Notes under the pieces: generated by a model
Databases searched by the model: none
What the model saw: the letters and a program-made list of their open reading frames with translations, nothing else
Told to the model about the DNA's origin: nothing
Origin: Sulfurisphaera javensis
Lineage (GTDB): Archaea > Thermoproteota > Thermoprotei_A > Sulfolobales > Sulfolobaceae
Direction: 5' to 3'
DNA length: 64,000 nt
Assembly (NCBI RefSeq): GCF_041154675.1
Contig: NZ_AP031322.1
Span: forward strand, 496,001-560,000
Program-made: the position numbers and the translations under genes
In this document: piece by piece, positions 1 to 64,000 of the stretch
Numbering within the stretch: the first letter of the stretch is position 1
Layout: each line of letters opens with the position of its first letter

Positions 1-2333
1 TAACTACATTACCTACACAAATAACTGCACAAGACTTTGAGTGTTACAATGCACCTGATGTGGTATTATATGATCCTGATGCAGTTCTAGTACCAGGTTA
101 TCCAAATGGTCAATACACTTATGCTGTAAATAATAGTGACATTAACTTTAGTAATACGCATTTCACTGGAGCTATAATATTCTATGGTGGTAATGTATAT
201 AAAATAAGTGGAACATTCGGAAATAAAGGATTTTCAAAGACTTCAGTAGGCACTTTCAGTTATGAGCTAGAACCAATTCCTAATTCTAAATTCTCAGCAT
301 ATCAATTAACATTTAATGGAAAGACTATAATGCCAATGCCAAATGCTCCAGATGGACAAACTAATGTTACAGCATTGCAATACTATGCTGATAATAATCC
401 AACTGATAACATGTATTTTGAAGAGTCATTTATTACTGCTAATGGTAATGAGATTGAACCAGCATATGTTGCAGGATTAAATGTAACAAGTGGAAATAAC
501 ATATTGTCTCCATTTATGCAAATTGGATATGAAGAAATAATTCCAGCGCCAGCACCAATAACTACATTGATACCTGGCTCTTCTGAGCCATATTATGATA
601 TTGCTAATTATGTAACATTCAAAATAGTATCTACTCCATCTACACCCTCAGTACCAGCTGGACTATATCCAGCAGATGAAAATACGTTTGTAACTGTAAC
701 AACTAATTCCACATTTGTTGGTACTACTGATAATTATAAGTACGTATCAACTGACTATGCAGTATACTATTACTTCTTACTAACTAAGATGTATAAGGTA
801 GAATTAACTGTACAAGTTCCTAATATAACTACATCATTATACTTCTCCTCTTCAGTAACACCATTATATGCACCATATGCTACATTATACTTCAATGAAT
901 CATACTATGGAACTAACTTACCAGATTACTTAAGCATTGGAACTAATGGATTATTAGTCTGGAATGCACCATTATATCAATTATTAGGTGTCTCTGCTAC
1001 AAGCCAGTTATTATCAAAGATGATGTATGTAAATGTTACATTACCATCTGGTACAAAGTACAGTATAATGCTAACAACTAAGAACTTAACCACCTTATTC
1101 CCACAATTAGTTGCACAGCAGTTACAGTACTGTAATGGTACATATGAGTTTGAGTTAAGCATTTCCGGTTTAGAGTCAATATTACATCTAACTGTAACTC
1201 AATTAAATGGTTCGATATTAACTGTTGGTGTATATGATTATGTAACTCATGAATTAGATGTTGCAACTACTAAATTAGTTGCACTAAAGACATTAGCATT
1301 GGTGCAAACTCAACCAGGCTTAGTATTCTACTTCTTAACATTCAAGCCATCACCAGTAACGATAACTGGTGAAATTCCATGGTTTATTGCCTCTGCAATG
1401 TATAAACAACCCTTCATGAGCTTCAGTGATGAAGAATATGCTCATACAAATCCAACATCAATATTGCATCTAAATGTGTTAAACATAACTATATATCATA
1501 ACGGAAATAAGGCTATGATATACTATAATGCAACTGCTAAGGAAACTGTAATAGTTAATGTATATGGGCAGATGATTACTATACCTGGTAATGTTTTACC
1601 AACAATACCAGAAACTGCCCCATTAAGTGGATTATTCAACGGAACATTACCATTAACTATTATACAAAATAATACTTTAACTACATTAACGTTCAAAGGT
1701 GAGCCAGTATATACAAATGGAACATTAGCTTTTATATTGCCAAATGGTACTCCTGTTCCATTAGGTCCTGCTGGTCTCTTCGTTTTGCCAGAAGTTGAAG
1801 CATATCCAAATATAACTGTAGGTTATAATGCTAATGTAAGTGTAACTGTAACTGATTCAGTCACTACATTAACAGTATCTACATACATATCCTCAGCTAA
1901 TATAACACCAATAAGATTAGCTCCAATTCCAATTATTCCACCATTATCTAAGAGCTTATTAACACCAGAGGATACATATATTGATAATCAAACAATAGTT
2001 ATTACAGCAACAAGTCCAGTAATTGACATTTATGCAACTAGCGTGCTAAAGTATCCATATGAGTTCTTCGTGTATGCCTTAGTATATAAGCATGGAGTTT
2101 ACACTGGTGCACCATTATATGCAGCATATCAAGCTATAGTTCCTGGTCCTGAAGGTTTAGGAACCTCTGCTATTCCATACTTAGAAATAGCTGTCCAAAT
2201 GGCTGGAATAACATCATTACCAGCGGGTAACTATACTGTTGTAATGTATGCTGTACCATATCCAACTGCCATAATAACAATATCAGAGTATCCAATAGCA
2301 TTAATATTCTATAACGTGGAGCTAGTTTCATGA
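1..2333 (+). CDS. slaA: S-layer protein SlaA, C-terminal part (5' end outside window)
   Basis: Main outer S-layer protein of Sulfolobales, which forms the crystalline cell-surface lattice. The frame is open from base 3 to the stop at 2331-2333, so the GTG at 60 is not a real start and the N-terminus lies left of the window. About 777 residues are visible. They are rich in Thr, Ser, Asn and Tyr, have many N-glycosylation sequons (N-x-S/T), few charged residues and no membrane segment, which fits a secreted protein held by a separate anchor. The identification rests mainly on the slaB gene directly downstream and on composition. A motif near the visible N-terminus (PNAPDGQT) resembles one in the 773-aa surface protein at 35332. 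Full-length SlaA is usually about 1,400 residues. Confidence 0.88.
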   Translation, partial: TTLPTQITAQDFECYNAPDVVLYDPDAVLVPGYPNGQYTYAVNNSDINFSNTHFTGAIIFYGGNVYKISGTFGNKGFSKTSVGTFSYELEPIPNSKFSAYQLTFNGKTIMPMPNAPDGQTNVTALQYYADNNPTDNMYFEESFITANGNEIEPAYVAGLNVTSGNNILSPFMQIGYEEIIPAPAPITTLIPGSSEPYYDIANYVTFKIVSTPSTPSVPAGLYPADENTFVTVTTNSTFVGTTDNYKYVSTDYAVYYYFLLTKMYKVELTVQVPNITTSLYFSSSVTPLYAPYATLYFNESYYGTNLPDYLSIGTNGLLVWNAPLYQLLGVSATSQLLSKMMYVNVTLPSGTKYSIMLTTKNLTTLFPQLVAQQLQYCNGTYEFELSISGLESILHLTVTQLNGSILTVGVYDYVTHELDVATTKLVALKTLALVQTQPGLVFYFLTFKPSPVTITGEIPWFIASAMYKQPFMSFSDEEYAHTNPTSILHLNVLNITIYHNGNKAMIYYNATAKETVIVNVYGQMITIPGNVLPTIPETAPLSGLFNGTLPLTIIQNNTLTTLTFKGEPVYTNGTLAFILPNGTPVPLGPAGLFVLPEVEAYPNITVGYNANVSVTVTDSVTTLTVSTYISSANITPIRLAPIPIIPPLSKSLLTPEDTYIDNQTIVITATSPVIDIYATSVLKYPYEFFVYALVYKHGVYTGAPLYAAYQAIVPGPEGLGTSAIPYLEIAVQMAGITSLPAGNYTVVMYAVPYPTAIITISEYPIALIFYNVELVS

Positions 2334-2370
2334 AGTTAGGAAAAGATTTAAGTTATGTTCTTTTTTATTA

Positions 2371-2382
2371 TGTTTTAAAAGT
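2371..2382 (+). promoter_or_regulatory. TATA box of slaB
   Basis: TTTTAAAAG lies centred about 25 bases before the slaB ATG, the right distance for a leaderless transcript. A short T-run (2359-2364) just before it could end part of the slaA transcripts. This suggests that slaB has its own promoter besides read-through from slaA. Confidence 0.5.
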
Positions 2383-2400
2383 GTATATGGTGAATAGGTT

Positions 2401-3789
2401 ATGAGGTTTACTCTCGTTTTGGGATTAATTTTGTTGATATCAATAGTAGGATTAATATGGGTAGATAGTAATATTTTAGCTGGAACTAGCTCTTTAACTA
2501 TAGTAACGCCATATCAAGGTGAAGTATTTCATTATGGTCAAGAGTTAGTCATTGAAGTTCAAACTACACCAAATACTCCAGTAAGTATTGGTGTTGTTAA
2601 TCCTTTAGGTAAGGAGACTCCATCAGCGCCAGTAGAATCTAATTCTACTGGATATGTGGTTGTTAACTTCTGGACATGGGGAACTATTGCTGGTGTAAAC
2701 AATTATACTGGTGCTTATGAAGTTATAGTTACTGCTCAAACTCCATCTGGTATAGTAACTCAAACAGTTACTGTTTACTATGAACCATATACTGCTACTA
2801 TAGAAGTAACTGTTGTAAATGAGCAAAATGTTCCATTAGCTGGAGCTACTGTTAAAGCATATAATGTAACTAATGGTCTTCATGAGTTTTTAACTAGTGC
2901 TGTTACTAACGCATCTGGTACTGCTATACTTCATGTATACGCTTTTAACTTTACTGAAAATATAGAGATAGTAGCTTCTTATCCAGGTTATGTGAATTCT
3001 AGTGCCACTGTAGCTGTAAAAGCTATGCAGACTATTCCAGTTACGATAAAGTTATATCCTGCAGTCGTAACAATTTTAGCCGTTGAAGAACTGCAAAATA
3101 ATAAGATAATTGCTCCACTCAATCCATCTGGTTATACATCATTTACTGGATATGCAGGCGATGAAATTTCTATATTATTTGAAGTTCTATTTGCTAATAT
3201 GAAGGTTACAAATGCTACTGTAAGTGCTATGGTAGTAACTCCGGAAGGAACAGTTAGCATAACACCAACTTTAACTTCATCTGGTTATTATAACGTAACT
3301 TTCATGTTGCCATCAATAAATTCAACATATGAGGGTTATGTTGAGATTAATGCTACTTACAGTGGAGTTACAAATACATTGTCAGTTCCAATTGAAGTAC
3401 AAGTAAACTTTACACAACTTATTGATCAAGAAATTAACAAATTAAATGCTGAAATTCAGACTCTTAATACCACAGTTTATACTTTAATGAATGAGATTAA
3501 ATCATTAAATGACTCTATATCTTCATTAAGTGGTGAGTTATCAACTGTTAGTAGTGATATATCTACTTTAGAGAGTGAGATAACTACTCTAAAAACTTCA
3601 GTTAGTTCATTAAATACTACTGTATCTAATCTAAAAGGAACTGTTCAAAGTTTGTCTAGTGAGGTAAATAGCTTAAATAGTAAATTAAATAGTATTACTC
3701 CATTAGTATATGGCGGTTTGATAGCTGGAATAATAGGTTTAATAGTTGCGATAGTTGCTATAGTGTTAGTTTATAGAAAGATAAGCTAA
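2401..3789 (+). CDS. slaB: S-layer stalk/anchor protein SlaB
   Basis: Membrane-anchored stalk that holds the SlaA lattice above the cytoplasmic membrane. The 462 residues show the SlaB plan: a signal peptide (hydrophobic, residues 3-22), beta-sandwich-like Thr/Ser-rich domains with many sequons (about 30-335), a long heptad-like coiled coil rich in Leu/Ser/Thr (about 335-433), and a C-terminal membrane helix (about 437-458) ending in a short basic tail. The ATG at 2401 directly precedes the signal peptide. It follows slaA by 67 bases, the conserved slaA-slaB order. A T-run follows the stop (3791-3797) and is a plausible terminator. Confidence 0.93.
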   Translation: MRFTLVLGLILLISIVGLIWVDSNILAGTSSLTIVTPYQGEVFHYGQELVIEVQTTPNTPVSIGVVNPLGKETPSAPVESNSTGYVVVNFWTWGTIAGVNNYTGAYEVIVTAQTPSGIVTQTVTVYYEPYTATIEVTVVNEQNVPLAGATVKAYNVTNGLHEFLTSAVTNASGTAILHVYAFNFTENIEIVASYPGYVNSSATVAVKAMQTIPVTIKLYPAVVTILAVEELQNNKIIAPLNPSGYTSFTGYAGDEISILFEVLFANMKVTNATVSAMVVTPEGTVSITPTLTSSGYYNVTFMLPSINSTYEGYVEINATYSGVTNTLSVPIEVQVNFTQLIDQEINKLNAEIQTLNTTVYTLMNEIKSLNDSISSLSGELSTVSSDISTLESEITTLKTSVSSLNTTVSNLKGTVQSLSSEVNSLNSKLNSITPLVYGGLIAGIIGLIVAIVAIVLVYRKIS

Positions 3790-4015
3790 ACTTTTTTTAT
3801 TGATTTTGTTTTTTATAGTTTGAGTATTTTTGTTTTAGTAATTTTTTTATATAGTTTAACTTAACAGTATGGTGATTGATTTTATTTCTTAATCTTCATT
3901 AATTTAGACAGATTCTCTTAATCTATACTTATAAAGTAGTTATAGAAGTTATCTTTCATTCTATTTATGTATTGTCAAAAAATTGAGGGGATTTCAAAAA
4001 GGTTTAATTTTATAA
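3790..4015. other. Intergenic region after slaB
   Basis: AT-rich, with a T7 run just after the slaB stop and several shorter T-runs. On the minus strand a TTTTT at about 3996-4000 lies downstream of the tRNA-Gly and could end its transcript. I see no open frame or repeat here. Confidence 0.5.
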
Positions 4016-4106
4016 TGCGGCCGCCGGGATTTGAACCCGGGATTACTGGCTTTCTTCGTCTAGCCTTGGAAGGCCAGCGTCCTAATCCAGGCTAGACGAC
4101 GGCCGC
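4016..4106 (-). tRNA. tRNA-Gly (TCC) with a 15-nt intron
   Basis: Full cloverleaf on the minus strand. Acceptor GCGGCCG pairs with CGGCCGC (4017-4023 and 4100-4106), discriminator A is at 4016, the T-arm is CCGGG-TTCAAAT-CCCGG, the D-stem is GTCT/GGAC and the anticodon stem is CTGGC/GCCAG. The loop reads C-T-TCC-A-A once a 15-nt insert after position 37 is removed, the canonical archaeal intron position. A TATA-like TTTTTAAAT lies about 24 bases upstream on the minus strand. Ten intron bases (GGCTAGACGA) are the exact reverse complement of tRNA positions 8-17 (TCGTCTAGCC), so the precursor could form an alternative hairpin. Confidence 0.95.
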
Positions 4107-4209
4107 ATTATAAAATATGAAGTTGCCAATTTAAAAATTTGTTGTTGGAAAAAGTTTCCCTAAAGGATATTTCTTTTAGTGTAAATTATTTTTAGCTTTC
4201 TTATCTCAA

Positions 4210-4360
4210 GTGTGAATGATTAATTCTCGAATAGTGAATGGAACTTAGGATGTGCGATTTTCCGCGAAATGAAGAGAGAAGAATGATTAGGTAACTATGG
4301 CTTCGATGAAATCAGATAGCCGATGTTATATGCTGTCGCCTCTAACTAATTTACGCTTTT
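4210..4360 (+). ncRNA. Structured RNA of unknown family, copy A
   Basis: Non-coding, about 150 bases, paralogous to 59985-60157. The two copies share aattctcgaata (4222-4233), gagaagaatgatt (4276-4288) and cttcgatgaaatca (4301-4314). The last two are spaced identically (25 bases start to start) in both copies. Stems: GGCT/AGCC (4299-4302 with 4318-4321) closes a loop containing the conserved tcgatgaaatca, gtaac pairs with gttat outside it, and attag/ctaat is outermost. A G-C pair here is A-T in copy B. A T-run follows at 4357-4360. An AT-rich TATA-like stretch lies at 4181-4194. Strand is inferred from the T-run. No known family is recognised; it is not RNase P, SRP or an obvious C/D RNA. Confidence 0.55.
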
Positions 4361-4910
4361 AAAATTAGTAGGATACAAAATATAAGGGATTTAAAGATAT
4401 GCAAACTCACTTAATATATGATTCTCTTTCGAAATATAAGGTTTTATAGCTATTTACATATATCTAGATTGTATAGTGTTAAAACTTTCCTTTACTAGAT
4501 TCTGTCTATAGGAAATTTTTATTAGAAATAATTTGCTACATTCTTCAAAAAGTATCTATAGAATTTTCGATGATTAAATTAAATCCTCTTGTAATTGGTA
4601 ATTATTAAAAGTAAAAATTTATTTTTAATGGAGGGAGTTATGGTTTTAATTTTTTTCGTTTTATTTTTGTTTAAAGACTCTCATAAGTGTTTTAAAATCT
4701 TTTAATTTATTCTTTTAATCTCTGAACTATTTTGATTTTTAATGAACAGATATCCTGTGTTGTTTAAACAATGGTAAGTAAGAGTTTCTATTAACGTAAG
4801 TTAATTTATTAGATTAGAACTCTATTTAGTCGTTTTTTGTACTTATGTCTACCTAAATAATCCTATAAACAAATATATAGTGTTATATTATATTTAGATT
4901 TTGACCCCGA
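4361..4910. other. Long AT-rich intergenic stretch before the glutamate synthase gene
   Basis: There is no convincing gene. One tiny frame (ATG at 4628 or 4640, stop at about 4703) encodes a 21-25 residue hydrophobic peptide and has a GGAGGGAG ribosome-binding-like sequence before the second ATG. It is recorded as a weak possibility only. Near the right end, aaatatata (4871-4879) is a plausible TATA box for the TTG start at 4911. Confidence 0.4.
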
Positions 4911-7049
4911 TTGCTTGTCATCAAGCAATACTTACCTATACCGAAACAAACTGATAATGAATTTTGGACTGTTGAGAGAATTGAACATATTCGTAAGCTT
5001 GCCTTGACTGGTAAGCCACAAATGATTTTTCCAAAATGGAACTCTTTAAGAATTCTTGATCGAGTTCGTTTTAAAAAAGAAGATGGAAGTATTTCTGATT
5101 CTCCTAAGGCTAAAACTTTAACTAAAATTGCTGGAATTGAGATGTCAGCTCCTCTTTACCTAGGAGATATGTCTTATGGTGCTTTAAGTGGAAATCCAAA
5201 TATTATAATTGCTAAGGTTGCCGATCTTACGGGTACTTTAGCTGGCACTGGTGAAGGTGGTCTTCATCCAGAAGTTGCTAAGTCAAAAAGAATTTTTGTT
5301 CAGTGGGCTTCAGCAAGGTTTGGGGTTGATTTTGATGTTTTAATGCATGGAGCTGGAATAGTTATTAAGATTGGTCAAGGAGCTAAACCCGGTATAGGTG
5401 GACATTTACCAGGCAGTAAGGTGACAGAACCTATTTCTTTAACTAGAAGAATTCCGATTGGTATTGATGCTATTTCTCCAGCACCTCACCATGATATTTA
5501 TTCAATAGAGGATTTAGGTCAAAGGATTGAGGCTTTAAAGGAAGCAACTGGCAAGCCAGTCTTTGTAAAAGTCGCTGCAACAAATTACATTCCTTATATT
5601 GTGTCTGGTATAGCAAGAATGGGTGCTGATGGTGTTATAATCGATGGACATGGCGCTGGTACTGGAGCTACTCCTATTGTTATAAGGGATAACGTTGGTA
5701 TTCCTATTGAGTTAGCTGTTGCATCAGCTGATAAGGTTTTAAGAGAACAAGGAATGAGAGAAAAGTTTACAATTATAGCAGCTGGAAGGGTTGCTGATGC
5801 TACTGATGCTGCTAAGTTGATTGCTTTAGGTGCCGATGTAGTTAGTGTTGGTACTGGAGCTTTAATTGCTATGGGCTGTGTTATGGTACATAAATGTCAT
5901 ATTGGATCTTGTCCAACAGCGTTAACAAACAAAATAGACGGAACTAGAATGATTGATATTGATTTTGGTCTTAAGGTTTTAGTTAATTATATTCAAGGCT
6001 TTTCCCTTGAGCTTGCTAATATATTAGATAATTTAGGTTTATCTAGTATTAACGAGCTTAAGGGAAGGAGAGATTTGCTTATAGGTAAAGGTCTTTCAAG
6101 AGAGACTTTAACAATCTTAGGCATTGAAGGAGAGGAAGAGGAACTTCCGCCTAAGCTAGGTGAACTGTGGTCTAGGAGGAGAAAAGTTTACTTACATGAG
6201 TTGGTGAATAAGGGAGATCCAGTGATAACTAGTATGGGAAGTACTGCTCCACCAGATGTTGAAAAGCCTGCAAGGATCGTTGATTGGTTAAGAAGTGATG
6301 GTGCTCAAGTAACTAGACCCTCAATAGATCCTTATAGGGAGGATATAGATACTAGCTTTTATTTAGCTGGTGGTAAAATATATCTCTCTTTGCCGGTAAT
6401 TTTTGATATAATAGATGCACCAGAGGATGAGAAGAACGCTTTGCAATGGGCATCTTTAGCTTTAAGCTCAGCTGTCTTTACTTATGAATCTTCTCGTTTC
6501 TATGAAGAGATTTCAATAAGTCATGATGAAAAAGGTATAATGAAGTGGAGTAAGGATTATGAATTAGGTAGTTATATATTATTGCCTAGTGATGAAAAAT
6601 CAATAGAGGAGGTTGTTGAACTTAAAGGTATTCCTGGCTTCATAATTGATGAGGATTTAGGAAATCAAGATCTTGAAATTGTGATTTCAGAAATTGATAC
6701 TAAGTTAAAGAAGATGGGAATTAGGAAGAAGTTTGATTTAATAGCAAAGTCCTCAAGGATTAGAGATTCTGGAGATGTGTTTAAGTTTATAGCCTTAGGT
6801 GCTGATTCTGTTATAATGTCTTATAAAGTGTTTGAGGTAGCTTTAGGAGAGGGAAATAGGTCTGATTTGAAGAGTAAGGCTTTCAATTTAATTGCTGGTT
6901 TTAAGAAGGAAATTGCGTTATTAGCTGGTGCAGCTGGAGTTTATTCTGTTCAATCTACTTTAACTGGAAATAGGGAGTTATTAAGGGCTGTGAATTTGAA
7001 CTCTTACATTTTACAAAAATTAAGGGTTAAGGTGGCTGGTTCTCTATGA
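4911..7049 (+). CDS. gltB: Glutamate synthase, FMN/Fe-S synthase subunit (GltB central domain type)
   Basis: Catalyses the synthase half of glutamate synthase: ammonia plus 2-oxoglutarate to glutamate on an FMN barrel with a [3Fe-4S] cluster. Motifs seen: [12 protein letters not shown] at 157-168, [11 protein letters not shown] at 245-255, and cluster cysteines C323, C329 and C334 spaced as in the GltB family. It has 712 residues; the last third is unusual. Residues 605-646 repeat 283-322 ([10 protein letters not shown] against [10 protein letters not shown]), and the match continues beyond, but the three cysteines are missing. This looks like a degenerate second half-barrel. Start is TTG at 4911 with a short leader; no in-frame ATG lies nearby. 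The stop overlaps the next gene by 4 bases (ATGA), so the two are co-translated. The glutaminase part is the downstream gene. Confidence 0.88.
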
Positions 7050-9016
7050 TTCATCCATCTGGTTGTGGGGTTTTAGGAATACTAAGGAAAAAGAACGCAA
7101 GAAAAATTACTGGGGATGAAGTTGTTAGAGGAATTGAAAGGGTTAGATATAGGGGTAGTGATAGGGGTGCTGGATTTGCTGTTTTTGATAAGGACAAAGG
7201 GAATAAGTACATTCTTAAGGTTTTTTATGAGGGAGATCCTTTAAGTTTAAGGAATATTTTAGAATCTCATGGTTTAAAAGTTGATAAATATGAAATTGAA
7301 TATACTGACACTGATGTTTGTGATTGTAAGTACTACATTACTTTAGACGATATTACTCAGGGTAAAAAAGCATTTAGGAATATAAATGAGATTATATGGT
7401 CAAATAGGAAAGGAAGGCTTTATAGTTTTGGTACTTCTCTTCAAGTGTTTAAAGGTGTTGGTTATCCTAAGGATGTTGCACAAATGTATAAGGTTGAAGA
7501 ATATGAGGGTGACTTATGGTTGGCTCACACTAGGCAACCTACTAATTCTCCGGGACATTACCCTTATTGGTCTCATCCTTTCTCAACTTTTAATATTGCA
7601 ATAGTTCATAATGGTGATGTTAGTTCTTTTGGTGCTAATGTTGAGTATTTGTTAGAAAGAAACTGGGAAGGGTTTGTAGGTACTGATAGTGAGGTTATTG
7701 CTTTTCTTTTTGAAGAGTTAATTTCAGAAGGCTTTAGTGTTGAAGAAGCTGTAAAAATTTTAGTTAATCCTTCAAGGCGTTTTTCAGCTCTTCCAAAGGA
7801 ATTAGATTATTATTACAGAAACGCTAGGTTAGATGGCCCATTTACAGCTGTTATCGGTTATGATTCTTGTGATGATCTTTATTTGATTGCCTTAGCTGAT
7901 AGATCTAAATTTAGGCCAGCAATTATTGGTGAAGATGATAATTTCTATTATGTTGCTAGTGAGGAAAATGAGATTAGAGAAATTAGTCCTAATGCTCGGG
8001 TTTGGACTTTAAAGCCTGGTTCTTATTTCATTGCTTCTCTTAATAAAGGGGTAATTAGTTACGGAAGAGATGAGGCAGAGTTAAAGAGTTTTTCTCATCC
8101 ACCAATTTTTACTCCTCCAAGTTACGATATAAACGCTAGAAATGTTGGTTATAAAGAGTTAAATGAGTTGATAGTTAAAGAAATCAAAAGAGGTAAAAGA
8201 GAGGTAACTGTTGCTAACGTGTTAGGTCACCGTTATATTGGTATTAATTTTAAGCGTTTTGGAGTTTCTAACATTAGAGTAAATCTTTATGGTGTTGTTG
8301 GTAATTCCTTAGCAAATCTTAATGAGGATAACTACTTTTACGTTTATGGGAATGTTGCTGATGACTGTTGTGATACTATGCATGGAGGTAAAGTAGTTAT
8401 ATATGGTGATGCCAGAGATGTTTTAGCTCAAACTTTTCAGAACGGTAAAATATTTGTGAAGGGGAATGCTGGTAATAGGGTTGGCATACAGATGAGAGAA
8501 TATAAGGATAGAAGGCCTTATTTAGTAATTGGCGGTATGGTTGATGATTATTTAGGAGAATATATGGCTGGTGGTGTTATTATTGTTTTAGGGACTAACA
8601 TTAATCATGAACCAGTTGGAAATTTTGTAGGTACTGGCATGGTTGGAGGAAGAATTTACATTAGAGGTAAAGTATCTCCATCTAAGATAGGTTTACAACC
8701 ACCGAAGGTTGAAGTTATAAAGTTATTAAAGGCTTTATACATAGATAGTCTTATAGACGAAGATACATACGAAAGGTTAAGAGAGAAAGACTACATAGAA
8801 ATTATGGACCAATTAGAGGGTAAAGCTAAAGAGTACGCTAAAAGGTTATTTGAAGAAAAAGTGGGTATTCCTAAAGTTGAGTACAGAGAATTAACAGAGG
8901 AAGAGTTTAAAGAGGTGTACCCTATTCTCTCTGAGTATAGTGTTGATATGGGAAAAGATTATACAGAGTATTTAAAAGACAAATTCACTGTCATAACATC
9001 TAGAGGTAAGCTTTAA
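7046..9016 (+). CDS. Glutamate synthase, glutaminase subunit fused to GXGXG domain
   Basis: Class II glutamine amidotransferase that supplies ammonia to the upstream FMN subunit, with the GltB C-terminal GXGXG beta-helix attached. Cys7 (MIHPSGCG) is the expected catalytic N-terminal nucleophile after removal of six residues. [10 protein letters not shown] (about 34-43), the HTRQPTNSP and HNGDVSSFG stretches, and GTDSE match the family. Residues of roughly 385-560 carry repeated G-x-G strands typical of the GXGXG domain. Compared with bacterial GltB (glutaminase, central, FMN, GXGXG in one chain), the central synthase part is a separate gene and the glutaminase and GXGXG domains are joined directly. 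656 residues; ATG start overlaps the upstream stop. Confidence 0.88.
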
Positions 9017-9073
9017 AGAGGTTTTTAGTCAGTTAATAGATTTTTATAATACGAAGTAGAAAAGTATTATGGG

Positions 9074-9895
9074 TTGTATTTTACTCGAGTTAGAGTTTTA
9101 GGAGAGGGTGAAATAGCAAAGAAGATTTCCTCTATTCTTTCTACTTTAGGTTACGAATTAAAACCAGAAAAACCTAACTTATATATTATTGTTGGAGAAA
9201 TAGAGAGAGCTTTAAGGTTTAGTAATAAGAAATCTGGTTTGATCTTTGTTTCAGAAGATGGAGAATATGTAATACCTTTAAAAGGAGAAAGTAAGGGAGT
9301 CTCTTTCATAGCTTCAATTATTGCAGACACTTTAAATTCAAATTTGATTACAACTTCTAAATTCTCTCAATTAGGATTATACAGTGTAGAAGAGTTCTCA
9401 TGGTTAAATGCACTTTTCACAAGGCATAAAGAGGAAATTAGGCAATTAAATAATAAATTGATTGAGAAGAGGAAACTATATGTTTATACGGACGGATTAA
9501 AGTTAGTTTTTCCAGAAGGATATATTAAAGTAGAAACACCTTGTGAAGCTGACTTAATAATAGGAGAAGGAAAATGTAATGGTTTAGTATTAAAGCCTAT
9601 AAAGATTATTGTTGGGTTACATTATATTGAAAGGGTTCCTTTTGAGGTTCTTTTGTATTCTATAAAATTAACGATGAAAAGCCTATATATTAATGAGAAT
9701 AGAGTTGATGTTATTGTTACTCCAGTTAATGATAGGAATGTTAAAGAAGTTAGTAATTTACTAAACGCTGAACACGTTGTTATTAATGCTGAGACATGTG
9801 AAGATATGTTATATAATTATGGTGGAAAAATTTTACTTAAAGAGGTTCAGAGAGCTTATGGAGTTATAACTTGTTTAGCCGGGTTATTTCTCTAA
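9074..9895 (+). CDS. CbiG-like protein (putative cobalt-precorrin 5A hydrolase)
   Basis: 273 residues. The middle part (VIPLKGESKG, about 75-84, then a region ending ITTS) resembles the CbiG core, which opens the lactone ring of cobalt-precorrin 5A in anaerobic B12 synthesis. The C-terminal third resembles the CbiG C-terminal domain but lacks the usual GIGCR motif. The call is by weak motif resemblance plus the downstream BtuF-like gene; a diverged paralogue with another role is possible. TTG start at 9074; the TATA box TTTTTATAAT (9041-9050) lies about 27 bases upstream, which supports a leaderless transcript. An ATG at 9069 is in another frame. Confidence 0.5.
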   Translation: MYFTRVRVLGEGEIAKKISSILSTLGYELKPEKPNLYIIVGEIERALRFSNKKSGLIFVSEDGEYVIPLKGESKGVSFIASIIADTLNSNLITTSKFSQLGLYSVEEFSWLNALFTRHKEEIRQLNNKLIEKRKLYVYTDGLKLVFPEGYIKVETPCEADLIIGEGKCNGLVLKPIKIIVGLHYIERVPFEVLLYSIKLTMKSLYINENRVDVIVTPVNDRNVKEVSNLLNAEHVVINAETCEDMLYNYGGKILLKEVQRAYGVITCLAGLFL

Positions 9896-9932
9896 AAAAA
9901 AAAGTTAAATTTAGGTTGGTTAAATAAACTCT

Positions 9933-10754
9933 ATGAAAGTTTATAACGAGATACTCGATGAATACGTTGATGTTCCTAGGCCTATAAAGAAGATTGTTAG
10001 TTTAGATCCAGCAACTACTGAAACGTTATTTATGTTAGGATATGGTGATAAAATTATTGCAACGGATGCCTTTAGTTATAGGCCAGAAGAGGCAAGAAGA
10101 ATACCAAAAATTGGGAGTTATACTCACGTTAATGTAGACTTTTTAGAGAGAAATAAGCCAGACATAATTTTCTCAACAACTGGTGCACAAAAGGAGTTAA
10201 CAAAGAAGTTAATCAATTTGGGTTTTACTGTTTATCCTATTGGTGTAGCTACTTCTATTTCAAGAATTTTAAATAACGTAATAATTATTTCAAACGTTAT
10301 CGGTGCCTTAAATGAAGGTAGAAAATTGTACATGGAGTTATTCTCTGCCTTATCATCTTTTATAAGAACTTCGCCTATTAAAAGGGTTAAAGTATATATA
10401 GAGTTTGATTTAGGTGGTCCTATAACTGCTGGTTTTCCAACTCACGTAAGTGATGCTATTTATCATGTAGGTGGTAAGAACATTTTTGATGACAAAGAAG
10501 ACGCATACTTTACCCCTAATCCAGAAGATATACTATCAAGAGAGCCAGATGTTATAATATATGAACCTAAGATGTATAAGGATTATGAGGTTGAGAGATT
10601 TAAAAAAGGACTTATAAATAGAGGTTTATCATCTCTTCTTGAGAAACCTATTTTAATTACTAAGGGTGATTTTTTAGCACACCAAGGCCCTAGTTTTATA
10701 ACTGAAGGGGTTAAATGGTTATTTCTTTCTCTTGAACCTTTTACCAAAAAATGA
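9933..10754 (+). CDS. BtuF/FhuD-type ABC substrate-binding protein without a signal peptide
   Basis: 273 residues of the class III periplasmic-binding fold used for vitamin B12 and iron-chelate uptake. RIVSLDP-type start (KKIVSLDPATTETLFMLG, about 19-36), PDIIFST and a C-terminal PDVIIYEP segment match the family. The predicted N-terminus MKVYNEILDEY is soluble, with no signal peptide or lipobox, and there is no ABC permease or ATPase beside it. It may therefore be cytoplasmic, or be anchored or loaded in another way. Cobalamin or corrinoid is the likely ligand because of the CbiG-like neighbour. The 3' end overlaps the convergent gene at 10719 by 36 bases. Confidence 0.7.
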   Translation: MKVYNEILDEYVDVPRPIKKIVSLDPATTETLFMLGYGDKIIATDAFSYRPEEARRIPKIGSYTHVNVDFLERNKPDIIFSTTGAQKELTKKLINLGFTVYPIGVATSISRILNNVIIISNVIGALNEGRKLYMELFSALSSFIRTSPIKRVKVYIEFDLGGPITAGFPTHVSDAIYHVGGKNIFDDKEDAYFTPNPEDILSREPDVIIYEPKMYKDYEVERFKKGLINRGLSSLLEKPILITKGDFLAHQGPSFITEGVKWLFLSLEPFTKK

Positions 10755-11237
10755 TGCAATTAAACCGTAACCAGCAGCAACTACTCCTAATGCAATGAAG
10801 AATTCACTTATAGTAGTTATAACTCCTAAAGTTGAATATAAGCTATTTATTTCGTCATAAGTAAAGATAGCATGTCTAAGAGTAACATATTGATATGTAT
10901 TTGTTGGATTTGCAATTGCAATGTAATAAGTACCAGGGTAGACTTTTGTTATTAAAACTTCTGAACTATTTGCAACTAACCCAGAGGAGTTTATAACTTG
11001 TAAATAGACTGAGGATGTATTTGCAATAAGGTATATAGTATTGTTTGATTCTGTAGTGTTAATAGTTAAAACCTTTATAGTTTTACTAGGGGGAACTTCA
11101 ACAATTGTGTAATTATTTTCCAATGCTTTATCGACAACTTTATAATAGGGTAAATAAACAGGTGTTAAGATATATACGGAAAGAAATATAACAATTAACA
11201 AAACACCTACGACTATAAATAGAGAGTTTCTGTTCAT
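10719..11237 (-). CDS. Small exported membrane protein of unknown function
   Basis: 172 residues from the ATG at 11237 (MNRNSLF). An N-terminal helix (about 6-28), an extracellular domain with several N-x-S/T sites, and a second helix near the C-terminus (about 140-163) followed by a Lys/Arg-rich tail. An upstream in-frame ATG at 11294 would add 19 residues, but that stretch contains the TATA element (CTTATAAACC on this strand), so I reject it. It is divergent from the citramalate synthase gene. No family recognised. Confidence 0.7.
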   Translation of the reverse strand: MNRNSLFIVVGVLLIVIFLSVYILTPVYLPYYKVVDKALENNYTIVEVPPSKTIKVLTINTTESNNTIYLIANTSSVYLQVINSSGLVANSSEVLITKVYPGTYYIAIANPTNTYQYVTLRHAIFTYDEINSLYSTLGVITTISEFFIALGVVAAGYGLIASFFGKRFKRKK

Positions 11238-11258
11238 AATGATATCACTTCTGACTAT

Positions 11259-11272
11259 AAGGTTTATAAGCA
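11259..11272. promoter_or_regulatory. Shared near-palindromic TATA element between divergent genes
   Basis: AGGTTTATAAGCAT reads as TTTATAAG on the plus strand and CTTATAAA on the minus strand. It lies about 25 bases from the TTG start at 11285 (plus) and from the ATG at 11237 (minus). Both genes would then be leaderless or nearly so and compete for one TBP site. Confidence 0.5.
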
Positions 11273-11284
11273 TTAATAATAAAA

Positions 11285-12868
11285 TTGATCTCATGTCCGG
11301 TGTTTACGAAATCTGTTGAGGTATTGGATACTACTTTAAGAGATGGAGCACAGTCTGCAAATGTATCTTTCACATTAAATGATAAAATAAGGATAGCACT
11401 AGCATTAGATGAATTAGGAGTGAATTACATAGAAGCTGGCTGGCCTGGATCAAATCCAAAAGATGAGGAATTCTTTAAAGAAATAAAAAAATACTCTCTA
11501 TCTAAAGCAAGGATTGCGGCTTTTGGAAGTACTAGGAGAAAAGAATATAGTGCAAAGGAAGATCCTAATTTAAATGCTATAATAAAAGCTGATGTAGATG
11601 TTGCTGTTCTTTTTGGGAAATCTTGGCTTTTACACGTTACTGATGTTTTAAAGATAAAACCAGAAGATAATTTAGATATAGTTTATGATAGTATAAATTA
11701 TTTGAAATCTCACGGATTAACAGTAATATTTGATGCTGAACATTTCTATCAAGGATTTAAAGATAATAGAGAATATGCATTAAAAGTTGTTAAAACTGCA
11801 GAAGAGGCTAAGGTTGATGTTATAGCATTAGCTGATACAAATGGTGGAACTCTTCCTCATGAAGTTTATGAAATAACTAAGGTTGTAGTTGGAGAAGTTA
11901 AAACTAAGGTTGGATTACACATGCATAATGATTCTGGCTGTGCAGTAGCTAATAGTTTAATGGGTGTATTAGCTGGAGCAAGGCATGTTCAAGGAACTAT
12001 AAATGGAATAGGAGAGAGGACTGGAAATGCAGATTTAGTTCAAATAATTCCTAATTTAGCCTTAAAGATGGGCTTTAATGTATTAAAGGGAAAGGAAAGT
12101 TTAAAGAAACTAAGAGAAGTTTCTAGGCTTGTATATGAATTAGCTGGATTGCATCCAAATCCATATCAACCTTATGTTGGTGATTTTGCATTTACTCATA
12201 AGGCTGGGGTACATGCAGATGCGGTAATGAAAGTTGCAAGGGCTTATGAACACATTGATCCTTCACTAGTAGGAAATACTAGGAGGTTTGTAATCTCTGA
12301 ACTATCTGGAACTTCTAATTTAGTTACTTATTTAGAGAACATAGGAGTTAAAGTTGATAAGAAAGATGAAAGGCTTAAGAATGCTTTAAAGAAGATAAAG
12401 GAGCTTGAAAATAAGGGTTATAGTTTTGATTTAGCTCCATCATCAGCCATATTAGTTGCTTTAAAAGAACTTGGACTTTATGAAAAGAAGATAGATGTCG
12501 AATATTGGAAAGTAATAAATGAAAGTAGTAATCTATCAATTGCTGTAGTTAAGGTTAATGGTCAATTAGAAGTTTCTGAAGGTGTTGGTCCAGTTCATGC
12601 TGTTGATTTAGCCTTAAGGAAAGCATTACAAAAGGTTTATCCAGAGATAACTAATGTAAAGCTAACTGATTATAGAGTAATACTTCCCGGAGAAATAAAG
12701 AACACTGAAAGCGTTGTAAGAGTTACAATTGAATTTACTGATGGTAGTATAACTTGGAGAACTGTTGGAGTTTCGAGTAGCGTTATTGAAGCTAGTATAT
12801 TAGCCTTAATTGATGGTTTAGATTATTATCTTCAGTACAAGAAGTTAAAAACCCTAAAAAGTAATTAA
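11285..12868 (+). CDS. cimA: (R)-citramalate synthase
   Basis: Condenses pyruvate and acetyl-CoA to citramalate, the entry to threonine-independent isoleucine synthesis. 527 residues of the LeuA/homocitrate synthase superfamily. LDTTLRDGAQ (about 14-23) carries the metal-binding Asp and catalytic Arg, HMHNDSGCA the metal-binding histidines, and GERTGNAD is the conserved flexible-loop motif. GWPGSNPKD and the C-terminal allosteric domain (about 390-520) fit the long citramalate synthase subfamily rather than 2-isopropylmalate synthase. TTG start with a TATA box 20-25 bases upstream; a GTG at 11300 is an alternative. Followed after 4 bases by the UbiA gene. Confidence 0.85.
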   Translation: MISCPVFTKSVEVLDTTLRDGAQSANVSFTLNDKIRIALALDELGVNYIEAGWPGSNPKDEEFFKEIKKYSLSKARIAAFGSTRRKEYSAKEDPNLNAIIKADVDVAVLFGKSWLLHVTDVLKIKPEDNLDIVYDSINYLKSHGLTVIFDAEHFYQGFKDNREYALKVVKTAEEAKVDVIALADTNGGTLPHEVYEITKVVVGEVKTKVGLHMHNDSGCAVANSLMGVLAGARHVQGTINGIGERTGNADLVQIIPNLALKMGFNVLKGKESLKKLREVSRLVYELAGLHPNPYQPYVGDFAFTHKAGVHADAVMKVARAYEHIDPSLVGNTRRFVISELSGTSNLVTYLENIGVKVDKKDERLKNALKKIKELENKGYSFDLAPSSAILVALKELGLYEKKIDVEYWKVINESSNLSIAVVKVNGQLEVSEGVGPVHAVDLALRKALQKVYPEITNVKLTDYRVILPGEIKNTESVVRVTIEFTDGSITWRTVGVSSSVIEASILALIDGLDYYLQYKKLKTLKSN

Positions 12869-12872
12869 TTCT

Positions 12873-13766
12873 ATGCAGTGGGATCCAGGAGGAGCGACTG
12901 AAAGCAAAAGTAAACTTTACATTTATTTAAGGTTTCTTAGGATTGAACAAACTTTCTTTAGTTTACCTATGGCCTATATGGGAGCTTTTGTTGCTATTAA
13001 AAAAATACCTCCAATTTACATTTTGTTTTTAATATTTTTATCTCTCTTTTTCTTAAGAATTGCAGGAATGACTAATGATAATTTAGCTGATAGAGATATA
13101 GATGCTAAGAATCCGAGGACAAGAACAAGACCCTTAGTTACTGGAAAAATTACCGTAAAAGAGGCTAAGCTCTTGATAATAATTTCCCTAATAGCTTTCT
13201 TTATATCTGCATTTTTTGTTAATTTTTACGCTTTCATACTTTCTCCACTTGTAGCTTTAGTTGTAATGACTTATCCTTACATGAAAAGATATACGGCATT
13301 TGCTAATTATCAAATCGCCACTGTTCAAGGATTAGCTGTATTTAGTGGTGCTGTAGCTTCCTTAGGTCTATTTGTCACTTCTTTTTCTCAGTTAATTTTA
13401 GAAATACCATGGTTATTTGTAATAGCAACAATATTTTGGGCAGTTGGTTTTGATCTTTATAATCATATTCCAGATGCAGAATTTGATAAAAAAATGGGAT
13501 TACATAGCTTTGCTGTTCTTTTAGGGAATAAGGCATTGCCTTTTGCTGGAATTAATCAAATACTTTCTGTTGCTTTAGCTTTTGCTGGTGATTATTTTTA
13601 CCATTTAGGCTATATAGCATATTCAGCTACTATTTTACACGGTTTAATTATGGCTTATGCATATTATTTAGCGAGTAGAGGAGATTTTGGAAGAGCGTTC
13701 TATTATAACATCTACTCTTCAGTGGTTTTAGGAATTGGAGTTATTTTAGCTGTTGTTTTTAGTTAA
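12873..13766 (+). CDS. UbiA-family prenyltransferase
   Basis: Integral membrane enzyme that joins a polyprenyl diphosphate to an aromatic or glyceryl acceptor. 297 residues with 8-9 hydrophobic helices. The first Asp-rich motif NDNLADRDIDAKNPRTRTRP (about 70-89) binds Mg-diphosphate and the second is in DLYNHIPDAEFDKK (about 193-206). It resembles the 4-hydroxybenzoate-type branch, so a role in the side chain of a respiratory quinone (such as caldariellaquinone) is plausible. This is inference; other archaeal UbiA proteins make ether lipids or haem O. ATG lies 4 bases after cimA, so both are probably co-transcribed. Confidence 0.8.
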   Translation: MQWDPGGATESKSKLYIYLRFLRIEQTFFSLPMAYMGAFVAIKKIPPIYILFLIFLSLFFLRIAGMTNDNLADRDIDAKNPRTRTRPLVTGKITVKEAKLLIIISLIAFFISAFFVNFYAFILSPLVALVVMTYPYMKRYTAFANYQIATVQGLAVFSGAVASLGLFVTSFSQLILEIPWLFVIATIFWAVGFDLYNHIPDAEFDKKMGLHSFAVLLGNKALPFAGINQILSVALAFAGDYFYHLGYIAYSATILHGLIMAYAYYLASRGDFGRAFYYNIYSSVVLGIGVILAVVFS

Positions 13767-13795
13767 TTTTTTCTAAATTTTTGAACAAATAAAAG

Positions 13796-13844
13796 TCAGC
13801 GTCGGCCAAGGTCATCAAAAATCAGTGAGGGGTTCTTTCATCAC
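13796..13844 (-). ncRNA. C/D-box sRNA (second of a tandem pair)
   Basis: Minus strand: box C GTGATGA (13838-13844), guide AAGAACCCCTCA, D' CTGA (13822-13825), 4-nt spacer, C' TGATGA (13812-13817), guide CCTTGGCCGACG, D CTGA (13796-13799), then a T-rich end. Twelve-base guides and a short D'-C' spacer are typical of archaeal 2'-O-methylation guides. Box C touches box D of the preceding sRNA with no spacer. Targets not identified. Confidence 0.72.
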
Positions 13845-13894
13845 TCAGACTCGGGTTCTCTCTTCATTAATCCGCTAAGGGCGGGCATCATCAC
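13845..13894 (-). ncRNA. C/D-box sRNA (first of a tandem pair), overlapping a stop codon
   Basis: Minus strand: box C GTGATGA (13888-13894), guide TGCCCGCCCTTAG, imperfect D' CGGA (13871-13874), 3-nt spacer, imperfect C' ATGAAGA (13861-13867), guide GAGAACCCGAGT, D CTGA (13845-13848). Box C contains the TGA stop (13891-13893) of the GGCT-like gene, so the sRNA is probably cut from the 3' end of that transcript. Targets not identified. Confidence 0.66.
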
Positions 13895-14703
13895 AAAAGT
13901 CCAGAACTTATACAGTTATTTCCCCATCCTCTCTTTAAACCTTGGATAATTAAGCTTAAATATTCTTCTGAGGGCTTTTCTTGATTTCCTTTGTCTGGAG
14001 AAACATAAGCATATGCGTAATATTCTTTTCCCTTTTCGTCAATAACTTTAATAACTTCTCTCATATATTTCACTAGATGTTGCTCAGCCTTATCTAGTGT
14101 ATTTAATTCATCTTCGTGCATTACATAAATATAACCACAGACTTTTCCCTTTTCATCTTCTATTAAATTTGCACAATATTTCCATCTACAAGGTATGTTG
14201 AATATCATTTTGTAACCATAAGCAATTGCATTAATTTTTTTCAATATCTTTTTTACTCCTCTTTGTCTAAGTACTTCCTCATTAGTATTTTCAGCATAGG
14301 CAAAGTAATTTAGAATTACTGGCATTCTAACATATTTAGAATAATCCCCTTCATCGATGAGATCTCTCCCAGAAATATCTTGATTATAAACGTAAATATA
14401 TACGTCAGATAAAGAGTATTTTCTCTTATCATCAAAGTAAACTTTAGTCTTTTCTCTTATATACAAATCATCAGGTCTTCCTCTATAATCTTCAACTCTA
14501 TCAAGAAGGTTAATAGTATCTTCATCTACCTCATAAACCTCTCCATAAATTATTCCATCTCCTTTAATCACACCGGGATAACTTCCTAAATCATACATTT
14601 TATAACCTTCAGTAAACGCTAAGCCCACGAATCTTGAGTTTGATAATAAATGATGTAATTCAAATCCATACCTTAATGACCCATAAACGAATAGGTAGGG
14701 CAC
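13891..14703 (-). CDS. Two-domain gamma-glutamylcyclotransferase-like protein (AIG2/GGCT fold)
   Basis: 270 residues. The N-terminal half has the GGCT substrate loop YGSLR (7-11) and the catalytic-Glu region DRVEDYRG (about 69-76). From about residue 130 a second copy begins (NYFAYAEN, then a CGYIYVMHEDELNTLDKAE stretch) with its Glu in DKAEQH. In GGCT proteins this fold releases 5-oxoproline from gamma-glutamyl peptides or amines; related proteins act on gamma-glutamylamines. The second copy has lost YGSLR (YAENT in its place), so it may not be catalytic or may bind another substrate. Start ATG at 14703 lies 2 bases after the upstream stop, suggesting an operon with the two genes above. Confidence 0.75.
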   Translation of the reverse strand: MPYLFVYGSLRYGFELHHLLSNSRFVGLAFTEGYKMYDLGSYPGVIKGDGIIYGEVYEVDEDTINLLDRVEDYRGRPDDLYIREKTKVYFDDKRKYSLSDVYIYVYNQDISGRDLIDEGDYSKYVRMPVILNYFAYAENTNEEVLRQRGVKKILKKINAIAYGYKMIFNIPCRWKYCANLIEDEKGKVCGYIYVMHEDELNTLDKAEQHLVKYMREVIKVIDEKGKEYYAYAYVSPDKGNQEKPSEEYLSLIIQGLKRGWGNNCISSGLL

Positions 14704-14705
14704 TT

Positions 14706-14990
14706 TTATTCACCTAAATATTCTATCCATAGCTCTAATTCACTTTCATCAAGTTTTCTCTTTTTAATATTTCCTTCCATTACATATGCTTCAGTTATAA
14801 TAACTTCATCACCCACTTTTTCTCCTAAGATTTCAATATATCTATTAACGTTTTCAACATCTTCATCTGAGCTCATAGCTTCATTGATAGAAGGAGGAGT
14901 GTAATGAATTATTACTTTATCTTTATCTTCAGTTACTGAATATCCGGAGTTTTTTAACTTTTGAAGTACTGTAAGCTTAATTTTTATCAT
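14706..14990 (-). CDS. Small acidic protein of unknown function
   Basis: 94 residues, mixed alpha/beta, rich in Glu, Lys and Val, with no Cys and no membrane helix. Overlaps the 3' end of the NfeD-like gene by 14 bases and abuts the GGCT-like gene, so it is translated within this three-gene minus-strand operon. No family recognised. Confidence 0.65.
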   Translation of the reverse strand: MIKIKLTVLQKLKNSGYSVTEDKDKVIIHYTPPSINEAMSSDEDVENVNRYIEILGEKVGDEVIITEAYVMEGNIKKRKLDESELELWIEYLGE

Positions 14991-15342
14991 TATCTGTAAG
15001 CTTTTTAACTTTTAATTTTAAACCTTCCATTCCAGTAACTATTACTTTTTCTCCCTCAACTATAGGCTCTTCAGCAATCGCCTTCCACATTTCTCCCTCA
15101 ATCATTACATACCCTTCTCCGTTTTTTGGTATATCCTCAATAGCTTTCCCTATTTTACCTACATAAGTATAAAGATTTCTCCTCCTAGTCTTATATATAA
15201 CGTAAGCTATTCTATATGATATAAAACCTACAATCGCCATTGAGGGTACTGCAACTATAGGATTTGCATATTGTCCAGTTAAAATAAGTGCAGCTACCAC
15301 AATTGCGATAATTATGATCGGAATTACAACATGGCTTACCAT
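14977..15342 (-). CDS. NfeD-like membrane protein (short form)
   Basis: 121 residues: two hydrophobic helices (about 3-22 and 28-49) and then a C-terminal OB-fold domain with the NfeD pattern (VGKIGKAIEDI ... GEMWKAIAEE ... GEKVIVTGMEGLKLKV). NfeD proteins partner with stomatin/SPFH proteins, and a stomatin gene is at 16694 on the other strand. The thermopsin-like gene lies between them, divergent from this one with only about 34 bases separating the starts. Confidence 0.78.
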   Translation of the reverse strand: MVSHVVIPIIIIAIVVAALILTGQYANPIVAVPSMAIVGFISYRIAYVIYKTRRRNLYTYVGKIGKAIEDIPKNGEGYVMIEGEMWKAIAEEPIVEGEKVIVTGMEGLKLKVKKLTDNDKN

Positions 15343-15376
15343 AATATTTAATAGGTAATGATAGAAAAATATTTTT

Positions 15377-16678
15377 GTGAAAATTTTAGCGTTAATACTA
15401 ATATTATTTCTTTTAGTAGAACCGTTAGTTTCATTTTCTCTTTCTAGTTCAGCATTTACTATATCTTACCCTATGGGAATGTCATTTTATTCTTTATTTT
15501 CAACGTATTTTACTAATGAGGTAATGGGAGTAATAAATATAACCTTTATGAGTATTGGTTCCTCGTATCTACCGAATGGTCAGTATTTAACTACCGGTAA
15601 TGCTTCTTTACAGTTAAATGCTATGATTAATGGCTTATATTGGGCTCAAGATGTTATTCTTTTCCATCAGATTTCCAAAAATGAGTTTGAGGCAAGTTTA
15701 GTTTTAAACTTATGGAATTTAACTGGTCCTTTCACAATTCCTTTGAATGGAAGTGCAACAACATACCAAGGTTTAGGGGTTATATGCTATAAAGGTCCGA
15801 CATTTAATGTAACTTTACCAATATCAATATCTTTGTTTATGATAGATAATTCTTCGTTATATTTTGGTTATATTATTCATAATAAATCTGGAATATTCTA
15901 TAAAGCTCCTATAAGTGGGGAGTTTCAGATTGGAGGACTCTCTATAGCTGGAATTCCAAATGATTTAGAGTTTGTTTTTGGCGGTCCAGGAGGTGGAAGC
16001 GTTGTTGATATGCAAGTTGAAGGTTCAATGAACTTATATTTTATGCAAAATGGAAAGTTAAGTTTAGTTCCTTATGCTTATTCAATTGGTTTCGATACAG
16101 CAGAGTCAGCTGTTGGAGTCCAATCAACTGCAAACCTAACTAATTTATGGAAACCAGATACAATTCTCTCAAGCGGGCCAGACGATGCTATAGTTTTATG
16201 GCCTATAAAACCTAACATTTCAACTTATGAAAAAAACAATAGTATTTATGTTAATATCACTTTTGAAGGAAAGCCATTAGCAAATCAACCTATATATATA
16301 GAAGATGTAGGACTAACGGGACTAAATATAATAGCTGAAAATTATACCAATCAATCTGGTTATGTAAAATTTGAGAATGTGTCTCCTTCCTTATATGTAG
16401 TTTATTACCCTGGGAACTTCACATTATCATCTGATTATATAGTTTCTTCTCCCATTATAAATTCTATTATAATTCACCTTCAAACAATATATGATAAGAT
16501 GGTAAACTTTTTGAAGAGTTATAACTTTAAAAAATCTCTTTCTTCATTTTTCAACAACATTCATGAAGTAACTTATAATCAATCAGCAGGTAGTATAAAC
16601 TATGTAATTCTAATTTACATATTAGGATTTAGTGCAGGTTTAGTAATTTCAGCTTTGCTAATAAGATTTAAACTCTGA
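15377..16678 (+). CDS. Membrane-anchored thermopsin-family (A5) protein
   Basis: 433 residues: signal peptide (residues 1-20), a domain with thermopsin family features (YPMG start, NASLQLN, YWAQDVI, FGGPGGGS at about 205) and many glycosylation sites, a small Ig-like or carboxypeptidase-regulatory-like domain (about 285-360), and a C-terminal membrane helix (about 405-428). Thermopsins are acid proteases active outside the cell. This copy is anchored rather than secreted and I cannot confirm active-site residues. GTG start at 15377 places the signal peptide at the N-terminus. Next to stomatin (16 bases apart). Confidence 0.75.
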   Translation: MKILALILILFLLVEPLVSFSLSSSAFTISYPMGMSFYSLFSTYFTNEVMGVINITFMSIGSSYLPNGQYLTTGNASLQLNAMINGLYWAQDVILFHQISKNEFEASLVLNLWNLTGPFTIPLNGSATTYQGLGVICYKGPTFNVTLPISISLFMIDNSSLYFGYIIHNKSGIFYKAPISGEFQIGGLSIAGIPNDLEFVFGGPGGGSVVDMQVEGSMNLYFMQNGKLSLVPYAYSIGFDTAESAVGVQSTANLTNLWKPDTILSSGPDDAIVLWPIKPNISTYEKNNSIYVNITFEGKPLANQPIYIEDVGLTGLNIIAENYTNQSGYVKFENVSPSLYVVYYPGNFTLSSDYIVSSPIINSIIIHLQTIYDKMVNFLKSYNFKKSLSSFFNNIHEVTYNQSAGSINYVILIYILGFSAGLVISALLIRFKL

Positions 16679-16693
16679 AATGTATATTATATC

Positions 16694-17470
16694 ATGGTAT
16701 CTGTTGCAGATATAATAGGATTAGTATTTCTTATCATAATAATCCTTATATTTCTAGCTATGTCTTTTAGAGTTGTCGCTGAATGGCAAAGGGCTGTTGT
16801 ATTAAGATTAGGAAGAGTTTTAGGTGTTAAAGGCCCTGGAATAATATTTCTAATACCTTTTGTAGATAGACCTCTTGTCGTTGATTTAAGAATAGTCACT
16901 GTGGATGTTCCACCTCAAACTATAGTAACTAAAGATAACGTCACTGTGACAATTGATGCTGTAGTCTATTATAAAGTTGTAGATCCTATGAAAGCTGTAG
17001 TAAGTGTTAGTAACTATCCAGCAGCTGTGTTAAACTATGCTCAGACTTCTCTAAGAGACATTGTAGGACAAATGGAATTAGATGAAATCCTGACAAAAAG
17101 AGAAGAGATTAATAGGAGATTACAAGAGATATTAGATACTGTAACTGAAGGTTGGGGAATAAAAGTTACTCAAGTCACTGTTAGAGATATAAGACTATCT
17201 CCAGAGCTTTTATCAGCAATGGCTGAGCAAGCTAAAGCTGAAAGGCTTAGAAGAGCTAAAATAATTTTAAGTGAAGGAGAAAGACAAGCTGCGAATATAT
17301 TAGCTGAAGCCTCTTTATCTTATCAAAATAACCCAGTTGCCTTGCAACTTAGATTCTTGGAGATGTTATCTGACATATCACAGAGAGGTAATATGGTAAT
17401 TGTAGTCCCTGCTGGACAAGAGTTTTTTGCAACTCTTTCAGTACTTAAAAATACAGTAAAACAACAATAA
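16694..17470 (+). CDS. Stomatin/SPFH-domain membrane protein
   Basis: 258 residues: an N-terminal membrane helix (about 6-26), then the SPFH domain (AEWQRAVVLRLGRV at about 29-42, GPGIIFLIPF, VDVPPQTIVT, YYKVVDP) and a helical region rich in Ala/Glu/Lys. It ends in a hydrophobic segment with a PAGQEFFATL-like tail. Stomatins scaffold membrane microdomains and in archaea are cut by a partner protease encoded near NfeD. Here NfeD and a thermopsin-like protein are adjacent. ATG at 16694. Confidence 0.88.
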   Translation: MVSVADIIGLVFLIIIILIFLAMSFRVVAEWQRAVVLRLGRVLGVKGPGIIFLIPFVDRPLVVDLRIVTVDVPPQTIVTKDNVTVTIDAVVYYKVVDPMKAVVSVSNYPAAVLNYAQTSLRDIVGQMELDEILTKREEINRRLQEILDTVTEGWGIKVTQVTVRDIRLSPELLSAMAEQAKAERLRRAKIILSEGERQAANILAEASLSYQNNPVALQLRFLEMLSDISQRGNMVIVVPAGQEFFATLSVLKNTVKQQ

Positions 17471-17520
17471 TCAGCTGGACTAGGACACTTCATCTTTCAA
17501 GGTTGTGGTCTCTTCATCAT
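17471..17520 (-). ncRNA. C/D-box sRNA
   Basis: Minus strand: box C ATGATGA (17514-17520), guide AGAGACCACAACC, D' TTGA (17497-17500, imperfect), 3-nt spacer, C' ATGAAGT (17487-17493, imperfect), guide TGTCCTAGTCCAG, D CTGA (17471-17474). It fills the gap between stomatin and ThiN, antisense to both, and begins one base after the stomatin stop. Targets not identified. Confidence 0.63.
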
Positions 17521-17551
17521 CTTTTTAATTATTTTTGATTTACTTGTATAT

Positions 17552-18103
17552 ATGAATGAGAGAGAAGAAGTTTTAATAAAACTAAAACAAGCTGTAGATA
17601 ACTTTGTAAGTGAAGATAGGGCATTTTTGCTTATCCCAGAAATTCGTACTAATATAGGTTATGCTTTAAGTAATGCTAAAGGAGTAGAAGATGTTGCTGC
17701 AATTCCGGGTAGGCTTTCAGTGGCATTTAATAAAGTCATTTATTGTTTACCTCCCGCTTTTGGTGCTTCAGATCACGTTGCAAGAGTAATTCTTACTGCA
17801 ATGAGTTTTGATAAAAAGAAAAGAAGTGCAATTAACGTTAAATATTATGATGAAATAGTTAATAATCTTCCTAAGGATAATGTATTTATATTCAATAGAA
17901 AAGAAGAACCCGAAGAAAGTAGAAAAATGGAAGGACATACTATGAATTATATGATAAGAAAGGCATACGAAAAACTTGGCAAGATCCCAAATTTCGTTGT
18001 AGATTTAGGAGACTACGGCAAAGAGCCTTCTATTTTCGTAATTGATGAGGATCCTCTAATAGTTGTTAAAAAAACTTTAGATCTACTTAGATTTCTCAAA
18101 TAA
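17552..18103 (+). CDS. ThiN-domain protein (thiamine-phosphate synthase type)
   Basis: 183 residues consisting of a stand-alone ThiN domain: EIRTNIGYAL (about 30-39), a GVEDVAAIPGRL stretch, GASDHVARVILTAM (about 73-86), INVKYYDE and NRKEEPEE. ThiN fused to ThiD makes thiamine phosphate in archaea; ThiN fused to an HTH domain is the ThiR repressor. Here neither partner is present, so it is a free-standing synthase or a ligand-binding protein. ATG at 17552. The 3' end overlaps the convergent PadR gene by 21 bases. Confidence 0.78.
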   Translation: MNEREEVLIKLKQAVDNFVSEDRAFLLIPEIRTNIGYALSNAKGVEDVAAIPGRLSVAFNKVIYCLPPAFGASDHVARVILTAMSFDKKKRSAINVKYYDEIVNNLPKDNVFIFNRKEEPEESRKMEGHTMNYMIRKAYEKLGKIPNFVVDLGDYGKEPSIFVIDEDPLIVVKKTLDLLRFLK

Positions 18104-18580
18104 GCTAACAACTTCTTTTTTACAATTCTGCAAAATAGTATTAATTTGTTTAAGTTTTTCACTATCAATATTCTCTCTATTTATATAAATTAAATATCCG
18201 ATTTCGAATAAAACATCCACTATTTCTCTTTTTATTTCGCTGTTACTAGAAAAGAAGTCTTCACGTTCTTTCTTTATACGGTTAAATTCCTCTATTCCTT
18301 TTTCTGTCAGTTTGTACATTCTTTTCCCGTTGTCTTCAAAGGATTCAACTAGTCCATCCTTTAGTAAAGACTTTAAAACTGGATAAATTGATCCTGGACT
18401 GGGTTTATAGAATCCATGAGTTTCAGAATGAATATTTTTTATAATTTCATAAACATACATAGGTTTCTTAGCCAAAGATGATAATACTAAAGATCTAAGT
18501 GCACCTCTTTTTATGCGATCTAGTGAGATTTTTCTCATCAGAAATACATTAAGATTTCTCCTAAAATAATTTAATGCCAT
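18083..18580 (-). CDS. PadR-family transcriptional regulator
   Basis: 165 residues. The winged helix is clear: RGALRSLVLSSL, PMYVYEI, SPGSIYPVLKSLLKDGLVES and a YKLTEKG wing. The second half is helical, as in PadR dimerisation domains. Start is uncertain: ATG at 18580 is used here, but a second ATG at 18538 (MRKISLD) matches the usual PadR length and has a TATA-like TTAAATTATTTTAGG about 30 bases upstream. Divergent from the sulfide:quinone oxidoreductase-like gene, with an inverted repeat between them, so that gene is the likely target. Confidence 0.88.
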   Translation of the reverse strand: MALNYFRRNLNVFLMRKISLDRIKRGALRSLVLSSLAKKPMYVYEIIKNIHSETHGFYKPSPGSIYPVLKSLLKDGLVESFEDNGKRMYKLTEKGIEEFNRIKKEREDFFSSNSEIKREIVDVLFEIGYLIYINRENIDSEKLKQINTILQNCKKEVVSLFEKSK

Positions 18581-18602
18581 ATAAAGTGATAAAAATTGGA
18601 GA

Positions 18603-18664
18603 TTTAGGGTTATCCTAAACTTTATAAAATAAGTTTTTATGGAATAAATGATAAAAAGGATAAC
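18603..18664. promoter_or_regulatory. Putative PadR operator and promoter of the SQR-like gene
   Basis: TTTAGG-gttat-CCTAAA (18603-18619) is a perfect 6-bp inverted repeat. The element GGATAAC occurs within it on the minus strand (18609-18615) and again on the plus strand at 18658-18664. Between them lies the TATA box ACTTTATAAAATA (18618-18630). The two GGATAAC copies flank the expected start of transcription, a layout suited to repression by the adjacent PadR protein. Confidence 0.5.
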
Positions 18665-18667
18665 GTC

Positions 18668-19801
18668 ATGAAAAGTGTATTAGTTATAGGAGCAGGTAAT
18701 GCAGGAACTGTTGTTGCAAATAATTTAGCTAAAGATCAAAACTTAAGTGTAACAGTAGTAGAACCTTCAGAGTATCATGTATATCAGCCTGGAATAATAG
18801 ATGTTGCCATGGGATTAGAAAAAGAGGAAAGTATTAGAAAAAGAGTAGGTAATATTTTAAATCAAAAGATTCAGTTAATTCAAGATAGAGCAGTCAAAGT
18901 TGACATAGAAAATAGAAAAGTTATAACTCAAAAAGGGAAAGAACTAACTTATGATTATTTAGTTTTAGCCCCTGGTGTTATAAATAGAGAAATAGGCTTA
19001 CCTCATTGGCATAATATAGACGGTGCAATAAAAATAAGAGAACAAGTTAACTCTTTTAACGGTAAAAAAATTGTAGTTGGATATTTCGGAGTTATAAAGT
19101 GTCCAATGGCTCCCTTTGAGTTTGCCTTTTTATTAAGGCAGAAGTTTCCTAAAGCAGATATTACTTTAATTAATCCAGTTTCTCAACCTCCTGAATTACA
19201 AAAGCCTATGGCTGAGAAGCTTGGAAAAAGGGCTAAAGAGTTACATATAGAAGTCTTAAGAGGAGTGAAAATTAAGGAGTTAGATAAGGAAAAGAAAATA
19301 ATTTATACCGAAGACGGGCAGAGTATTAACTACGATTTGGCTTTAGTTGATACACCAATAAAAGTTAGTGATGAGTTCTCAAATTTAGTAGATCAAAGCG
19401 GTTTTATTCCAGTAGATAAAGAGAGCTTAAACTACAAGAACTACTCTGATGTTTTTGTTATTGGAGATGCCACTAATATTCTATCACCACCAAAAACTGG
19501 GGCTATAGCTCATTTTCAAGCTCTTACTGTAGCTAAAAACATAATTAATGATGTATTAGGTTATGGAAAAGAAAAGTTTGATGGCAAAGCTATGTGTGCT
19601 GGATATGCTGGTTATAATGAAGGGATGTTTGTGTATATGGATTATAAGAAAAGCAAGGCGTTAGGTCCTTCAAAGATATTTGACTCTGCAAAAAGAAGCT
19701 TTCTACATTTGTATTGGTATTCACTTACTGGAAAAATTGATTTTATGTTAGATTTAGTTTCAAAACTAATCAGTGGTGGTCCGACAATCACCTCTCAGTA
19801 G
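18668..19801 (+). CDS. Sulfide:quinone oxidoreductase-like FAD enzyme
   Basis: 377 residues of the SQR/type II NADH dehydrogenase superfamily. FAD-binding GAGNAG (8-13), VEPSEYHVYQPG (31-42), second FAD motif FVIGDATN (263-270). Cys145 (IKCPMAP) and Cys310 (AMCAGYAG) sit where SQR has the two redox cysteines that form the sulfur bridge, so sulfide oxidation with electrons passed to quinone is likely. The third cysteine of classic SQR near residue 125 is absent. It is a membrane-surface enzyme without transmembrane helices. Regulation by the divergent PadR gene is inferred. The last 32 bases also encode the end of a C/D sRNA on the other strand. Confidence 0.75.
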   Translation: MKSVLVIGAGNAGTVVANNLAKDQNLSVTVVEPSEYHVYQPGIIDVAMGLEKEESIRKRVGNILNQKIQLIQDRAVKVDIENRKVITQKGKELTYDYLVLAPGVINREIGLPHWHNIDGAIKIREQVNSFNGKKIVVGYFGVIKCPMAPFEFAFLLRQKFPKADITLINPVSQPPELQKPMAEKLGKRAKELHIEVLRGVKIKELDKEKKIIYTEDGQSINYDLALVDTPIKVSDEFSNLVDQSGFIPVDKESLNYKNYSDVFVIGDATNILSPPKTGAIAHFQALTVAKNIINDVLGYGKEKFDGKAMCAGYAGYNEGMFVYMDYKKSKALGPSKIFDSAKRSFLHLYWYSLTGKIDFMLDLVSKLISGGPTITSQ

Positions 19802-19816
19802 TGCTCGACGTCATCA
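19770..19816 (-). ncRNA. C/D-box sRNA (third of a tandem triplet)
   Basis: Minus strand: C TGATGA (19811-19816), guide CGTCGAGCACTA, D' CTGA (19795-19798), spacer GAG, C' GTGATTG (19785-19791), guide TCGGACCACCA, D CTGA (19770-19773). Its 3' half is antisense to the last codons of the SQR-like gene. The D'-GAG-C' core (CTGAGAGGTGATTG) is identical in the first sRNA of the triplet. Confidence 0.7.
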
Positions 19817-19866
19817 TCAGCTTGGGAGCGATCTTCATCTTAATCTGTTTCTTCCCACTTCATCAC
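19817..19866 (-). ncRNA. C/D-box sRNA (second of a tandem triplet)
   Basis: Minus strand: C GTGATGA (19860-19866), guide AGTGGGAAGAAA, imperfect D' CAGA (19844-19847), 5-nt spacer, imperfect C' ATGAAGA (19832-19838), guide TCGCTCCCAAG, D CTGA (19817-19820). Box D runs straight into box C of the next sRNA (CTGATGATGA). Confidence 0.65.
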
Positions 19867-19917
19867 TCAGAAATTGCGGGTTCAATCACCTCTCAGTAGG
19901 GGTGGAACAACATCATC
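19867..19917 (-). ncRNA. C/D-box sRNA (first of a tandem triplet)
   Basis: Minus strand: C ATGATGT (19910-19916), guide TGTTCCACCCCTA, D' CTGA (19893-19896), spacer GAG, C' GTGATTG (19883-19889), guide AACCCGCAATTT, D CTGA (19867-19870). Box D abuts the next box C (CTGAGTGATGA). The promoter is probably the AT-rich element at 19918-19947, shared with the divergent DUF364 gene. Confidence 0.7.
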
Positions 19918-19947
19918 GTTTTTAATTTCAAATTTAATTTTTAACTT
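19918..19947. promoter_or_regulatory. Divergent promoter for sRNA triplet and DUF364 gene
   Basis: The segment beginning TTTTAATTTCAAAT and running to TTAACTT before the ATG is nearly identical to 53707-53734, which also separates guide RNA genes (minus) from a protein gene (plus). On the plus strand the TATA portion lies about 25 bases before the ATG. Confidence 0.5.
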
Positions 19948-20655
19948 ATGATTTTAGATGAGATTATCGAGGAATTAAAGTTTGCTATTAAAGGTAAGAA
20001 ATTAATAAACACTTGTGTTGGTGTTTCTTTTACAGCTTCTTTAATAAATGATGGAAGCTTAGGGATTGCACATACTGTATTAGATGGAGATAATTCATTA
20101 GCTGGAGATTTAATGGGAATGGACTTAGAGGAAATAGTTAATTCTCTTAAAAACAACTCGATTGAAAGGAGTATTTTATTATCAATATTAAATGCTGTAA
20201 GCGATATACCAAATCCTACTGAGGGAGACCCATTGGACACTTTAGAAGGAGGAAAACTATGTGTTTTTGGTTATTCACCTAAAGTTGATACTACGAAATT
20301 TTCCTCAATAGTTGCATACGATTTTGTAGCGAATAAAGAGGCTAATTTAGGTAAAATTATAATTAAGCCTTTTTCTTCATTTTCCAGTGAAGTTTGTGAT
20401 TCTACAGTTATTTTTGGCTCAGCTTTGGTTAATGGTACTATTGATAAAATTGTAAAGTCTATTTCAACAAACAATTTAATCCTAGAAGGAATTTCTTCTG
20501 TTTATGCTCCGAAGACACTAAAGAATTATGGATTTTCTATGATAGGAAAAATAGTGGCTATTGATAAAATGAAGGCATTTAGAATAATTTGTGAGGGAGG
20601 GAGTCCCATAAAATTATCAACTTATACTAAGAAAATCTATGTTAAAATAAGTTAA
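19948..20655 (+). CDS. DUF364-family protein (putative heavy-metal chelation domain)
   Basis: 235 residues. The pattern INTCVGVSFTASLI, a central SDIPNPTEGDPLDTLEGG stretch (about 85-102), a glycine-bearing strand (KLCVFGYSP, about 103-111) and a C-terminal GGSPIKLSTY fit the DUF364 fold, whose C-terminal half is Rossmann-like. The family is tied to metal or metal-cofactor handling but its biochemistry is not settled. ATG at 19948, leaderless from the divergent promoter shared with the sRNA array. Overlaps the convergent gene by 14 bases. Confidence 0.65.
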   Translation: MILDEIIEELKFAIKGKKLINTCVGVSFTASLINDGSLGIAHTVLDGDNSLAGDLMGMDLEEIVNSLKNNSIERSILLSILNAVSDIPNPTEGDPLDTLEGGKLCVFGYSPKVDTTKFSSIVAYDFVANKEANLGKIIIKPFSSFSSEVCDSTVIFGSALVNGTIDKIVKSISTNNLILEGISSVYAPKTLKNYGFSMIGKIVAIDKMKAFRIICEGGSPIKLSTYTKKIYVKIS

Positions 20656-21799
20656 ATTCTATTTTATCTAGCGAGTCATAGCAAGAGTCTTTATATTTAT
20701 AGTCTTCTTTACATCCATTATCTTTAACTATTTCAACTCTTATATCATTTTTTACTTCTTTCTTACTCTTTATTAATTCATTTAATTTTATATAAGCAAT
20801 GGCAACTCTTGATAATACTCTTATGTCACTACCTAAAGTAAAGGCAATTTTTAATGCCTTTTCAGCTTTCTCTCTTATTTTTGAATCATCTGTAATAGCC
20901 CATAATTTTGTAAAGAATATAGAAGCTTCAGAATTAGCTAAGGGTTCAAAATATTCATGTTTAGTTATTGGGTCATTTACTGGGGAATCTCTAAACCCTA
21001 TATCGCTTTCTAAGTTTTTTATTATCCAATCATAGATTTTTAGAGAGAGATTTAGATATTTATCGTCAAAAGTTCTTTGATAAAGTGATAGTAATGCAGA
21101 TCCTGTTATAGCCTCATCAACTAGTAATCCAATAACTTCTTTCCTCGAACTTCTAAAAACAGTCCCATCATCTTTAATCCTCTCTAAGAGTTTATCTTTA
21201 ACATCAGAAATGTTATAAATTGTCTCTATAGCTAGGATGTTAGTGTAAGTTTCGTCCAATGTAGTTTCTAGTTTTCCATTAACGAGAAATTTTCCTATAG
21301 GATCTAATGGTGTTATAATGTTTAGTAATCTCTCATAATCTTTATGGACTTTTGCATAAAAGAGAAGAAATTCAATACCTCTGAAATCTATTGGATTTCC
21401 ATCCATAGCGAAATTAACTATATCGAAAAATTCTGCAACGTTAATTTCTTCAACAGATTTTGGCTTTGGGAACTCTATTCCGGGCAATTTGTCTCTTTTA
21501 GAGTAAATTTCTCTTAATTTTTCTTGAATATAATCTATATCTATAGATTCTATAACTGCTATCATTCTTCCTTCTAAATCAATAATACTTAAGGAAGGAA
21601 TTATACCTCTTGTTAGTCTAACTGTATATTGTAAATACTCATTAGCATTTACTTTAAAAAGGTAATATTTTTGTGATATTGGCAATTTCCTTATTTTTTC
21701 AAATAACTCATCACATATACTGCAGTTTTCACTTGTGAAGAAGATTCCAACTAATTTATCATAAAACTTCGCATCCAATAATACTTTTTCGCTTATCAT
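20642..21799 (-). CDS. Thioredoxin-fold protein with alpha-barrel domain (YyaL/SSP411-like)
   Basis: 385 residues. The N-terminal 95 residues look like a thioredoxin fold with a CSIC active-site motif (C26, C29) and a cis-Pro region (GIIPSLSIID). The rest is helical with repeats that resemble the (alpha/alpha)6 barrel of thioredoxin-domain proteins of the YyaL/SPATA20 type (DEAITGSALLSLYQ, NSEASIFFTKL), but much shorter than the usual 600-700 residues. Function unknown; a redox or sugar-epimerase-like role has been suggested for the family. ATG at 21799. Confidence 0.6.
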   Translation of the reverse strand: MISEKVLLDAKFYDKLVGIFFTSENCSICDELFEKIRKLPISQKYYLFKVNANEYLQYTVRLTRGIIPSLSIIDLEGRMIAVIESIDIDYIQEKLREIYSKRDKLPGIEFPKPKSVEEINVAEFFDIVNFAMDGNPIDFRGIEFLLFYAKVHKDYERLLNIITPLDPIGKFLVNGKLETTLDETYTNILAIETIYNISDVKDKLLERIKDDGTVFRSSRKEVIGLLVDEAITGSALLSLYQRTFDDKYLNLSLKIYDWIIKNLESDIGFRDSPVNDPITKHEYFEPLANSEASIFFTKLWAITDDSKIREKAEKALKIAFTLGSDIRVLSRVAIAYIKLNELIKSKKEVKNDIRVEIVKDNGCKEDYKYKDSCYDSLDKIEFNLF

Positions 21800-21843
21800 G
21801 AATACCGCAATGCTTATTATGAATTAATGTTTTACTGTCTGTG

Positions 21844-22182
21844 ATGAGTAGGCCACAAACTAAATGGACATGTGGATTTTGCGGAAAACCAATTTATTGG
21901 GATGAGCTTTTCACTTTCTTATCTAATAAAGCAGTAGTTCATTATACATGCCTAAGAGAAAGAGCTGTAAAAACCAGCAAAGTAAGCCAAGATGTAATCA
22001 AAGTAGTTTTGGATTCTCTTGAAGATGAGTTAAATAAAATTGTGATATATAAGCAAAGAATTAATCAAGTAGGAGACAATGAAGAAATCAAAAAGGTTTT
22101 AGATCAAACAGAAAAAGACGCAGAAAAGAATGCTGCTCAATTCACTCGTCTAGTAGAAAAATTAAGTAATGTGATTGGTTAA
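21844..22182 (+). CDS. DUF2175-like zinc-binding protein
   Basis: 112 residues. The N-terminus has CGFCGKPI (C9, C12) and HYTCLRERA (His and Cys), a treble-clef or ribbon-like zinc site. The remainder is a long charged helix pair. Small proteins of this kind recur in Sulfolobales and I assign it to DUF2175 from memory. Function unknown. The ATG at 21844 is preferred to the GTG just before it. The gap to the divergent neighbour is about 44 bases. Confidence 0.6.
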
Positions 22183-22251
22183 GATAGGTTTTGGATTAAT
22201 AAGTAATGAGCAAAAAGTTTTTTCACTCTAAACTCATAATGTATTTTTTAA

Positions 22252-23025
22252 ATGAAAGTTGAACTTGTTTCTTATACTAAAGATGGAGAGAGAGTTATTG
22301 CAATTGCCTCTAAAATGAGTAGATCTAGGAAAGGTTGGGATTACCATGCTCAAACTATGACTGATGAGGAGATTGAAACATGGATAAAAGATGCAATACT
22401 TCATGGTTATTGGAGTGTGTTAGAACATTCTGTTTATACTTTTTCCATAGAGGGTATTTCAAGAGTAGCTTCACACCAGCTTGTGAGACATAGGATAGCA
22501 TCTTATACTCAAATGTCTCATAGGTTTGCAAAACCAGTAGATGAGTATTATAAACCCGTCATACCGCCATCAACAGAAAAAAGGGCTAATGAAATTATAA
22601 ATGAAGCTTACAAATCAGCTTATGAACATTATTATAAATTACTAGAGAACGGTGTGCCAGAAGAAGATGCTAGATATGTTTTACCTAATGGGGTAAACAC
22701 TAACATAGTTGTTACGATGAATGCTAGAGAGTTGTATAATTTCTTCGCACTTAGGCTTTGTAGTAGAGCACAATGGGAAATTAGGGCTATAGCATGGAAA
22801 ATGTTAGAAGAAGTAAAGAAAGTTCACCCGCGTTTATTTAAGTATGCTGGTCCAAATTGTATAATTCATGAAAACTTCATAAGGGAAGAACCAATAACTT
22901 TAGATGAAGTTCTTTCAAACGATAAAGTAGAATTTATTTCACAGAGGTGTATTGAGGGAGTAGTAAGAGATGGAATTTTAAAATGCATAAGAAACTCTAA
23001 ACAGATATTGGAACATTTAAAGTAA
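22252..23025 (+). CDS. thyX: Flavin-dependent thymidylate synthase
   Basis: Makes dTMP from dUMP with methylene-tetrahydrofolate-type C1 donors, NADPH and FAD. The ThyX signature RHRx7S is complete: R79 H80 R81 and S89 ([11 protein letters not shown]). ASHQLVR precedes it, and [17 protein letters not shown] with [12 protein letters not shown] completes the active site. 257 residues, a normal length. ATG at 22252; single gene with about 70 bases upstream. Confidence 0.95.
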
Positions 23026-23141
23026 ATTCACTTTTTTTGAAAGAGGTTATACAAATGCTCTAAATTAATTTTTGCTTTTAAATTACCTTTTTCAAACAAT
23101 TAGTAGAAAAATATATTAGGACTCTACTTTAATGGTTATTG
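23026..23141 (+). promoter_or_regulatory. Promoter region of the complex I operon
   Basis: T-run (23033-23038) after thyX could end its transcript. AAAATATATTA (23108-23118) is a TATA box about 28 bases upstream of the nuoA ATG at 23142, implying a leaderless message. Confidence 0.5.
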
Positions 23142-23528
23142 ATGGCATTAACTCAAGCTTTGCTCGCTTTTGGCTTACCCGTTATATTATTTCTTTTGGC
23201 AGGATATGGTGGTTATAAAATTCTTTCAATGATTGTTCCTAGTGAATATAATCCAATAAAAGTTAGTAGGTTTGAAGCTGGAAATATACCTTATGGTGAA
23301 GGAAGACTTTGGTTTCCATTACAATATTATGGTTACATTTTAGTCTATACTTCAATTGAACCAATTGTGGTTTTACTCTTTGCGATAGCTGAGGCTGCTT
23401 ATGATACTTCCTTTATTTTATTTAGGAATCTTTTAATAATTATTCTATCAAGCATTGTAATCTTATATCCAATACTTTATTATGCGGTGAAGCAAGTTAA
23501 CACTATTGAATATTGGCTCTTAAGGTGA
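23142..23528 (+). CDS. nuoA: NADH:quinone oxidoreductase-type complex I, subunit A
   Basis: Small membrane subunit at the quinone-binding junction. 128 residues with three membrane helices. [15 protein letters not shown] (about 46-60) corresponds to the conserved loop that in bacteria bears a cysteine (here replaced by Gly/Asn). ATG at 23142 is chosen over the TTG just upstream. First gene of an operon running to nuoN. NuoB, normally next, is missing. Confidence 0.9.
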
Positions 23529-23532
23529 TTAC

Positions 23533-24030
23533 ATGGCTCAGACTCAACAATCTATTTTGAATAGCATTATTGCTCAAGTACAGCAAAAATTCAAAGTTGC
23601 TGGTAAAGCTGAGAGTGACAAAAGAGGATTTATTCAAGTAGATAAATCACAGATTCTCCAAGTTGCTGAGTTTCTTAAAAGTTTAGGTTATGATCACGTC
23701 AAGAGTGTTACTGCAATTGATTATCCAGAAACTCAAGAATTTGAGATAGTTTATCATGTATCTTCTTATTCTAACTTAGACTTAGCAAAAACAATACTAG
23801 CTTTAAGAACAAAAATAAAATATGATAATCCTAGATTGCCATCTTTATATTCTATTTGGGAGAGTGTTTGGACTGGAGAAAGAGAAACTTACGAGATGTA
23901 TGGAATAATTTTCGAAGGTCACCCAGATCTTAGAAGGTTGTTTTTGCCAGAAGATTTTGAGGGAGTATATCCTATGAGAAAAAGTTATAAAATAAAGACG
24001 GAGGGGTTATTTGTTGACAAACCAGGCTGA
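23533..24030 (+). CDS. nuoC: Complex I subunit C
   Basis: Peripheral-arm subunit of about 30 kDa in bacteria, here 165 residues. SVTAIDYPE (about 60-68), [50 protein letters not shown] in the C-terminal half is the family signature region. A separate gene, not fused to NuoD. Starts 4 bases after nuoA and overlaps nuoD by 20 bases. Confidence 0.92.
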
Positions 24031-25228
24031 TATTCCTTACCCCACTGGAATGGAAGTTGAGTTTATTCCAGTTGAAGGAGAACTTAATGTAGGGCCTCAA
24101 CATCCTGGATCTGGCCACATGAGAATTTATGTAAAATTAAATGGTGATATTATTGTTGATGCCGATTTAGATGTTGGATATGTCCATAGGGCAGTAGAAA
24201 AATTAAGTGAAGTAAGGAATTATATGCATTTAATACCGTTAGTGGAAAGGCCAGCTATCTTAGATTCTATACATATGAACTTAGGTTATATAATGGCAGT
24301 AGAAAAAATTCTTGGAGTTGATGTTCCAGAAAGAGCTCAATACTTACGCACTTTGGCTGCAGAAATAAACAGAATTGCTAGTCACTTATATGGTACTGGC
24401 ATTTTGGCAATTTTCTTAGGGCACTCTACTGGATTTATGTGGGGATTTGGAGATAGAGAAGTTTGGGTTGAAATACTTCAAGCACTTACTGGGGCTAGAG
24501 TAACTAACTCTTACATCATACCGGGAGGAGTTAGAAGAGATTTAACACCAGCAATAAAGGAGATGATAGAAAAAGCTATCGCATATCAAAGGAAAAAAGT
24601 CCAAGATTGGTATAAAATTTTTGTAAGAAATCCTAACATTAGGGATAGGCTTGAAAACGTAGGAGTTATGAGCAGAGAAAATGCAATAAAGTGGGGTGCT
24701 GTTGGACCAAACTTAAGAGCTTCTGGAGTTTATTATGACGTAAGGAAAATTGAGCCTTATGCAGCTTACGATAAAGTTGATTTTGAAATTCCAGTCTATA
24801 AAGAAGGAGATGCTTATGCTAGGCTTTTAGTAAGATTTGAGGAAATAGAGCAAAGTATGAGAATACTAGAGCAAGTTATTAAAAATATACCAGAAGGCAA
24901 TATACTAAGTGATAGGTTCTTTAAACAAATTCCTCCAACAAGACTAAAAAAATGGTGGGAAGGGCAAAGGAGAATTGTTTTTCCAGGATATTATGCATCA
25001 TTTAGACCACCTAGAGGAGAGGCAATTTCAAGGGTTGAAGCGGCTAGAGGTGAACTTGTATACTACTTAGTTAGTGATGGGTCTCCGCATCCATATAGGT
25101 TAAGAATGATAACTCCTTCGTATCGTTTAATTTATGTTTTTAAAGAATTAGTAAAGGGAGCTCGTTATGCAGATTTAGTTGCAATTTATGGTAGTTTAGA
25201 TTATTTCCCTCCGGAGGCTGATAGGTAA
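24011..25228 (+). CDS. nuoD: Complex I subunit D (49-kDa type)
   Basis: Forms the quinone chamber with NuoB. 405 residues. [16 protein letters not shown] near residue 25 corresponds to the GPQHPSTHG loop, with ST changed to [25 protein letters not shown] (about 336-358) and the [16 protein letters not shown] region are typical. TTG start at 24011 inside nuoC; a second TTG follows directly. The terminal stop abuts nuoH (25228). The partner NuoB is not in this cluster. Confidence 0.93.
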
Positions 25229-26289
25229 TGGTTGATATTCTTTCTGCAATTAGATATTATTTCTTTTATCCATCCTTTTTTGCTGTAATTATATTTCCAG
25301 GATTAATTTTTACAACAATAATACTATTACTTACGATATGGTTTGAAAGAAAAGCTGCTGCTAGAGTTCAAATGAGAATAGGTCCTCTTTATGTTTCAAA
25401 GAGAACTGGTGGAATTCTTCAGTTAATTGCTGATGCTGTAAGATTAGTATTTTCAGAAATAATAGTACCAGTAGGAGTTAATCCTACTTTATATGTTTTA
25501 GCTCCAATATTTCCAATAGCATTCTCTTTTATACCAATGGTTCTTATTCCATTTTCATCAATTCCACAATCAGGATCTATACTTTCACCTTACTATCACT
25601 TCTTCTATGATTCTAACATAAATATGGGTGTTTTCGTTGGTTATTTTGTTCCTTATAATATGGTTCTAATATTCGGATTAGCATCTATTGTACCAGTTTT
25701 TATACTATTGCAAGCTTGGGCTACTAATAACAGATTTGCTGTAGTTGGTGCAGTTAGAGAAGCTTTGTTGGCTGTTTCTTATGATGTTCTATTAATAATG
25801 TCAGTTGTTGCTATGGCTATTGAGTATCATACGTTAGATATAGCGAAGGTTGTTGAGTCTGGGATACCTGGAATAGTTGCAAATCCTTTAGCTGCAATAG
25901 TATTCTTAGTTGGTATGCTTATGGGAACTGGTAGATTTCCATTCGAAATAGTCGAAGCTGAAAGTGAGTTAGTTGTTGGCCCTGCAACAGAGTACAGTGG
26001 ATTTTTATTTGTTCTAGCTATGGGTGGTAGTTATATTGCTACTTTTGCTTTGTCCTTTGTTTTCTCTGACTTATTCTTAGGTGGTTGGTTACCACTTAAC
26101 GGCTTACCAGGGGCTTTATTAAATGCAATAAAAGCAATAATTGTTTTATGGTTTACAGTGTTCTTAAGAAGTGTTTATGGTAGATATAGAATAGATCAAG
26201 CATTAAGAGGTTCGTGGAAATATTTACTTCCCGTAGCTTTCGCATCTTTAGTTTTAGGAATGGTGGTGGGATGGTTATGGATAAAGTAA
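25228..26289 (+). CDS. nuoH: Complex I subunit H
   Basis: Membrane subunit that links quinone site and proton channels. 353 residues with 8-9 helices. [15 protein letters not shown] (about 44-58) and the acidic loop [24 protein letters not shown] (about 236-259) are complex I hallmarks. The start overlaps the last base of nuoD; the end overlaps nuoI by 19 bases. Confidence 0.95.
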
Positions 26290-26780
26290 AAGAATATAAA
26301 AAGGAAAAAAATCCATTTAGATTATTTGCAGATCATCTTAATGCAGTAGGCACCGGAATAAAATATATGATTCAACCTCAAAGAATAACAGTAAAGTATC
26401 CTGAAGAATCACTCACTTTGCCAACTGGCTATAGAGGAATGATTAGGCTATATAAAAATGTATGTATAGGCTGTACTTTATGTGCTCTTATTTGTCCAGC
26501 TGATGCGATGAAAATGGTAACTGAGGGAGGTAAAAAGTTTCCTACAATAAATTATGGCAGATGTGTTTTTTGTGGTTTTTGTGTAGATGTGTGTCCGGTA
26601 GATGCGTTAAAGGAAACTAGAGTTCATGATGCTGTATTTACGAATAGAAGAGATCTAGTGTTTAGACCAGATAGGTTTGATCAAGATTTTGATCAACCAA
26701 TTCCTTCTCAAGGTGTAGTAAAGAAACTTAAAACTGTGATAGATGAGAAGAAGGGGATAAAATATGTCCCTGACGAGTGA
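26271..26780 (+). CDS. nuoI: Complex I subunit I, 2[4Fe-4S] ferredoxin
   Basis: Carries clusters N6a/N6b of the electron wire. From ATG 26271 it has 169 residues; the cysteine motifs are C65-x2-C68-x2-C71-x3-C75-P and C98-x2-C101-x2-C104-x3-C108-P. An open frame continues upstream to 26214, but those 19 residues are a shadow of nuoH, and GGTGGTGGG just before 26271 could serve as ribosome-binding site. The end overlaps nuoJ by 17 bases. As nuoEFG are absent, the electron donor to this subunit is probably not NADH but another carrier such as ferredoxin. Confidence 0.93.
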
Positions 26781-27261
26781 TTTTGAAATATCATTTTTCA
26801 TATTTTTTGGTGTAATAAGTATAACATCAGCATTATTTATAACTAGGCAAAAGAATGTGTTTTATGCTGCTATAGGTTTAGTCTTCCTTGGCATTTCTGT
26901 AGCAGCTATGATAGCATTAATCAATGTTTCTTACGCTTTCTATTCAGCATTTCATATTCTCCTTTATGTAGGTTCTACTGTAGTCTTTCTTGCTATTTCT
27001 TTAGTGATGTTTAGAGGGCTAAATGTTAAAGAAGTGAAAATTCCATGGGCTCCAGTAGTAGCTTTAGTTGTTGGAGTTTTCATATTTGTTGATTTACTTA
27101 TAACTTTCTCTGGAATAACTCCAGTCTCATCGTTACAAGCATTTAGTTTACAAACGTTAGCTAATGATATATTACAAAATTATTGGTTTCCAGCAATCAT
27201 TCTAATAATAGCTTTACTTACAACAATGATCGAGGCAATTTCTTTGGCTAGGAGGGATTAA
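26764..27261 (+). CDS. nuoJ: Complex I subunit J
   Basis: 165 residues with five membrane helices. The third helix region ([25 protein letters not shown], about 58-82) matches NuoJ, where it contains the pi-bulge. ATG lies inside the end of nuoI. Translation is probably coupled along the operon. Confidence 0.9.
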
Positions 27262-27262
27262 A

Positions 27263-27547
27263 ATGCTTCTACCATATCTTGGTTTGGTTGTTGGAATCTT
27301 AATTGGTAGTATTGGTGTTTATGGACTGTTAAATAGCAAAAATATTGTTAGAATACTATTATCTTCAGAGATTATTTTCAATTCAGCTATACTTCTTGTT
27401 TTTTCTGCTTCTGCAATTCTAGGTAGAGTTTATCTTCCTATTGTTTTTTCTATTTTTGCAGTTAGTATGGGTTTGGTTGAAGTTGTAGTAGCTTTTGCAG
27501 CTATAATTCTCTATTATAGAAACAAGGATAGTTTGGAGGTTGAATGA
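27263..27547 (+). CDS. nuoK: Complex I subunit K
   Basis: 94 residues and three helices, the usual NuoK size. The second helix contains SEIIFNSAILLVF with its conserved Glu (about residue 36), and VVEVVVAFA-like SMGLVEVVVAFAAIIL carries the second conserved Glu, both part of the proton path. GGAGGG lies 8 bases before the ATG at 27263. Confidence 0.92.
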   Translation: MLLPYLGLVVGILIGSIGVYGLLNSKNIVRILLSSEIIFNSAILLVFSASAILGRVYLPIVFSIFAVSMGLVEVVVAFAAIILYYRNKDSLEVE

Positions 27548-27550
27548 AAA

Positions 27551-30500
27551 ATGATGTCTCTTTTAATTTTCATAATATCCTTTTTAATTGTATCATTAGT
27601 ATTTTTTGTAAAAGATAAAAAAATAAGTGCAATATTATCATTTTTATCAATAGTTGTTAATGTTTACTTTTTATTTAGATATGGTTTATTTTATGAATTT
27701 TACGTAACTAATTATATAGGAAACTTTGGATTTACAGTAAATGATCTTAATTATCCATTTATAGTAACTATTCTAGTAGTTACTCTAGTTACTGTATATT
27801 ACTCCTTAAGATACATGGAGAAAAGATTTCATGAACTTAAATATGGAAATTGGGGCTTGTATTACGGGCTTTACTCATTGTTTGCTATATCTATGCTTTA
27901 TGTTGTGATTTCAACCAACTTATTAGAATTATATATTTTCCTAGAGATTTCTCTAATAACTTCATTTTTGTTGATCCTTCTTTATGGTTATGGCGATAGA
28001 AGGAGAATTAGCTTACTTTACTTTATTTGGACTCATGTAGGTACAATACTTACTTTATCATCAATCGTTATTTTAGGATTAATATCTGGGAAGATGGATA
28101 TTTACAGTGGTTTTGGTGAAGTATATAATTACTCCACAATACCTTACGCATCTTTAGTCTTCTTAGCAGGAGTAATAGGAATGTTAGTGAAAGGAGCTCA
28201 AGCAGGATTTAATATTTGGTTACCTTATGCACATGGAGAAGCTCCTACTCCAATTTCCATACTGTTAAGTCCTAATATGGTAGGGTTAGGAATTTTTGTA
28301 ATAATTGAATATTATTATCTATTTCCATCATTCTCATATTTGGCTCCTATCTTTATAGGCTGGGCTTTAATAACGATGATTTATGGAGGTATCAATGCTT
28401 TAGCTCAAAGAGACTTTAAGAGATTCTTAGCATATTCTAGTGTTTCTCAAATGGGATATATGCTACTTGGTGCATCAATAGCCTTCTTTATGGGCTTATC
28501 TTCTTCAACGGTAGATTTGCCTCTTGGTGTAATTGCATCAGTTTTAATCTATTCATCTCACGGTTTTGGTAAAGCTTTACTTTTCATGAGTGCTGGTGCA
28601 GCTATAACTGAATTAGAGGAAAGAGATATAGAAAAGTTAGGAGGACTATATTTGGTATCTCCTTTGCATACTACTTTATCATTTATAGGAATTCTGAATA
28701 TCATAGGATTACCACCAACTATTGGATTAGTTAGTGAGGTTCTTCTGCTTCTTTCAGCTGGTCAATTAATTCCATTAATAGGCGAGGGATTCTTTATACT
28801 TCTTGTAGCTCTATTAATGATTGCAATTGGTATGTCTTCTGGCTATGCTACTTATTTATTTAAGAAAGTATATAGCGGAGTAAAAGAAAGGAAACAAAGC
28901 TTAGATAATATTAATGAATATTCTATTCCAATGTTATTAATAGCAATAGCAAGCATAATATTCTTCTTCTTTCCTCAACTCTTAGTTCATTCATTTAATA
29001 ACTTTATACAATACTTCACTAACACTTCATTCAATTTATTCTTTATAGTGTTCTTACCAGCAATTGGTTCTCTTCTGTCTTTGATAATCCCAATGAATCA
29101 AGATGTTAGAGGAAGTTTAGTTACTATTTTGATAGGAGTATCTATGGGATTAGCCATATTAAATCTAATCAATTCATTACATTCTTCTCTATTTATTCCT
29201 GAAAGTGGGGTTACAGCATTTAGTTACTTTACATTCAGCTCATCACTACTTCAAGCAATCTTAGGAGTATTTGTGTCTTCTTTAGCTTTCTTTATCTCTA
29301 TCTATAGTATAGGTTATATGAAAGAGGACAATGTTTTAAGGAGGTACTGGGGCTTTTTCGGCTTTTTCGTTTCTTCGATGTTAGCGGTAATTTATGCTGA
29401 TAATATCATATTGTTTTTGGCCGGTTGGGAAGGGACAAGCCTAGCCTCATATGGTTTAATAAGCTACTGGCTAGACGATAATGAAAGAAATGTGGTAGGA
29501 GATTTTGGAAGAAAGGTATTTGGTATAGAATATTTATCTAAACCAACAACAAGTGGTATACGAGCCATGATATTTACAAGAATAGGTGATGTAGGTCTAA
29601 TTACTGCGTTAGGATATTTATTATACCTTACTACTATGTCTGATTATTCTGGTATAACTACTATTTATTCTGGTTTGTTTACGACTTTCAATTTATTATA
29701 TAAACTTCCTTATGCATGGGTTATATTACTTTTAATGTTCTTAGGTGGATTGGGTAAGAGTGCGCAATTCCCATTAACTCAATGGTTATTAACCGCAATG
29801 ACTGGCCCTACTCCAGTAAGTGCATTAATACATGCAGCTACAATGGTTAATTTAGGGGCTATATTAACTTTCTTTGTTTATCCCTACTTAATTTATCCAA
29901 GCTCACAAACTACTCTATTCATGAGTATTATGGTTGGTGTTTCAATGTTTACTGCAATTTACACAAGTACATCAGCCTTAGCTTCTAATGAGCAAAAGTT
30001 AATACTAGCTTACTCTACTGCAGATCAGATATCTTTAATGATTTTATCATCATCAATAGGAGGTTTATTAGCTTCAATTTATTCTAATTCATCTTATCTA
30101 TATGCTGGTATAATTATTGGCTTAATCCAAATGTTTGCTCATGGCACTTACAAAGCCTCATTATTTATGAATGCTGGTAGCGTTATTCATTATACTGAAA
30201 ACAGATATGTAGGTGTTTTCAAAAAACTATATACGAAATTAAAATCAGTATTTGTACTTCAGTTGCTCGCTGCGTTAAATTTAGCAAGTATACCTCCACT
30301 TGTAGGTTTTTGGGCTCATAATCTAATAGGAGTTTTAGCAGCAAACACTCCAATATTCCCATTATACGTTATAACAGAATTCTTAGGAGGTGTTTATATA
30401 ATAAGATACATTGTAAAAGCCTTTTTATGGGGAAATGGAGAAGAAGTTCATGAGGAAGGTCATGTACATCCATTAATGGTTATAGCTCCAGCGTTTTTAG

Positions 30501-30967
30501 TTTTGGCATCAATAATTTTAGGAGTTATATTTCTGCCAATTTTGGTTCCATTCTTTACAAGTATTGGTCTAAGTTCTTCTTATGTGACTTTTGATATACC
30601 TTCACTGTCTTTAGCGATAATAGGTGTAATTATAGCATTAGGAATATATCTTAACGGTCTTGATTTAGGTAAATATAATAGTGCAAGACCATTAATTAAC
30701 TTCCTATATTACGGCTGGTTTATAAATCCAGCTTTTGATAAGTTTGGCATTGCTAGCTATAATTTTGCTTTAGGAGTTTATCAGAAATTTGAATATGGGG
30801 TTATTGATTTGTCATTAAATTATAATCTTCCACAAGGTCTAATTAAGGCTGGAAACAATATTTTCAAAAGGACTGAGACTGGAATATTGAGAGATTATAT
30901 TTTTATGTATCTAGTTGGTTTAATTATCTTAGCTTTTCTTGTAATATTCTTCTTGATAGGGGTGTGA
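27551..30967 (+). CDS. Fused complex I antiporter subunits NuoM-like + NuoL
   Basis: 1,138 residues, about twice the size of one subunit. Residues of about 1-470 are a NuoM/Mrp-type antiporter module ([10 protein letters not shown] with the TM5 Glu, [23 protein letters not shown] with the TM7 Lys). Residues of about 490-1138 are NuoL ([41 protein letters not shown]), including the long C-terminal amphipathic region and last helix. There is no stop, frameshift or reset between the halves in the sequence given. Both proton channels look intact. Order is M then L, the reverse of the usual L-M gene order. The product would be a single chain of nearly 30 helices at the distal membrane arm. Confidence 0.88.
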
Positions 30968-30973
30968 TGAAAG

Positions 30974-32362
30974 ATGATACTTCAATATATTCCGATAGTC
31001 CTTCCCTCAATATTAATAGTATTTTCTTCAATAGCGGTTCTTTACATAGATGATGGAAGTCGTAAGAGATATATGATGTCAGTAGATTTAAGTTTAGGAG
31101 CTCTGTTAATATCATTCTTAACATTGATAATATTTTACTCTTTGGGCTTCTATGATTATCCTTTATTTTCCTCTACCTTATATTTAACTAACTTTGGATA
31201 CTTTATTTCTATATCTGCTATTATTGCAACAATCATAACAATTTATGGAGGAATCGATCATCTTGAGAGTTCTAGAACAAGATCGTCATTTCTATCACTA
31301 GCTATGTTAACTGATCTAGGAGTAATGTACTTAAGTTTTGCGTATAATGTAGTTACTATTTTGGCATCTTGGGGAATAGCTTCAGCTGCTACGTATGTAA
31401 TAGCAATGATAAGGAAGGATTATTCATCTACCATAGCTGGAGTAAAGTATATTGTAATGGGATTGTTGTCAAGCTCATTAATGGTTTTGGGCTTTGCGTT
31501 CTATATCTTAGGAATAGGTTCTTTGGCTCTCGACGCTTCAATAACTTATCAAACGTTAATTATTCTAGGTATTATGTTATTGTCTATTGCGTTTCTCTTC
31601 AAAATTGGAGCATTTCCATTTCAAGCTTGGCTACCTGATGTTTATTCAATGTCAGATAGAGTATCAGTAGCTTTTGTATCTAGTGTTGGAAAAATAGTTG
31701 GCATAACCCCATTATTTGTCATTATTTACTTCTTGAAACCTACTGGTTTACTTGCTCTTTCAATTTTCGTTATATTTGCATTGATCACTGTTATGAGTCT
31801 AATATTTGGAAATATTGTAGCCTTCTCAAGGCAAGATTTTGCTTCGATGTTAGCTTATAGTAGTATCACTCAGGTAGGATTTATGTTAATTGCAATAACT
31901 ATGTTGCCTTATAATCCTACAGTAGCCACAAGCGGTTTAATGATCTATTTATTAGCTTATTCAATTGCTCAAGCTGGTTTATTTATAGCCTTATCTCACA
32001 TAGAAAAGGTTACTGGTACTAGTTATATTGAAGGTTTTAGAGGGATGAGCTCAGCTGATAGAGTATTAGCATTCTCTGTTACTGTGCTTTTACTAAGCCT
32101 TTTAGGTATACCACCAATTTTAGGCTTTTGGGCAAAATTATTTGTTTTAGAAGCATCTTTCTCCCAGCCATGGCTTACTGTTATAGGATTTCTAAATAGT
32201 GCAGTTTCCGCTGGTTATTATATTCCTCCCATTAGAGAAATATTCAGAGAAGGTGAATTTAAAAAGGTTAATTCTACAGAAAGAGAGGCATCTATTATAG
32301 CATCAGTTTTAAGTATTGCTTTGGGTATAGTTGCTCCATTGATAGTAGGTGTTATATTTTGA
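30974..32362 (+). CDS. nuoN: Complex I subunit N
   Basis: Third antiporter-like subunit. 462 residues and 13-14 helices. [30 protein letters not shown] (about 213-242) with TM7 Lys/TM8 region and [20 protein letters not shown] are family motifs. Starts 6 bases after the ML fusion and overlaps ino1 by 4 bases (TTGA). Last subunit gene of the operon. Confidence 0.92.
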
Positions 32363-33402
32363 TCAAGGTAGCTATTTTTGGTGTAGGAAATGTTGCTAGT
32401 GCTCTTTTACAAGGATTAGAATGGATAAAACAAGGTAAAAATTTGCCTGGTTTATTAGATCTTCCTTACTCTCCAGCAGAAATCGAAATCGTAAAGGCCT
32501 TTGATATAGATAAAAGAAAGGTTGGGAAAAAGCTCTCTGAAGCAATATTTATGAAACCAAATGTTGTAAACAAATATGTTGAAGTTAACTCAGATGTGAT
32601 TGTAGAAAGAGGTCCAACATTAGATGGTTTAGATGGCTCTTTAATGAATATTATTGAAGAATCTGAAGAAAAACCAGCTGATGTTGAAAGTGAATTAAAA
32701 GGTGTTGATGTTTCTATTAGTCTTTTACCAGCTGGAACTCAAAAAGCAAATGAGTACTATGCTGAAGCCTCTCTTTCAGCTAATACAGCTTTTATAAATG
32801 CCTCTCCAGCAGAAATAGTGATAAATTATTCTAATAAGTTTGCAGAACGAAAAATACCTTTACTAGGGGACGATTTACTTAGTCAAATAGGTGGAACTAT
32901 ACTACATACTGGTATAGTTGAGTTCTTAAAAAACAGAGGAGTAAAAGTTACAAGGACTTATCAAATAGATATTGCGGGTACAACTGAAACGTATGTTACA
33001 TTAGAGGATTGGAGAAAAGATTTAAAGAAGGGAATTAAATCTAATTTTATTGCATCTCATGCTGATGATGCTGAGGTTGTTGCAGGCACTTCAGATTATG
33101 TGGAATTTCTTGGTGATAGAAGAGTAAGTTATATGGTTATTGAGGGATATTATTCTTTTGGTGTTCCTTTCAGAATTGACATTTCCTTCAAAACACAAGA
33201 TGCACCGAATGCTGTTGTTCCTTTAATAGACCTGATAAGGATAGCTAAATTTGCAAAAGATAAGGGAATTGGTGGTGCTATTCCTCAAATATGTGGTTAT
33301 TATTTTAAGAGACCGCCAAAAATTTATTCAAGCTTAGATGAAGCTAAAAATGAGTTAATGAAGTTTTTGAAAATGATGACTGAACCCCGGTTAGATAGAT
33401 GA
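32359..33402 (+). CDS. ino1: myo-Inositol-1-phosphate synthase
   Basis: Converts glucose 6-phosphate to inositol 1-phosphate for archaeal phosphatidylinositol-type lipids. 347 residues. NAD-binding [12 protein letters not shown] (8-19), [33 protein letters not shown] (about 172-187) and [11 protein letters not shown] match the family. TTG start overlaps the nuoN stop, so it is translated as part of the complex I operon. A C/D sRNA overlaps its last codons. Confidence 0.9.
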
Positions 33403-33422
33403 TATGGCCGTGTGAGAGCTGA
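33373..33422 (+). ncRNA. C/D-box sRNA overlapping the ino1 stop codon
   Basis: Plus strand: C ATGATGA (33373-33379), first guide of about 11 bases, a degenerate D' (no clear CTGA before 33398), C' GATGATA (33398-33404) containing the ino1 TGA stop, guide TGGCCGTGTGAGAG, D CTGA (33419-33422). GC-rich against its surroundings. The second guide looks usable; the first is doubtful. Confidence 0.5.
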
Positions 33423-34529
33423 TCAGATCTCTACAATTTCGGCTTCTTCTATCAATTTTTTATAATCAATGTTAGCTTCTTCTTCAGCTTTTATTACTTC
33501 CTCTAATTTGGCGCTTGTTGTTGACTTAGAGGAAATTGCACAATACTCAGGCATTTTTGATGAGTATTCATAAGTACCAATCTTTCTAGAGAGTTCTATA
33601 ATTTCTTGTTTATCAAACCCAATTAGGGGTCTAAATATGGGTATATTTATGTTATACTCAGTTACAAATAAGTTCTTCATCGTCTGGGAGGACACTTGAG
33701 ACAAAGACTCTCCGGTAGTTATTGAGTACGCATTAATTTCTTTTGCTAACGTCTCTGCTGTTCTGTACATTATTCTCTTTAATGTTATGACTCTAATATA
33801 ACTATTCACTTTTGTTAAACTAGTAAGCACTTTAATTCCATCTACAAAGAAAATCCTAATTTTATGTCCACTATTCCATTCTGAAAGTATCTTTGCTTCC
33901 TCAATTACAGTGTTCTTATGAATTTCACCACCTAACTTAAAATTCAAGAGAATAACTAAAGCTCCTCTTTTCATCATCATCCATGTAGCAACTGGTGAAT
34001 CAAATCCGCCAGAGAAAAGTACAACTGTTTTTCCAGTAGTTCCAATTGGGAGACCTTGAGGGCCATGAAAGACTTTATCATACACATAAGCATAATCTTG
34101 TCTAATATCTACAAAGATTTCAACATCTGGATTTTCTAAATCAACACCAGAAGAATAAGGATATAATGTGCTTCCAATTACTTTTGCTGCATCTAAGCTA
34201 GTAAAATTGTGCTTTCCAGTTCTTTTAACTCTAATTGCAAATTTCTTTCCTTTTACAACCTCTGAATATTTATTCCTAACATATTCTGAAATATCCTTCA
34301 AACTAGAAAAAGAGATAACATCTGCTGGAGAATATGAAGAAATTCCAAAAATTTTATTTAGTTTGTTATAGTCTCCTTCTACGTCTAATATTATGTAGCC
34401 TTGATCTATTTTAGCGTTTTTAACATTTATCACATTTTTTATGTTATTTATTAATGAATATTCAAAGTTAGCTCTTGACCTAGGTGATTTAATTCCTATC
34501 TCTCCAGCAAGTCTAACAATAATTAACAT
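33423..34529 (-). CDS. thiI: tRNA sulfurtransferase ThiI
   Basis: Adenylates and thiolates tRNA uridine-8, and in some organisms aids thiazole synthesis. 368 residues: an N-terminal ferredoxin-like and THUMP region (about 1-165) with the FAIRVKRTGKHNF motif (about 96-108), then a PP-loop ATPase with SGGFDSP (about 173-179). There is no C-terminal rhodanese domain, as usual in archaea. A PEYCAISSKSTTS segment near the end matches the ThiI C-terminus. Convergent with ino1; the sRNA box D borders its stop. Confidence 0.9.
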   Translation of the reverse strand: MLIIVRLAGEIGIKSPRSRANFEYSLINNIKNVINVKNAKIDQGYIILDVEGDYNKLNKIFGISSYSPADVISFSSLKDISEYVRNKYSEVVKGKKFAIRVKRTGKHNFTSLDAAKVIGSTLYPYSSGVDLENPDVEIFVDIRQDYAYVYDKVFHGPQGLPIGTTGKTVVLFSGGFDSPVATWMMMKRGALVILLNFKLGGEIHKNTVIEEAKILSEWNSGHKIRIFFVDGIKVLTSLTKVNSYIRVITLKRIMYRTAETLAKEINAYSITTGESLSQVSSQTMKNLFVTEYNINIPIFRPLIGFDKQEIIELSRKIGTYEYSSKMPEYCAISSKSTTSAKLEEVIKAEEEANIDYKKLIEEAEIVEI

Positions 34530-34543
34530 TATGTTAAAGATTA

Positions 34544-35164
34544 TTAACTGACTTTAAATAACTTCTCTATTGGCCTTAGAATTCCTCTCCTTTCCATATC
34601 AACTGTAAAGTATGCTATCCAAGAACCTAATAACCATCCTCCAAGAATATCGATTGGCCAATGAACTCCCACATAAACTCTTGAATAAGATACTATCAAA
34701 GCCTCAATCATGAAAGGAATCCACAACCATTTTGGCGAAGTCTTATAGAGAACCATAGCACCATCTCCAACTATAAGTGCATGACCAGAAGGATAACTAT
34801 AATCAGTAGGTTTAGGAACTAAAAGATAGTCTGGATAAATATAATAAAATGGTCTTAGTTGTGCCATTAGAATTTTTGATGCTTCTCCAAGAATTATTGC
34901 TACTATAAATGATGCTGCTAATGTTATTGCTATTTTCCTAGTTTTTTTAAAGATAAGCAAGATTGCAGTTAATGGTATCCAAACATATTCTCTTCCATAT
35001 TTAGAAAAAAAGACGAAGAAAGGATTTAAGTAAGAGACTTGATGATAATTGATAAGTTTAAAAACTGTTGCATTAAGAGGAAAATTGTTTTCTCCAACAA
35101 TTTTTAAATAAATTGATATAATTAGGAAAATAATTAGAATGATCCAGTATTTAGGCATATTCAT
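34544..35164 (-). CDS. PAP2-family membrane phosphatase
   Basis: 206 residues and about six helices. The three phosphatase motifs are present: KILMAQLRP (K-x6-R-P), YPSGHALI and [16 protein letters not shown] (S-R-x5-H-x3-D). Such proteins hydrolyse lipid diphosphates. A role in recycling dolichyl diphosphate for N-glycosylation is plausible in this heavily glycosylated lineage, but the substrate is not shown here. Divergent from the surface-protein gene at 35332. Confidence 0.85.
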
Positions 35165-35287
35165 TTAACTTACAAAAATGCTTATAAATTTATTACAAAA
35201 ACGGAGCGTCTACTTCATAATGTAGGATAAAATAAAGTGTATATTGCGAGTAATTAAACAAATGATGTTCTCTATCGTTGTTTTGGG

Positions 35288-35302
35288 TAAAAGTTTAAAA
35301 AT
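35288..35302 (+). promoter_or_regulatory. TATA box of the 773-aa surface protein gene
   Basis: AGTTTAAAAATACT lies about 35 bases before the ATG at 35332, giving a leader of only a few bases. The rest of 35165-35287 is AT-rich with one small hairpin (CTAC/GTAG near 35209-35224). Confidence 0.45.
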
Positions 35303-35331
35303 ACTAATTTACGAACTTTTTTTGACCTAAA

Positions 35332-37653
35332 ATGAAAGGGATTTCGAACATAATTTTCGCAGTAGTTGTTGTAATATTATTAATAATAGCGGCAATTGGT
35401 TTCTACGAATACTCTACTGTTTCAAGCAAATACTCTTCTCTACAATCCTCTTATTCATCTCTTTCAATGATGTCTTCAAAATACATGAATTTAAGTAACG
35501 AGTATATGTCGTTACAAACAAAATATAATCAGTTAGCTAAGAATTATTCAGCATTAGAATCAATGTATAATGCTTTACAAATGTACTTAAAAGGTAATGA
35601 ATCATTGCTTCAAATGTATCAAAGTTTATACATGCAAGCTGAACATAATATAAGCCAATTAGAAGCTCAATTACAAGCTACTAAGACTACTTCCGGCAAA
35701 GAAGGGGCAGCATTGGATGTCGTTATGCTATTTTACGACGGTATTGCAATTGAAAATCCAAATGACGTTACTCCCTTCCTAGCTCCTAATTTCACAGCAA
35801 CAATAATAGGTGTTCCATTTGCTGGAACATATACATTATCAACGTTTAATTCAACCTGGTTATCAGATTTCTTTTCTACTTATGAAACTGTGTACTTCTA
35901 CACTACTGCTTTACCAACAGTTACGGCAATGAATAATAATACTTACCAAATAACCGATGTTGTTCAATACTTTGTAGCACCAACAAATGATCCAGTATAT
36001 TTGCAAGTCTTTAACGCTTCTAACATAATCACTGTTCAATATATTCACGGAGTTCCTTATATAACGAGTTTAATGTGGAAAGGAAATGAAGTTCCTCCAT
36101 CTGCTGTTATTGCAGGTTATCCATCACAGCATACGTTACAGTCAAATCAAGTTTTAGAAGAGTATTTATACGAAATTAATGCATTAGGTGCAGAATTCCC
36201 ACCGAACGTTATTGCTCAGTATTTCTCACCATCTGCAACTCTAGTTATTAATGGTTCATTGCCACCTGGATTAAAAGCTGGAACTTATCAAGGTTTAAGC
36301 AATATAGAGAACTTCTTCAGTAGTTGGGATAATTACTTTATATTTGTACTTGAATATTTACAAAACTTGCTACCAAATGGAACTGTCGTTCCACCAACAG
36401 TCCAAATTAACTTATCTCCTTCTGGAGCTAATGCTACATTAACTGTTAACGATACTGTGATATTTGGTTTTGTTAATCAAGGCCAACCTGGATTCCCAGC
36501 TATATATGATATGCACTCTGTAGTTACTACATACTTCATATACAATTCAACTGCTGCAGAATGGCAAATAGTAAAACAAGTATGGAATGTTCAGATGGTT
36601 CCAATTGCCTCTGATACTATATACTATCCATTAGGGCCAGCAACATTCATAGTAAATAGTGAAAGTACTGTAACTGTGAATGCATCACAAGGAGCTGTTG
36701 TAACTGACGGTAATATAATAGTAACTATTGAGCCAGGCACATATGCTTATAACACAAAGACTAATACAACTTTATCAGTATACAACTTCTCAGTTATAAC
36801 ATTTAGTATGGAGGGAGTTTACGCACCGCCAAATACATCTTACACACCATTGTATGCATTTGCATTTGCAATTAACGGTCAAATTTCACCAGTATGGGAA
36901 TTAGTTACTGCCTCTAAATCCCCATCTCCAGCAATAACTGTAGTATTGGGCGCAACAGATACATGGACTTCATGGACATGGTTTGGTGGAACATTTAATG
37001 GAACTACTTATGTTGGAGGAGGTTACAAGTTCGCTGACCACTGGTTATACGGGAATGGTGTAATAGCTAATATACAATTCTTCAAACCAGTCATTTGGAT
37101 ATTTGAAGCATCTCAAACTCCAGTAGGACAACCACCAATGTCAGCTTCAGTTTCAGTTTCTCCAGTATATGGAATGAACCCAGTGATGGCATATACTTAT
37201 ACTGTAAATGGAACGGAAGGTGGTGTAATATTTGCTGGTAATATAATTACTATAATTAAACCAGGCTCTTATATAGTAAATACTTCAAGTAACACAACAT
37301 TAAAGACTTATGAATTCTCAATAATTTATTACCAGTTAAATAACTTGCCAAATGCTCCCAATGGTCAAACTCCAATATTAGGATTTGCCTATGCTATAAA
37401 TGGACAAGTAACAACTAAATTATACTCTACTGAGCCATGGATTACCTTAATAATAACCCCAGATTCACAGCAAGTTACTATGTGGACATGGTTATCTAGC
37501 GGATATGCGTTTAAAGATCCGATAGTAATAGGAAATGGAGTTGTAGTGAATCTAACGTTCTTCAGACCAGTACCATGGATACTCACAATGCCAGCAGTAA
37601 CATCAACCACCTCATCCACTACATACTCATCAACTGTTGGTTATTGGGCATAA
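35332..37653 (+). CDS. Large exported surface protein with coiled coil and duplicated domains
   Basis: 773 residues. N-terminal signal anchor (about 7-26), a Ser/Tyr/Leu-rich coiled coil (about 30-118), two SnoaL/NTF2-like domains (about 125-255 and 270-425), and two copies of a C-terminal domain (about 440-595 and 620-760). The copies share a G-x-I-x3-I-x-PG-(T/S)-Y start, FA(F/Y)AINGQ, a TMWTW-like TSWTW segment, and (Y)GNGV...FF(K/R)PV.WI. A Thr/Ser run (TSSTTYSST) ends the protein. The second C-terminal copy has PNAPNGQT, close to PNAPDGQT in SlaA. It is probably an S-layer-associated glycoprotein. No enzymatic function recognised. Confidence 0.65.
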   Translation: MKGISNIIFAVVVVILLIIAAIGFYEYSTVSSKYSSLQSSYSSLSMMSSKYMNLSNEYMSLQTKYNQLAKNYSALESMYNALQMYLKGNESLLQMYQSLYMQAEHNISQLEAQLQATKTTSGKEGAALDVVMLFYDGIAIENPNDVTPFLAPNFTATIIGVPFAGTYTLSTFNSTWLSDFFSTYETVYFYTTALPTVTAMNNNTYQITDVVQYFVAPTNDPVYLQVFNASNIITVQYIHGVPYITSLMWKGNEVPPSAVIAGYPSQHTLQSNQVLEEYLYEINALGAEFPPNVIAQYFSPSATLVINGSLPPGLKAGTYQGLSNIENFFSSWDNYFIFVLEYLQNLLPNGTVVPPTVQINLSPSGANATLTVNDTVIFGFVNQGQPGFPAIYDMHSVVTTYFIYNSTAAEWQIVKQVWNVQMVPIASDTIYYPLGPATFIVNSESTVTVNASQGAVVTDGNIIVTIEPGTYAYNTKTNTTLSVYNFSVITFSMEGVYAPPNTSYTPLYAFAFAINGQISPVWELVTASKSPSPAITVVLGATDTWTSWTWFGGTFNGTTYVGGGYKFADHWLYGNGVIANIQFFKPVIWIFEASQTPVGQPPMSASVSVSPVYGMNPVMAYTYTVNGTEGGVIFAGNIITIIKPGSYIVNTSSNTTLKTYEFSIIYYQLNNLPNAPNGQTPILGFAYAINGQVTTKLYSTEPWITLIITPDSQQVTMWTWLSSGYAFKDPIVIGNGVVVNLTFFRPVPWILTMPAVTSTTSSTTYSSTVGYWA

Positions 37654-37685
37654 AAAGCTAAATAAAAATTTTTTATTCATAATTT

Positions 37686-38675
37686 TTATTCTATTTTTAG
37701 AAATATTCTTCCATCTCTATTTTTATCAAATAATGCTTTTAATGCTTCTTGTCCCTCTTCTAATTTCATAACTTTCCATGTTTTCACTCTCAGTCTTTTT
37801 GCAATTCTTGCTAACTCAACTAGTTCTTTTCTGTTTCCTCCAGTTGTTCCAACTAGACTTGCATGTTTTCCATATATCATTCCTAAATCTAAGTTTACGT
37901 TACTTCCAGTTATTCCTCCGAAGAATAGGAGTTTACCATTATTTCCTAAAACTGAAAGACTCTTATCCCAAACAGAAGATCCGACCGAATTTATTACTAT
38001 ATCTGCCATCTTACCATCAGTTAATTTTTTCACTTTCTCCTCAACTTCATTATAACTTACTACTTCATCTGCACCAAAGTCTTTTATCCAGTTTTTACTA
38101 GTTACAGCTATTACATAACCTCCCATCATCTTCGCCAATTGAACAGCAAATTGACCAGTGTTTCCGCTAGCCCCGAAAACAACTACAGTTTTGTTAAATA
38201 CTTGGACTGTATTTAGCGCATGATAAGCTGTTAACCCAGCTACTGGTAAACTAGCTGCAATTTCTTCACTAATGTCTTCAACTTTTACTACATTATGTTC
38301 TGGTACTGAAAAATATTCTGAGAATCCGCCGTTAGTAATTACACTTATGATTCCGCCATTTCTGCATAACATTTCCATGCCTTCTAAGCACATATCACAC
38401 TTTCCGTCAAAGACTCTATTATAAACAACTACTCTATCTCCAATTTTAATATCTTTTACGTGATCTCCAACTTTTACAACTTCTCCGTAAATTTCTGCAC
38501 CTGGTATGTGAGGTATTGGTTTTACTGGAATGAAATTAACAACAAAATAATCAATAGGATTTACTCCAGTCATTTTTACCCTTATTAATACATCGTGTGT
38601 TCCTATCTCTGGTTGATTCACGTCTGATAGTTTTAGGTTTTCTAAACCAGATTTTTCAAAAACTAAGGCTTTCAT
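37686..38675 (-). CDS. Zinc-type alcohol dehydrogenase/quinone reductase-like MDR enzyme
   Basis: NAD(P)H-dependent medium-chain reductase, 329 residues. GroES-like N-terminus with IPGAEIYGEVVKVG (about 57-70), and a Rossmann domain with FGASGNTGQFAVQLAKMMGG (about 168-187). The structural-zinc lobe is only partly kept (CDMC and a further Cys near 107). The usual catalytic-zinc Cys is replaced in GVNPID, as in quinone/enoyl reductase branches, so a zinc-independent enoyl or quinone reductase is more likely than a true alcohol dehydrogenase. Substrate unknown. Confidence 0.75.
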   Translation of the reverse strand: MKALVFEKSGLENLKLSDVNQPEIGTHDVLIRVKMTGVNPIDYFVVNFIPVKPIPHIPGAEIYGEVVKVGDHVKDIKIGDRVVVYNRVFDGKCDMCLEGMEMLCRNGGIISVITNGGFSEYFSVPEHNVVKVEDISEEIAASLPVAGLTAYHALNTVQVFNKTVVVFGASGNTGQFAVQLAKMMGGYVIAVTSKNWIKDFGADEVVSYNEVEEKVKKLTDGKMADIVINSVGSSVWDKSLSVLGNNGKLLFFGGITGSNVNLDLGMIYGKHASLVGTTGGNRKELVELARIAKRLRVKTWKVMKLEEGQEALKALFDKNRDGRIFLKIE

Positions 38676-38766
38676 AAGAGAATATTGGATCTATTTATTT
38701 TAATTCTAACTTAACTTAAGTAAAGCTAGTTTCCTTTAATTTATAAATAGCCATGTTTATTAAAAA

Positions 38767-39741
38767 TTACATTTTTATAAATTTTTTCCTTCTTTCTAAT
38801 GCTTCCATATATGCTTTCTTTTCTTCTTCAGTTAAAGGTTGGTATTCTTTTACTTTAGCCGGTTTTCCATTTTTATCTATTCTTACATAATTAAAATAAG
38901 CAGTAGTTACATGCTCTTCAACGAAGTTTTTTGTATCTAGTCTTATTACGTTTAATATAACTTCGAATGAAGTGCTTCCTACATATGAAATTCCTGCACG
39001 TATTTTTATTATATCTGACAATCTAATAGGAGTGTAAAAACTAGTACTGTTTACGGATACTGTAACAACAGCCCCGTTTTCTGGGTTATAGTTCTCATAA
39101 TTTATGTAACTTAAACATAAGGCTCCACCTATATCATCCATAAGTTTTAATAATTTTCCAGCAGAAATTATCTTTCCATCATATGTCATTTCTGGAGTAA
39201 TAAAGTAAGTTGATTCTGATCTATATCTTAACCCTACTGTAGGGTCTGAAGTATCATATCTTTTCTTTATTCTATCCTTTATGCTTTCTGCTTTTTCTTG
39301 CCTTCTATGTAATGCTTTGTTAAACTTATCAAATTCTTCTTCAGTTTCTGGTACTATTTTGTTTTCTATAATAGTAGGTCTTAAAAATTCATCAACTTTA
39401 ACATAAGTGCCAGTAGCTTCCACTAAAGTTTCGTTTCCTTTTAATGCTCTCATTGAAACTTCCATAGATGTATTTCCTACATAATCTACTTCTGCTTCAA
39501 TATCTATTATATCTCCAAGCATTATTGGTTTTTTAAATACTACGTCATCTAATGACGCAATTACTGCCAATCCTCTAGCAACTCTCATTGAAGCAATCAT
39601 TCCAGTATCAACTAAGAAACTTAGCATGTCTCCGCCATGTAGTCTACCTAGGAAGTTAGTATTCTCATAATGTATAATTCTTTTAGTAATTACTTTAGTT
39701 TCAGAGATTCTCAAATATGACACCGTTAACTTCATCTGCAA
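38767..39741 (-). CDS. Double-hotdog acyl-CoA thioesterase
   Basis: 324 residues comprising two hotdog domains. First: NFLGRLHGGDMLSFLVDTGMIA (about 29-50) and DDVVFKKPIMLGDII. Second: SAGKLLKLMDDIGGALC (about 196-212) and VSVNSTSFYTPIRLSDII. This is the arrangement of BFIT/ACOT-type thioesterases that split acyl-CoA. The start at 39741 overlaps the upstream gene by 41 bases; a TTG at 39714 (MRISETK) would cut the overlap to 14 and is equally plausible. Confidence 0.82.
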   Translation of the reverse strand: MQMKLTVSYLRISETKVITKRIIHYENTNFLGRLHGGDMLSFLVDTGMIASMRVARGLAVIASLDDVVFKKPIMLGDIIDIEAEVDYVGNTSMEVSMRALKGNETLVEATGTYVKVDEFLRPTIIENKIVPETEEEFDKFNKALHRRQEKAESIKDRIKKRYDTSDPTVGLRYRSESTYFITPEMTYDGKIISAGKLLKLMDDIGGALCLSYINYENYNPENGAVVTVSVNSTSFYTPIRLSDIIKIRAGISYVGSTSFEVILNVIRLDTKNFVEEHVTTAYFNYVRIDKNGKPAKVKEYQPLTEEEKKAYMEALERRKKFIKM

Positions 39742-40093
39742 CTTTTAAGAATTTTTTATCTAACTTTGAATATTCTATTGCATAATCCCTTAATTGGTCT
39801 AGTATTTCTTTCCATTTTTCTTTTACTTCTTTTAATACGTCGTCTGGCACTTTATCTATATCTATTCTTTTGTGATTAGCAGAAAAATAAGGCAAAAATT
39901 CATCTTCCGATAGGGAAATCACAACTATTCCTTGCCTATCTAAAACATATTCATGAACTCCTTTTTTTGTTATAGTTATACCAAAATCGTCAGAAGGGGG
40001 AAGTAATCTCATAACTTCTCTTAGGAATTGAAGAATGCTTTCTTTATCTCCTTTTATTTTCATTTTTTTTAAAGATTGTGAAAGTTCATTCAT
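39701..40093 (-). CDS. Conserved-looking small protein of unknown function
   Basis: 130 residues, mixed, acidic/basic, no membrane segment. Lies 1 base after the HerA-like gene and overlaps the thioesterase gene, so it belongs to the nurA-herA operon on this strand. No family recognised. Its position makes it a candidate accessory factor of the nuclease-helicase pair. Confidence 0.6.
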   Translation of the reverse strand: MNELSQSLKKMKIKGDKESILQFLREVMRLLPPSDDFGITITKKGVHEYVLDRQGIVVISLSEDEFLPYFSANHKRIDIDKVPDDVLKEVKEKWKEILDQLRDYAIEYSKLDKKFLKVADEVNGVIFENL

Positions 40094-40094
40094 T

Positions 40095-41927
40095 TTAACC
40101 AGCCTTAGATAAATCGTAATGCCCTAATGGAGGTGGTACTGGTACTCTTATTTTAATCTTTCCTTCTCTTAACCAGGGCGAAAGAAGGAAAGCTACACCA
40201 TTCTTTTCCCAACTTAAAATTTTTGCATCACTTTTAGATATTCCTAAGTTCTCAGCAACTTCTGGTTTTATTCTAAAAATCACTTTTGTGTTTGCTAATT
40301 GAACTATTATATCTGAAAGGTCGTTAGGATTATGGGTTGAAAAGATGAAACCAATCCTTCTTCTCCTACCTAATCTCATCATGGTAGATATTTTACCAGC
40401 TACTCTTCTCACATAATTAGCATCTTCTTCTCCTCCTTTACCAGAAGGAAAGAACTTATGAGCTTCATCTATTATAAGGACCAGTCTGTCCTTAAGATTT
40501 CCTTTTTTCATTTCCAGTTCTCTTAATTCGAAAATTTTATCAAGGAAATAATATGTAATTATCTTCTGGGAGAAATCATCTAACTCACTATTGTACAAAT
40601 CTAAAACTAATAACTTGTAAGGTTCATTAAGTATCTTCTTAAGCGGTTCTTTTTTCACTCCGACATCAAACAATCCTGTTTCTTTCAGTAGATATAATCC
40701 TCTAATTATGTTTTCCTTAGTACTTTTATGAATACTTATCTTTTCTATGTCGTCAGTATCCATAGCCTCAATTAAATCGTCTAAAGAATTGTATTGCGAC
40801 CCTTTCTTTTTTATTAAGATTTTAAGAAACTGAGTTGCTTGTTCAGAAAAATATGGATTTAGTCTATGTAATATTTTCTTTATATCATTAAATTTGAAAT
40901 AAAAAGGGTAAATGTAAGTTTCAGCTTTCCACTCACTATTACTTATAACAATATTACCTGGATTAACTGAGATATAAAAATTAAACCCTTTTTTTCTTAA
41001 ATAATTCACAATAGGTTCTACGTATAAATTATAATAAGAAGAAGTAATTGATAATAAGTCTTTCTTTCCACCAGTATATTTTTTGAGCCATTTTCTTGAA
41101 ATGGGATAGATAATTCCAAGCTTGATTTCATTAAACTTAGAATATAAAGATTCAAACATTGAAAGGCTCTCCTTAACGCTCTTATTATTTTTATCTGGTG
41201 GTAAAAATATGTGATAGTAATCTCCAGTTGCATCAAAGACAAAGACCTTTGTATCATCAGCTATTTTGTATATTCCAGCTATAAGATCTTTAACGAATGA
41301 CGTTTTACCAGCTCCAGTAGTACCTAAAATTAACATATGATAATTTAGATCATCGAGACTAATACTAACTTTAATTTTATTTTCTGGTGAATCAAGAAGA
41401 CCCAATCTTAACAATCCTCTATTTGTATCTAATGCTCTCTCTATTATATCAGGATTAGGAAGAATGACTGGTGATTGAGGTTCTATGACTATATCAGCAG
41501 CCTCTGGTTCAGTAGACTCAAGTACATTTATCTTAGTTAACATTTCACATTTAACTACTACATTAGAAACTAATGATCCAGGTTCTTCATCTCCAGTTTC
41601 ATTGACTGAAATTAAAGGAGAATCGGAAAAGAGTAACGAAGATACATCACTTCGTTCATAACCAATTACTCGCAAAAGAACAAAATACAAAGTTTTAATA
41701 TCAATTGCACCGAGAAGAATGCCAATTCTTCCTAAGAAGGGATATTTATAATAAGTTTGTGCATCTAAAACAATATTTACTGTATTGTTTTCTTCATCAA
41801 TTTTATTTGGTATATATTTCGCTACTCTTCCTACTATAGTGCCTAATGTTATGGCTAAAGCCTTAGCTTTCTCCATACGGTCTTTAATAGATGATATAAA
41901 ATCCTCAGACAAGATTATACACCTCAA
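40095..41927 (-). CDS. HerA-like hexameric ATPase/translocase
   Basis: 610 residues. N-terminal beta-rich HAS-barrel-like part, Walker A GTTGAGKTS (202-210), a Walker B with IIDEAHKFFPSG, then a sensor/arginine region (RRVAGKISTMMRLGRRRRIGFIFSTH). HerA proteins pump or unwind DNA and work with NurA nuclease; here a NurA-like gene lies directly upstream with a 23-base overlap. It is longer and more diverged than the HerA encoded beside mre11-rad50 in Sulfolobales, and no mre11 or rad50 is present here. TTG start at 41927; a second TTG (41912) is an alternative. Confidence 0.8.
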   Translation of the reverse strand: MRCIILSEDFISSIKDRMEKAKALAITLGTIVGRVAKYIPNKIDEENNTVNIVLDAQTYYKYPFLGRIGILLGAIDIKTLYFVLLRVIGYERSDVSSLLFSDSPLISVNETGDEEPGSLVSNVVVKCEMLTKINVLESTEPEAADIVIEPQSPVILPNPDIIERALDTNRGLLRLGLLDSPENKIKVSISLDDLNYHMLILGTTGAGKTSFVKDLIAGIYKIADDTKVFVFDATGDYYHIFLPPDKNNKSVKESLSMFESLYSKFNEIKLGIIYPISRKWLKKYTGGKKDLLSITSSYYNLYVEPIVNYLRKKGFNFYISVNPGNIVISNSEWKAETYIYPFYFKFNDIKKILHRLNPYFSEQATQFLKILIKKKGSQYNSLDDLIEAMDTDDIEKISIHKSTKENIIRGLYLLKETGLFDVGVKKEPLKKILNEPYKLLVLDLYNSELDDFSQKIITYYFLDKIFELRELEMKKGNLKDRLVLIIDEAHKFFPSGKGGEEDANYVRRVAGKISTMMRLGRRRRIGFIFSTHNPNDLSDIIVQLANTKVIFRIKPEVAENLGISKSDAKILSWEKNGVAFLLSPWLREGKIKIRVPVPPPLGHYDLSKAG

Positions 41928-43002
41928 ATTTACTCTTGAAGCTTTCTTGAATTCCTAACCTGTCTATGGAATAAATAATGTACTTCAGAATTCCACTAGA
42001 AAGATCTTTTGCTGTTTTGTCAGCTACAGACAAAATCTTAGGAATTCCATCTACTGAAAAAGGTAAAGAGGCCACGAGATTTATAGCTTCTTTGTTTAAG
42101 GATTCTATTCTTAAAATAGAAAATTTAGGAATATATTTATGATAAGGAATAATTAAGTAATTTATGTAATACCTAACTTTTTCTACTTCTCTTATTAATG
42201 GTCCTACAGCTAAATTAGGATAAGGAGGATTATAATTAAATCTCACTAATTGATATAAAAAAGCCTCATCTGATAGGAAGCTACTCGGACTAATTTTATA
42301 TTTATTTTGAAAATCCTGGCTATTTCTTAATGCATTGACTAGAATGTTTGATTTATCTAATCTTTTAACTATTCCTATATAGTTATTGTCTATTATTTTA
42401 GTTCTTTCTTTGAATAATATAGTTTTTACTTTATCGGGCAAATAAACGTATGAAGGAAATAGGGGACCATCAATGATCGTAAGTCCCTTATCTTTGGTTA
42501 TTTTTAATCCTTCAGTTTCAAGTACACTTCTTATCTCAGTTTCGATTCTTTCAGGCTCATATGTAGATAAAAAGGGTTCTCCAGTAAGCGAGATAGATGT
42601 AACATAAGGATTAGAAGAATATATGAAAGGTTCTATTTTACCTTTTGATGGATTAGTGGAAGCGAGTCCGATAAAAGGTTTTTTTATTGGTAAAGAAGGT
42701 AAACCGAAAACGGAAGGATAAACGCCATAAATAGGATAAATATGAGAAGAAATAGCTAAAGTACTAATACTAATTATACCACCTGCTGAAATTAGGCTTC
42801 TACTACTTCCATCAATAGCGTAAATGCTTCCGTTATATTTTCTTGGTGAAACTTCAGTTACAATCTCTTTTTCTTTTACGCCTATCTGTATTTCAGTATT
42901 AATTTTCTCTTCATTACCACTTACAAGGAGATTAAAGTAATCTCTTACGTATTTTTGAATGATCTCATCGAGTAATACAAAGAATCCCTTGTTCTCAGCC
43001 AT
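41905..43002 (-). CDS. NurA-like nuclease
   Basis: 365 residues with the NurA fold pattern: YAIDGSSRS (D64) and LTIIDGPLFPS (D178) place the two metal-binding aspartates, and IGIVKRLDKS gives the conserved Lys region. NurA is a 5'-3' exo/endonuclease that resects DNA ends with HerA. It is translationally coupled to the HerA-like gene. Because a canonical nurA normally sits in the herA-mre11-rad50 cluster, this is probably a second, divergent pair. Confidence 0.75.
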   Translation of the reverse strand: MAENKGFFVLLDEIIQKYVRDYFNLLVSGNEEKINTEIQIGVKEKEIVTEVSPRKYNGSIYAIDGSSRSLISAGGIISISTLAISSHIYPIYGVYPSVFGLPSLPIKKPFIGLASTNPSKGKIEPFIYSSNPYVTSISLTGEPFLSTYEPERIETEIRSVLETEGLKITKDKGLTIIDGPLFPSYVYLPDKVKTILFKERTKIIDNNYIGIVKRLDKSNILVNALRNSQDFQNKYKISPSSFLSDEAFLYQLVRFNYNPPYPNLAVGPLIREVEKVRYYINYLIIPYHKYIPKFSILRIESLNKEAINLVASLPFSVDGIPKILSVADKTAKDLSSGILKYIIYSIDRLGIQESFKSKFEVYNLV

Positions 43003-43069
43003 CTTTCATATAAGAAATATCGATAGAAATATTTAAATATGGCGTAATACCAACGGGTATTACCACTTC

Positions 43070-44392
43070 TTATTCATCTTTCATTAATTGTCTTATTGCA
43101 ACAATAACAGGATCCCATACTCTACTTATTGCTGGTAAGTAACCCATTTCTATAAAGAATGTATCCTCAATTATGAACCCTTTCATTATTGCAGCTGCTA
43201 ACATATCAATTCTGCCTAGTACTTCTTCTCCACCAACTATTTGCCCACCTAATATTTTCTTGCTATTCTCGTCAGCAATAATTTTTATATGAATATCTTT
43301 TGCATCTGGGTAATATCTAGCTCTTGTTTTCCCAGATATAGTTGCTGCAATCGGTTTAAATCCATATCTTTTTGCTTCATCTTCTTGAAGACCAACTCTT
43401 CCTATGTAAAATTCTTTGTACTTTGTTATTTGTGTATTTACAACACCTGGGAATTTCATTTCATGACCACCAATATTGCTTCCAGCAACATATCCCATTT
43501 TATTTGCTACTGGTGCAAAGGGTACCCAGTATGGTTTACCGGTAACTATATGAATTGATTCCGTATTATCCCCAGCAGAATAAACCTCTCTATAATTTGT
43601 CCGCATATGTTCATCCACTTTAATTGCTCCAGTTTCCCCTAGTTTTATCTTATCTTTTACTAATTCAACATTGGGCGTTACACCAACCGCAACTATAGTT
43701 CCATCAACTTCATATTTACCCCTATCAGTTATTATTAACCTTCCTCCATTCTTTATGGTTTCCACTCTTTCATCTAACCTTACTTCAGCATCTTTCATTA
43801 TCCTTTGAGTGATAATATTTCCTAACTCTTGGTCTAAAGTCCTATTAAGCAAATATTTTCCTCTATGGATCAGAATTACTTTCTTTCCTAAGTGAGTTAA
43901 AGCCTCGGCCATTTCTACTCCAAGTATACCTCCACCAATAATTGCAATATTATTTAAAGACCATAATTTCTCCCTAAGCTCAACTGCATTAGCTGGATGA
44001 TGGGCATAAAATATTCTATCATTTCCGTCTTCTACTGAAAGTTTTTTTGGTAAAGAACCAGTGCTTATAACTAAATAATCATATTCAGCTTTTATCTTAC
44101 CATCTTTAGATTCAGCGTATACTATCCTAGAATCCAAATCAACCTCAGTAACTTTAGTATTAATCTTTACATTTATCTTTCTTTTTTCTTCAAAAAATTG
44201 AGGCGTATAGGTCATAAATAAATTTTCATCATTAAATAAGCCCTCAACAAAATAAGGGATTCCACATGGTGCATGACTTACCATTTTAGTTGCTTCGAAC
44301 ACTGTAATTTCCATATCTGGTTTAAGCTTCCTCGCTCTAGAGGAAGCACTCATTCCAGCAGCTCCACCACCAATTACTACAAGTTTATCCAT
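43070..44392 (-). CDS. CoA-disulfide reductase / NADH oxidase-like flavoprotein
   Basis: 440 residues. FAD motif GGGAAGMSAS (8-17), active-site Cys43 in SHAPCGIPY, NAD(P)-binding GGGILGVEMAEAL (about 151-163), and VYSAGDNTE (about 269-277). A single redox Cys and a C-terminal dimerisation domain fit CoA-disulfide reductase, which keeps CoA-SH reduced and may also reduce polysulfide or sulfur. Substrate choice within this family cannot be read from sequence. ATG at 44392; divergent from 44443. Confidence 0.83.
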   Translation of the reverse strand: MDKLVVIGGGAAGMSASSRARKLKPDMEITVFEATKMVSHAPCGIPYFVEGLFNDENLFMTYTPQFFEEKRKINVKINTKVTEVDLDSRIVYAESKDGKIKAEYDYLVISTGSLPKKLSVEDGNDRIFYAHHPANAVELREKLWSLNNIAIIGGGILGVEMAEALTHLGKKVILIHRGKYLLNRTLDQELGNIITQRIMKDAEVRLDERVETIKNGGRLIITDRGKYEVDGTIVAVGVTPNVELVKDKIKLGETGAIKVDEHMRTNYREVYSAGDNTESIHIVTGKPYWVPFAPVANKMGYVAGSNIGGHEMKFPGVVNTQITKYKEFYIGRVGLQEDEAKRYGFKPIAATISGKTRARYYPDAKDIHIKIIADENSKKILGGQIVGGEEVLGRIDMLAAAIMKGFIIEDTFFIEMGYLPAISRVWDPVIVAIRQLMKDE

Positions 44393-44442
44393 AGATTAAA
44401 ATAAGAGAAGACCTTTTTATATAGTATTTATAAGATTCTTTT

Positions 44443-44883
44443 ATGGAGACTACAAGATCACTTTTTGAGGATTTAATAAAAAAACTGGAGAATACAAGTG
44501 AAGCTGGACTAAGTTTTAATGAAGCTGAAATATTAAAATTTCTAAAGGCTGAAAGTAAAAAGCAATTAGAGATATATGATAAGCTAGAAAATGCTATCAA
44601 ATCTCAGAATTGGAGTGAAGCAATATCAAACTTTTTGATTCTTGTAGAGAGAATAAATGTTTCATTACTATTTCTTATGCAACCTACTAATTATTCTGTT
44701 TTGGTAAACAGTAGAATATCTCCTTTATTTGAGGAATATCTTTCAATTATTTCACTTTATGTGTCATCTTCACTCCTTGAATTAAGACCTAATTTAAAGA
44801 AGATAGGAATAGAGAGTATAACTGCATCTATTTCCTCTAATCCCCCCTCTGTGAATATATCTATGGTGATAAAGAGTGAATAA
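44443..44883 (+). CDS. Helical protein of unknown function upstream of PGI/PMI
   Basis: 146 residues, almost entirely helical, with heptad-like Leu/Ile spacing at about 8-60, no Cys and no signal peptide. Overlaps the PGI/PMI gene by 8 bases, so they are co-translated. TATA element TATTTATAAG (44424-44433) is slightly closer than usual; TTTTTATATA (44413-44422) fits a leaderless start better. No family recognised. Confidence 0.65.
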
Positions 44884-45799
44884 TCCTTATGAAAAGTGGC
44901 CTGATTACTTTCAAGAGGCAAGTAATCATGATATACCTTCTATTTGGAAAATTGAGGATCTTGTATATTTAGGGATTGGAGGAAGTGGAATACCCGGTAA
45001 AATATTAGAACTTCTTAATCTTCCAGTAAGCTATCGCTTATATCGAGGATATAAGGTAAATGTTAGTGAGAAAAGTACAGTTTTTGCAGTAAGTTATTCT
45101 GGTAATACTACTGAAACAATTGTTGCTCTTTTATCTTCTCTAAAGAAAACTAAAAAGATAATTGTTATAACTTCTGGGGGTAAAATAGAGGAAATAGCTA
45201 ACAGGAATGGTTTACCAATAATTAAGCTTCCTAAAGGTTTGCAAACTAGATATGTCTTTCCATATATCTTTACTTATTTAATAAAGTTGCTTAATGAAGG
45301 ATTAGGAACTAACTATAACATAAATGAACTCTCAGAGAGTGTTAAAGAAAGCTATTCTAGAATGAATGAGATAGGAGGACTTCTAGCGTCACAAATAGTA
45401 GGGAAAATACCAATAATTTATTCATCTACTTATCTTCCAATTGCTGAAAGATTTAAACAAGAGATAAATGAAAATGCAAAATATCCTGCATTTTATAATG
45501 AATTGCCAGAAGCAAATCATAATGAGATAGAATTGTATTCTTCTTCGTCAGATTTTTATCCAATAGTTTTAGTCTCTGACAAACTTGATGAAGAAACTGC
45601 AAATCTAATTAATGCATACAAAATTTATCCACCTTATTCATCAGTGCTGAAAAACATAGCTAGTTTAACATTATTAGCCGGTTTAGCATCAGTTAAATTA
45701 GCTTTATTGTTAGGGGTTACCCCCGAAAGGCTAAATATCATTCCTAAAATTAGAGAGAAGACGTTTAAGTTATTTGAAGGTGAGATAAATGCAAGTTAG
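44876..45799 (+). CDS. Bifunctional phosphoglucose/phosphomannose isomerase
   Basis: Interconverts fructose 6-phosphate with glucose 6- and mannose 6-phosphate. 307 residues with two SIS domains. [11 protein letters not shown] (about 33-43), [10 protein letters not shown] (about 75-84) and [11 protein letters not shown] (about 209-219), which includes the catalytic Glu/His region, match the crenarchaeal PGI/PMI family. GTG start at 44876 overlaps the upstream gene; the end overlaps cysS by 11 bases. Likely feeds the sugar pathway for the glycans of S-layer proteins as well as central metabolism. Confidence 0.9.
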
Positions 45800-47195
45800 A
45801 ATTTTCAATACAATGGGTAAGAAATTACAACCATTAGAAACTGTTGAGCCTCAGACAGTAAAAATGTACGTTTGTGGTCCTACAGTATATGATTATCTTC
45901 ACATAGGTCATGGTAGAACCTTTGTCGCATTTGATGCTATAGTTAGATATTTAAAGCTTAGAGGATATAACGTAATTAGAGTTCAGAATATTACAGATAT
46001 TGACGACAAAATTATAAAGAAAGCACAAGAAACTGGTAAAGATTGGACAGAAATAGTGGATTTTTATACTAAAGATTATTTAGAAGCATTAAATCAGTTA
46101 AAAGTCGAAATTGATCAACATCCAAGAGTAACTTATCACATAAAAGAAATTATAGATTTCATACAAAAATTAATAGATAAGGGGCATGCATATGTGGCTC
46201 AAAGTGGGAGTGTCTATTTTGATGTTGACTCCTTCCCTTCATATGGCTTACTTTCTGGAACAAAAAAAGAAGAATGGAATCAGGGAGAAGAATTTATAAA
46301 AGAAAAAAAGAATCCTTATGATTTTGCTCTATGGAAAGCATGGAAACCTGGAGAACCATATTGGGAATCCCCCTGGGGTAAAGGAAGGCCTGGATGGCAT
46401 ATAGAGTGTTCTACAATGTCAATGAGATATTTAGGTGAGACTTTTGACATACATGGAGGAGGAATTGACCTAGTATTTCCTCATCATGAAAATGAAAGGG
46501 CACAAAGTGAAGCGTTATTAGGTAAAGAATGGGTTAAATACTGGGTTCACGTATCATATTTAACTATAAGAAAGGAAAAAATGAGCAAGTCTTTAGGAAA
46601 CATAATCCCATTAAATGAAGCGTTAAAGAAGTGGGGACCAGCAACTTTGCGATATTGGTATTTGTCTTCACATTATAGAAGTAGTCTCGATTTTAATGAA
46701 GAATCATTAGAACAAGCAAAGAATGCCTTAACAAGGTTAAAAGACTCAATGAGTATAATTAGAAGTGTAATCAAAGAAGGACCTAAATATTATTCAAAGG
46801 ATGAAGATATTCAAGTCCAAAGAAGTATAATAGAATTAGTTAAAGGATTTCATGCTGCTATGAGTGAAGATTTTGATACAGCTAAGGCTTTATCATATAT
46901 TCATGAGATTGTAAGTTTAGTTTTTTCAAAAGTTCAATACAGTAGAGACTTTATGTCAGCTATGCTTGCTCTTGATGCACTAAGGCAATTTAATTATGTA
47001 TTTGGTGTTATGGACGAGGAGTTTTTCCCTACTTATGAGATGTTAAATAAAGTTATTGATGCAGTTATTGAAATTAGAAATCAATTAAGAGCAAAGAAAA
47101 TGTATGATTTAAGTGATCAAATAAGAGCTATTTTATCTGCTGCTGGAATAAAAATCCTTGATAGTAAAGATAAATCTACATGGAGATTTGAGTAA
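45789..47195 (+). CDS. cysS: Cysteinyl-tRNA synthetase
   Basis: Class I synthetase, 468 residues. Zinc ligand C29 in [18 protein letters not shown] motif 38-41, [10 protein letters not shown] with the next zinc ligands, [12 protein letters not shown], and KMSKS ([10 protein letters not shown]). Length is normal. ATG at 45789 within the end of the PGI/PMI gene. The 3' end overlaps the convergent Nudix gene by 20 bases. Confidence 0.97.
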
Positions 47196-47616
47196 CCTTC
47201 TCTAAGATCATTAAAGGTATTTTTTCTCCATTAAAATATTTTCGTAGCATATCGATAGTAGTAGGACTAGAATTTATTTTATCTAGCTCAGCAAAACTAA
47301 AATACTTAGCATCCTCAGCATCGCTACCTGGTTTTAAAATACCGTTTTTAACTTCACAAATAAAGTCTAATATAACATAATGAAAGCCTTCCTTAATTAT
47401 TTGAATTACTGCTAATAAATCTTTAACTTCTACTTCAAGGTTAGTTTCTTCTTTAATTTCCCTCTTTACAGCCTCTTCTAAGGTCTCTCCAAATTTTACT
47501 TTTCCTCCTGGGATTGCCCAGCTTCCCTTGTTGGGTGGATTTTTTCTTTTTACCAATAAAATTTCTTTATTTTGATTTAAAATGACTCCACCTACAGCAA
47601 CTAAAGGATATTCCAT
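47176..47616 (-). CDS. Nudix hydrolase
   Basis: 146 residues. Complete Nudix box with G-x5-E-x7-R-E-U-x-E-E: it starts at [14 protein letters not shown] (about 37-50) and ends in [11 protein letters not shown]. The preceding SWAIPGG is typical for ADP-ribose or nucleotide pyrophosphatase types. Substrate cannot be named. ATG at 47616, divergent from 47671 with a 54-base gap holding AT-rich promoter elements for both. Confidence 0.88.
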
Positions 47617-47670
47617 ATAAAGTTTTCATAGGAAAAAAGTTAATATAAAGTTCGTTTACGTAGAATTGAT

Positions 47671-48981
47671 ATGATTAAAAGTATTTTCCTTCTGAGCTTG
47701 ATATTCCTTTTGCCAGCTGTTTTAGTTCACTCATTACCATCGATATATACAAATTATAATCAAGTTAAAGTCATAAGTACTATTACAATATATAAGAATC
47801 TAGAGTATAAAATTGAATTACAGAAACAAGTTTCTATTAATCAAACAAAAACTAGTTTAGTAAATACAACAACCACAACAGTGGTTACAACTACTACTAT
47901 TCCTAAAATAACGGCAGTTTATTTAGCTAACTATAGTATTACTGGAATTAATGGAACTGAAATAAGTGTGGAAATAACAGGTAATTTCACTAAGAACTTT
48001 ACTTTCATAAGCCAGGGTAATTTCAGTATTAACTTATTTGAAGATGTAATAAATCTTCATTATCCTTATATTTTACCATTTCTTTTACTTAATAATACTT
48101 ACGCATTATTGAATAAACAGTCTACATATGTCATGATTTATGATAAATCATTAAACTATACTTTAAATGGTAAAAATATTACAGCATATGATTTCTTTAT
48201 TGTATATAACTCTTCATACTTTGCATCCTATGAAATTCTAAGCTCTGGCTATTTAGCTAACTATACAACAACATATAACGGTTCTACTCTTATCATGAGC
48301 CTTGTAAACTACTACAATTTAGTCAACATTACATTAAATACTAATTCTAATCCGTATTTGTCGAAGCCATATCTTTATCTAGAATATTTATATAGTGGAG
48401 AATCAAAGACATTACAAGCGAATAGCTATGTAGAAACTTATTATCCTCTAATAGCTGGAAATTATATAGGTCAAATAGTTTACTTATTATATCCTCAAGA
48501 GGGAAATTTAGTAGAACCTAATACATTTTATGGAATAAACGTTAATTATGAACTATATTTTAAGCCTATTGGAGATGAAGTTTTAACTTATTTACCGTCA
48601 AATTCCTCTACCATAATGTGGAATGGGAGAGTTTACACTCTTGTAAATACTACCTCAATTAAATTAGTTAATGGAAGTACTGTTCCCGCTTTACTTTATA
48701 GAAATGCTAGTGAAAATGTTACTGTTTACATTTATTTCTCTAAGAGTTCTAATATTTTACTAGAAGAACTTGTATATAATGCACTATTTCATAATTATAC
48801 AGTAGAATTAAAATATCTTGGTAATGAATATATTAGTCCTAATATGAAATACATAAATGTAACTTTACCTAAATACACAACATTACCATATTCTTTAATA
48901 AATTTCAATGAAGGATTAGTTATTGCCATTGTTCTAACAGTTATAATCTCAGCATTAATTATTCTTTTTAGACAGAGATAA
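47671..48981 (+). CDS. Exported membrane-anchored glycoprotein of unknown function
   Basis: 436 residues: signal peptide (residues 1-19), a Thr-rich linker (about 66-80, with TTTTTVVTTTT), a beta-rich extracellular domain with more than 20 N-x-S/T sites, and a C-terminal membrane helix (about 413-432) ending in RQR. The plan is that of a Sulfolobales surface protein. It stands alone between Nudix and GDH. No family recognised. Confidence 0.65.
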   Translation: MIKSIFLLSLIFLLPAVLVHSLPSIYTNYNQVKVISTITIYKNLEYKIELQKQVSINQTKTSLVNTTTTTVVTTTTIPKITAVYLANYSITGINGTEISVEITGNFTKNFTFISQGNFSINLFEDVINLHYPYILPFLLLNNTYALLNKQSTYVMIYDKSLNYTLNGKNITAYDFFIVYNSSYFASYEILSSGYLANYTTTYNGSTLIMSLVNYYNLVNITLNTNSNPYLSKPYLYLEYLYSGESKTLQANSYVETYYPLIAGNYIGQIVYLLYPQEGNLVEPNTFYGINVNYELYFKPIGDEVLTYLPSNSSTIMWNGRVYTLVNTTSIKLVNGSTVPALLYRNASENVTVYIYFSKSSNILLEELVYNALFHNYTVELKYLGNEYISPNMKYINVTLPKYTTLPYSLINFNEGLVIAIVLTVIISALIILFRQR

Positions 48982-49060
48982 ATTGGAAGTTAAAACATGT
49001 AAAGTAAAGTATATAGATAAGTTAAAATTTTTAGATTAGGAATATAGAGAATGAGAATAT

Positions 49061-50329
49061 ATGAATTCGGCCATACAAGAAACTCTTTCTTCCAATCTTT
49101 ATGATCAACAAGTTAAAAAGTTATATCATGTAGGTCAAATTCTTGGGTTATCACAAGATGTTATGCAAGATCTGGCAACACCAGAAAGAGTAATTCAAGT
49201 TAAGATTGAAATTAAAGGAAATGATGGCAAAGTAAAAACGTTTATTGGTTGGAGATCTCAACATAATAGTGCTTTAGGTCCTTATAAGGGTGGAGTGAGA
49301 TATCATCCAGATGTTACACAAGACGAAGTAATCGCCTTATCAATGATGATGACCTGGAAGAATTCGCTATTACAATTACCTTATGGAGGGGGTAAGGGAG
49401 GAATAAGAGTAGATCCTTCTAAGTTAACAAAAGAAGAACTTGAAGCATTATCGAGGTGTTATATTGATGCCTTATACAAATATATTGGAAGTGACATAGA
49501 TGTACCAGCGCCAGATGTAAATACTAATCCGCAAATTATGGCATGGTATCTCGATGAATATATAAAAATAACCGGAAAAGCCGATTTTGCTGTTTTCACT
49601 GGTAAACCAGTCGAATTAGGAGGATTACCAGCGAGAATTTACAGTACTGGACTAGGAGTAGCTACAATAACTAAAGCTGCTGCAAAGAAATTTATAGGTG
49701 GAATTGAAGGAGCTACTGTTATAATTCAAGGCTTTGGTAACGTTGGTAGTTATACAGCTCAATTTTTGCAAGAAATGGGAGCTAAAATAATTGGAGTTAG
49801 TGATTCAAAAGGAGGTGTAATAGATCCTAACGGCTTAGATATAAAGAAATTGCTAGAGGTAAAAGAGTCTACAGGATCTGTAATTAATTATCCTTCTGGC
49901 AAAAAAGTTACAAATGACGAACTTCTTATTTCGGAATGTGATATTCTGATACCAGCTGCCTTAGAAAACGTTATACATAAGTTTAATGCACCCAAGGTAA
50001 AGGCGAAGCTAATAGTCGAAGGAGCTAATGGTCCTCTTACTGCAGATGCTGATCTTATTATGAAAGATAGAGGGATACCAGTAGTTCCTGATATTTTAGC
50101 TAATGCTGGTGGTGTAGTAGGAAGTTACGTAGAATGGGCAAACAACAAAATGGGAGAGATAATGAGTGAAGAAGAAGCAAAGAGGTTAATCATTCAAAGA
50201 ATGGAGAACGCTTTCGAAGGGGTATATCAGAAATATAATAAGCTAGAGGATCAAGATTTAAGAACAGCAGCTATGGCTATATCAGTTGAAAGAGTAGTTA
50301 ATGCTATGAAAGCTAGAGGTATGTTATAA
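49061..50329 (+). CDS. gdhA: Glutamate dehydrogenase
   Basis: Reversible NAD(P)-dependent amination of 2-oxoglutarate, in the cytosol. 422 residues, hexameric family. [13 protein letters not shown] (about 74-86), catalytic Lys in [11 protein letters not shown] (about 107-117), PAPDVNTN, Rossmann motif GFGNVGSY (about 228-235), and [16 protein letters not shown] at 49061; TATA-like GTTAAAATTTTTAG at 49020-49033. Together with the split glutamate synthase, it gives two routes of ammonia assimilation in this window. Confidence 0.96.
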
Positions 50330-50588
50330 GAGTAAAGATAAGAAATAGAACGAAAATTATTACTCCTATAATTAACATTACTCTGGCTATTTTTTTACTA
50401 CTACCAAATACAATAGGGATTGGGCCGATAAATATTACTCCTCCATATTCGGTTCTTTCTTCGTTTTGTTTATTTTCTTCTTTTTCGTTTTGTTTTTTCT
50501 TATTTAGTTCAAGTAATAATCCACCCATTATAAGAAGAAGGCCTAAAAATACAACTGTCAAACCTATAGCAAAAAGTAGCTCGTTCAT
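50313..50588 (-). CDS. Small membrane protein, DUF131/TIGR00304-like
   Basis: 91 residues: a helix (about 5-27), a Lys/Glu/Asn-rich charged linker, the strongly conserved-looking [17 protein letters not shown] (about 49-65), and a second helix (about 68-90). [14 protein letters not shown] is the hallmark of an archaeal membrane family of unknown function. Overlaps gdhA by 17 bases, convergent. Confidence 0.75.
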
Positions 50589-50594
50589 AATAGG

Positions 50595-52079
50595 TTATAT
50601 TGATTCTAAAGATTTAATTTTATTTGCAAGTATCTCCATTTCTTTTGGCATTTCAACTCCATCATTCATAGTGACCAATTCTCCTATACTGTTTCTAATT
50701 TTATCATAATCTAATCCTCTCTTCTTAAATACATTTACTAACCAACGATAAGTTTCTTCTTTTGTTAAGTCCCTTAACTCTTTTTCATCTGGATACACAC
50801 CAAACTTTCTTATTACATCTATTAATCTACTCTTTGTATAGTAATTTTCTATTTCTCTTCCTAAAGGTACACAATAATCCTTTAAGCTAACATCAATTTT
50901 ATCACAAAGGCCTAAGAATATAATATCTAAGCCTAACATTTCTCTCATTCTAAGCCATAATTGTAATTCTAGTTCATTATTTACTTTGTAAATTCCTATT
51001 CCTAGCTCTTCATTTGATATACCTATTCTTCTTAACCAATTTAAAATAACTGAAGGTTCGGCTAATTCACTAGTTAGAACAATTAACTTATTAAATAAGA
51101 GTTCTCCTAAGCTTACCCTTAATATTCCATTAATAGTCCTTAATTGCTCGTCTAGCTTTACTTTTATAGCAGAAGAGATTCCGTTTCTTTTCTTCATTAT
51201 GATATAGTTGTCAACATTAGAAGATATTACATATGGTGAATGAGTCGTTATAAACACTTGAAAAACATTATTATTTGTCCATTCTTTAATAAGCTTCATT
51301 ATTCTTGATTGTAATGTAGGGTACATATTTACTTCTGGTTCTTCAAGTAATAATATCTTTCTTCCACTCAGCCATAAAATGAATAGCATAAGAACAACTC
51401 TTTGAAATCCACTAGCGGCTAAGTCAATATATATAGGTAAATTTTGGATGTTTAATACTAATTTCCCAGAATCCCAAAACTCAATACCTTTAATTTCTGG
51501 TATAACTTCTCCTATCAAGTTAACAAAATCATACCATTTTCTTCTCATGTTTATTGGACTTCTGTTCATCTCGATCATTTTCTTTAACGTAGCATCGAAA
51601 TAGGTCTGATCAAATATCGGAACATATTCTATTGACTGTGAAGCTAAAGAAAATAATGATTTAATTTCTTCAAACTGATCTCTAGTTGGGGGAGAATTAT
51701 TTATGGTAAAAGATTCTAAACTCCATTCAATAAATTTGTTATTATATCTTAATTTGTTAATTATCTCAACTTTTAATCTTTGAGGTTTTCCCAAACTTTT
51801 TATTACTTCTTCTTCTGAAAATTCAATAGTACCTCCAATAGTTATGGGCTTTGTAATATCATAGTCTTTCCAAAGCAACATGTATTCTTGGTCTCTGTCT
51901 TCAATGCTTCTTTTCTCTATTCCAGAACTGAGATTCTTAACAAATAAGTATATTGCTGTTAACAAGTTTGTTTTTCCATAACCGTTGTAACCAACAATTA
52001 CGTTTAGACCGCCAAGGTCCTCCAGCTTTACATTTGACAAACTTCGGAAGTTGTCCACGTAGAAGTTGATAATCTTCAC
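50595..52079 (-). CDS. OLD/RecF-like ABC-type ATPase
   Basis: 494 residues. MKIINFYVDNFRSLSNV start as in RecF/SMC-like proteins, Walker A GYNGYGKTN (30-38), a signature-like AASGFQR (about 222-228), Walker B LLLEEPEVNMYP (about 244-255) and H-loop TTHSPYV (about 278-284). The C-terminal 170 residues may be a worn-down TOPRIM domain of the OLD type (LTSELAEPSVIL, LGLCDKID), but I cannot place all acidic ligands. Such proteins act in DNA repair or phage defence. No partner helicase (such as GajB) lies beside it. Confidence 0.72.
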   Translation of the reverse strand: MKIINFYVDNFRSLSNVKLEDLGGLNVIVGYNGYGKTNLLTAIYLFVKNLSSGIEKRSIEDRDQEYMLLWKDYDITKPITIGGTIEFSEEEVIKSLGKPQRLKVEIINKLRYNNKFIEWSLESFTINNSPPTRDQFEEIKSLFSLASQSIEYVPIFDQTYFDATLKKMIEMNRSPINMRRKWYDFVNLIGEVIPEIKGIEFWDSGKLVLNIQNLPIYIDLAASGFQRVVLMLFILWLSGRKILLLEEPEVNMYPTLQSRIMKLIKEWTNNNVFQVFITTHSPYVISSNVDNYIIMKKRNGISSAIKVKLDEQLRTINGILRVSLGELLFNKLIVLTSELAEPSVILNWLRRIGISNEELGIGIYKVNNELELQLWLRMREMLGLDIIFLGLCDKIDVSLKDYCVPLGREIENYYTKSRLIDVIRKFGVYPDEKELRDLTKEETYRWLVNVFKKRGLDYDKIRNSIGELVTMNDGVEMPKEMEILANKIKSLESI

Positions 52080-52190
52080 TTTTCCTCACTCTACGCATAT
52101 TTCTCCTTCCTATAATATAATCGTTAACCAGCTATTTTATGTCGTACTCTAAAAAGAGAAAAAAAGGAAGTATTATTAGTACTAAGAGTT

Positions 52191-52979
52191 TTAAAGGGTA
52201 GCTTTTATTAAACCACCATCTACTGGTATTAAAACTCCGTTGACGTAACTAGCTAAATCTGAAGCAAGAAATAGAATAACATTAGCAACTTCCTCTGGTT
52301 TAGCCATTCTCTTTAAAGGAACTTCTTTAACAATTTCTCTTATTACTTCTTCTTCTTTTCTGTTTTCTCTTCTTGCCCTATCTTTAACTAATTGATCTAC
52401 TCTATCAGTTAACGTCCAACCTGGCATTATACCATTAACTAAAATACCTCTTTCACCTAATTCCTTAGAGGCAACTTTAATTAAACCAGCAAGAGATAAT
52501 CTTACCACGTTAGAAAGATCCAAATTACTAATAGGCTCTTTAAGAGTCATTGAAGTAGATAATATTATTCTTCCATTTTCACGCATTAGTTTTCCTGCTT
52601 CTCTAACAGCAACCACAGCACTCATTAAAAGTAGATAAAATGCGTTAATCCAATCATCATTACTTAACTCAAATATATTACCAGGTTTAGGACTACCGGT
52701 TACATAGACTAAAACGTCTAAACCTCCTAGTATATTGTAACCATTTTTTATAAGATTCTCAACTTCATTTGGTCTTGTTAGATCCGTTACTATATAGTAT
52801 ACCTCTCCAATTTCTTTTAATTTTTCATATGCTTTCTTTAAATTATTCTCATCATGAGATGATATAATAACTTTGGCTCCTTCTTCCAAAAATCTTTTCG
52901 CAGTTGCAAAACCAATACCTTTACTAGCTGCTGTTACTATTACTTTCTTTCCCTTTATCCCTAGGTCTATTTTGACCAC
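52191..52979 (-). CDS. Short-chain dehydrogenase-like protein with a degenerate catalytic site
   Basis: 262 residues. Rossmann motif [10 protein letters not shown] (16-25) and C-terminal VNGVLIPVDGG are SDR-like. The catalytic Tyr-x3-Lys is replaced: Ser156 and Arg160 stand in LSNVVRLSLAG, while Ser141/Ser143 remain. This matches a known subgroup of SDR-like proteins annotated as beta-ketoacyl reductase-like but lacking the tetrad. Either a different chemistry or a non-catalytic role. GTG start at 52979 overlaps udg by 56 bases, which is large; the start could lie slightly downstream. Confidence 0.75.
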   Translation of the reverse strand: MVKIDLGIKGKKVIVTAASKGIGFATAKRFLEEGAKVIISSHDENNLKKAYEKLKEIGEVYYIVTDLTRPNEVENLIKNGYNILGGLDVLVYVTGSPKPGNIFELSNDDWINAFYLLLMSAVVAVREAGKLMRENGRIILSTSMTLKEPISNLDLSNVVRLSLAGLIKVASKELGERGILVNGIMPGWTLTDRVDQLVKDRARRENRKEEEVIREIVKEVPLKRMAKPEEVANVILFLASDLASYVNGVLIPVDGGLIKATL

Positions 52980-53583
52980 CTAGGAAATAGTCAATAGTAT
53001 ATCTTTTTGACGTTTTCGTAAGCTCCCTAATTTTCTTAAAATCTTCCTCTAATGTTTTCCTCAAGTTTGGGTTATATAATGCTGCAGCAGGATGATAAGT
53101 AGGGAAAACAATTATTTCTTTATCTTTATATTTCCACGAATAGCTTTTTCCTCTTACTTTTGTAATCGAAGAAAAACTCTCTCCCATTTTATTAAAAATA
53201 TATTTTGTAGAATGTCTTCCTAATGTTACTATGATTTTTGGCATAATAATTTCAATCTGTTCGTCTAAGTATGGAGAACATGCAGTTATTTCATCTTCTT
53301 CTGGATCTCTATTATTTGGCGGTCTACATTTGAGTATATTAGTTATGAAAACTTGTTTTCTATCTAGTCCTAAAATCTCATTAATTAATTGAGTTAAAAG
53401 TTTCCCAGCAGCACCAACAAAAGGTCTACCTTCTTTATCCTCACTTTCGCCAGGGGCTTCTCCAATGAACATTATCTCTGCGTTAGGATTACCTTCGCCA
53501 GGGACAGCATGAGTTCTTGTTTGCCACAATTTACATTTTTTACAAGTTATAATCTCTTGAGCTATTTCATCTAATTTTTTCAT
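52924..53583 (-). CDS. udg: Family 4 uracil-DNA glycosylase
   Basis: Removes uracil from DNA. 219 residues. Iron-sulfur cysteines C14 and C17 (CKKCKL), then [11 protein letters not shown] and ITACSPYL; motif [17 protein letters not shown], and HPAA near residue 170. The tail after about 190 ([11 protein letters not shown]) resembles a PCNA-interacting peptide, followed by a polar end (ESNSNSS) that overlaps the SDR gene. The start ATG overlaps box D (CTGATG) of a C/D sRNA, so the udg message probably starts within or after that RNA. Confidence 0.92.
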
Positions 53584-53631
53584 CAGAAAATCGACCCCTC
53601 TTCATTTTTCAGTTTATGTCGGCGTCATCAC
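53583..53631 (-). ncRNA. C/D-box sRNA overlapping the udg start codon
   Basis: Minus strand: C GTGATGA (53625-53631), guide CGCCGACATAAA, D' CTGA, spacer AAA, C' ATGAAGA (imperfect), guide GGGGTCGATTTT, D CTGA (53583-53586). Two exact 12-base guides and a 3-base spacer make this one of the clearest cases. Its upstream neighbour, without a gap, is an H/ACA RNA. Confidence 0.75.
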
Positions 53632-53697
53632 ATGTTCCCCACTCGGCTGGGGATCCTCATTGTATAAAATGAACTCAGATCCCGGAGGAGAGTGGGG
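53632..53697 (-). ncRNA. H/ACA guide RNA
   Basis: Minus strand, GC-rich in AT-rich DNA. Lower stem CCCCACTC/GAGTGGGG (53690-53697 with 53637-53644, perfect 8 bp), pocket TCCTCC on the 5' side and CAGCC on the 3' side, upper stem GGGATC/GATCCC (53678-53683 with 53650-53655), a GA-containing kink-turn-like bulge, apical stem TCATT/AATGA, and ACA (53633-53635) one base after the lower stem. The pocket-to-ACA distance is 14 bases, as expected for pseudouridine guides. The pocket predicts a target of the form GGCUG-UN-GGAGGA, not located. Confidence 0.7.
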
Positions 53698-53703
53698 TAC
53701 CTA

Positions 53704-53736
53704 AGATTTTAATTTCAAATGTAATTATTAACTTTA
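53704..53736. promoter_or_regulatory. Divergent promoter for guide RNAs and small coiled-coil gene
   Basis: Its TTTTAATTTCAAAT core and TTAACTT end match 19918-19947 closely. It separates the H/ACA-C/D-udg unit (minus) from the gene at 53737 (plus), about 25 bases from each likely start. Confidence 0.5.
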
Positions 53737-54033
53737 ATGTCCGTAAACAAAAAGTATTTTCAACTACAAGATTTAATCTTAGTAAAAACTTCTATAGAGA
53801 AAGTATTACTTCATTTGAATGAAAGAAAAGAGAAGAGCGTTTTTAAGTGGATAGATAGAGAACTAACTGGTTTATGGAATTTAAATGATGAAGAATTAAA
53901 AGCTGACATTTCAGAGCTCAAACAATACATCAAAAAAGAAGATTACACTAATGTAAAAAATAAATTAGAAAAAATAAAGACTAAAATAGAAGAAAAAATA
54001 GATAAACTATACAAAGAAATGTTAAATTATTAG
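53737..54033 (+). CDS. Small coiled-coil protein of unknown function
   Basis: 98 residues, Lys/Glu-rich and helical throughout, with heptads at about 55-95. No Cys, no membrane part. Leaderless from the divergent promoter. Overlaps the TSUP gene by 4 bases, convergent. No family recognised. Confidence 0.62.
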   Translation: MSVNKKYFQLQDLILVKTSIEKVLLHLNERKEKSVFKWIDRELTGLWNLNDEELKADISELKQYIKKEDYTNVKNKLEKIKTKIEEKIDKLYKEMLNY

Positions 54034-54881
54034 TGTGCTAATGCTATGATTGCGTAATAGTTTTGATACATAATATATATTGCCACAGCAATAATAATTA
54101 TTGCAAACACTTTTCTCAGCATTCCTCTAGGCATACTAGATGCTATTTTTGCTCCTACATAACCTCCCGCAATTCCTCCAACTAGATATAACACACTTAT
54201 TATTGGATCTATTTCACCGGCTAAAGCATAAGTAAGCGCACCAGTAACACCAAAAGTTCCTACTGATATTAATGAAGTACCAACAGCCTTAATCATACAG
54301 ATCCCAGTACTGAAGAGCAATCCAGGTACTATAAGAAATCCACCACCAATGCCGAAGAAACCAGAAGCAAAGCCTACAGCAAATCCTATTGGAATAATTC
54401 TTTGCAATTTAACCCTTTGTAACAAACCTTTAGGAGTTTCCCCACCATTTGTATAAGTCTTTGACACAGAAGGCCTATCTTTTCCTCTAAATACCATAAC
54501 AGCAATAACAATCATTAATATTCCGAAAAGAAATAGTAATAAGCCACCATGCACAATTAAGCCTACTCTAGCCCCTACATAAGTCCCCACTATTCCGGGT
54601 AAAGTGAAAAATACACCTTCCAGTAACCTTACATTTCCCTTTCTCCAATGAATAAACGCATTAATATAAGCATTTAAACCCACAGCTAGCGCAGTAGTAC
54701 CAATTACAACATGATCAACATAATTTTCATTCACTCCAGGCAAATAGGCTAATCCAACAAAGTAAAGTAAAAGTGGTATTGCTAATATTGAGCCTCCTCC
54801 ACCTATTAAACCTAAACTAAATCCCACAAGAAAGCCAGAAACTATTGACAAAACGTATTGCAAAAATGTTAGCTCAAGCAT
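54030..54881 (-). CDS. TSUP/TauE-SafE-family membrane permease
   Basis: 283 residues and eight helices in two repeats. GLIGGGGSILAIPLL (about 25-39) and GFFGIGGGFLIVPGLL (about 174-189) are the paired glycine-rich family motifs. TSUP proteins export or import sulfite, sulfoacetate, thiosulfate or other sulfur anions, which suits a sulfur-metabolising archaeon, but the substrate is not shown. Next to a DtxR-like regulator on the same strand (gap 57 bases). Confidence 0.88.
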   Translation of the reverse strand: MLELTFLQYVLSIVSGFLVGFSLGLIGGGGSILAIPLLLYFVGLAYLPGVNENYVDHVVIGTTALAVGLNAYINAFIHWRKGNVRLLEGVFFTLPGIVGTYVGARVGLIVHGGLLLFLFGILMIVIAVMVFRGKDRPSVSKTYTNGGETPKGLLQRVKLQRIIPIGFAVGFASGFFGIGGGFLIVPGLLFSTGICMIKAVGTSLISVGTFGVTGALTYALAGEIDPIISVLYLVGGIAGGYVGAKIASSMPRGMLRKVFAIIIIAVAIYIMYQNYYAIIALAH

Positions 54882-54938
54882 GTGTTACATATTTTTATTT
54901 TTTGTTTAAAAAGTTTTGTTTAATCAAAAGTTGATTTG

Positions 54939-55334
54939 CTAATAAGGAATATTTTCTCCATGAGGACATTTTTCAGGCTTACCTAAATATTCATAAATTC
55001 TTTCTATAACCTCTTCGGGCACAGAATAGTCGAACTGCTTTGTGTAATTGCATGCCTCCTCTGGAGTTAGACCAAGCTTTACTAAAAATGTCTCAATGAC
55101 TCTATGAGCCCTCAAGAGGGAGTCAATTGCTTTTTTACCCTCTTCAGTTATTACAATACCTTTATTAGATTTCTTTAAGAAACCTTTACTTTCTAAATGA
55201 GAAATTTCTTCATAAGCACTTGCTGGACTAACATTAAGATCTTTAGAAATCCATACCAATTTTGCTGGTTTTCCTTCATCATTATATTTTTTTATTGATA
55301 ATAAGTATGAGAGCTCTCTTCTTGATAGTTTCAC
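54939..55334 (-). CDS. DtxR/MntR-like regulator with altered metal site
   Basis: 132 residues from the GTG at 55334 (VKLSRRELSYLL). Winged helix (WISKDLNVSPASAYEEISHLESKGFLKK, about 28-55), then a DtxR-like helical dimer domain (AHRVIETFLVKLG) and CPHGENIP near the end. The metal-binding E-H pair usually found before the last helices reads FDYSVPEE here, so ligands differ and metal sensing is uncertain. The open frame extends to 55400, but those 22 codons cover the TATA region (TTTTAAATAG) and are rejected. Divergent from the aldolase gene. Confidence 0.75.
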   Translation of the reverse strand: MKLSRRELSYLLSIKKYNDEGKPAKLVWISKDLNVSPASAYEEISHLESKGFLKKSNKGIVITEEGKKAIDSLLRAHRVIETFLVKLGLTPEEACNYTKQFDYSVPEEVIERIYEYLGKPEKCPHGENIPY

Positions 55335-55378
55335 AATAAGAATATTTGCTTTAAAACTATTTAAAATTAGGTGGTTAT

Positions 55379-56236
55379 ATGAAAGGAATAATACCAGCAA
55401 TAGTAACTCCTTTTAAAGAAAATGAAGAATTAGATTTAGATGCATTAGAAACTTATATACAATTTTTAAAAAGAAACGGAATAGAGTACTTTTTCGTACT
55501 AGGTACTACTGGAGAGTTTAATATGTTAACATTAGAGGAAAAGATTCAATTTCTCAAGAAATTATCAAATATAACGAAAAATGCAATAGTAAATGTAACA
55601 GAGAATTCTCTTTATAACGCGCTAAAATTAGCAAAAACAACATTAGACTTAGGATTTCAAGAACTAGCAAGTTTACCTCCATTATATCATAAACCATCAG
55701 AAAAAGGAATTATAAAATATTATGAAGAACTATCAAAATTTGGACTTCCATTGAACATGTATTATTATCCTCAAAATTCTTATTCTATATCTCAGAACGT
55801 GATAGAAACATTAGTTGAAGAGGGAATAATTCAAGGGATTAAATACACTACAAACGATCTAGTTAGCTTTAAAAATCTATTATCTTTAAAAGAGATAAAT
55901 AAAGAGTTTAATCTATTAATAGGAAATGACGAACTAATCTTAGATTCCTTTTTAGTAGGAGGAGATGGTGTAATTTCCGCTGTAGCAAATATAGCTCCAG
56001 AAATTGTGATTAAAGAGTATGAATTACTAAAGAACGGAAATATAAGTGAAGCAATAAAGATTCAAAAAATAATTGACAGAATAAACAAGGCAATTCAAAT
56101 TGGAGACTATCCAGCTACATTAAAAAATGGGTTAAAGTACAGAGGCATTTATGTTGGTAGAGTTAGGAGTCCGTTACAAGAAAGTGTTGATGGTAATTCA
56201 TTAATATATGGAATACTAAAAGAAATTGGTTTATGA
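55379..56236 (+). CDS. DHDPS/KDG-aldolase-family class I aldolase
   Basis: 285 residues of the N-acetylneuraminate lyase superfamily. GTTGEF (about 41-46), Tyr in MYYYPQNSYS (about 121-130) and Schiff-base Lys in GIKYTTND (about 151-158) are present. It differs from the well-known Sulfolobus KDG/KDPG aldolase in motif context, so it is probably a paralogue with another keto-acid substrate, or a dihydrodipicolinate-synthase-like enzyme. ATG at 55379. Its stop (56234-56236) lies inside box C of the following sRNA. Confidence 0.78.
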   Translation: MKGIIPAIVTPFKENEELDLDALETYIQFLKRNGIEYFFVLGTTGEFNMLTLEEKIQFLKKLSNITKNAIVNVTENSLYNALKLAKTTLDLGFQELASLPPLYHKPSEKGIIKYYEELSKFGLPLNMYYYPQNSYSISQNVIETLVEEGIIQGIKYTTNDLVSFKNLLSLKEINKEFNLLIGNDELILDSFLVGGDGVISAVANIAPEIVIKEYELLKNGNISEAIKIQKIIDRINKAIQIGDYPATLKNGLKYRGIYVGRVRSPLQESVDGNSLIYGILKEIGL

Positions 56237-56281
56237 TGAAGGTCGATGTACTGACTGATGACTGAATATATCCCCGGCTGA
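56233..56281 (+). ncRNA. C/D-box sRNA overlapping the aldolase stop codon
   Basis: Plus strand: C ATGATGA (56233-56239, includes the TGA stop), guide AGGTCGATGTA, D' CTGA (56251-56254), one-base spacer, C' TGATGA (56256-56261), guide CTGAATATATCCCCGG, D CTGA (56278-56281), then TTTATTTC. Very short D'-C' spacing. Probably processed from the 3' end of the aldolase transcript. The convergent gene ends 2 bases later. Confidence 0.68.
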
Positions 56282-56282
56282 T

Positions 56283-56651
56283 TTATTTCATATTTTTAAG
56301 AATTTTTTCTTTAACAGAAGAATCTAAAGAACTCACAACTTCGTTTAAGATTTTACTATCTCTTTCTGCTAAATTCTTAGGTAGATTAGAAACAGCTTTA
56401 GTTCTTAGTAAAATAACTGCCTTAATTACGTTATCATCATACATTGATACGAGCCTTAGCATACTATCACACCAATTTTTATATTCTTCATCTGTAGCCT
56501 TAGACGCTAAAACAGTAAGAACATCCGTTAATGTCTTAACTATTGTCTGTTCGTCTAATGTTAGTAAAAATTGTAGCGTTTGATTTAATATTTCATTTCT
56601 TTTTGTATATGGAAGCCTTGCTATATCTAATGGGTTAAATTGTTGGCTCAT
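56283..56651 (-). CDS. Helical protein of unknown function
   Basis: 122 residues, all-helical by composition, one Cys, no membrane helix. MSQQFNPLDIARLPY start; ATG at 56651 with AT-rich DNA before it. Lies 30 bases downstream of the membrane HTH gene on the same strand, so it may be co-transcribed. No family recognised. Confidence 0.62.
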   Translation of the reverse strand: MSQQFNPLDIARLPYTKRNEILNQTLQFLLTLDEQTIVKTLTDVLTVLASKATDEEYKNWCDSMLRLVSMYDDNVIKAVILLRTKAVSNLPKNLAERDSKILNEVVSSLDSSVKEKILKNMK

Positions 56652-56681
56652 AATATTTAATTATTATTATAATTAATAAAA

Positions 56682-57116
56682 TTACTCTTCACTTTTAGGC
56701 TCTTTTATAGTTCTTTCAAATTTTAAATATCTTTTTATTGCGTCAATTAAAAATATACCACTTGCAATAAAACTTATTAGAGAAGCAAAAATTTCCATTG
56801 CAAAAGGATGAGATAACATAAACAAAATGATAAGCAAGGTTGATGTTAAAAAGAAGGAAGCAAAGAAAATACTCTTAGGTAGAATACTATTGAAAATCAT
56901 TATATAATCATCATCAAGCACTATCCTATTTATAGTATATTTTCCATCAAAGGTTTCTCTTACAAGACCATATTCAATTAACTTTTTTACATGATATCTC
57001 GCAGCACTAGTAGAGGCAAAACCTAAATCTTCTTGTATCTGTCTTAATGATGCTTCCTTCTTCTTTAATAAGTAATAATAAACTCTTCTTGTCGGTGGTG
57101 ATAATTCTAACTCCAT
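56682..57116 (-). CDS. Membrane-bound winged-helix regulator
   Basis: 144 residues. N-terminal winged helix (RRVYYYLLKKKEASLRQIQEDL, about 9-30; STSAARYHVKKLIEYGLVRE, about 35-54), then two membrane helices (about 80-102 and 107-127) and a charged tail. The same plan, a DNA-binding domain tethered to the membrane by two C-terminal helices, is known from the ArnR archaellum regulators of Sulfolobales, but this is shorter. Divergent from the exported protein at 57203, which may be its target or signal source. Confidence 0.75.
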   Translation of the reverse strand: MELELSPPTRRVYYYLLKKKEASLRQIQEDLGFASTSAARYHVKKLIEYGLVRETFDGKYTINRIVLDDDYIMIFNSILPKSIFFASFFLTSTLLIILFMLSHPFAMEIFASLISFIASGIFLIDAIKRYLKFERTIKEPKSEE

Positions 57117-57202
57117 TAAGTATAATTAGAAAGATCTTAAAATAAAATTTTCCCTTGTTAATTGGAATAGTTATTTAAAGTATTTCACGATAAAACTATA
57201 TT

Positions 57203-57838
57203 GTGAATAAATTATTATTAATAGCAGCTGCTACTGGAGTATTATTTGCTATAGCAATTGCATTTGCAATCATAATTTTTACTGCTAACTATGATACTTC
57301 TACATTTGTAATTAAATCAACTTTTAGCTCTGCCTTTAATGAATCTAGAGTGATAAATGCTCCAGTATATATATTAAGTAATGCTAATTATATTAAACTT
57401 GAAAATGTTTCATTAGCTCAGCTTAATTCAACTATAGAAAATTCGAGTGACAGTATAGATGAAGTTAGAGCTAATATTAGTTTAGGACCAGCATTTACTT
57501 ATAATTATTATGCCTTACTATCTAATCAATCACAAAAAAATAACGTATTTTATGTTCAACCTAACCTTCTGATTGCAAAGCCTAACACTACTGTCAGCTT
57601 CACTCTGTATTTCAATATGACATATTACAAGCTATATAATGACTCTATATATTCAGATGAAATCAAAGGATACGTGTATAATTTTCATATTACTCCTTTA
57701 GGTATGGTTTCTAATGGTCTTTATGAATATCAAGTTACTATGCAAATAGGTAATGTTAAACCTGGTACATTAATCTTACTCCCAGTCTATGATATGAAAC
57801 TACTTGAAATACAGTATATTATAATTTTAGTTAATTAA
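57203..57838 (+). CDS. Exported signal-anchor protein of unknown function
   Basis: 211 residues: one N-terminal hydrophobic helix (about 3-28) without an obvious cleavage site, then an extracellular domain with at least eight N-x-S/T sites and beta-strand character. GTG start at 57203. Paired divergently with the membrane-bound HTH gene. No family recognised. Confidence 0.65.
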   Translation: MNKLLLIAAATGVLFAIAIAFAIIIFTANYDTSTFVIKSTFSSAFNESRVINAPVYILSNANYIKLENVSLAQLNSTIENSSDSIDEVRANISLGPAFTYNYYALLSNQSQKNNVFYVQPNLLIAKPNTTVSFTLYFNMTYYKLYNDSIYSDEIKGYVYNFHITPLGMVSNGLYEYQVTMQIGNVKPGTLILLPVYDMKLLEIQYIIILVN

Positions 57839-58036
57839 AATTAAAGAAAAATTTCAATTTCGAAATAACAATTTTAGTTTTAAAAACTAAATAGATAAAA
57901 ACTAATTATTTGTGTTTATACTAAAAATAAAAAAAGAATATTAATTTTATATTTTCAATGATTTTAGTAGCGAATGTGTTTTCTAGCATAAAAGAGATAA
58001 ATGAAGGTAAATTTAATGAGTTATAGGATAGAAAAG
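57839..58036. other. AT-rich intergenic region before tRNA-Asn
   Basis: Contains a perfect 8-bp inverted repeat TTTAGTTT/AAACTAAA (57873-57880 and 57884-57891, possibly a terminator for 57203) and the palindrome ATTTCGAAAT (57857-57866). A 22-codon frame (57959-58027) is too short to call. Nothing else seen. Confidence 0.4.
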
Positions 58037-58136
58037 CGCCGCGGGGAGGACTCGGACCTCCGACCACCGGGTTTCTATACTTTTTGAATATTTTCTATTT
58101 AACAGCCCGGCGCTCTGCCAGCTGAGCTACCGCGGC
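58037..58136 (-). tRNA. tRNA-Asn (GTT) with a 27-nt intron
   Basis: Minus strand cloverleaf: acceptor GCCGCGG/CCGCGGC (58130-58136 with 58038-58044), discriminator G at 58037, D-stem GCTC/GAGC, anticodon stem CCGGG/CCCGG, T-arm GGAGG-TCCGAGT-CCTCC. The loop reads C-T-GTT-A-A once a 27-nt AT-rich intron after position 37 is removed. Mature length is 73 bases, discriminator G as usual for Asn. Confidence 0.95.
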
Positions 58137-58340
58137 AATATAACATATTTCACTCAACCTTTTATGATTTTCTGTCCAGTATGCATAAGGAATGTAGCTT
58201 ATTCTTGGGAATTTTAACTTAAGTTAAATCTATTGAGGAAAACTGATATTAAAGAATGTATACGTTATATATATGCATAATTATTTCTTATAAACAAGAA
58301 TTTGAATAAGATTTACAAATTCAAAGTAAGATGTTTATAT
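58137..58340 (+). promoter_or_regulatory. Region upstream of the orphan gene
   Basis: TATATATA (about 58266-58273) and CTTATAAAC (58288-58296) are possible TATA boxes; the second gives a leader of about 20 bases to the ATG at 58341. Promoter elements of tRNA-Asn would also lie at the left end on the minus strand. No open frame. Confidence 0.4.
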
Positions 58341-59822
58341 ATGTCTGTTAAAACTCCACCAGCTCCACCAGAAACAGATTTATCAAGTTTAGCAGAGGCA
58401 TTAGGGGCAATATTAAGTATATCATTGTCTTTAGGTTATGCTCAAGAGCAGTGTGTTATAAGTAGTTTAAAGAGATATCGTTCTTTAGCTGTTTCTGGTT
58501 CTTATCAGAAGTATGAAATTTATCCAGCAATAGCTGCTAGTCAGAGGGTTGTTAGTGAAGCCTCAAATGATCCTACAAAGATTTTTAGGCAAGGCATAGT
58601 TATTAGAACAACTGATACTGGAAAATGGTATTATATAGGTGGTATCTCACCTTATTGGGGTAGAGATACTTTAATAATTTATCAAGGAGGTAGTAAAGTA
58701 ACATCAAGTGGTAAGATTGCAAAATCAGTATATGAAAAATTCTTAGAAAAAACTGGGGGATTAGGAGTAATCCCTTTAGTTAAATATAGGGTTCCCGAAC
58801 CGAGGTATAATCCACCATTATTTAAGAATTGTCAAGGAAGTTTTGGCTTATTCTGGGATTTTCTAGCTGAAGCCTTCGAAGCTGGAATATTAGCAATGTC
58901 TACCTTAGCCCCTTTGATAAATATACAAGCTAGCCTCAAATCTTTCATCCAATGGACTTATGAAAGTGATTCCCATTATTACTTAACTAGAGAAGCAGAA
59001 GATATTATGAGGACTGCTTCAGATTCTTATCCATACTTGCAAATATTGTTAGGAACAAACCCACAAGTAGCTAAAACTCATGGCTTACTTGTATATCCAT
59101 CTTTTACAACTAATTATCCTATTAAGCCTATGGTTAGTGAGTGTGACGATCTGATGAGTGACGCTGTATGTGGAAATCTTGAGTCAGGCAGACTTTATCT
59201 TTTTCAGTTAAATGATATGGATATAGGTGCTCCAGTGTTTGCTCAAATTCCGTGTGGTATAAATAGTTGTTCTCAATTTGGTTTGGCTGGTTTTGTTTTA
59301 GGTATAAATAGTTATAGATTAGTGAAAATAGACAATATTGATGTTACTATTTATTATGTAAGGATTGTTCAACCGCCTAGTGATTTTACTGAAACGGCAA
59401 TAAAAAATTATGCAGACACTTTGGGGATTCTTGATGTTCTAAACGTACTAGAGAATGCCTCTAGTAAGGCTGAGAAGGGTGAAAGTGCTTTATCTGCTAT
59501 ATATCCTTTGCCTATTGCTGCTTTAGCAGTTACAGCAGTTGATTGGATAGAAAATTCATATGATGAAGCATATAAAGAGGCTGAAAAGGTTGCTGAGAGG
59601 CTTTATCAAATTTACAATAACGTTTTATCTTATGCAAATTCATGTATTGAGGCTCAACCTAACTTGCCTAGGAATGCTAAAGTGATGTATGAGCAACAGG
59701 TGCAACAGTATTTAAATAGTATTTTCTATGATATAAGCCCAGATTGGAATGATAATGAGATACAAAACTACCTAGAAAATAAAGTAAATGAATATCTATC
59801 AAATCAAGGAATATATTGTTAG
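58341..59822 (+). CDS. Orphan protein of unknown function
   Basis: 494 residues from the ATG at 58341 (MSVKTPPAPPETD); an in-frame start at 58302 is possible but less natural. No signal peptide. One fairly hydrophobic stretch (about 165-190). Eight or more cysteines, including CGINSC near 310 and a C-terminal Cys as last residue. The last 120 residues are helical and charged. It matches no family I know. It sits between tRNA-Asn and a structured RNA copy, a setting common for mobile or accessory DNA, but no integrase is visible. Confidence 0.7.
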   Translation: MSVKTPPAPPETDLSSLAEALGAILSISLSLGYAQEQCVISSLKRYRSLAVSGSYQKYEIYPAIAASQRVVSEASNDPTKIFRQGIVIRTTDTGKWYYIGGISPYWGRDTLIIYQGGSKVTSSGKIAKSVYEKFLEKTGGLGVIPLVKYRVPEPRYNPPLFKNCQGSFGLFWDFLAEAFEAGILAMSTLAPLINIQASLKSFIQWTYESDSHYYLTREAEDIMRTASDSYPYLQILLGTNPQVAKTHGLLVYPSFTTNYPIKPMVSECDDLMSDAVCGNLESGRLYLFQLNDMDIGAPVFAQIPCGINSCSQFGLAGFVLGINSYRLVKIDNIDVTIYYVRIVQPPSDFTETAIKNYADTLGILDVLNVLENASSKAEKGESALSAIYPLPIAALAVTAVDWIENSYDEAYKEAEKVAERLYQIYNNVLSYANSCIEAQPNLPRNAKVMYEQQVQQYLNSIFYDISPDWNDNEIQNYLENKVNEYLSNQGIYC

Positions 59823-59984
59823 TGTAAAATAGATTTAATCTTCTTAATATATAAAAAGATATTATCTATTCTTTTTTTGTAATTATTAATAGAAATTAAA
59901 TCGTGTTTTGATATAAGGTTGAATGCTTAGCTGTCAAAAACTGTTTCAGTTAAAGTGTGAAATCAGCATTTCTTAGATCTTTAT
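59823..59984. other. AT-rich spacer before RNA copy B
   Basis: Nothing clear except a possible T-rich end for the orphan gene (59871-59879, CTTTTTTTG). No open frame. Confidence 0.35.
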
Positions 59985-60157
59985 CCTGATGTTGATGATA
60001 AATTCTCGAATAATGATGCAGAGAGAAAAAGAAACGTAAGATGCGTGGGTTTCATTTGGGGTTTCCCCGCTAAAGGGTGGAGAAGAATGATTTAAGAACA
60101 ACGACTTCGATGAAATCAAAAGGTCTAGAGTCGTATACGTTTCTAATCATTTTTTAT
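59985..60157 (+). ncRNA. Structured RNA of unknown family, copy B
   Basis: Paralogue of 4210-4360. It shares aattctcgaata (60001-60012), gagaagaatgatt (60080-60092) and cttcgatgaaatca (60105-60118). Stems: AATGATT/AATCATT (60086-60092 with 60145-60151), gaac/gttt (60096-60099 with 60139-60142), ACGACT/AGTCGT (60101-60106 with 60129-60134). The inner stem differs from copy A by a compensating G-C to A-T change. An extra GGGG-TTT-CCCC hairpin (about 60058-60068) extends the middle. T6 run at 60150-60155 as terminator, which supports the plus strand. Confidence 0.55.
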
Positions 60158-60586
60158 TAGTGTATGAAATTTAATGAGAGTCAAACTCTCTGTCATAATA
60201 GTCTTAGGATAATATTCTAAAGATGCCGTAAGATATCTTATATGTTTCTAACCATAAAAAGTCAGAATCACGTATTCTCTTTATATCAAATTATAAAGGA
60301 CTATAATGCCGTTTTATTTTAAAATATGCTTCACGTCCTTGGTAGGACTAGTTCTAGGTTTATAAGCTCCTCCTCTTAATATAGATGCACTAGCTCTTTT
60401 TACAGTCTTTGTATTACTATACAAATGAGTTATCTATAGTCTTTCATGAAGATTAAATGAAAGTTTATATATAATGAATACTAATTCTATAGGTAAAGTT
60501 ATAGGAATAATTTATACAAAATGAGGACATAATGTTATACTCTAATAAAAACTAGATGAATTCATGGTCTTTTGTATCAAGAATTT
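60158..60586. other. Non-coding stretch with small hairpins
   Basis: Holds GAGAG-tcaaa-CTCTC (60176-60190) and GTCCT-tggt-AGGAC (60335-60348), the latter followed by a TATA-like GGTTTATAAGC (60358-60368) and a T-run (60397-60401). A short transcript is possible but unsupported otherwise. No open frame. Confidence 0.35.
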
Positions 60587-61696
60587 TCATTCTTGTATTA
60601 TTTTAATTCTCTTATTCAAGTAGTCTAGCCAAATAAAGAAAGAGAGGGAAAATCCAAAGAATCCCATAATATAAGCTTGAGTTATGTTATCTGGAGTTAT
60701 TAATGCTGACAATGCGCTTCCTCCTGCACTGGCAATGCTTTCTCCGGCGTTAAATATTCCTAATATCGCACCTCTATTTTTCTTTAAGTTTTTAAACATT
60801 ATTGAAAAGAATGAGGTACTATATATTGGGTAGAGGGAACCAAAGGATACGAATGGTATTACTATTCCTTCTTCTATGTTTATTCTGAAAAAGAGTAAGA
60901 CAGCCATTGTTAACATTATTATTCCTCTTAAACTAGGAATTAAAAGGCTATAGTAGATTTCATTTCCCTTGACTAATTTAATTGATTTGTTATATACATA
61001 TTCGTTTATGACATAGAGTAAAGAATAACTAGTAAAGTAAACATAATTAGGAACTTTAAATAACGTTATTGTTGGAATGTAGACTACATAAAATATTTCT
61101 GCTGACAAGTTAAATAATGAAAAAGATATTATTGCTTCCATTAATTCTCTCATTGTTTTTATCTTTTCAGTTTTGTCTTCTCTAATTTCACCCTTATATC
61201 TAGGTACTAAAGTAGCGTTAAGGAAAGCTGAAATTCCAAATAACGCTAAAGTTATGCGAAAGTCAGGTAATATTGCACCTAATATACTACCTATTATGTT
61301 ACCGGCTAATGATAATTGAGATAATCTGACATTTCCAGTAACTGTTTTTTCTGCTTCAAGTTGTTCTAGTAAAAGTACAGAGTATAGTGGTCCATCTAGG
61401 GCTGAAAAGAATCCTAATATAGTGTAGCCTATAATTCCTAAAGATGTTCTGAAGATAAGGAATGATATTACAATTCCACTTACTGGTAATAATAGAAAAT
61501 ATGAATATCTTTCTTTTCCTTTATCTAGAACAGAACCCCAAAAATAAGAGCCTATTCCATTAGCTAAGTTATTTGCTGTTATGCTTATTCCTAAAAGTGC
61601 CATTGAGTGTGTTTCTTGATAGAGTGATATAGGGTATAATAAAGAAAGTAAAGTTAAACCAGCAACAATAAAGGTTTGTCCTAGGAAGAACTTCAC
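60587..61696 (-). CDS. Major facilitator superfamily transporter
   Basis: 369 residues with 11-12 helices. NGIGSYFWGSVLDKGKERY (about 46-64) holds the G-x3-D-(R/K)-x-G/K-R-type loop between helices 2 and 3 of MFS proteins. FNAGESIASAGGSALSALI near the end is typical of the C-terminal half. Substrate unknown. ATG at 61696, divergent from the SLC13-like gene. Confidence 0.8.
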   Translation of the reverse strand: MKFFLGQTFIVAGLTLLSLLYPISLYQETHSMALLGISITANNLANGIGSYFWGSVLDKGKERYSYFLLLPVSGIVISFLIFRTSLGIIGYTILGFFSALDGPLYSVLLLEQLEAEKTVTGNVRLSQLSLAGNIIGSILGAILPDFRITLALFGISAFLNATLVPRYKGEIREDKTEKIKTMRELMEAIISFSLFNLSAEIFYVVYIPTITLFKVPNYVYFTSYSLLYVINEYVYNKSIKLVKGNEIYYSLLIPSLRGIIMLTMAVLLFFRINIEEGIVIPFVSFGSLYPIYSTSFFSIMFKNLKKNRGAILGIFNAGESIASAGGSALSALITPDNITQAYIMGFFGFSLSFFIWLDYLNKRIKIIQE

Positions 61697-61782
61697 AAGT
61701 TTGGGCTTATATCGGTTTGTTTAAAAGGAATTGACCTCATCATTAAATAATCTTTTAGCCTTTAATCTGTTTGTAAAAATGT

Positions 61783-63012
61783 GTGTATATATTAGCCTTA
61801 ATTATTGCAATAGTTGTTTATGGTATGATTGCTTTTAGAGGTTTAACAAAAGTTCCACCATGGACTTCTATGTTTTTTGGTGGTGTGTTAATGATTGTAA
61901 CTGGTGTGCTAACTGTTGATGAGGCTCTTCAATCTATTAATCTTGACGTAATTCTTTTTCTTATCACACTATTTATATTTGCATCTTCTCTAGAAGTTTC
62001 TGGATTCTTAAAATATCTTGCATATATGATCGTAAATAAGTATAAAGAGTCTAGGAAAGTTATGTTTTATATTCTTTTTTATTCTGGTCTTTTATCAAAT
62101 TTAGTAACTAATGATGGTGTTTCAGCTAGTTGGACCCCAGTGATTTTAGAGGTCTCTAAATACATGGGAGTTGATGAAATGCCTTATCTTTACTCATTAG
62201 CTTTTGGTGTTACGATAGGGAGTGTAATGATGCCTACTGGAAATCCACAGAACTTACTTATTGCTTTAGAAGGAAATTTAAGGGAACCTTTTGTTATCTT
62301 TTTAGAATATTTGGCAATACCAACAATTTTGAATTTATTTGCGTCTTATTATGTTATGTTAATACTCTTTAGGAATAGAATAAAAGATATAAAAATCGAT
62401 GATGTTAAAGTAGATATAAAACTGAATAAAAGACTAGCATATTCTTCCTTAACTCTTCTTATAGTTACTGTAATATTGTTCTTTATCCTAAGTTTTGCTA
62501 GAATTGATATCCTTCTAGGTTCTCTTACTACATCCTCAATTCTCTTACTTGTAAGTAAAGAAAGGAGAGAAATAATGAGTAAAGTGGACTGGTCAACTAT
62601 CATTTTCTTTGTTGGATTATTCATATTTACTGAAGGTCTTTATAAGGGTGGTGTTATTCAATTAATTTACCGAGTCTTACCTCCACCTACTAATGTTTTG
62701 TTAATCATGATCTCAAGTATTATACTGAGCCAAGTTTTAAGTAATGTGCCACTAGTAGCAATTTATATTCCAGAAATGTATCAAATAGGGGCTACTTCTA
62801 TAGTAGATTGGATTGCATTGGCTGCTGGAAGCACAATAGCTGGTAATTTTACATTAATTGGGGCTGCAAGTAATATAATAATTTCAGAAGCTTCAGAAAG
62901 CAGAGGGGGAAAAAGTTTTAATTTCTTTGAATTTATGAAATATTCTTTACCGATTTTAGCTGTAAACTTTGTTATTTTGTACGTTTTTATTTCTTTGGTT
63001 GGAAGAGTCTAG
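61783..63012 (+). CDS. SLC13/ArsB-like anion permease
   Basis: 409 residues and 10-11 helices. Two repeats each with a re-entrant motif: NLVTNDGVSASWTPV (about 106-120), GSVMMPTGNPQNLLIA (about 147-162), and later LSNVPLVAIYIPEM and AAGSTIAGNFTLIGAASNIII (about 345-365). These N-P/T-rich hairpins mark the ion transporter superfamily (ArsB/NhaD/DASS). Substrate could be arsenite, a dicarboxylate or sodium. GTG start at 61783; the ATG four bases upstream is in another frame. Confidence 0.82.
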   Translation: MYILALIIAIVVYGMIAFRGLTKVPPWTSMFFGGVLMIVTGVLTVDEALQSINLDVILFLITLFIFASSLEVSGFLKYLAYMIVNKYKESRKVMFYILFYSGLLSNLVTNDGVSASWTPVILEVSKYMGVDEMPYLYSLAFGVTIGSVMMPTGNPQNLLIALEGNLREPFVIFLEYLAIPTILNLFASYYVMLILFRNRIKDIKIDDVKVDIKLNKRLAYSSLTLLIVTVILFFILSFARIDILLGSLTTSSILLLVSKERREIMSKVDWSTIIFFVGLFIFTEGLYKGGVIQLIYRVLPPPTNVLLIMISSIILSQVLSNVPLVAIYIPEMYQIGATSIVDWIALAAGSTIAGNFTLIGAASNIIISEASESRGGKSFNFFEFMKYSLPILAVNFVILYVFISLVGRV

Positions 63013-64000
63013 AGACTGCAACTAACTGCATCTCATTTGTTCCTTCAGCAATTTCCATTATTTTTGCATCCCTATATAATCTCTCAACTTTTGATCCTCT
63101 ATTAAGTCCATGTCCTCCGAAAATATGCAAGGCTAGCCTTGTTACTTCAGTTGCTGTTACTGCTGCAAAATACTTAGCCATTGAGGCTTCTGTTGTCGCT
63201 TCATAGCCATTATCGAATAGTTGTGCTGCCCTCCAAGTTAGTAGTCTTGCAGCTTCAACTTTTATATAAGCATCTGCTAAATTAAATGATATCCATTCTT
63301 GCTCAATTAAAGCTTTACCAAATTGTTTTCTGCTTTGTGCCCTAGCTATAGCTTCTTCTACAGCTCCTCTTGCAATTCCTACAGCTATTCCAGCATAACC
63401 ATTTCTACTAACCATTAATGCTTTTAATGCACCTCTATAAGCATCTCCTTCTTTTCCTATAATACTGTCTTTTGGAATTCTAACATTGTTAAACTTTACA
63501 TAAGATACTCCAGCACCTCTAATACCCATTAAGTCAAGTTTATGTATTTCAATTCCAGGTAATTTAGAGTCTATTAAAAGTAAAGAAATTCCTTGTCTAT
63601 CTCCAGGATTTCCACTAGTTCTTGCCAATACTACCATTTTAGTAGAGAATGATGCTGCACTTGTGAATATTTTTTCTCCATTAAGTACTAATTCATTACC
63701 ATCTGGTTTAGCAGTAGTTTGTAATGCTCCTAGATCAGAACCAGCTTGGGGTTCAGTTAATGCTACTGCATAAATTTCTTTTGCTTTAATTCCCTTTTCA
63801 ATCCACTCTTGGGCGGAATCTCCTCCAACAGATATTAGCAGTTGTAAAGCATTTTGCTGAGTATGTAAAGAGTGAGAGGCTCCTCCGCTTTCTGCTCCTA
63901 ATTCTTCTGTAGCAATTGCAAAAGCCATTTCACCTAATCCTAATCCTCCATATTTTGTTGGTTGTTTCATTCCTAATAGTCCCATTTCTCCTAAGTCTTT
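62987..64000 (-). CDS. Acyl-CoA dehydrogenase (N-terminus outside window)
   Basis: FAD enzyme that oxidises acyl-CoA to enoyl-CoA. The frame is open to the right edge, so the ATG at 63985 is internal and at least 338 residues are visible. VALTEPQAGSDLGAL (substrate/FAD region), TSAASFSTKMVVLART, ARGAVEEAIARAQSRKQFGK, IFGGHGLNRGSKVERLYRDAKIMEIAEGTNEMQ with the catalytic-type Glu in AEGTNE. Overlaps the permease gene by 26 bases, convergent. Probably part of fatty-acid or branched-chain degradation. Confidence 0.93.
   Translation of the reverse strand, partial: KDLGEMGLLGMKQPTKYGGLGLGEMAFAIATEELGAESGGASHSLHTQQNALQLLISVGGDSAQEWIEKGIKAKEIYAVALTEPQAGSDLGALQTTAKPDGNELVLNGEKIFTSAASFSTKMVVLARTSGNPGDRQGISLLLIDSKLPGIEIHKLDLMGIRGAGVSYVKFNNVRIPKDSIIGKEGDAYRGALKALMVSRNGYAGIAVGIARGAVEEAIARAQSRKQFGKALIEQEWISFNLADAYIKVEAARLLTWRAAQLFDNGYEATTEASMAKYFAAVTATEVTRLALHIFGGHGLNRGSKVERLYRDAKIMEIAEGTNEMQLVAVSRLFQPKK

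Follow-up and report, generated by a model that had tools for sequence, protein, structure and literature searches.

Probable relics of gene-less IS607-type elements with a TnpB guide-RNA region in Sulfurisphaera javensis, and their short relatives in the Sulfolobales

The stretch of Sulfurisphaera javensis DNA analysed here (64,000 nucleotides, hereafter the window) holds two related non-coding loci, copy A and copy B, whose parts and neighbouring tRNA genes are listed in Table 1. The two copies share three exact blocks, AATTCTCGAATA (12 bases, at 4222 and 60001), GAGAAGAATGATT (13 bases, at 4276 and 60080) and CTTCGATGAAATCA (14 bases, at 4301 and 60105), each of which occurs exactly twice on the plus strand of the window. 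All three are collinear and the last two start 25 bases apart in both copies, so that the order and equal spacing described in an earlier note on this DNA were confirmed. The local alignment of A with B scores 28, whereas 1000 dinucleotide shuffles gave a mean of 10.1 and a maximum of 21 (a comparison that is not corrected for relatedness) and other pieces of the window used as a control reached at most 17; the similarity is therefore not a product of chance. The earlier note was also right that no open frame lies over either locus, as zero ORFs of at least 80 amino acids overlap the two places, and a coding fragment in A or B was rejected for want of an ORF, leaving only non-coding DNA derived from tnpB. 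A tblastn search of the window with TnpA and TnpB as queries gave zero matches at 1e-3, and neither copy matched Rfam, RAGATH-18 included, at the gathering or at a relaxed threshold. The bounds proposed earlier (4210-4360 and 59985-60157) proved too narrow for the elements as delimited in Table 1.

Table 1. Parts of the two elements and adjacent tRNA genes, in positions of the window (CM, covariance model; LE, left end; RE, right end; G000, the genome of S. javensis)
Feature	Position	Strand	Evidence
Copy A: decayed non-autonomous IS607 element (ISC1904-type), guide-RNA-only subtype (probable)	4141-4409	+	Family alignment, genome copies, CM 60.3 bits, E 3.8e-10 (A in training set)
Copy A: left end and tnpA promoter remnant, CC core and TATA box lost	4141-4194	+	LE alignment at expected distance
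Copy A: remnant of hairpin H1 region (parental tnpB zinc-finger codons), stem lost	4205-4252	+	Arm duplex -2.3 kcal/mol
Copy A: 3' omegaRNA-like core and right end, RE ...AAACTCA versus ...AAACCCC; insert in common with L150	4247-4409	+	Family alignment, CM
Copy B: decayed non-autonomous IS607 element (ISC1904-type) (probable)	59930-60189	+	E 1.4e-16 to G000:2373535-2373701; CM 94.2 bits (B in training set)
Copy B: left end GCTGTCAAAAACTGTTTCAGTTAAAGTGTGAA, TATA of promoter deleted, CC core mutated	59930-59973	+	0/500 shuffles as high
Copy B: hairpin H1 region, stem mostly gone	59974-60034	+	Arm duplex -4.1 kcal/mol
Copy B: 3' omegaRNA-like core and right end, RE ...AAACTCT	60038-60189	+	
Intron-bearing tRNA gene adjoining copy A (neighbour, outside the element)	4016-4106	-	
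tRNA gene within 2 kb of copy B	58037-58136	-	

Each copy was confirmed to lie at most 2 kb from an intron-bearing tRNA gene. Among 21 family copies in the S. javensis genome, five (L154, L162, L164, L167 and L169) are found within 1.5 kb of a tRNA called by ARAGORN, against about 1.2 expected under an assumed total of 46 tRNA genes (Poisson p about 0.007). This proximity may not be pure chance; it demands no role of the tRNAs, and permissive intergenic sites suffice. Copy A was not found in the syntenic tRNA-gltB spacer of three sister species (G001, G002 and G003), where the tRNA and the genes on either side are nevertheless present, and it is therefore a lineage-specific insertion, or was lost in all three. 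The spacer differs in length from those of the sisters by about 80-100 bp rather than by 269, and the sister spacers are too diverged for an empty site to be read at base level. Similarly, the site of the short element L056 is without the element in G025, with flanks too diverged to read the junction, and the left neighbourhood of copy B is not syntenic in the sister species. Elsewhere in the window, a C/D-box sRNA, sR18 (Rfam RF01141, 47.9 bits), lies at the end of an ORF (33371-33424), and a non-coding stretch of 68 bases (60344-60411) shares 94% identity with G000:C1:571184-571251 and roughly 81-83% with places in three sister species; it is possibly a conserved small RNA or a repeat.

A search of the S. 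javensis genome with copy A returned seven further places at E <0.01, copy B among them, and a search of 60 related genomes with copy B returned many more. It was through these single-sequence searches, and not through a covariance model, that A and B were first linked to a family. A model built on 28 members, A and B included, found 18 copies in the S. javensis genome at E <=0.001 and matches in 23 of the 31 genomes of the taxonomic family; since both window copies are in the training set, their own model scores arise partly by construction. The earlier note had expected further homologues in Sulfolobales genomes, and this expectation was borne out by both kinds of search. Short forms were identified in the sequences of eight species (G000, G003, G010, G016, G023, G024, G026 and G027). 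Metallosphaera javensis carries two identical copies of 275 bp with different flanks, and in G026, where the short type makes up 11 of 17 sampled loci, copies at separate loci are up to 96.6% identical; the short forms have therefore moved recently.

Other arrangements of the same parts were observed as well. Three G026 elements of about 1.56-1.61 kb (L189, L190 and L193) have left and right ends and a full tnpB without tnpA. A remnant of the omegaRNA region and right end without TnpB is present in the virus SMV1 (Sulfolobus monocaudavirus; HG322870.1, about 607-746; L241:1948-2087; 84.1 bits, E 1.1e-15), and in SSV10 and Acidianus tailed spindle virus the same RNA region stands behind two adjacent ORFs that resemble full TnpA-TnpB elements.

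The better-preserved short elements are about 220-285 bp long, with sharp ends (GCC... and ...AAACCCC) that were located by matching to a consensus. In the aligned junctions, GCC starts 45 of 45 left ends and CCCC finishes nearly all of the 66 right ends, and the flanks are unrelated. Such ends agree with the GG cores and the low target specificity known for IS607, of which both ends and targets carry GG (PMC6188088). Apart from the CC core and a slight preference for A/T, the element flanks showed no outside target motif. The exchange cores are intact in L045, L046, L055, L056 and others. The left end, GCCGTTGAAAACTGTTTCC..., holds a TATA box, TTTAAATA, which precedes tnpA in the parents, and is followed by a short zinc-finger coding piece, AGATGTGGATG...TTCCCGAA, between pairing arms (hairpin H1); the 3' part comprises the last approximately 150 nt of tnpB and then the right end, ...AATGAGACCCAAACCCC. 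Judged by their sequences, the short elements are internally deleted forms of a transposon of about 1.9 kb of the IS607 family (ISC1904-type).

A TnpB ORF in several relatives has the 36 matching bases as its 3' end, directly behind its CPxCGW...CxxC zinc finger. In Metallosphaera javensis AS-7 (G023), elements of about 1.9 kb encode a serine-recombinase TnpA and a guided-nuclease TnpB. The parental TnpA matches the NCBIfam IS607 transposase with 190.8 bits (cut-off 110), and its closest solved relative is PDB 3ILX, 'First ORF in transposon ISC1904' (E 4.8e-63). The parental TnpB matches 'RNA-guided endonuclease TnpB' above the cut-off and has a Cas12f-like TNB domain; against the IS607_TnpB model it scores 37.9, far under the cut-off of 350. 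An IS200/IS605 origin, our first guess from the zinc finger of TnpB, was ruled out because the parents carry a serine recombinase. Left and right ends are common to the short copies and the parents L144, L145 and L091. The last of these (G000:C1:182000-187500) is the one place in the S. javensis genome with a near-complete TnpB of this kind; a second, different tnpB sits between its tnpA and tnpB and interrupts the element.

Measured against this anatomy, A and B are very probably decayed IS607 (ISC1904-type) derivatives that carry the tnpB 3' (omegaRNA) region. The left end of A is weak by itself (25 of 500 shuffles score as well) and is supported by a match of 69% to G000:1086293-1086467 that spans the left end to the core (E 1.4e-11). 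Intact exchange cores, by which a still-mobile element is recognized, are absent from both copies, A reading GTT.../...CTCA and B GCT.../...CTCT. Both have lost the TATA box, hairpins H1 and H2 and the CC cores at either end. The arms of H1 form a duplex of -5.8 to -19.3 kcal/mol in nearly all relatives, as against the weaker values of A and B (Table 1). The fold of each window copy is no better than that of shuffles (z 0.15 for A and -0.82 for B), and of hairpin H5 a part is retained in A (TAG-GTAA-CTA). An extra insert of about 45 nt (GCCTCTAACTAAATTTACG...) inside the omegaRNA region is common to copy A (4310-4370) and a subfamily (L150:1065-1246). Erosion has reached the ends, the promoter and the key hairpins of A and B, which no longer function as an intact short element might and are most likely inert fossils. 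Rather than a new cellular RNA gene, they are relics of a small gene-less transposon with ends and a TnpB guide RNA. The strong retention of the three blocks in such fossils may reflect late decay or some residual constraint.

The shared blocks of A and B are the best-conserved stretches of the RNA region of the family. In the family alignment, helix H5 has two-sided changes in five of its six pairs (CGGGGC-AAT-GCCCCG, TGG-GCAA-CCA, TGA-GTAA-TCA and TAG-GTAA-CTA are found), a count for which relatedness is not fully corrected, and sliding the H5 partner by 1-3 columns lowers the whole-structure pairing from 85% to 23-58%. Hairpin H1 lies on the tnpB zinc-finger codons in the parents, and its arms differ by lineage yet match each other (CCCCATCAC/GTGGTGGGG, CTTGCTACC/GGTAGCAAG and CCTTACCTC/GGGGTAAGG). 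Cognate arms reach a mean of -13.6 kcal/mol versus -8.4 kcal/mol for mixed arms, a difference found in 0 of 5000 permutations, again with relatedness not fully corrected. Applied to the unedited alignment, RNAalifold returned a weak consensus without a helpful covariation term (+0.34), which was outperformed by hand-placed helices H1, H2, H5 and a closing stem. The earlier note had built its case for a structured RNA on a stem read as GGCT/AGCC in A and GACT/AGTC in B. This stem has no two-sided change in the family and its middle pair forms in 9 of the 28 members; in copy B the homologous 3' arm is GGTC immediately past the loop and not the later AGTC, and copy A may be misaligned here owing to its insert. 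The compensating change is not a feature of the family, but may still be genuine between A and B. What stands of the claim is the covariation of other family helices (H1 and H5); for A and B themselves, which fold no better than shuffles, the structural claim was not confirmed.

The tnpB 3' region that runs to the right end is likely to be the omegaRNA of TnpB, given its position, its covariation and the published TnpB systems (PMC10640517, PMC10278001). TnpB and omegaRNA function has been described in a Sulfolobus relative (PMC10640517), the right end is known to be the boundary between scaffold and guide, and the mRNA of TnpB is processed by the protein itself (PMC10278001). In the family, this region occupies the tnpB 3' end up to the right end, where the window copies are homologous, and its structure covaries, with H1 and H2 gone in A and B. 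A trans-acting or protein-bound RNA, as the earlier note had proposed, is thus probably correct by origin, as a guide RNA; the window copies are unlikely to be functional RNA genes because promoter, ends and main hairpins have been lost. That note had weighed against its own reading a decayed insertion sequence or a protein-coding fragment, and it is insertion-sequence derivatives with a former coding fragment, the 3' end of tnpB, that were found.

An intact short element would most likely work as follows. Its left-end promoter would transcribe a short RNA across the scaffold and the right end into the host DNA, of which the part just beyond the right end would, by analogy with known TnpB biology, serve as guide. 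TnpB from an autonomous copy would bind and process this RNA and cut the matching element-free site, either after excision by TnpA or on the sister chromosome, and repair after the cut would restore the element and aid its retention; TnpA acting in trans would move the element. What sequence comparison supports in this account is the anatomy, the conservation, the covariation and the recent movement. The full proposal is that IS607 elements of the Sulfolobales have spread time and again as gene-less cassettes of promoter and guide RNA that use TnpA and TnpB of autonomous copies in trans, that protection and copying of the element depend on the guide RNA alone, and that the window holds two dead members. 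It is tentative, and we would give it somewhat less than an even chance.

A competing reading of the intact short elements, which concerns the mechanism of trans guidance and does not affect how A and B are identified, takes them for simple MITEs whose omegaRNA region is a mere passenger, kept only for its closeness to the right end that TnpA requires. For the transposition of IS607, TnpA is sufficient by itself (PMC6188088), and the S. javensis subfamily without H2 (A, B, L048, L146 and L150) has still reached several loci. Against this, H1, which is far from both ends and which a second deletion has set apart from the core, has been kept and remodelled by paired changes in several lineages after the coding function was lost. 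We consider the odds of the passenger reading to be close to balanced. For the window copies themselves, it is very improbable that A and B still serve the host as small RNAs, either regulatory or bound to protein and perhaps domesticated from a transposon. The exactness of three blocks between otherwise diverged copies, the covarying family structure and the partly retained H5 of A would fit such RNAs, but copy A is not at its syntenic place in the sisters, both copies fold no better than shuffles and have lost H1, H2 and the promoter, the stem of the earlier note is unsupported, and many more copies lie at unrelated sites. Continued use of A and B as guide RNAs in trans by the remaining TnpB of the genome is, in our judgement, extremely unlikely: a near full-length TnpB relative does persist at G000:C1:182-185 kb and the core blocks are retained, yet the element that bears this TnpB is interrupted by another tnpB and neither window copy has H1, H2 or a TATA box.

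Non-autonomous derivatives of TnpB transposons are already known. The elements described here share with ISC1904/IS607 transposons the left and right ends, the C-rich cores (GG on the other strand), a TnpA closest to ISC1904 ORF1, a TnpB with TNB domain and parents of about 1.9 kb in relatives, whereas the window copies are without tnpA, keep a remnant of tnpB only and have mutated ends. As in the SisTnpB1 omegaRNA/reRNA of Sulfolobus islandicus (PMC10640517), the RNA lies at the tnpB 3' end up to the right end, with hairpins near its 3' end and a variable guide beyond; SisTnpB1, however, belongs to an IS200/IS605 context with a TTTAA TAM, while the present RNA is IS607-type, stands alone behind a promoter and has no Rfam match. 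RAGATH-18-derived RNAs (PMC11061315) are likewise partners of an IS607 TnpB first noticed as an orphan structured RNA, but the elements here match no Rfam family and their TnpB is far below the IS607_TnpB cut-off. The closest described parallel are the PATEs of Haloquadratum (especially HqIRS71; PMC3119063), which are also archaeal and transposase-free and carry a C-terminal tnpB segment as non-coding DNA; they derive from an IS605-type element with near-terminal palindromes, in contrast to the IS607-type origin, promoter and covarying RNA helices seen here. The Sulfolobus MITEs SMN1 and SM3A (PMC3718332) are short, non-autonomous and dispersed in Sulfolobales genomes too, but depend on ISC1733 and ISC1058. 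Among the open-access papers searched, none describes IS607 elements of the Sulfolobales that bear a promoter and consist of guide RNA only, and little seems to have been written on the wider guide-RNA-only family. The novelty would lie in promoter-bearing elements of this kind in several species, which may work with TnpB in trans.

The false lead of a new orphan RNA family has thus been replaced by gene-less transposons with a promoter and a covarying guide-RNA scaffold in several Sulfolobales species. The family alignment maps one hairpin onto the zinc-finger codons of tnpB and provides a covariance model able to find such elements. If the RNAs use TnpB supplied in trans, they would represent a selfish guide RNA that spreads without a nuclease gene. 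Should this be true, it would bear on the origin of stand-alone guide RNAs, and perhaps of CRISPR-like split systems, from transposons.
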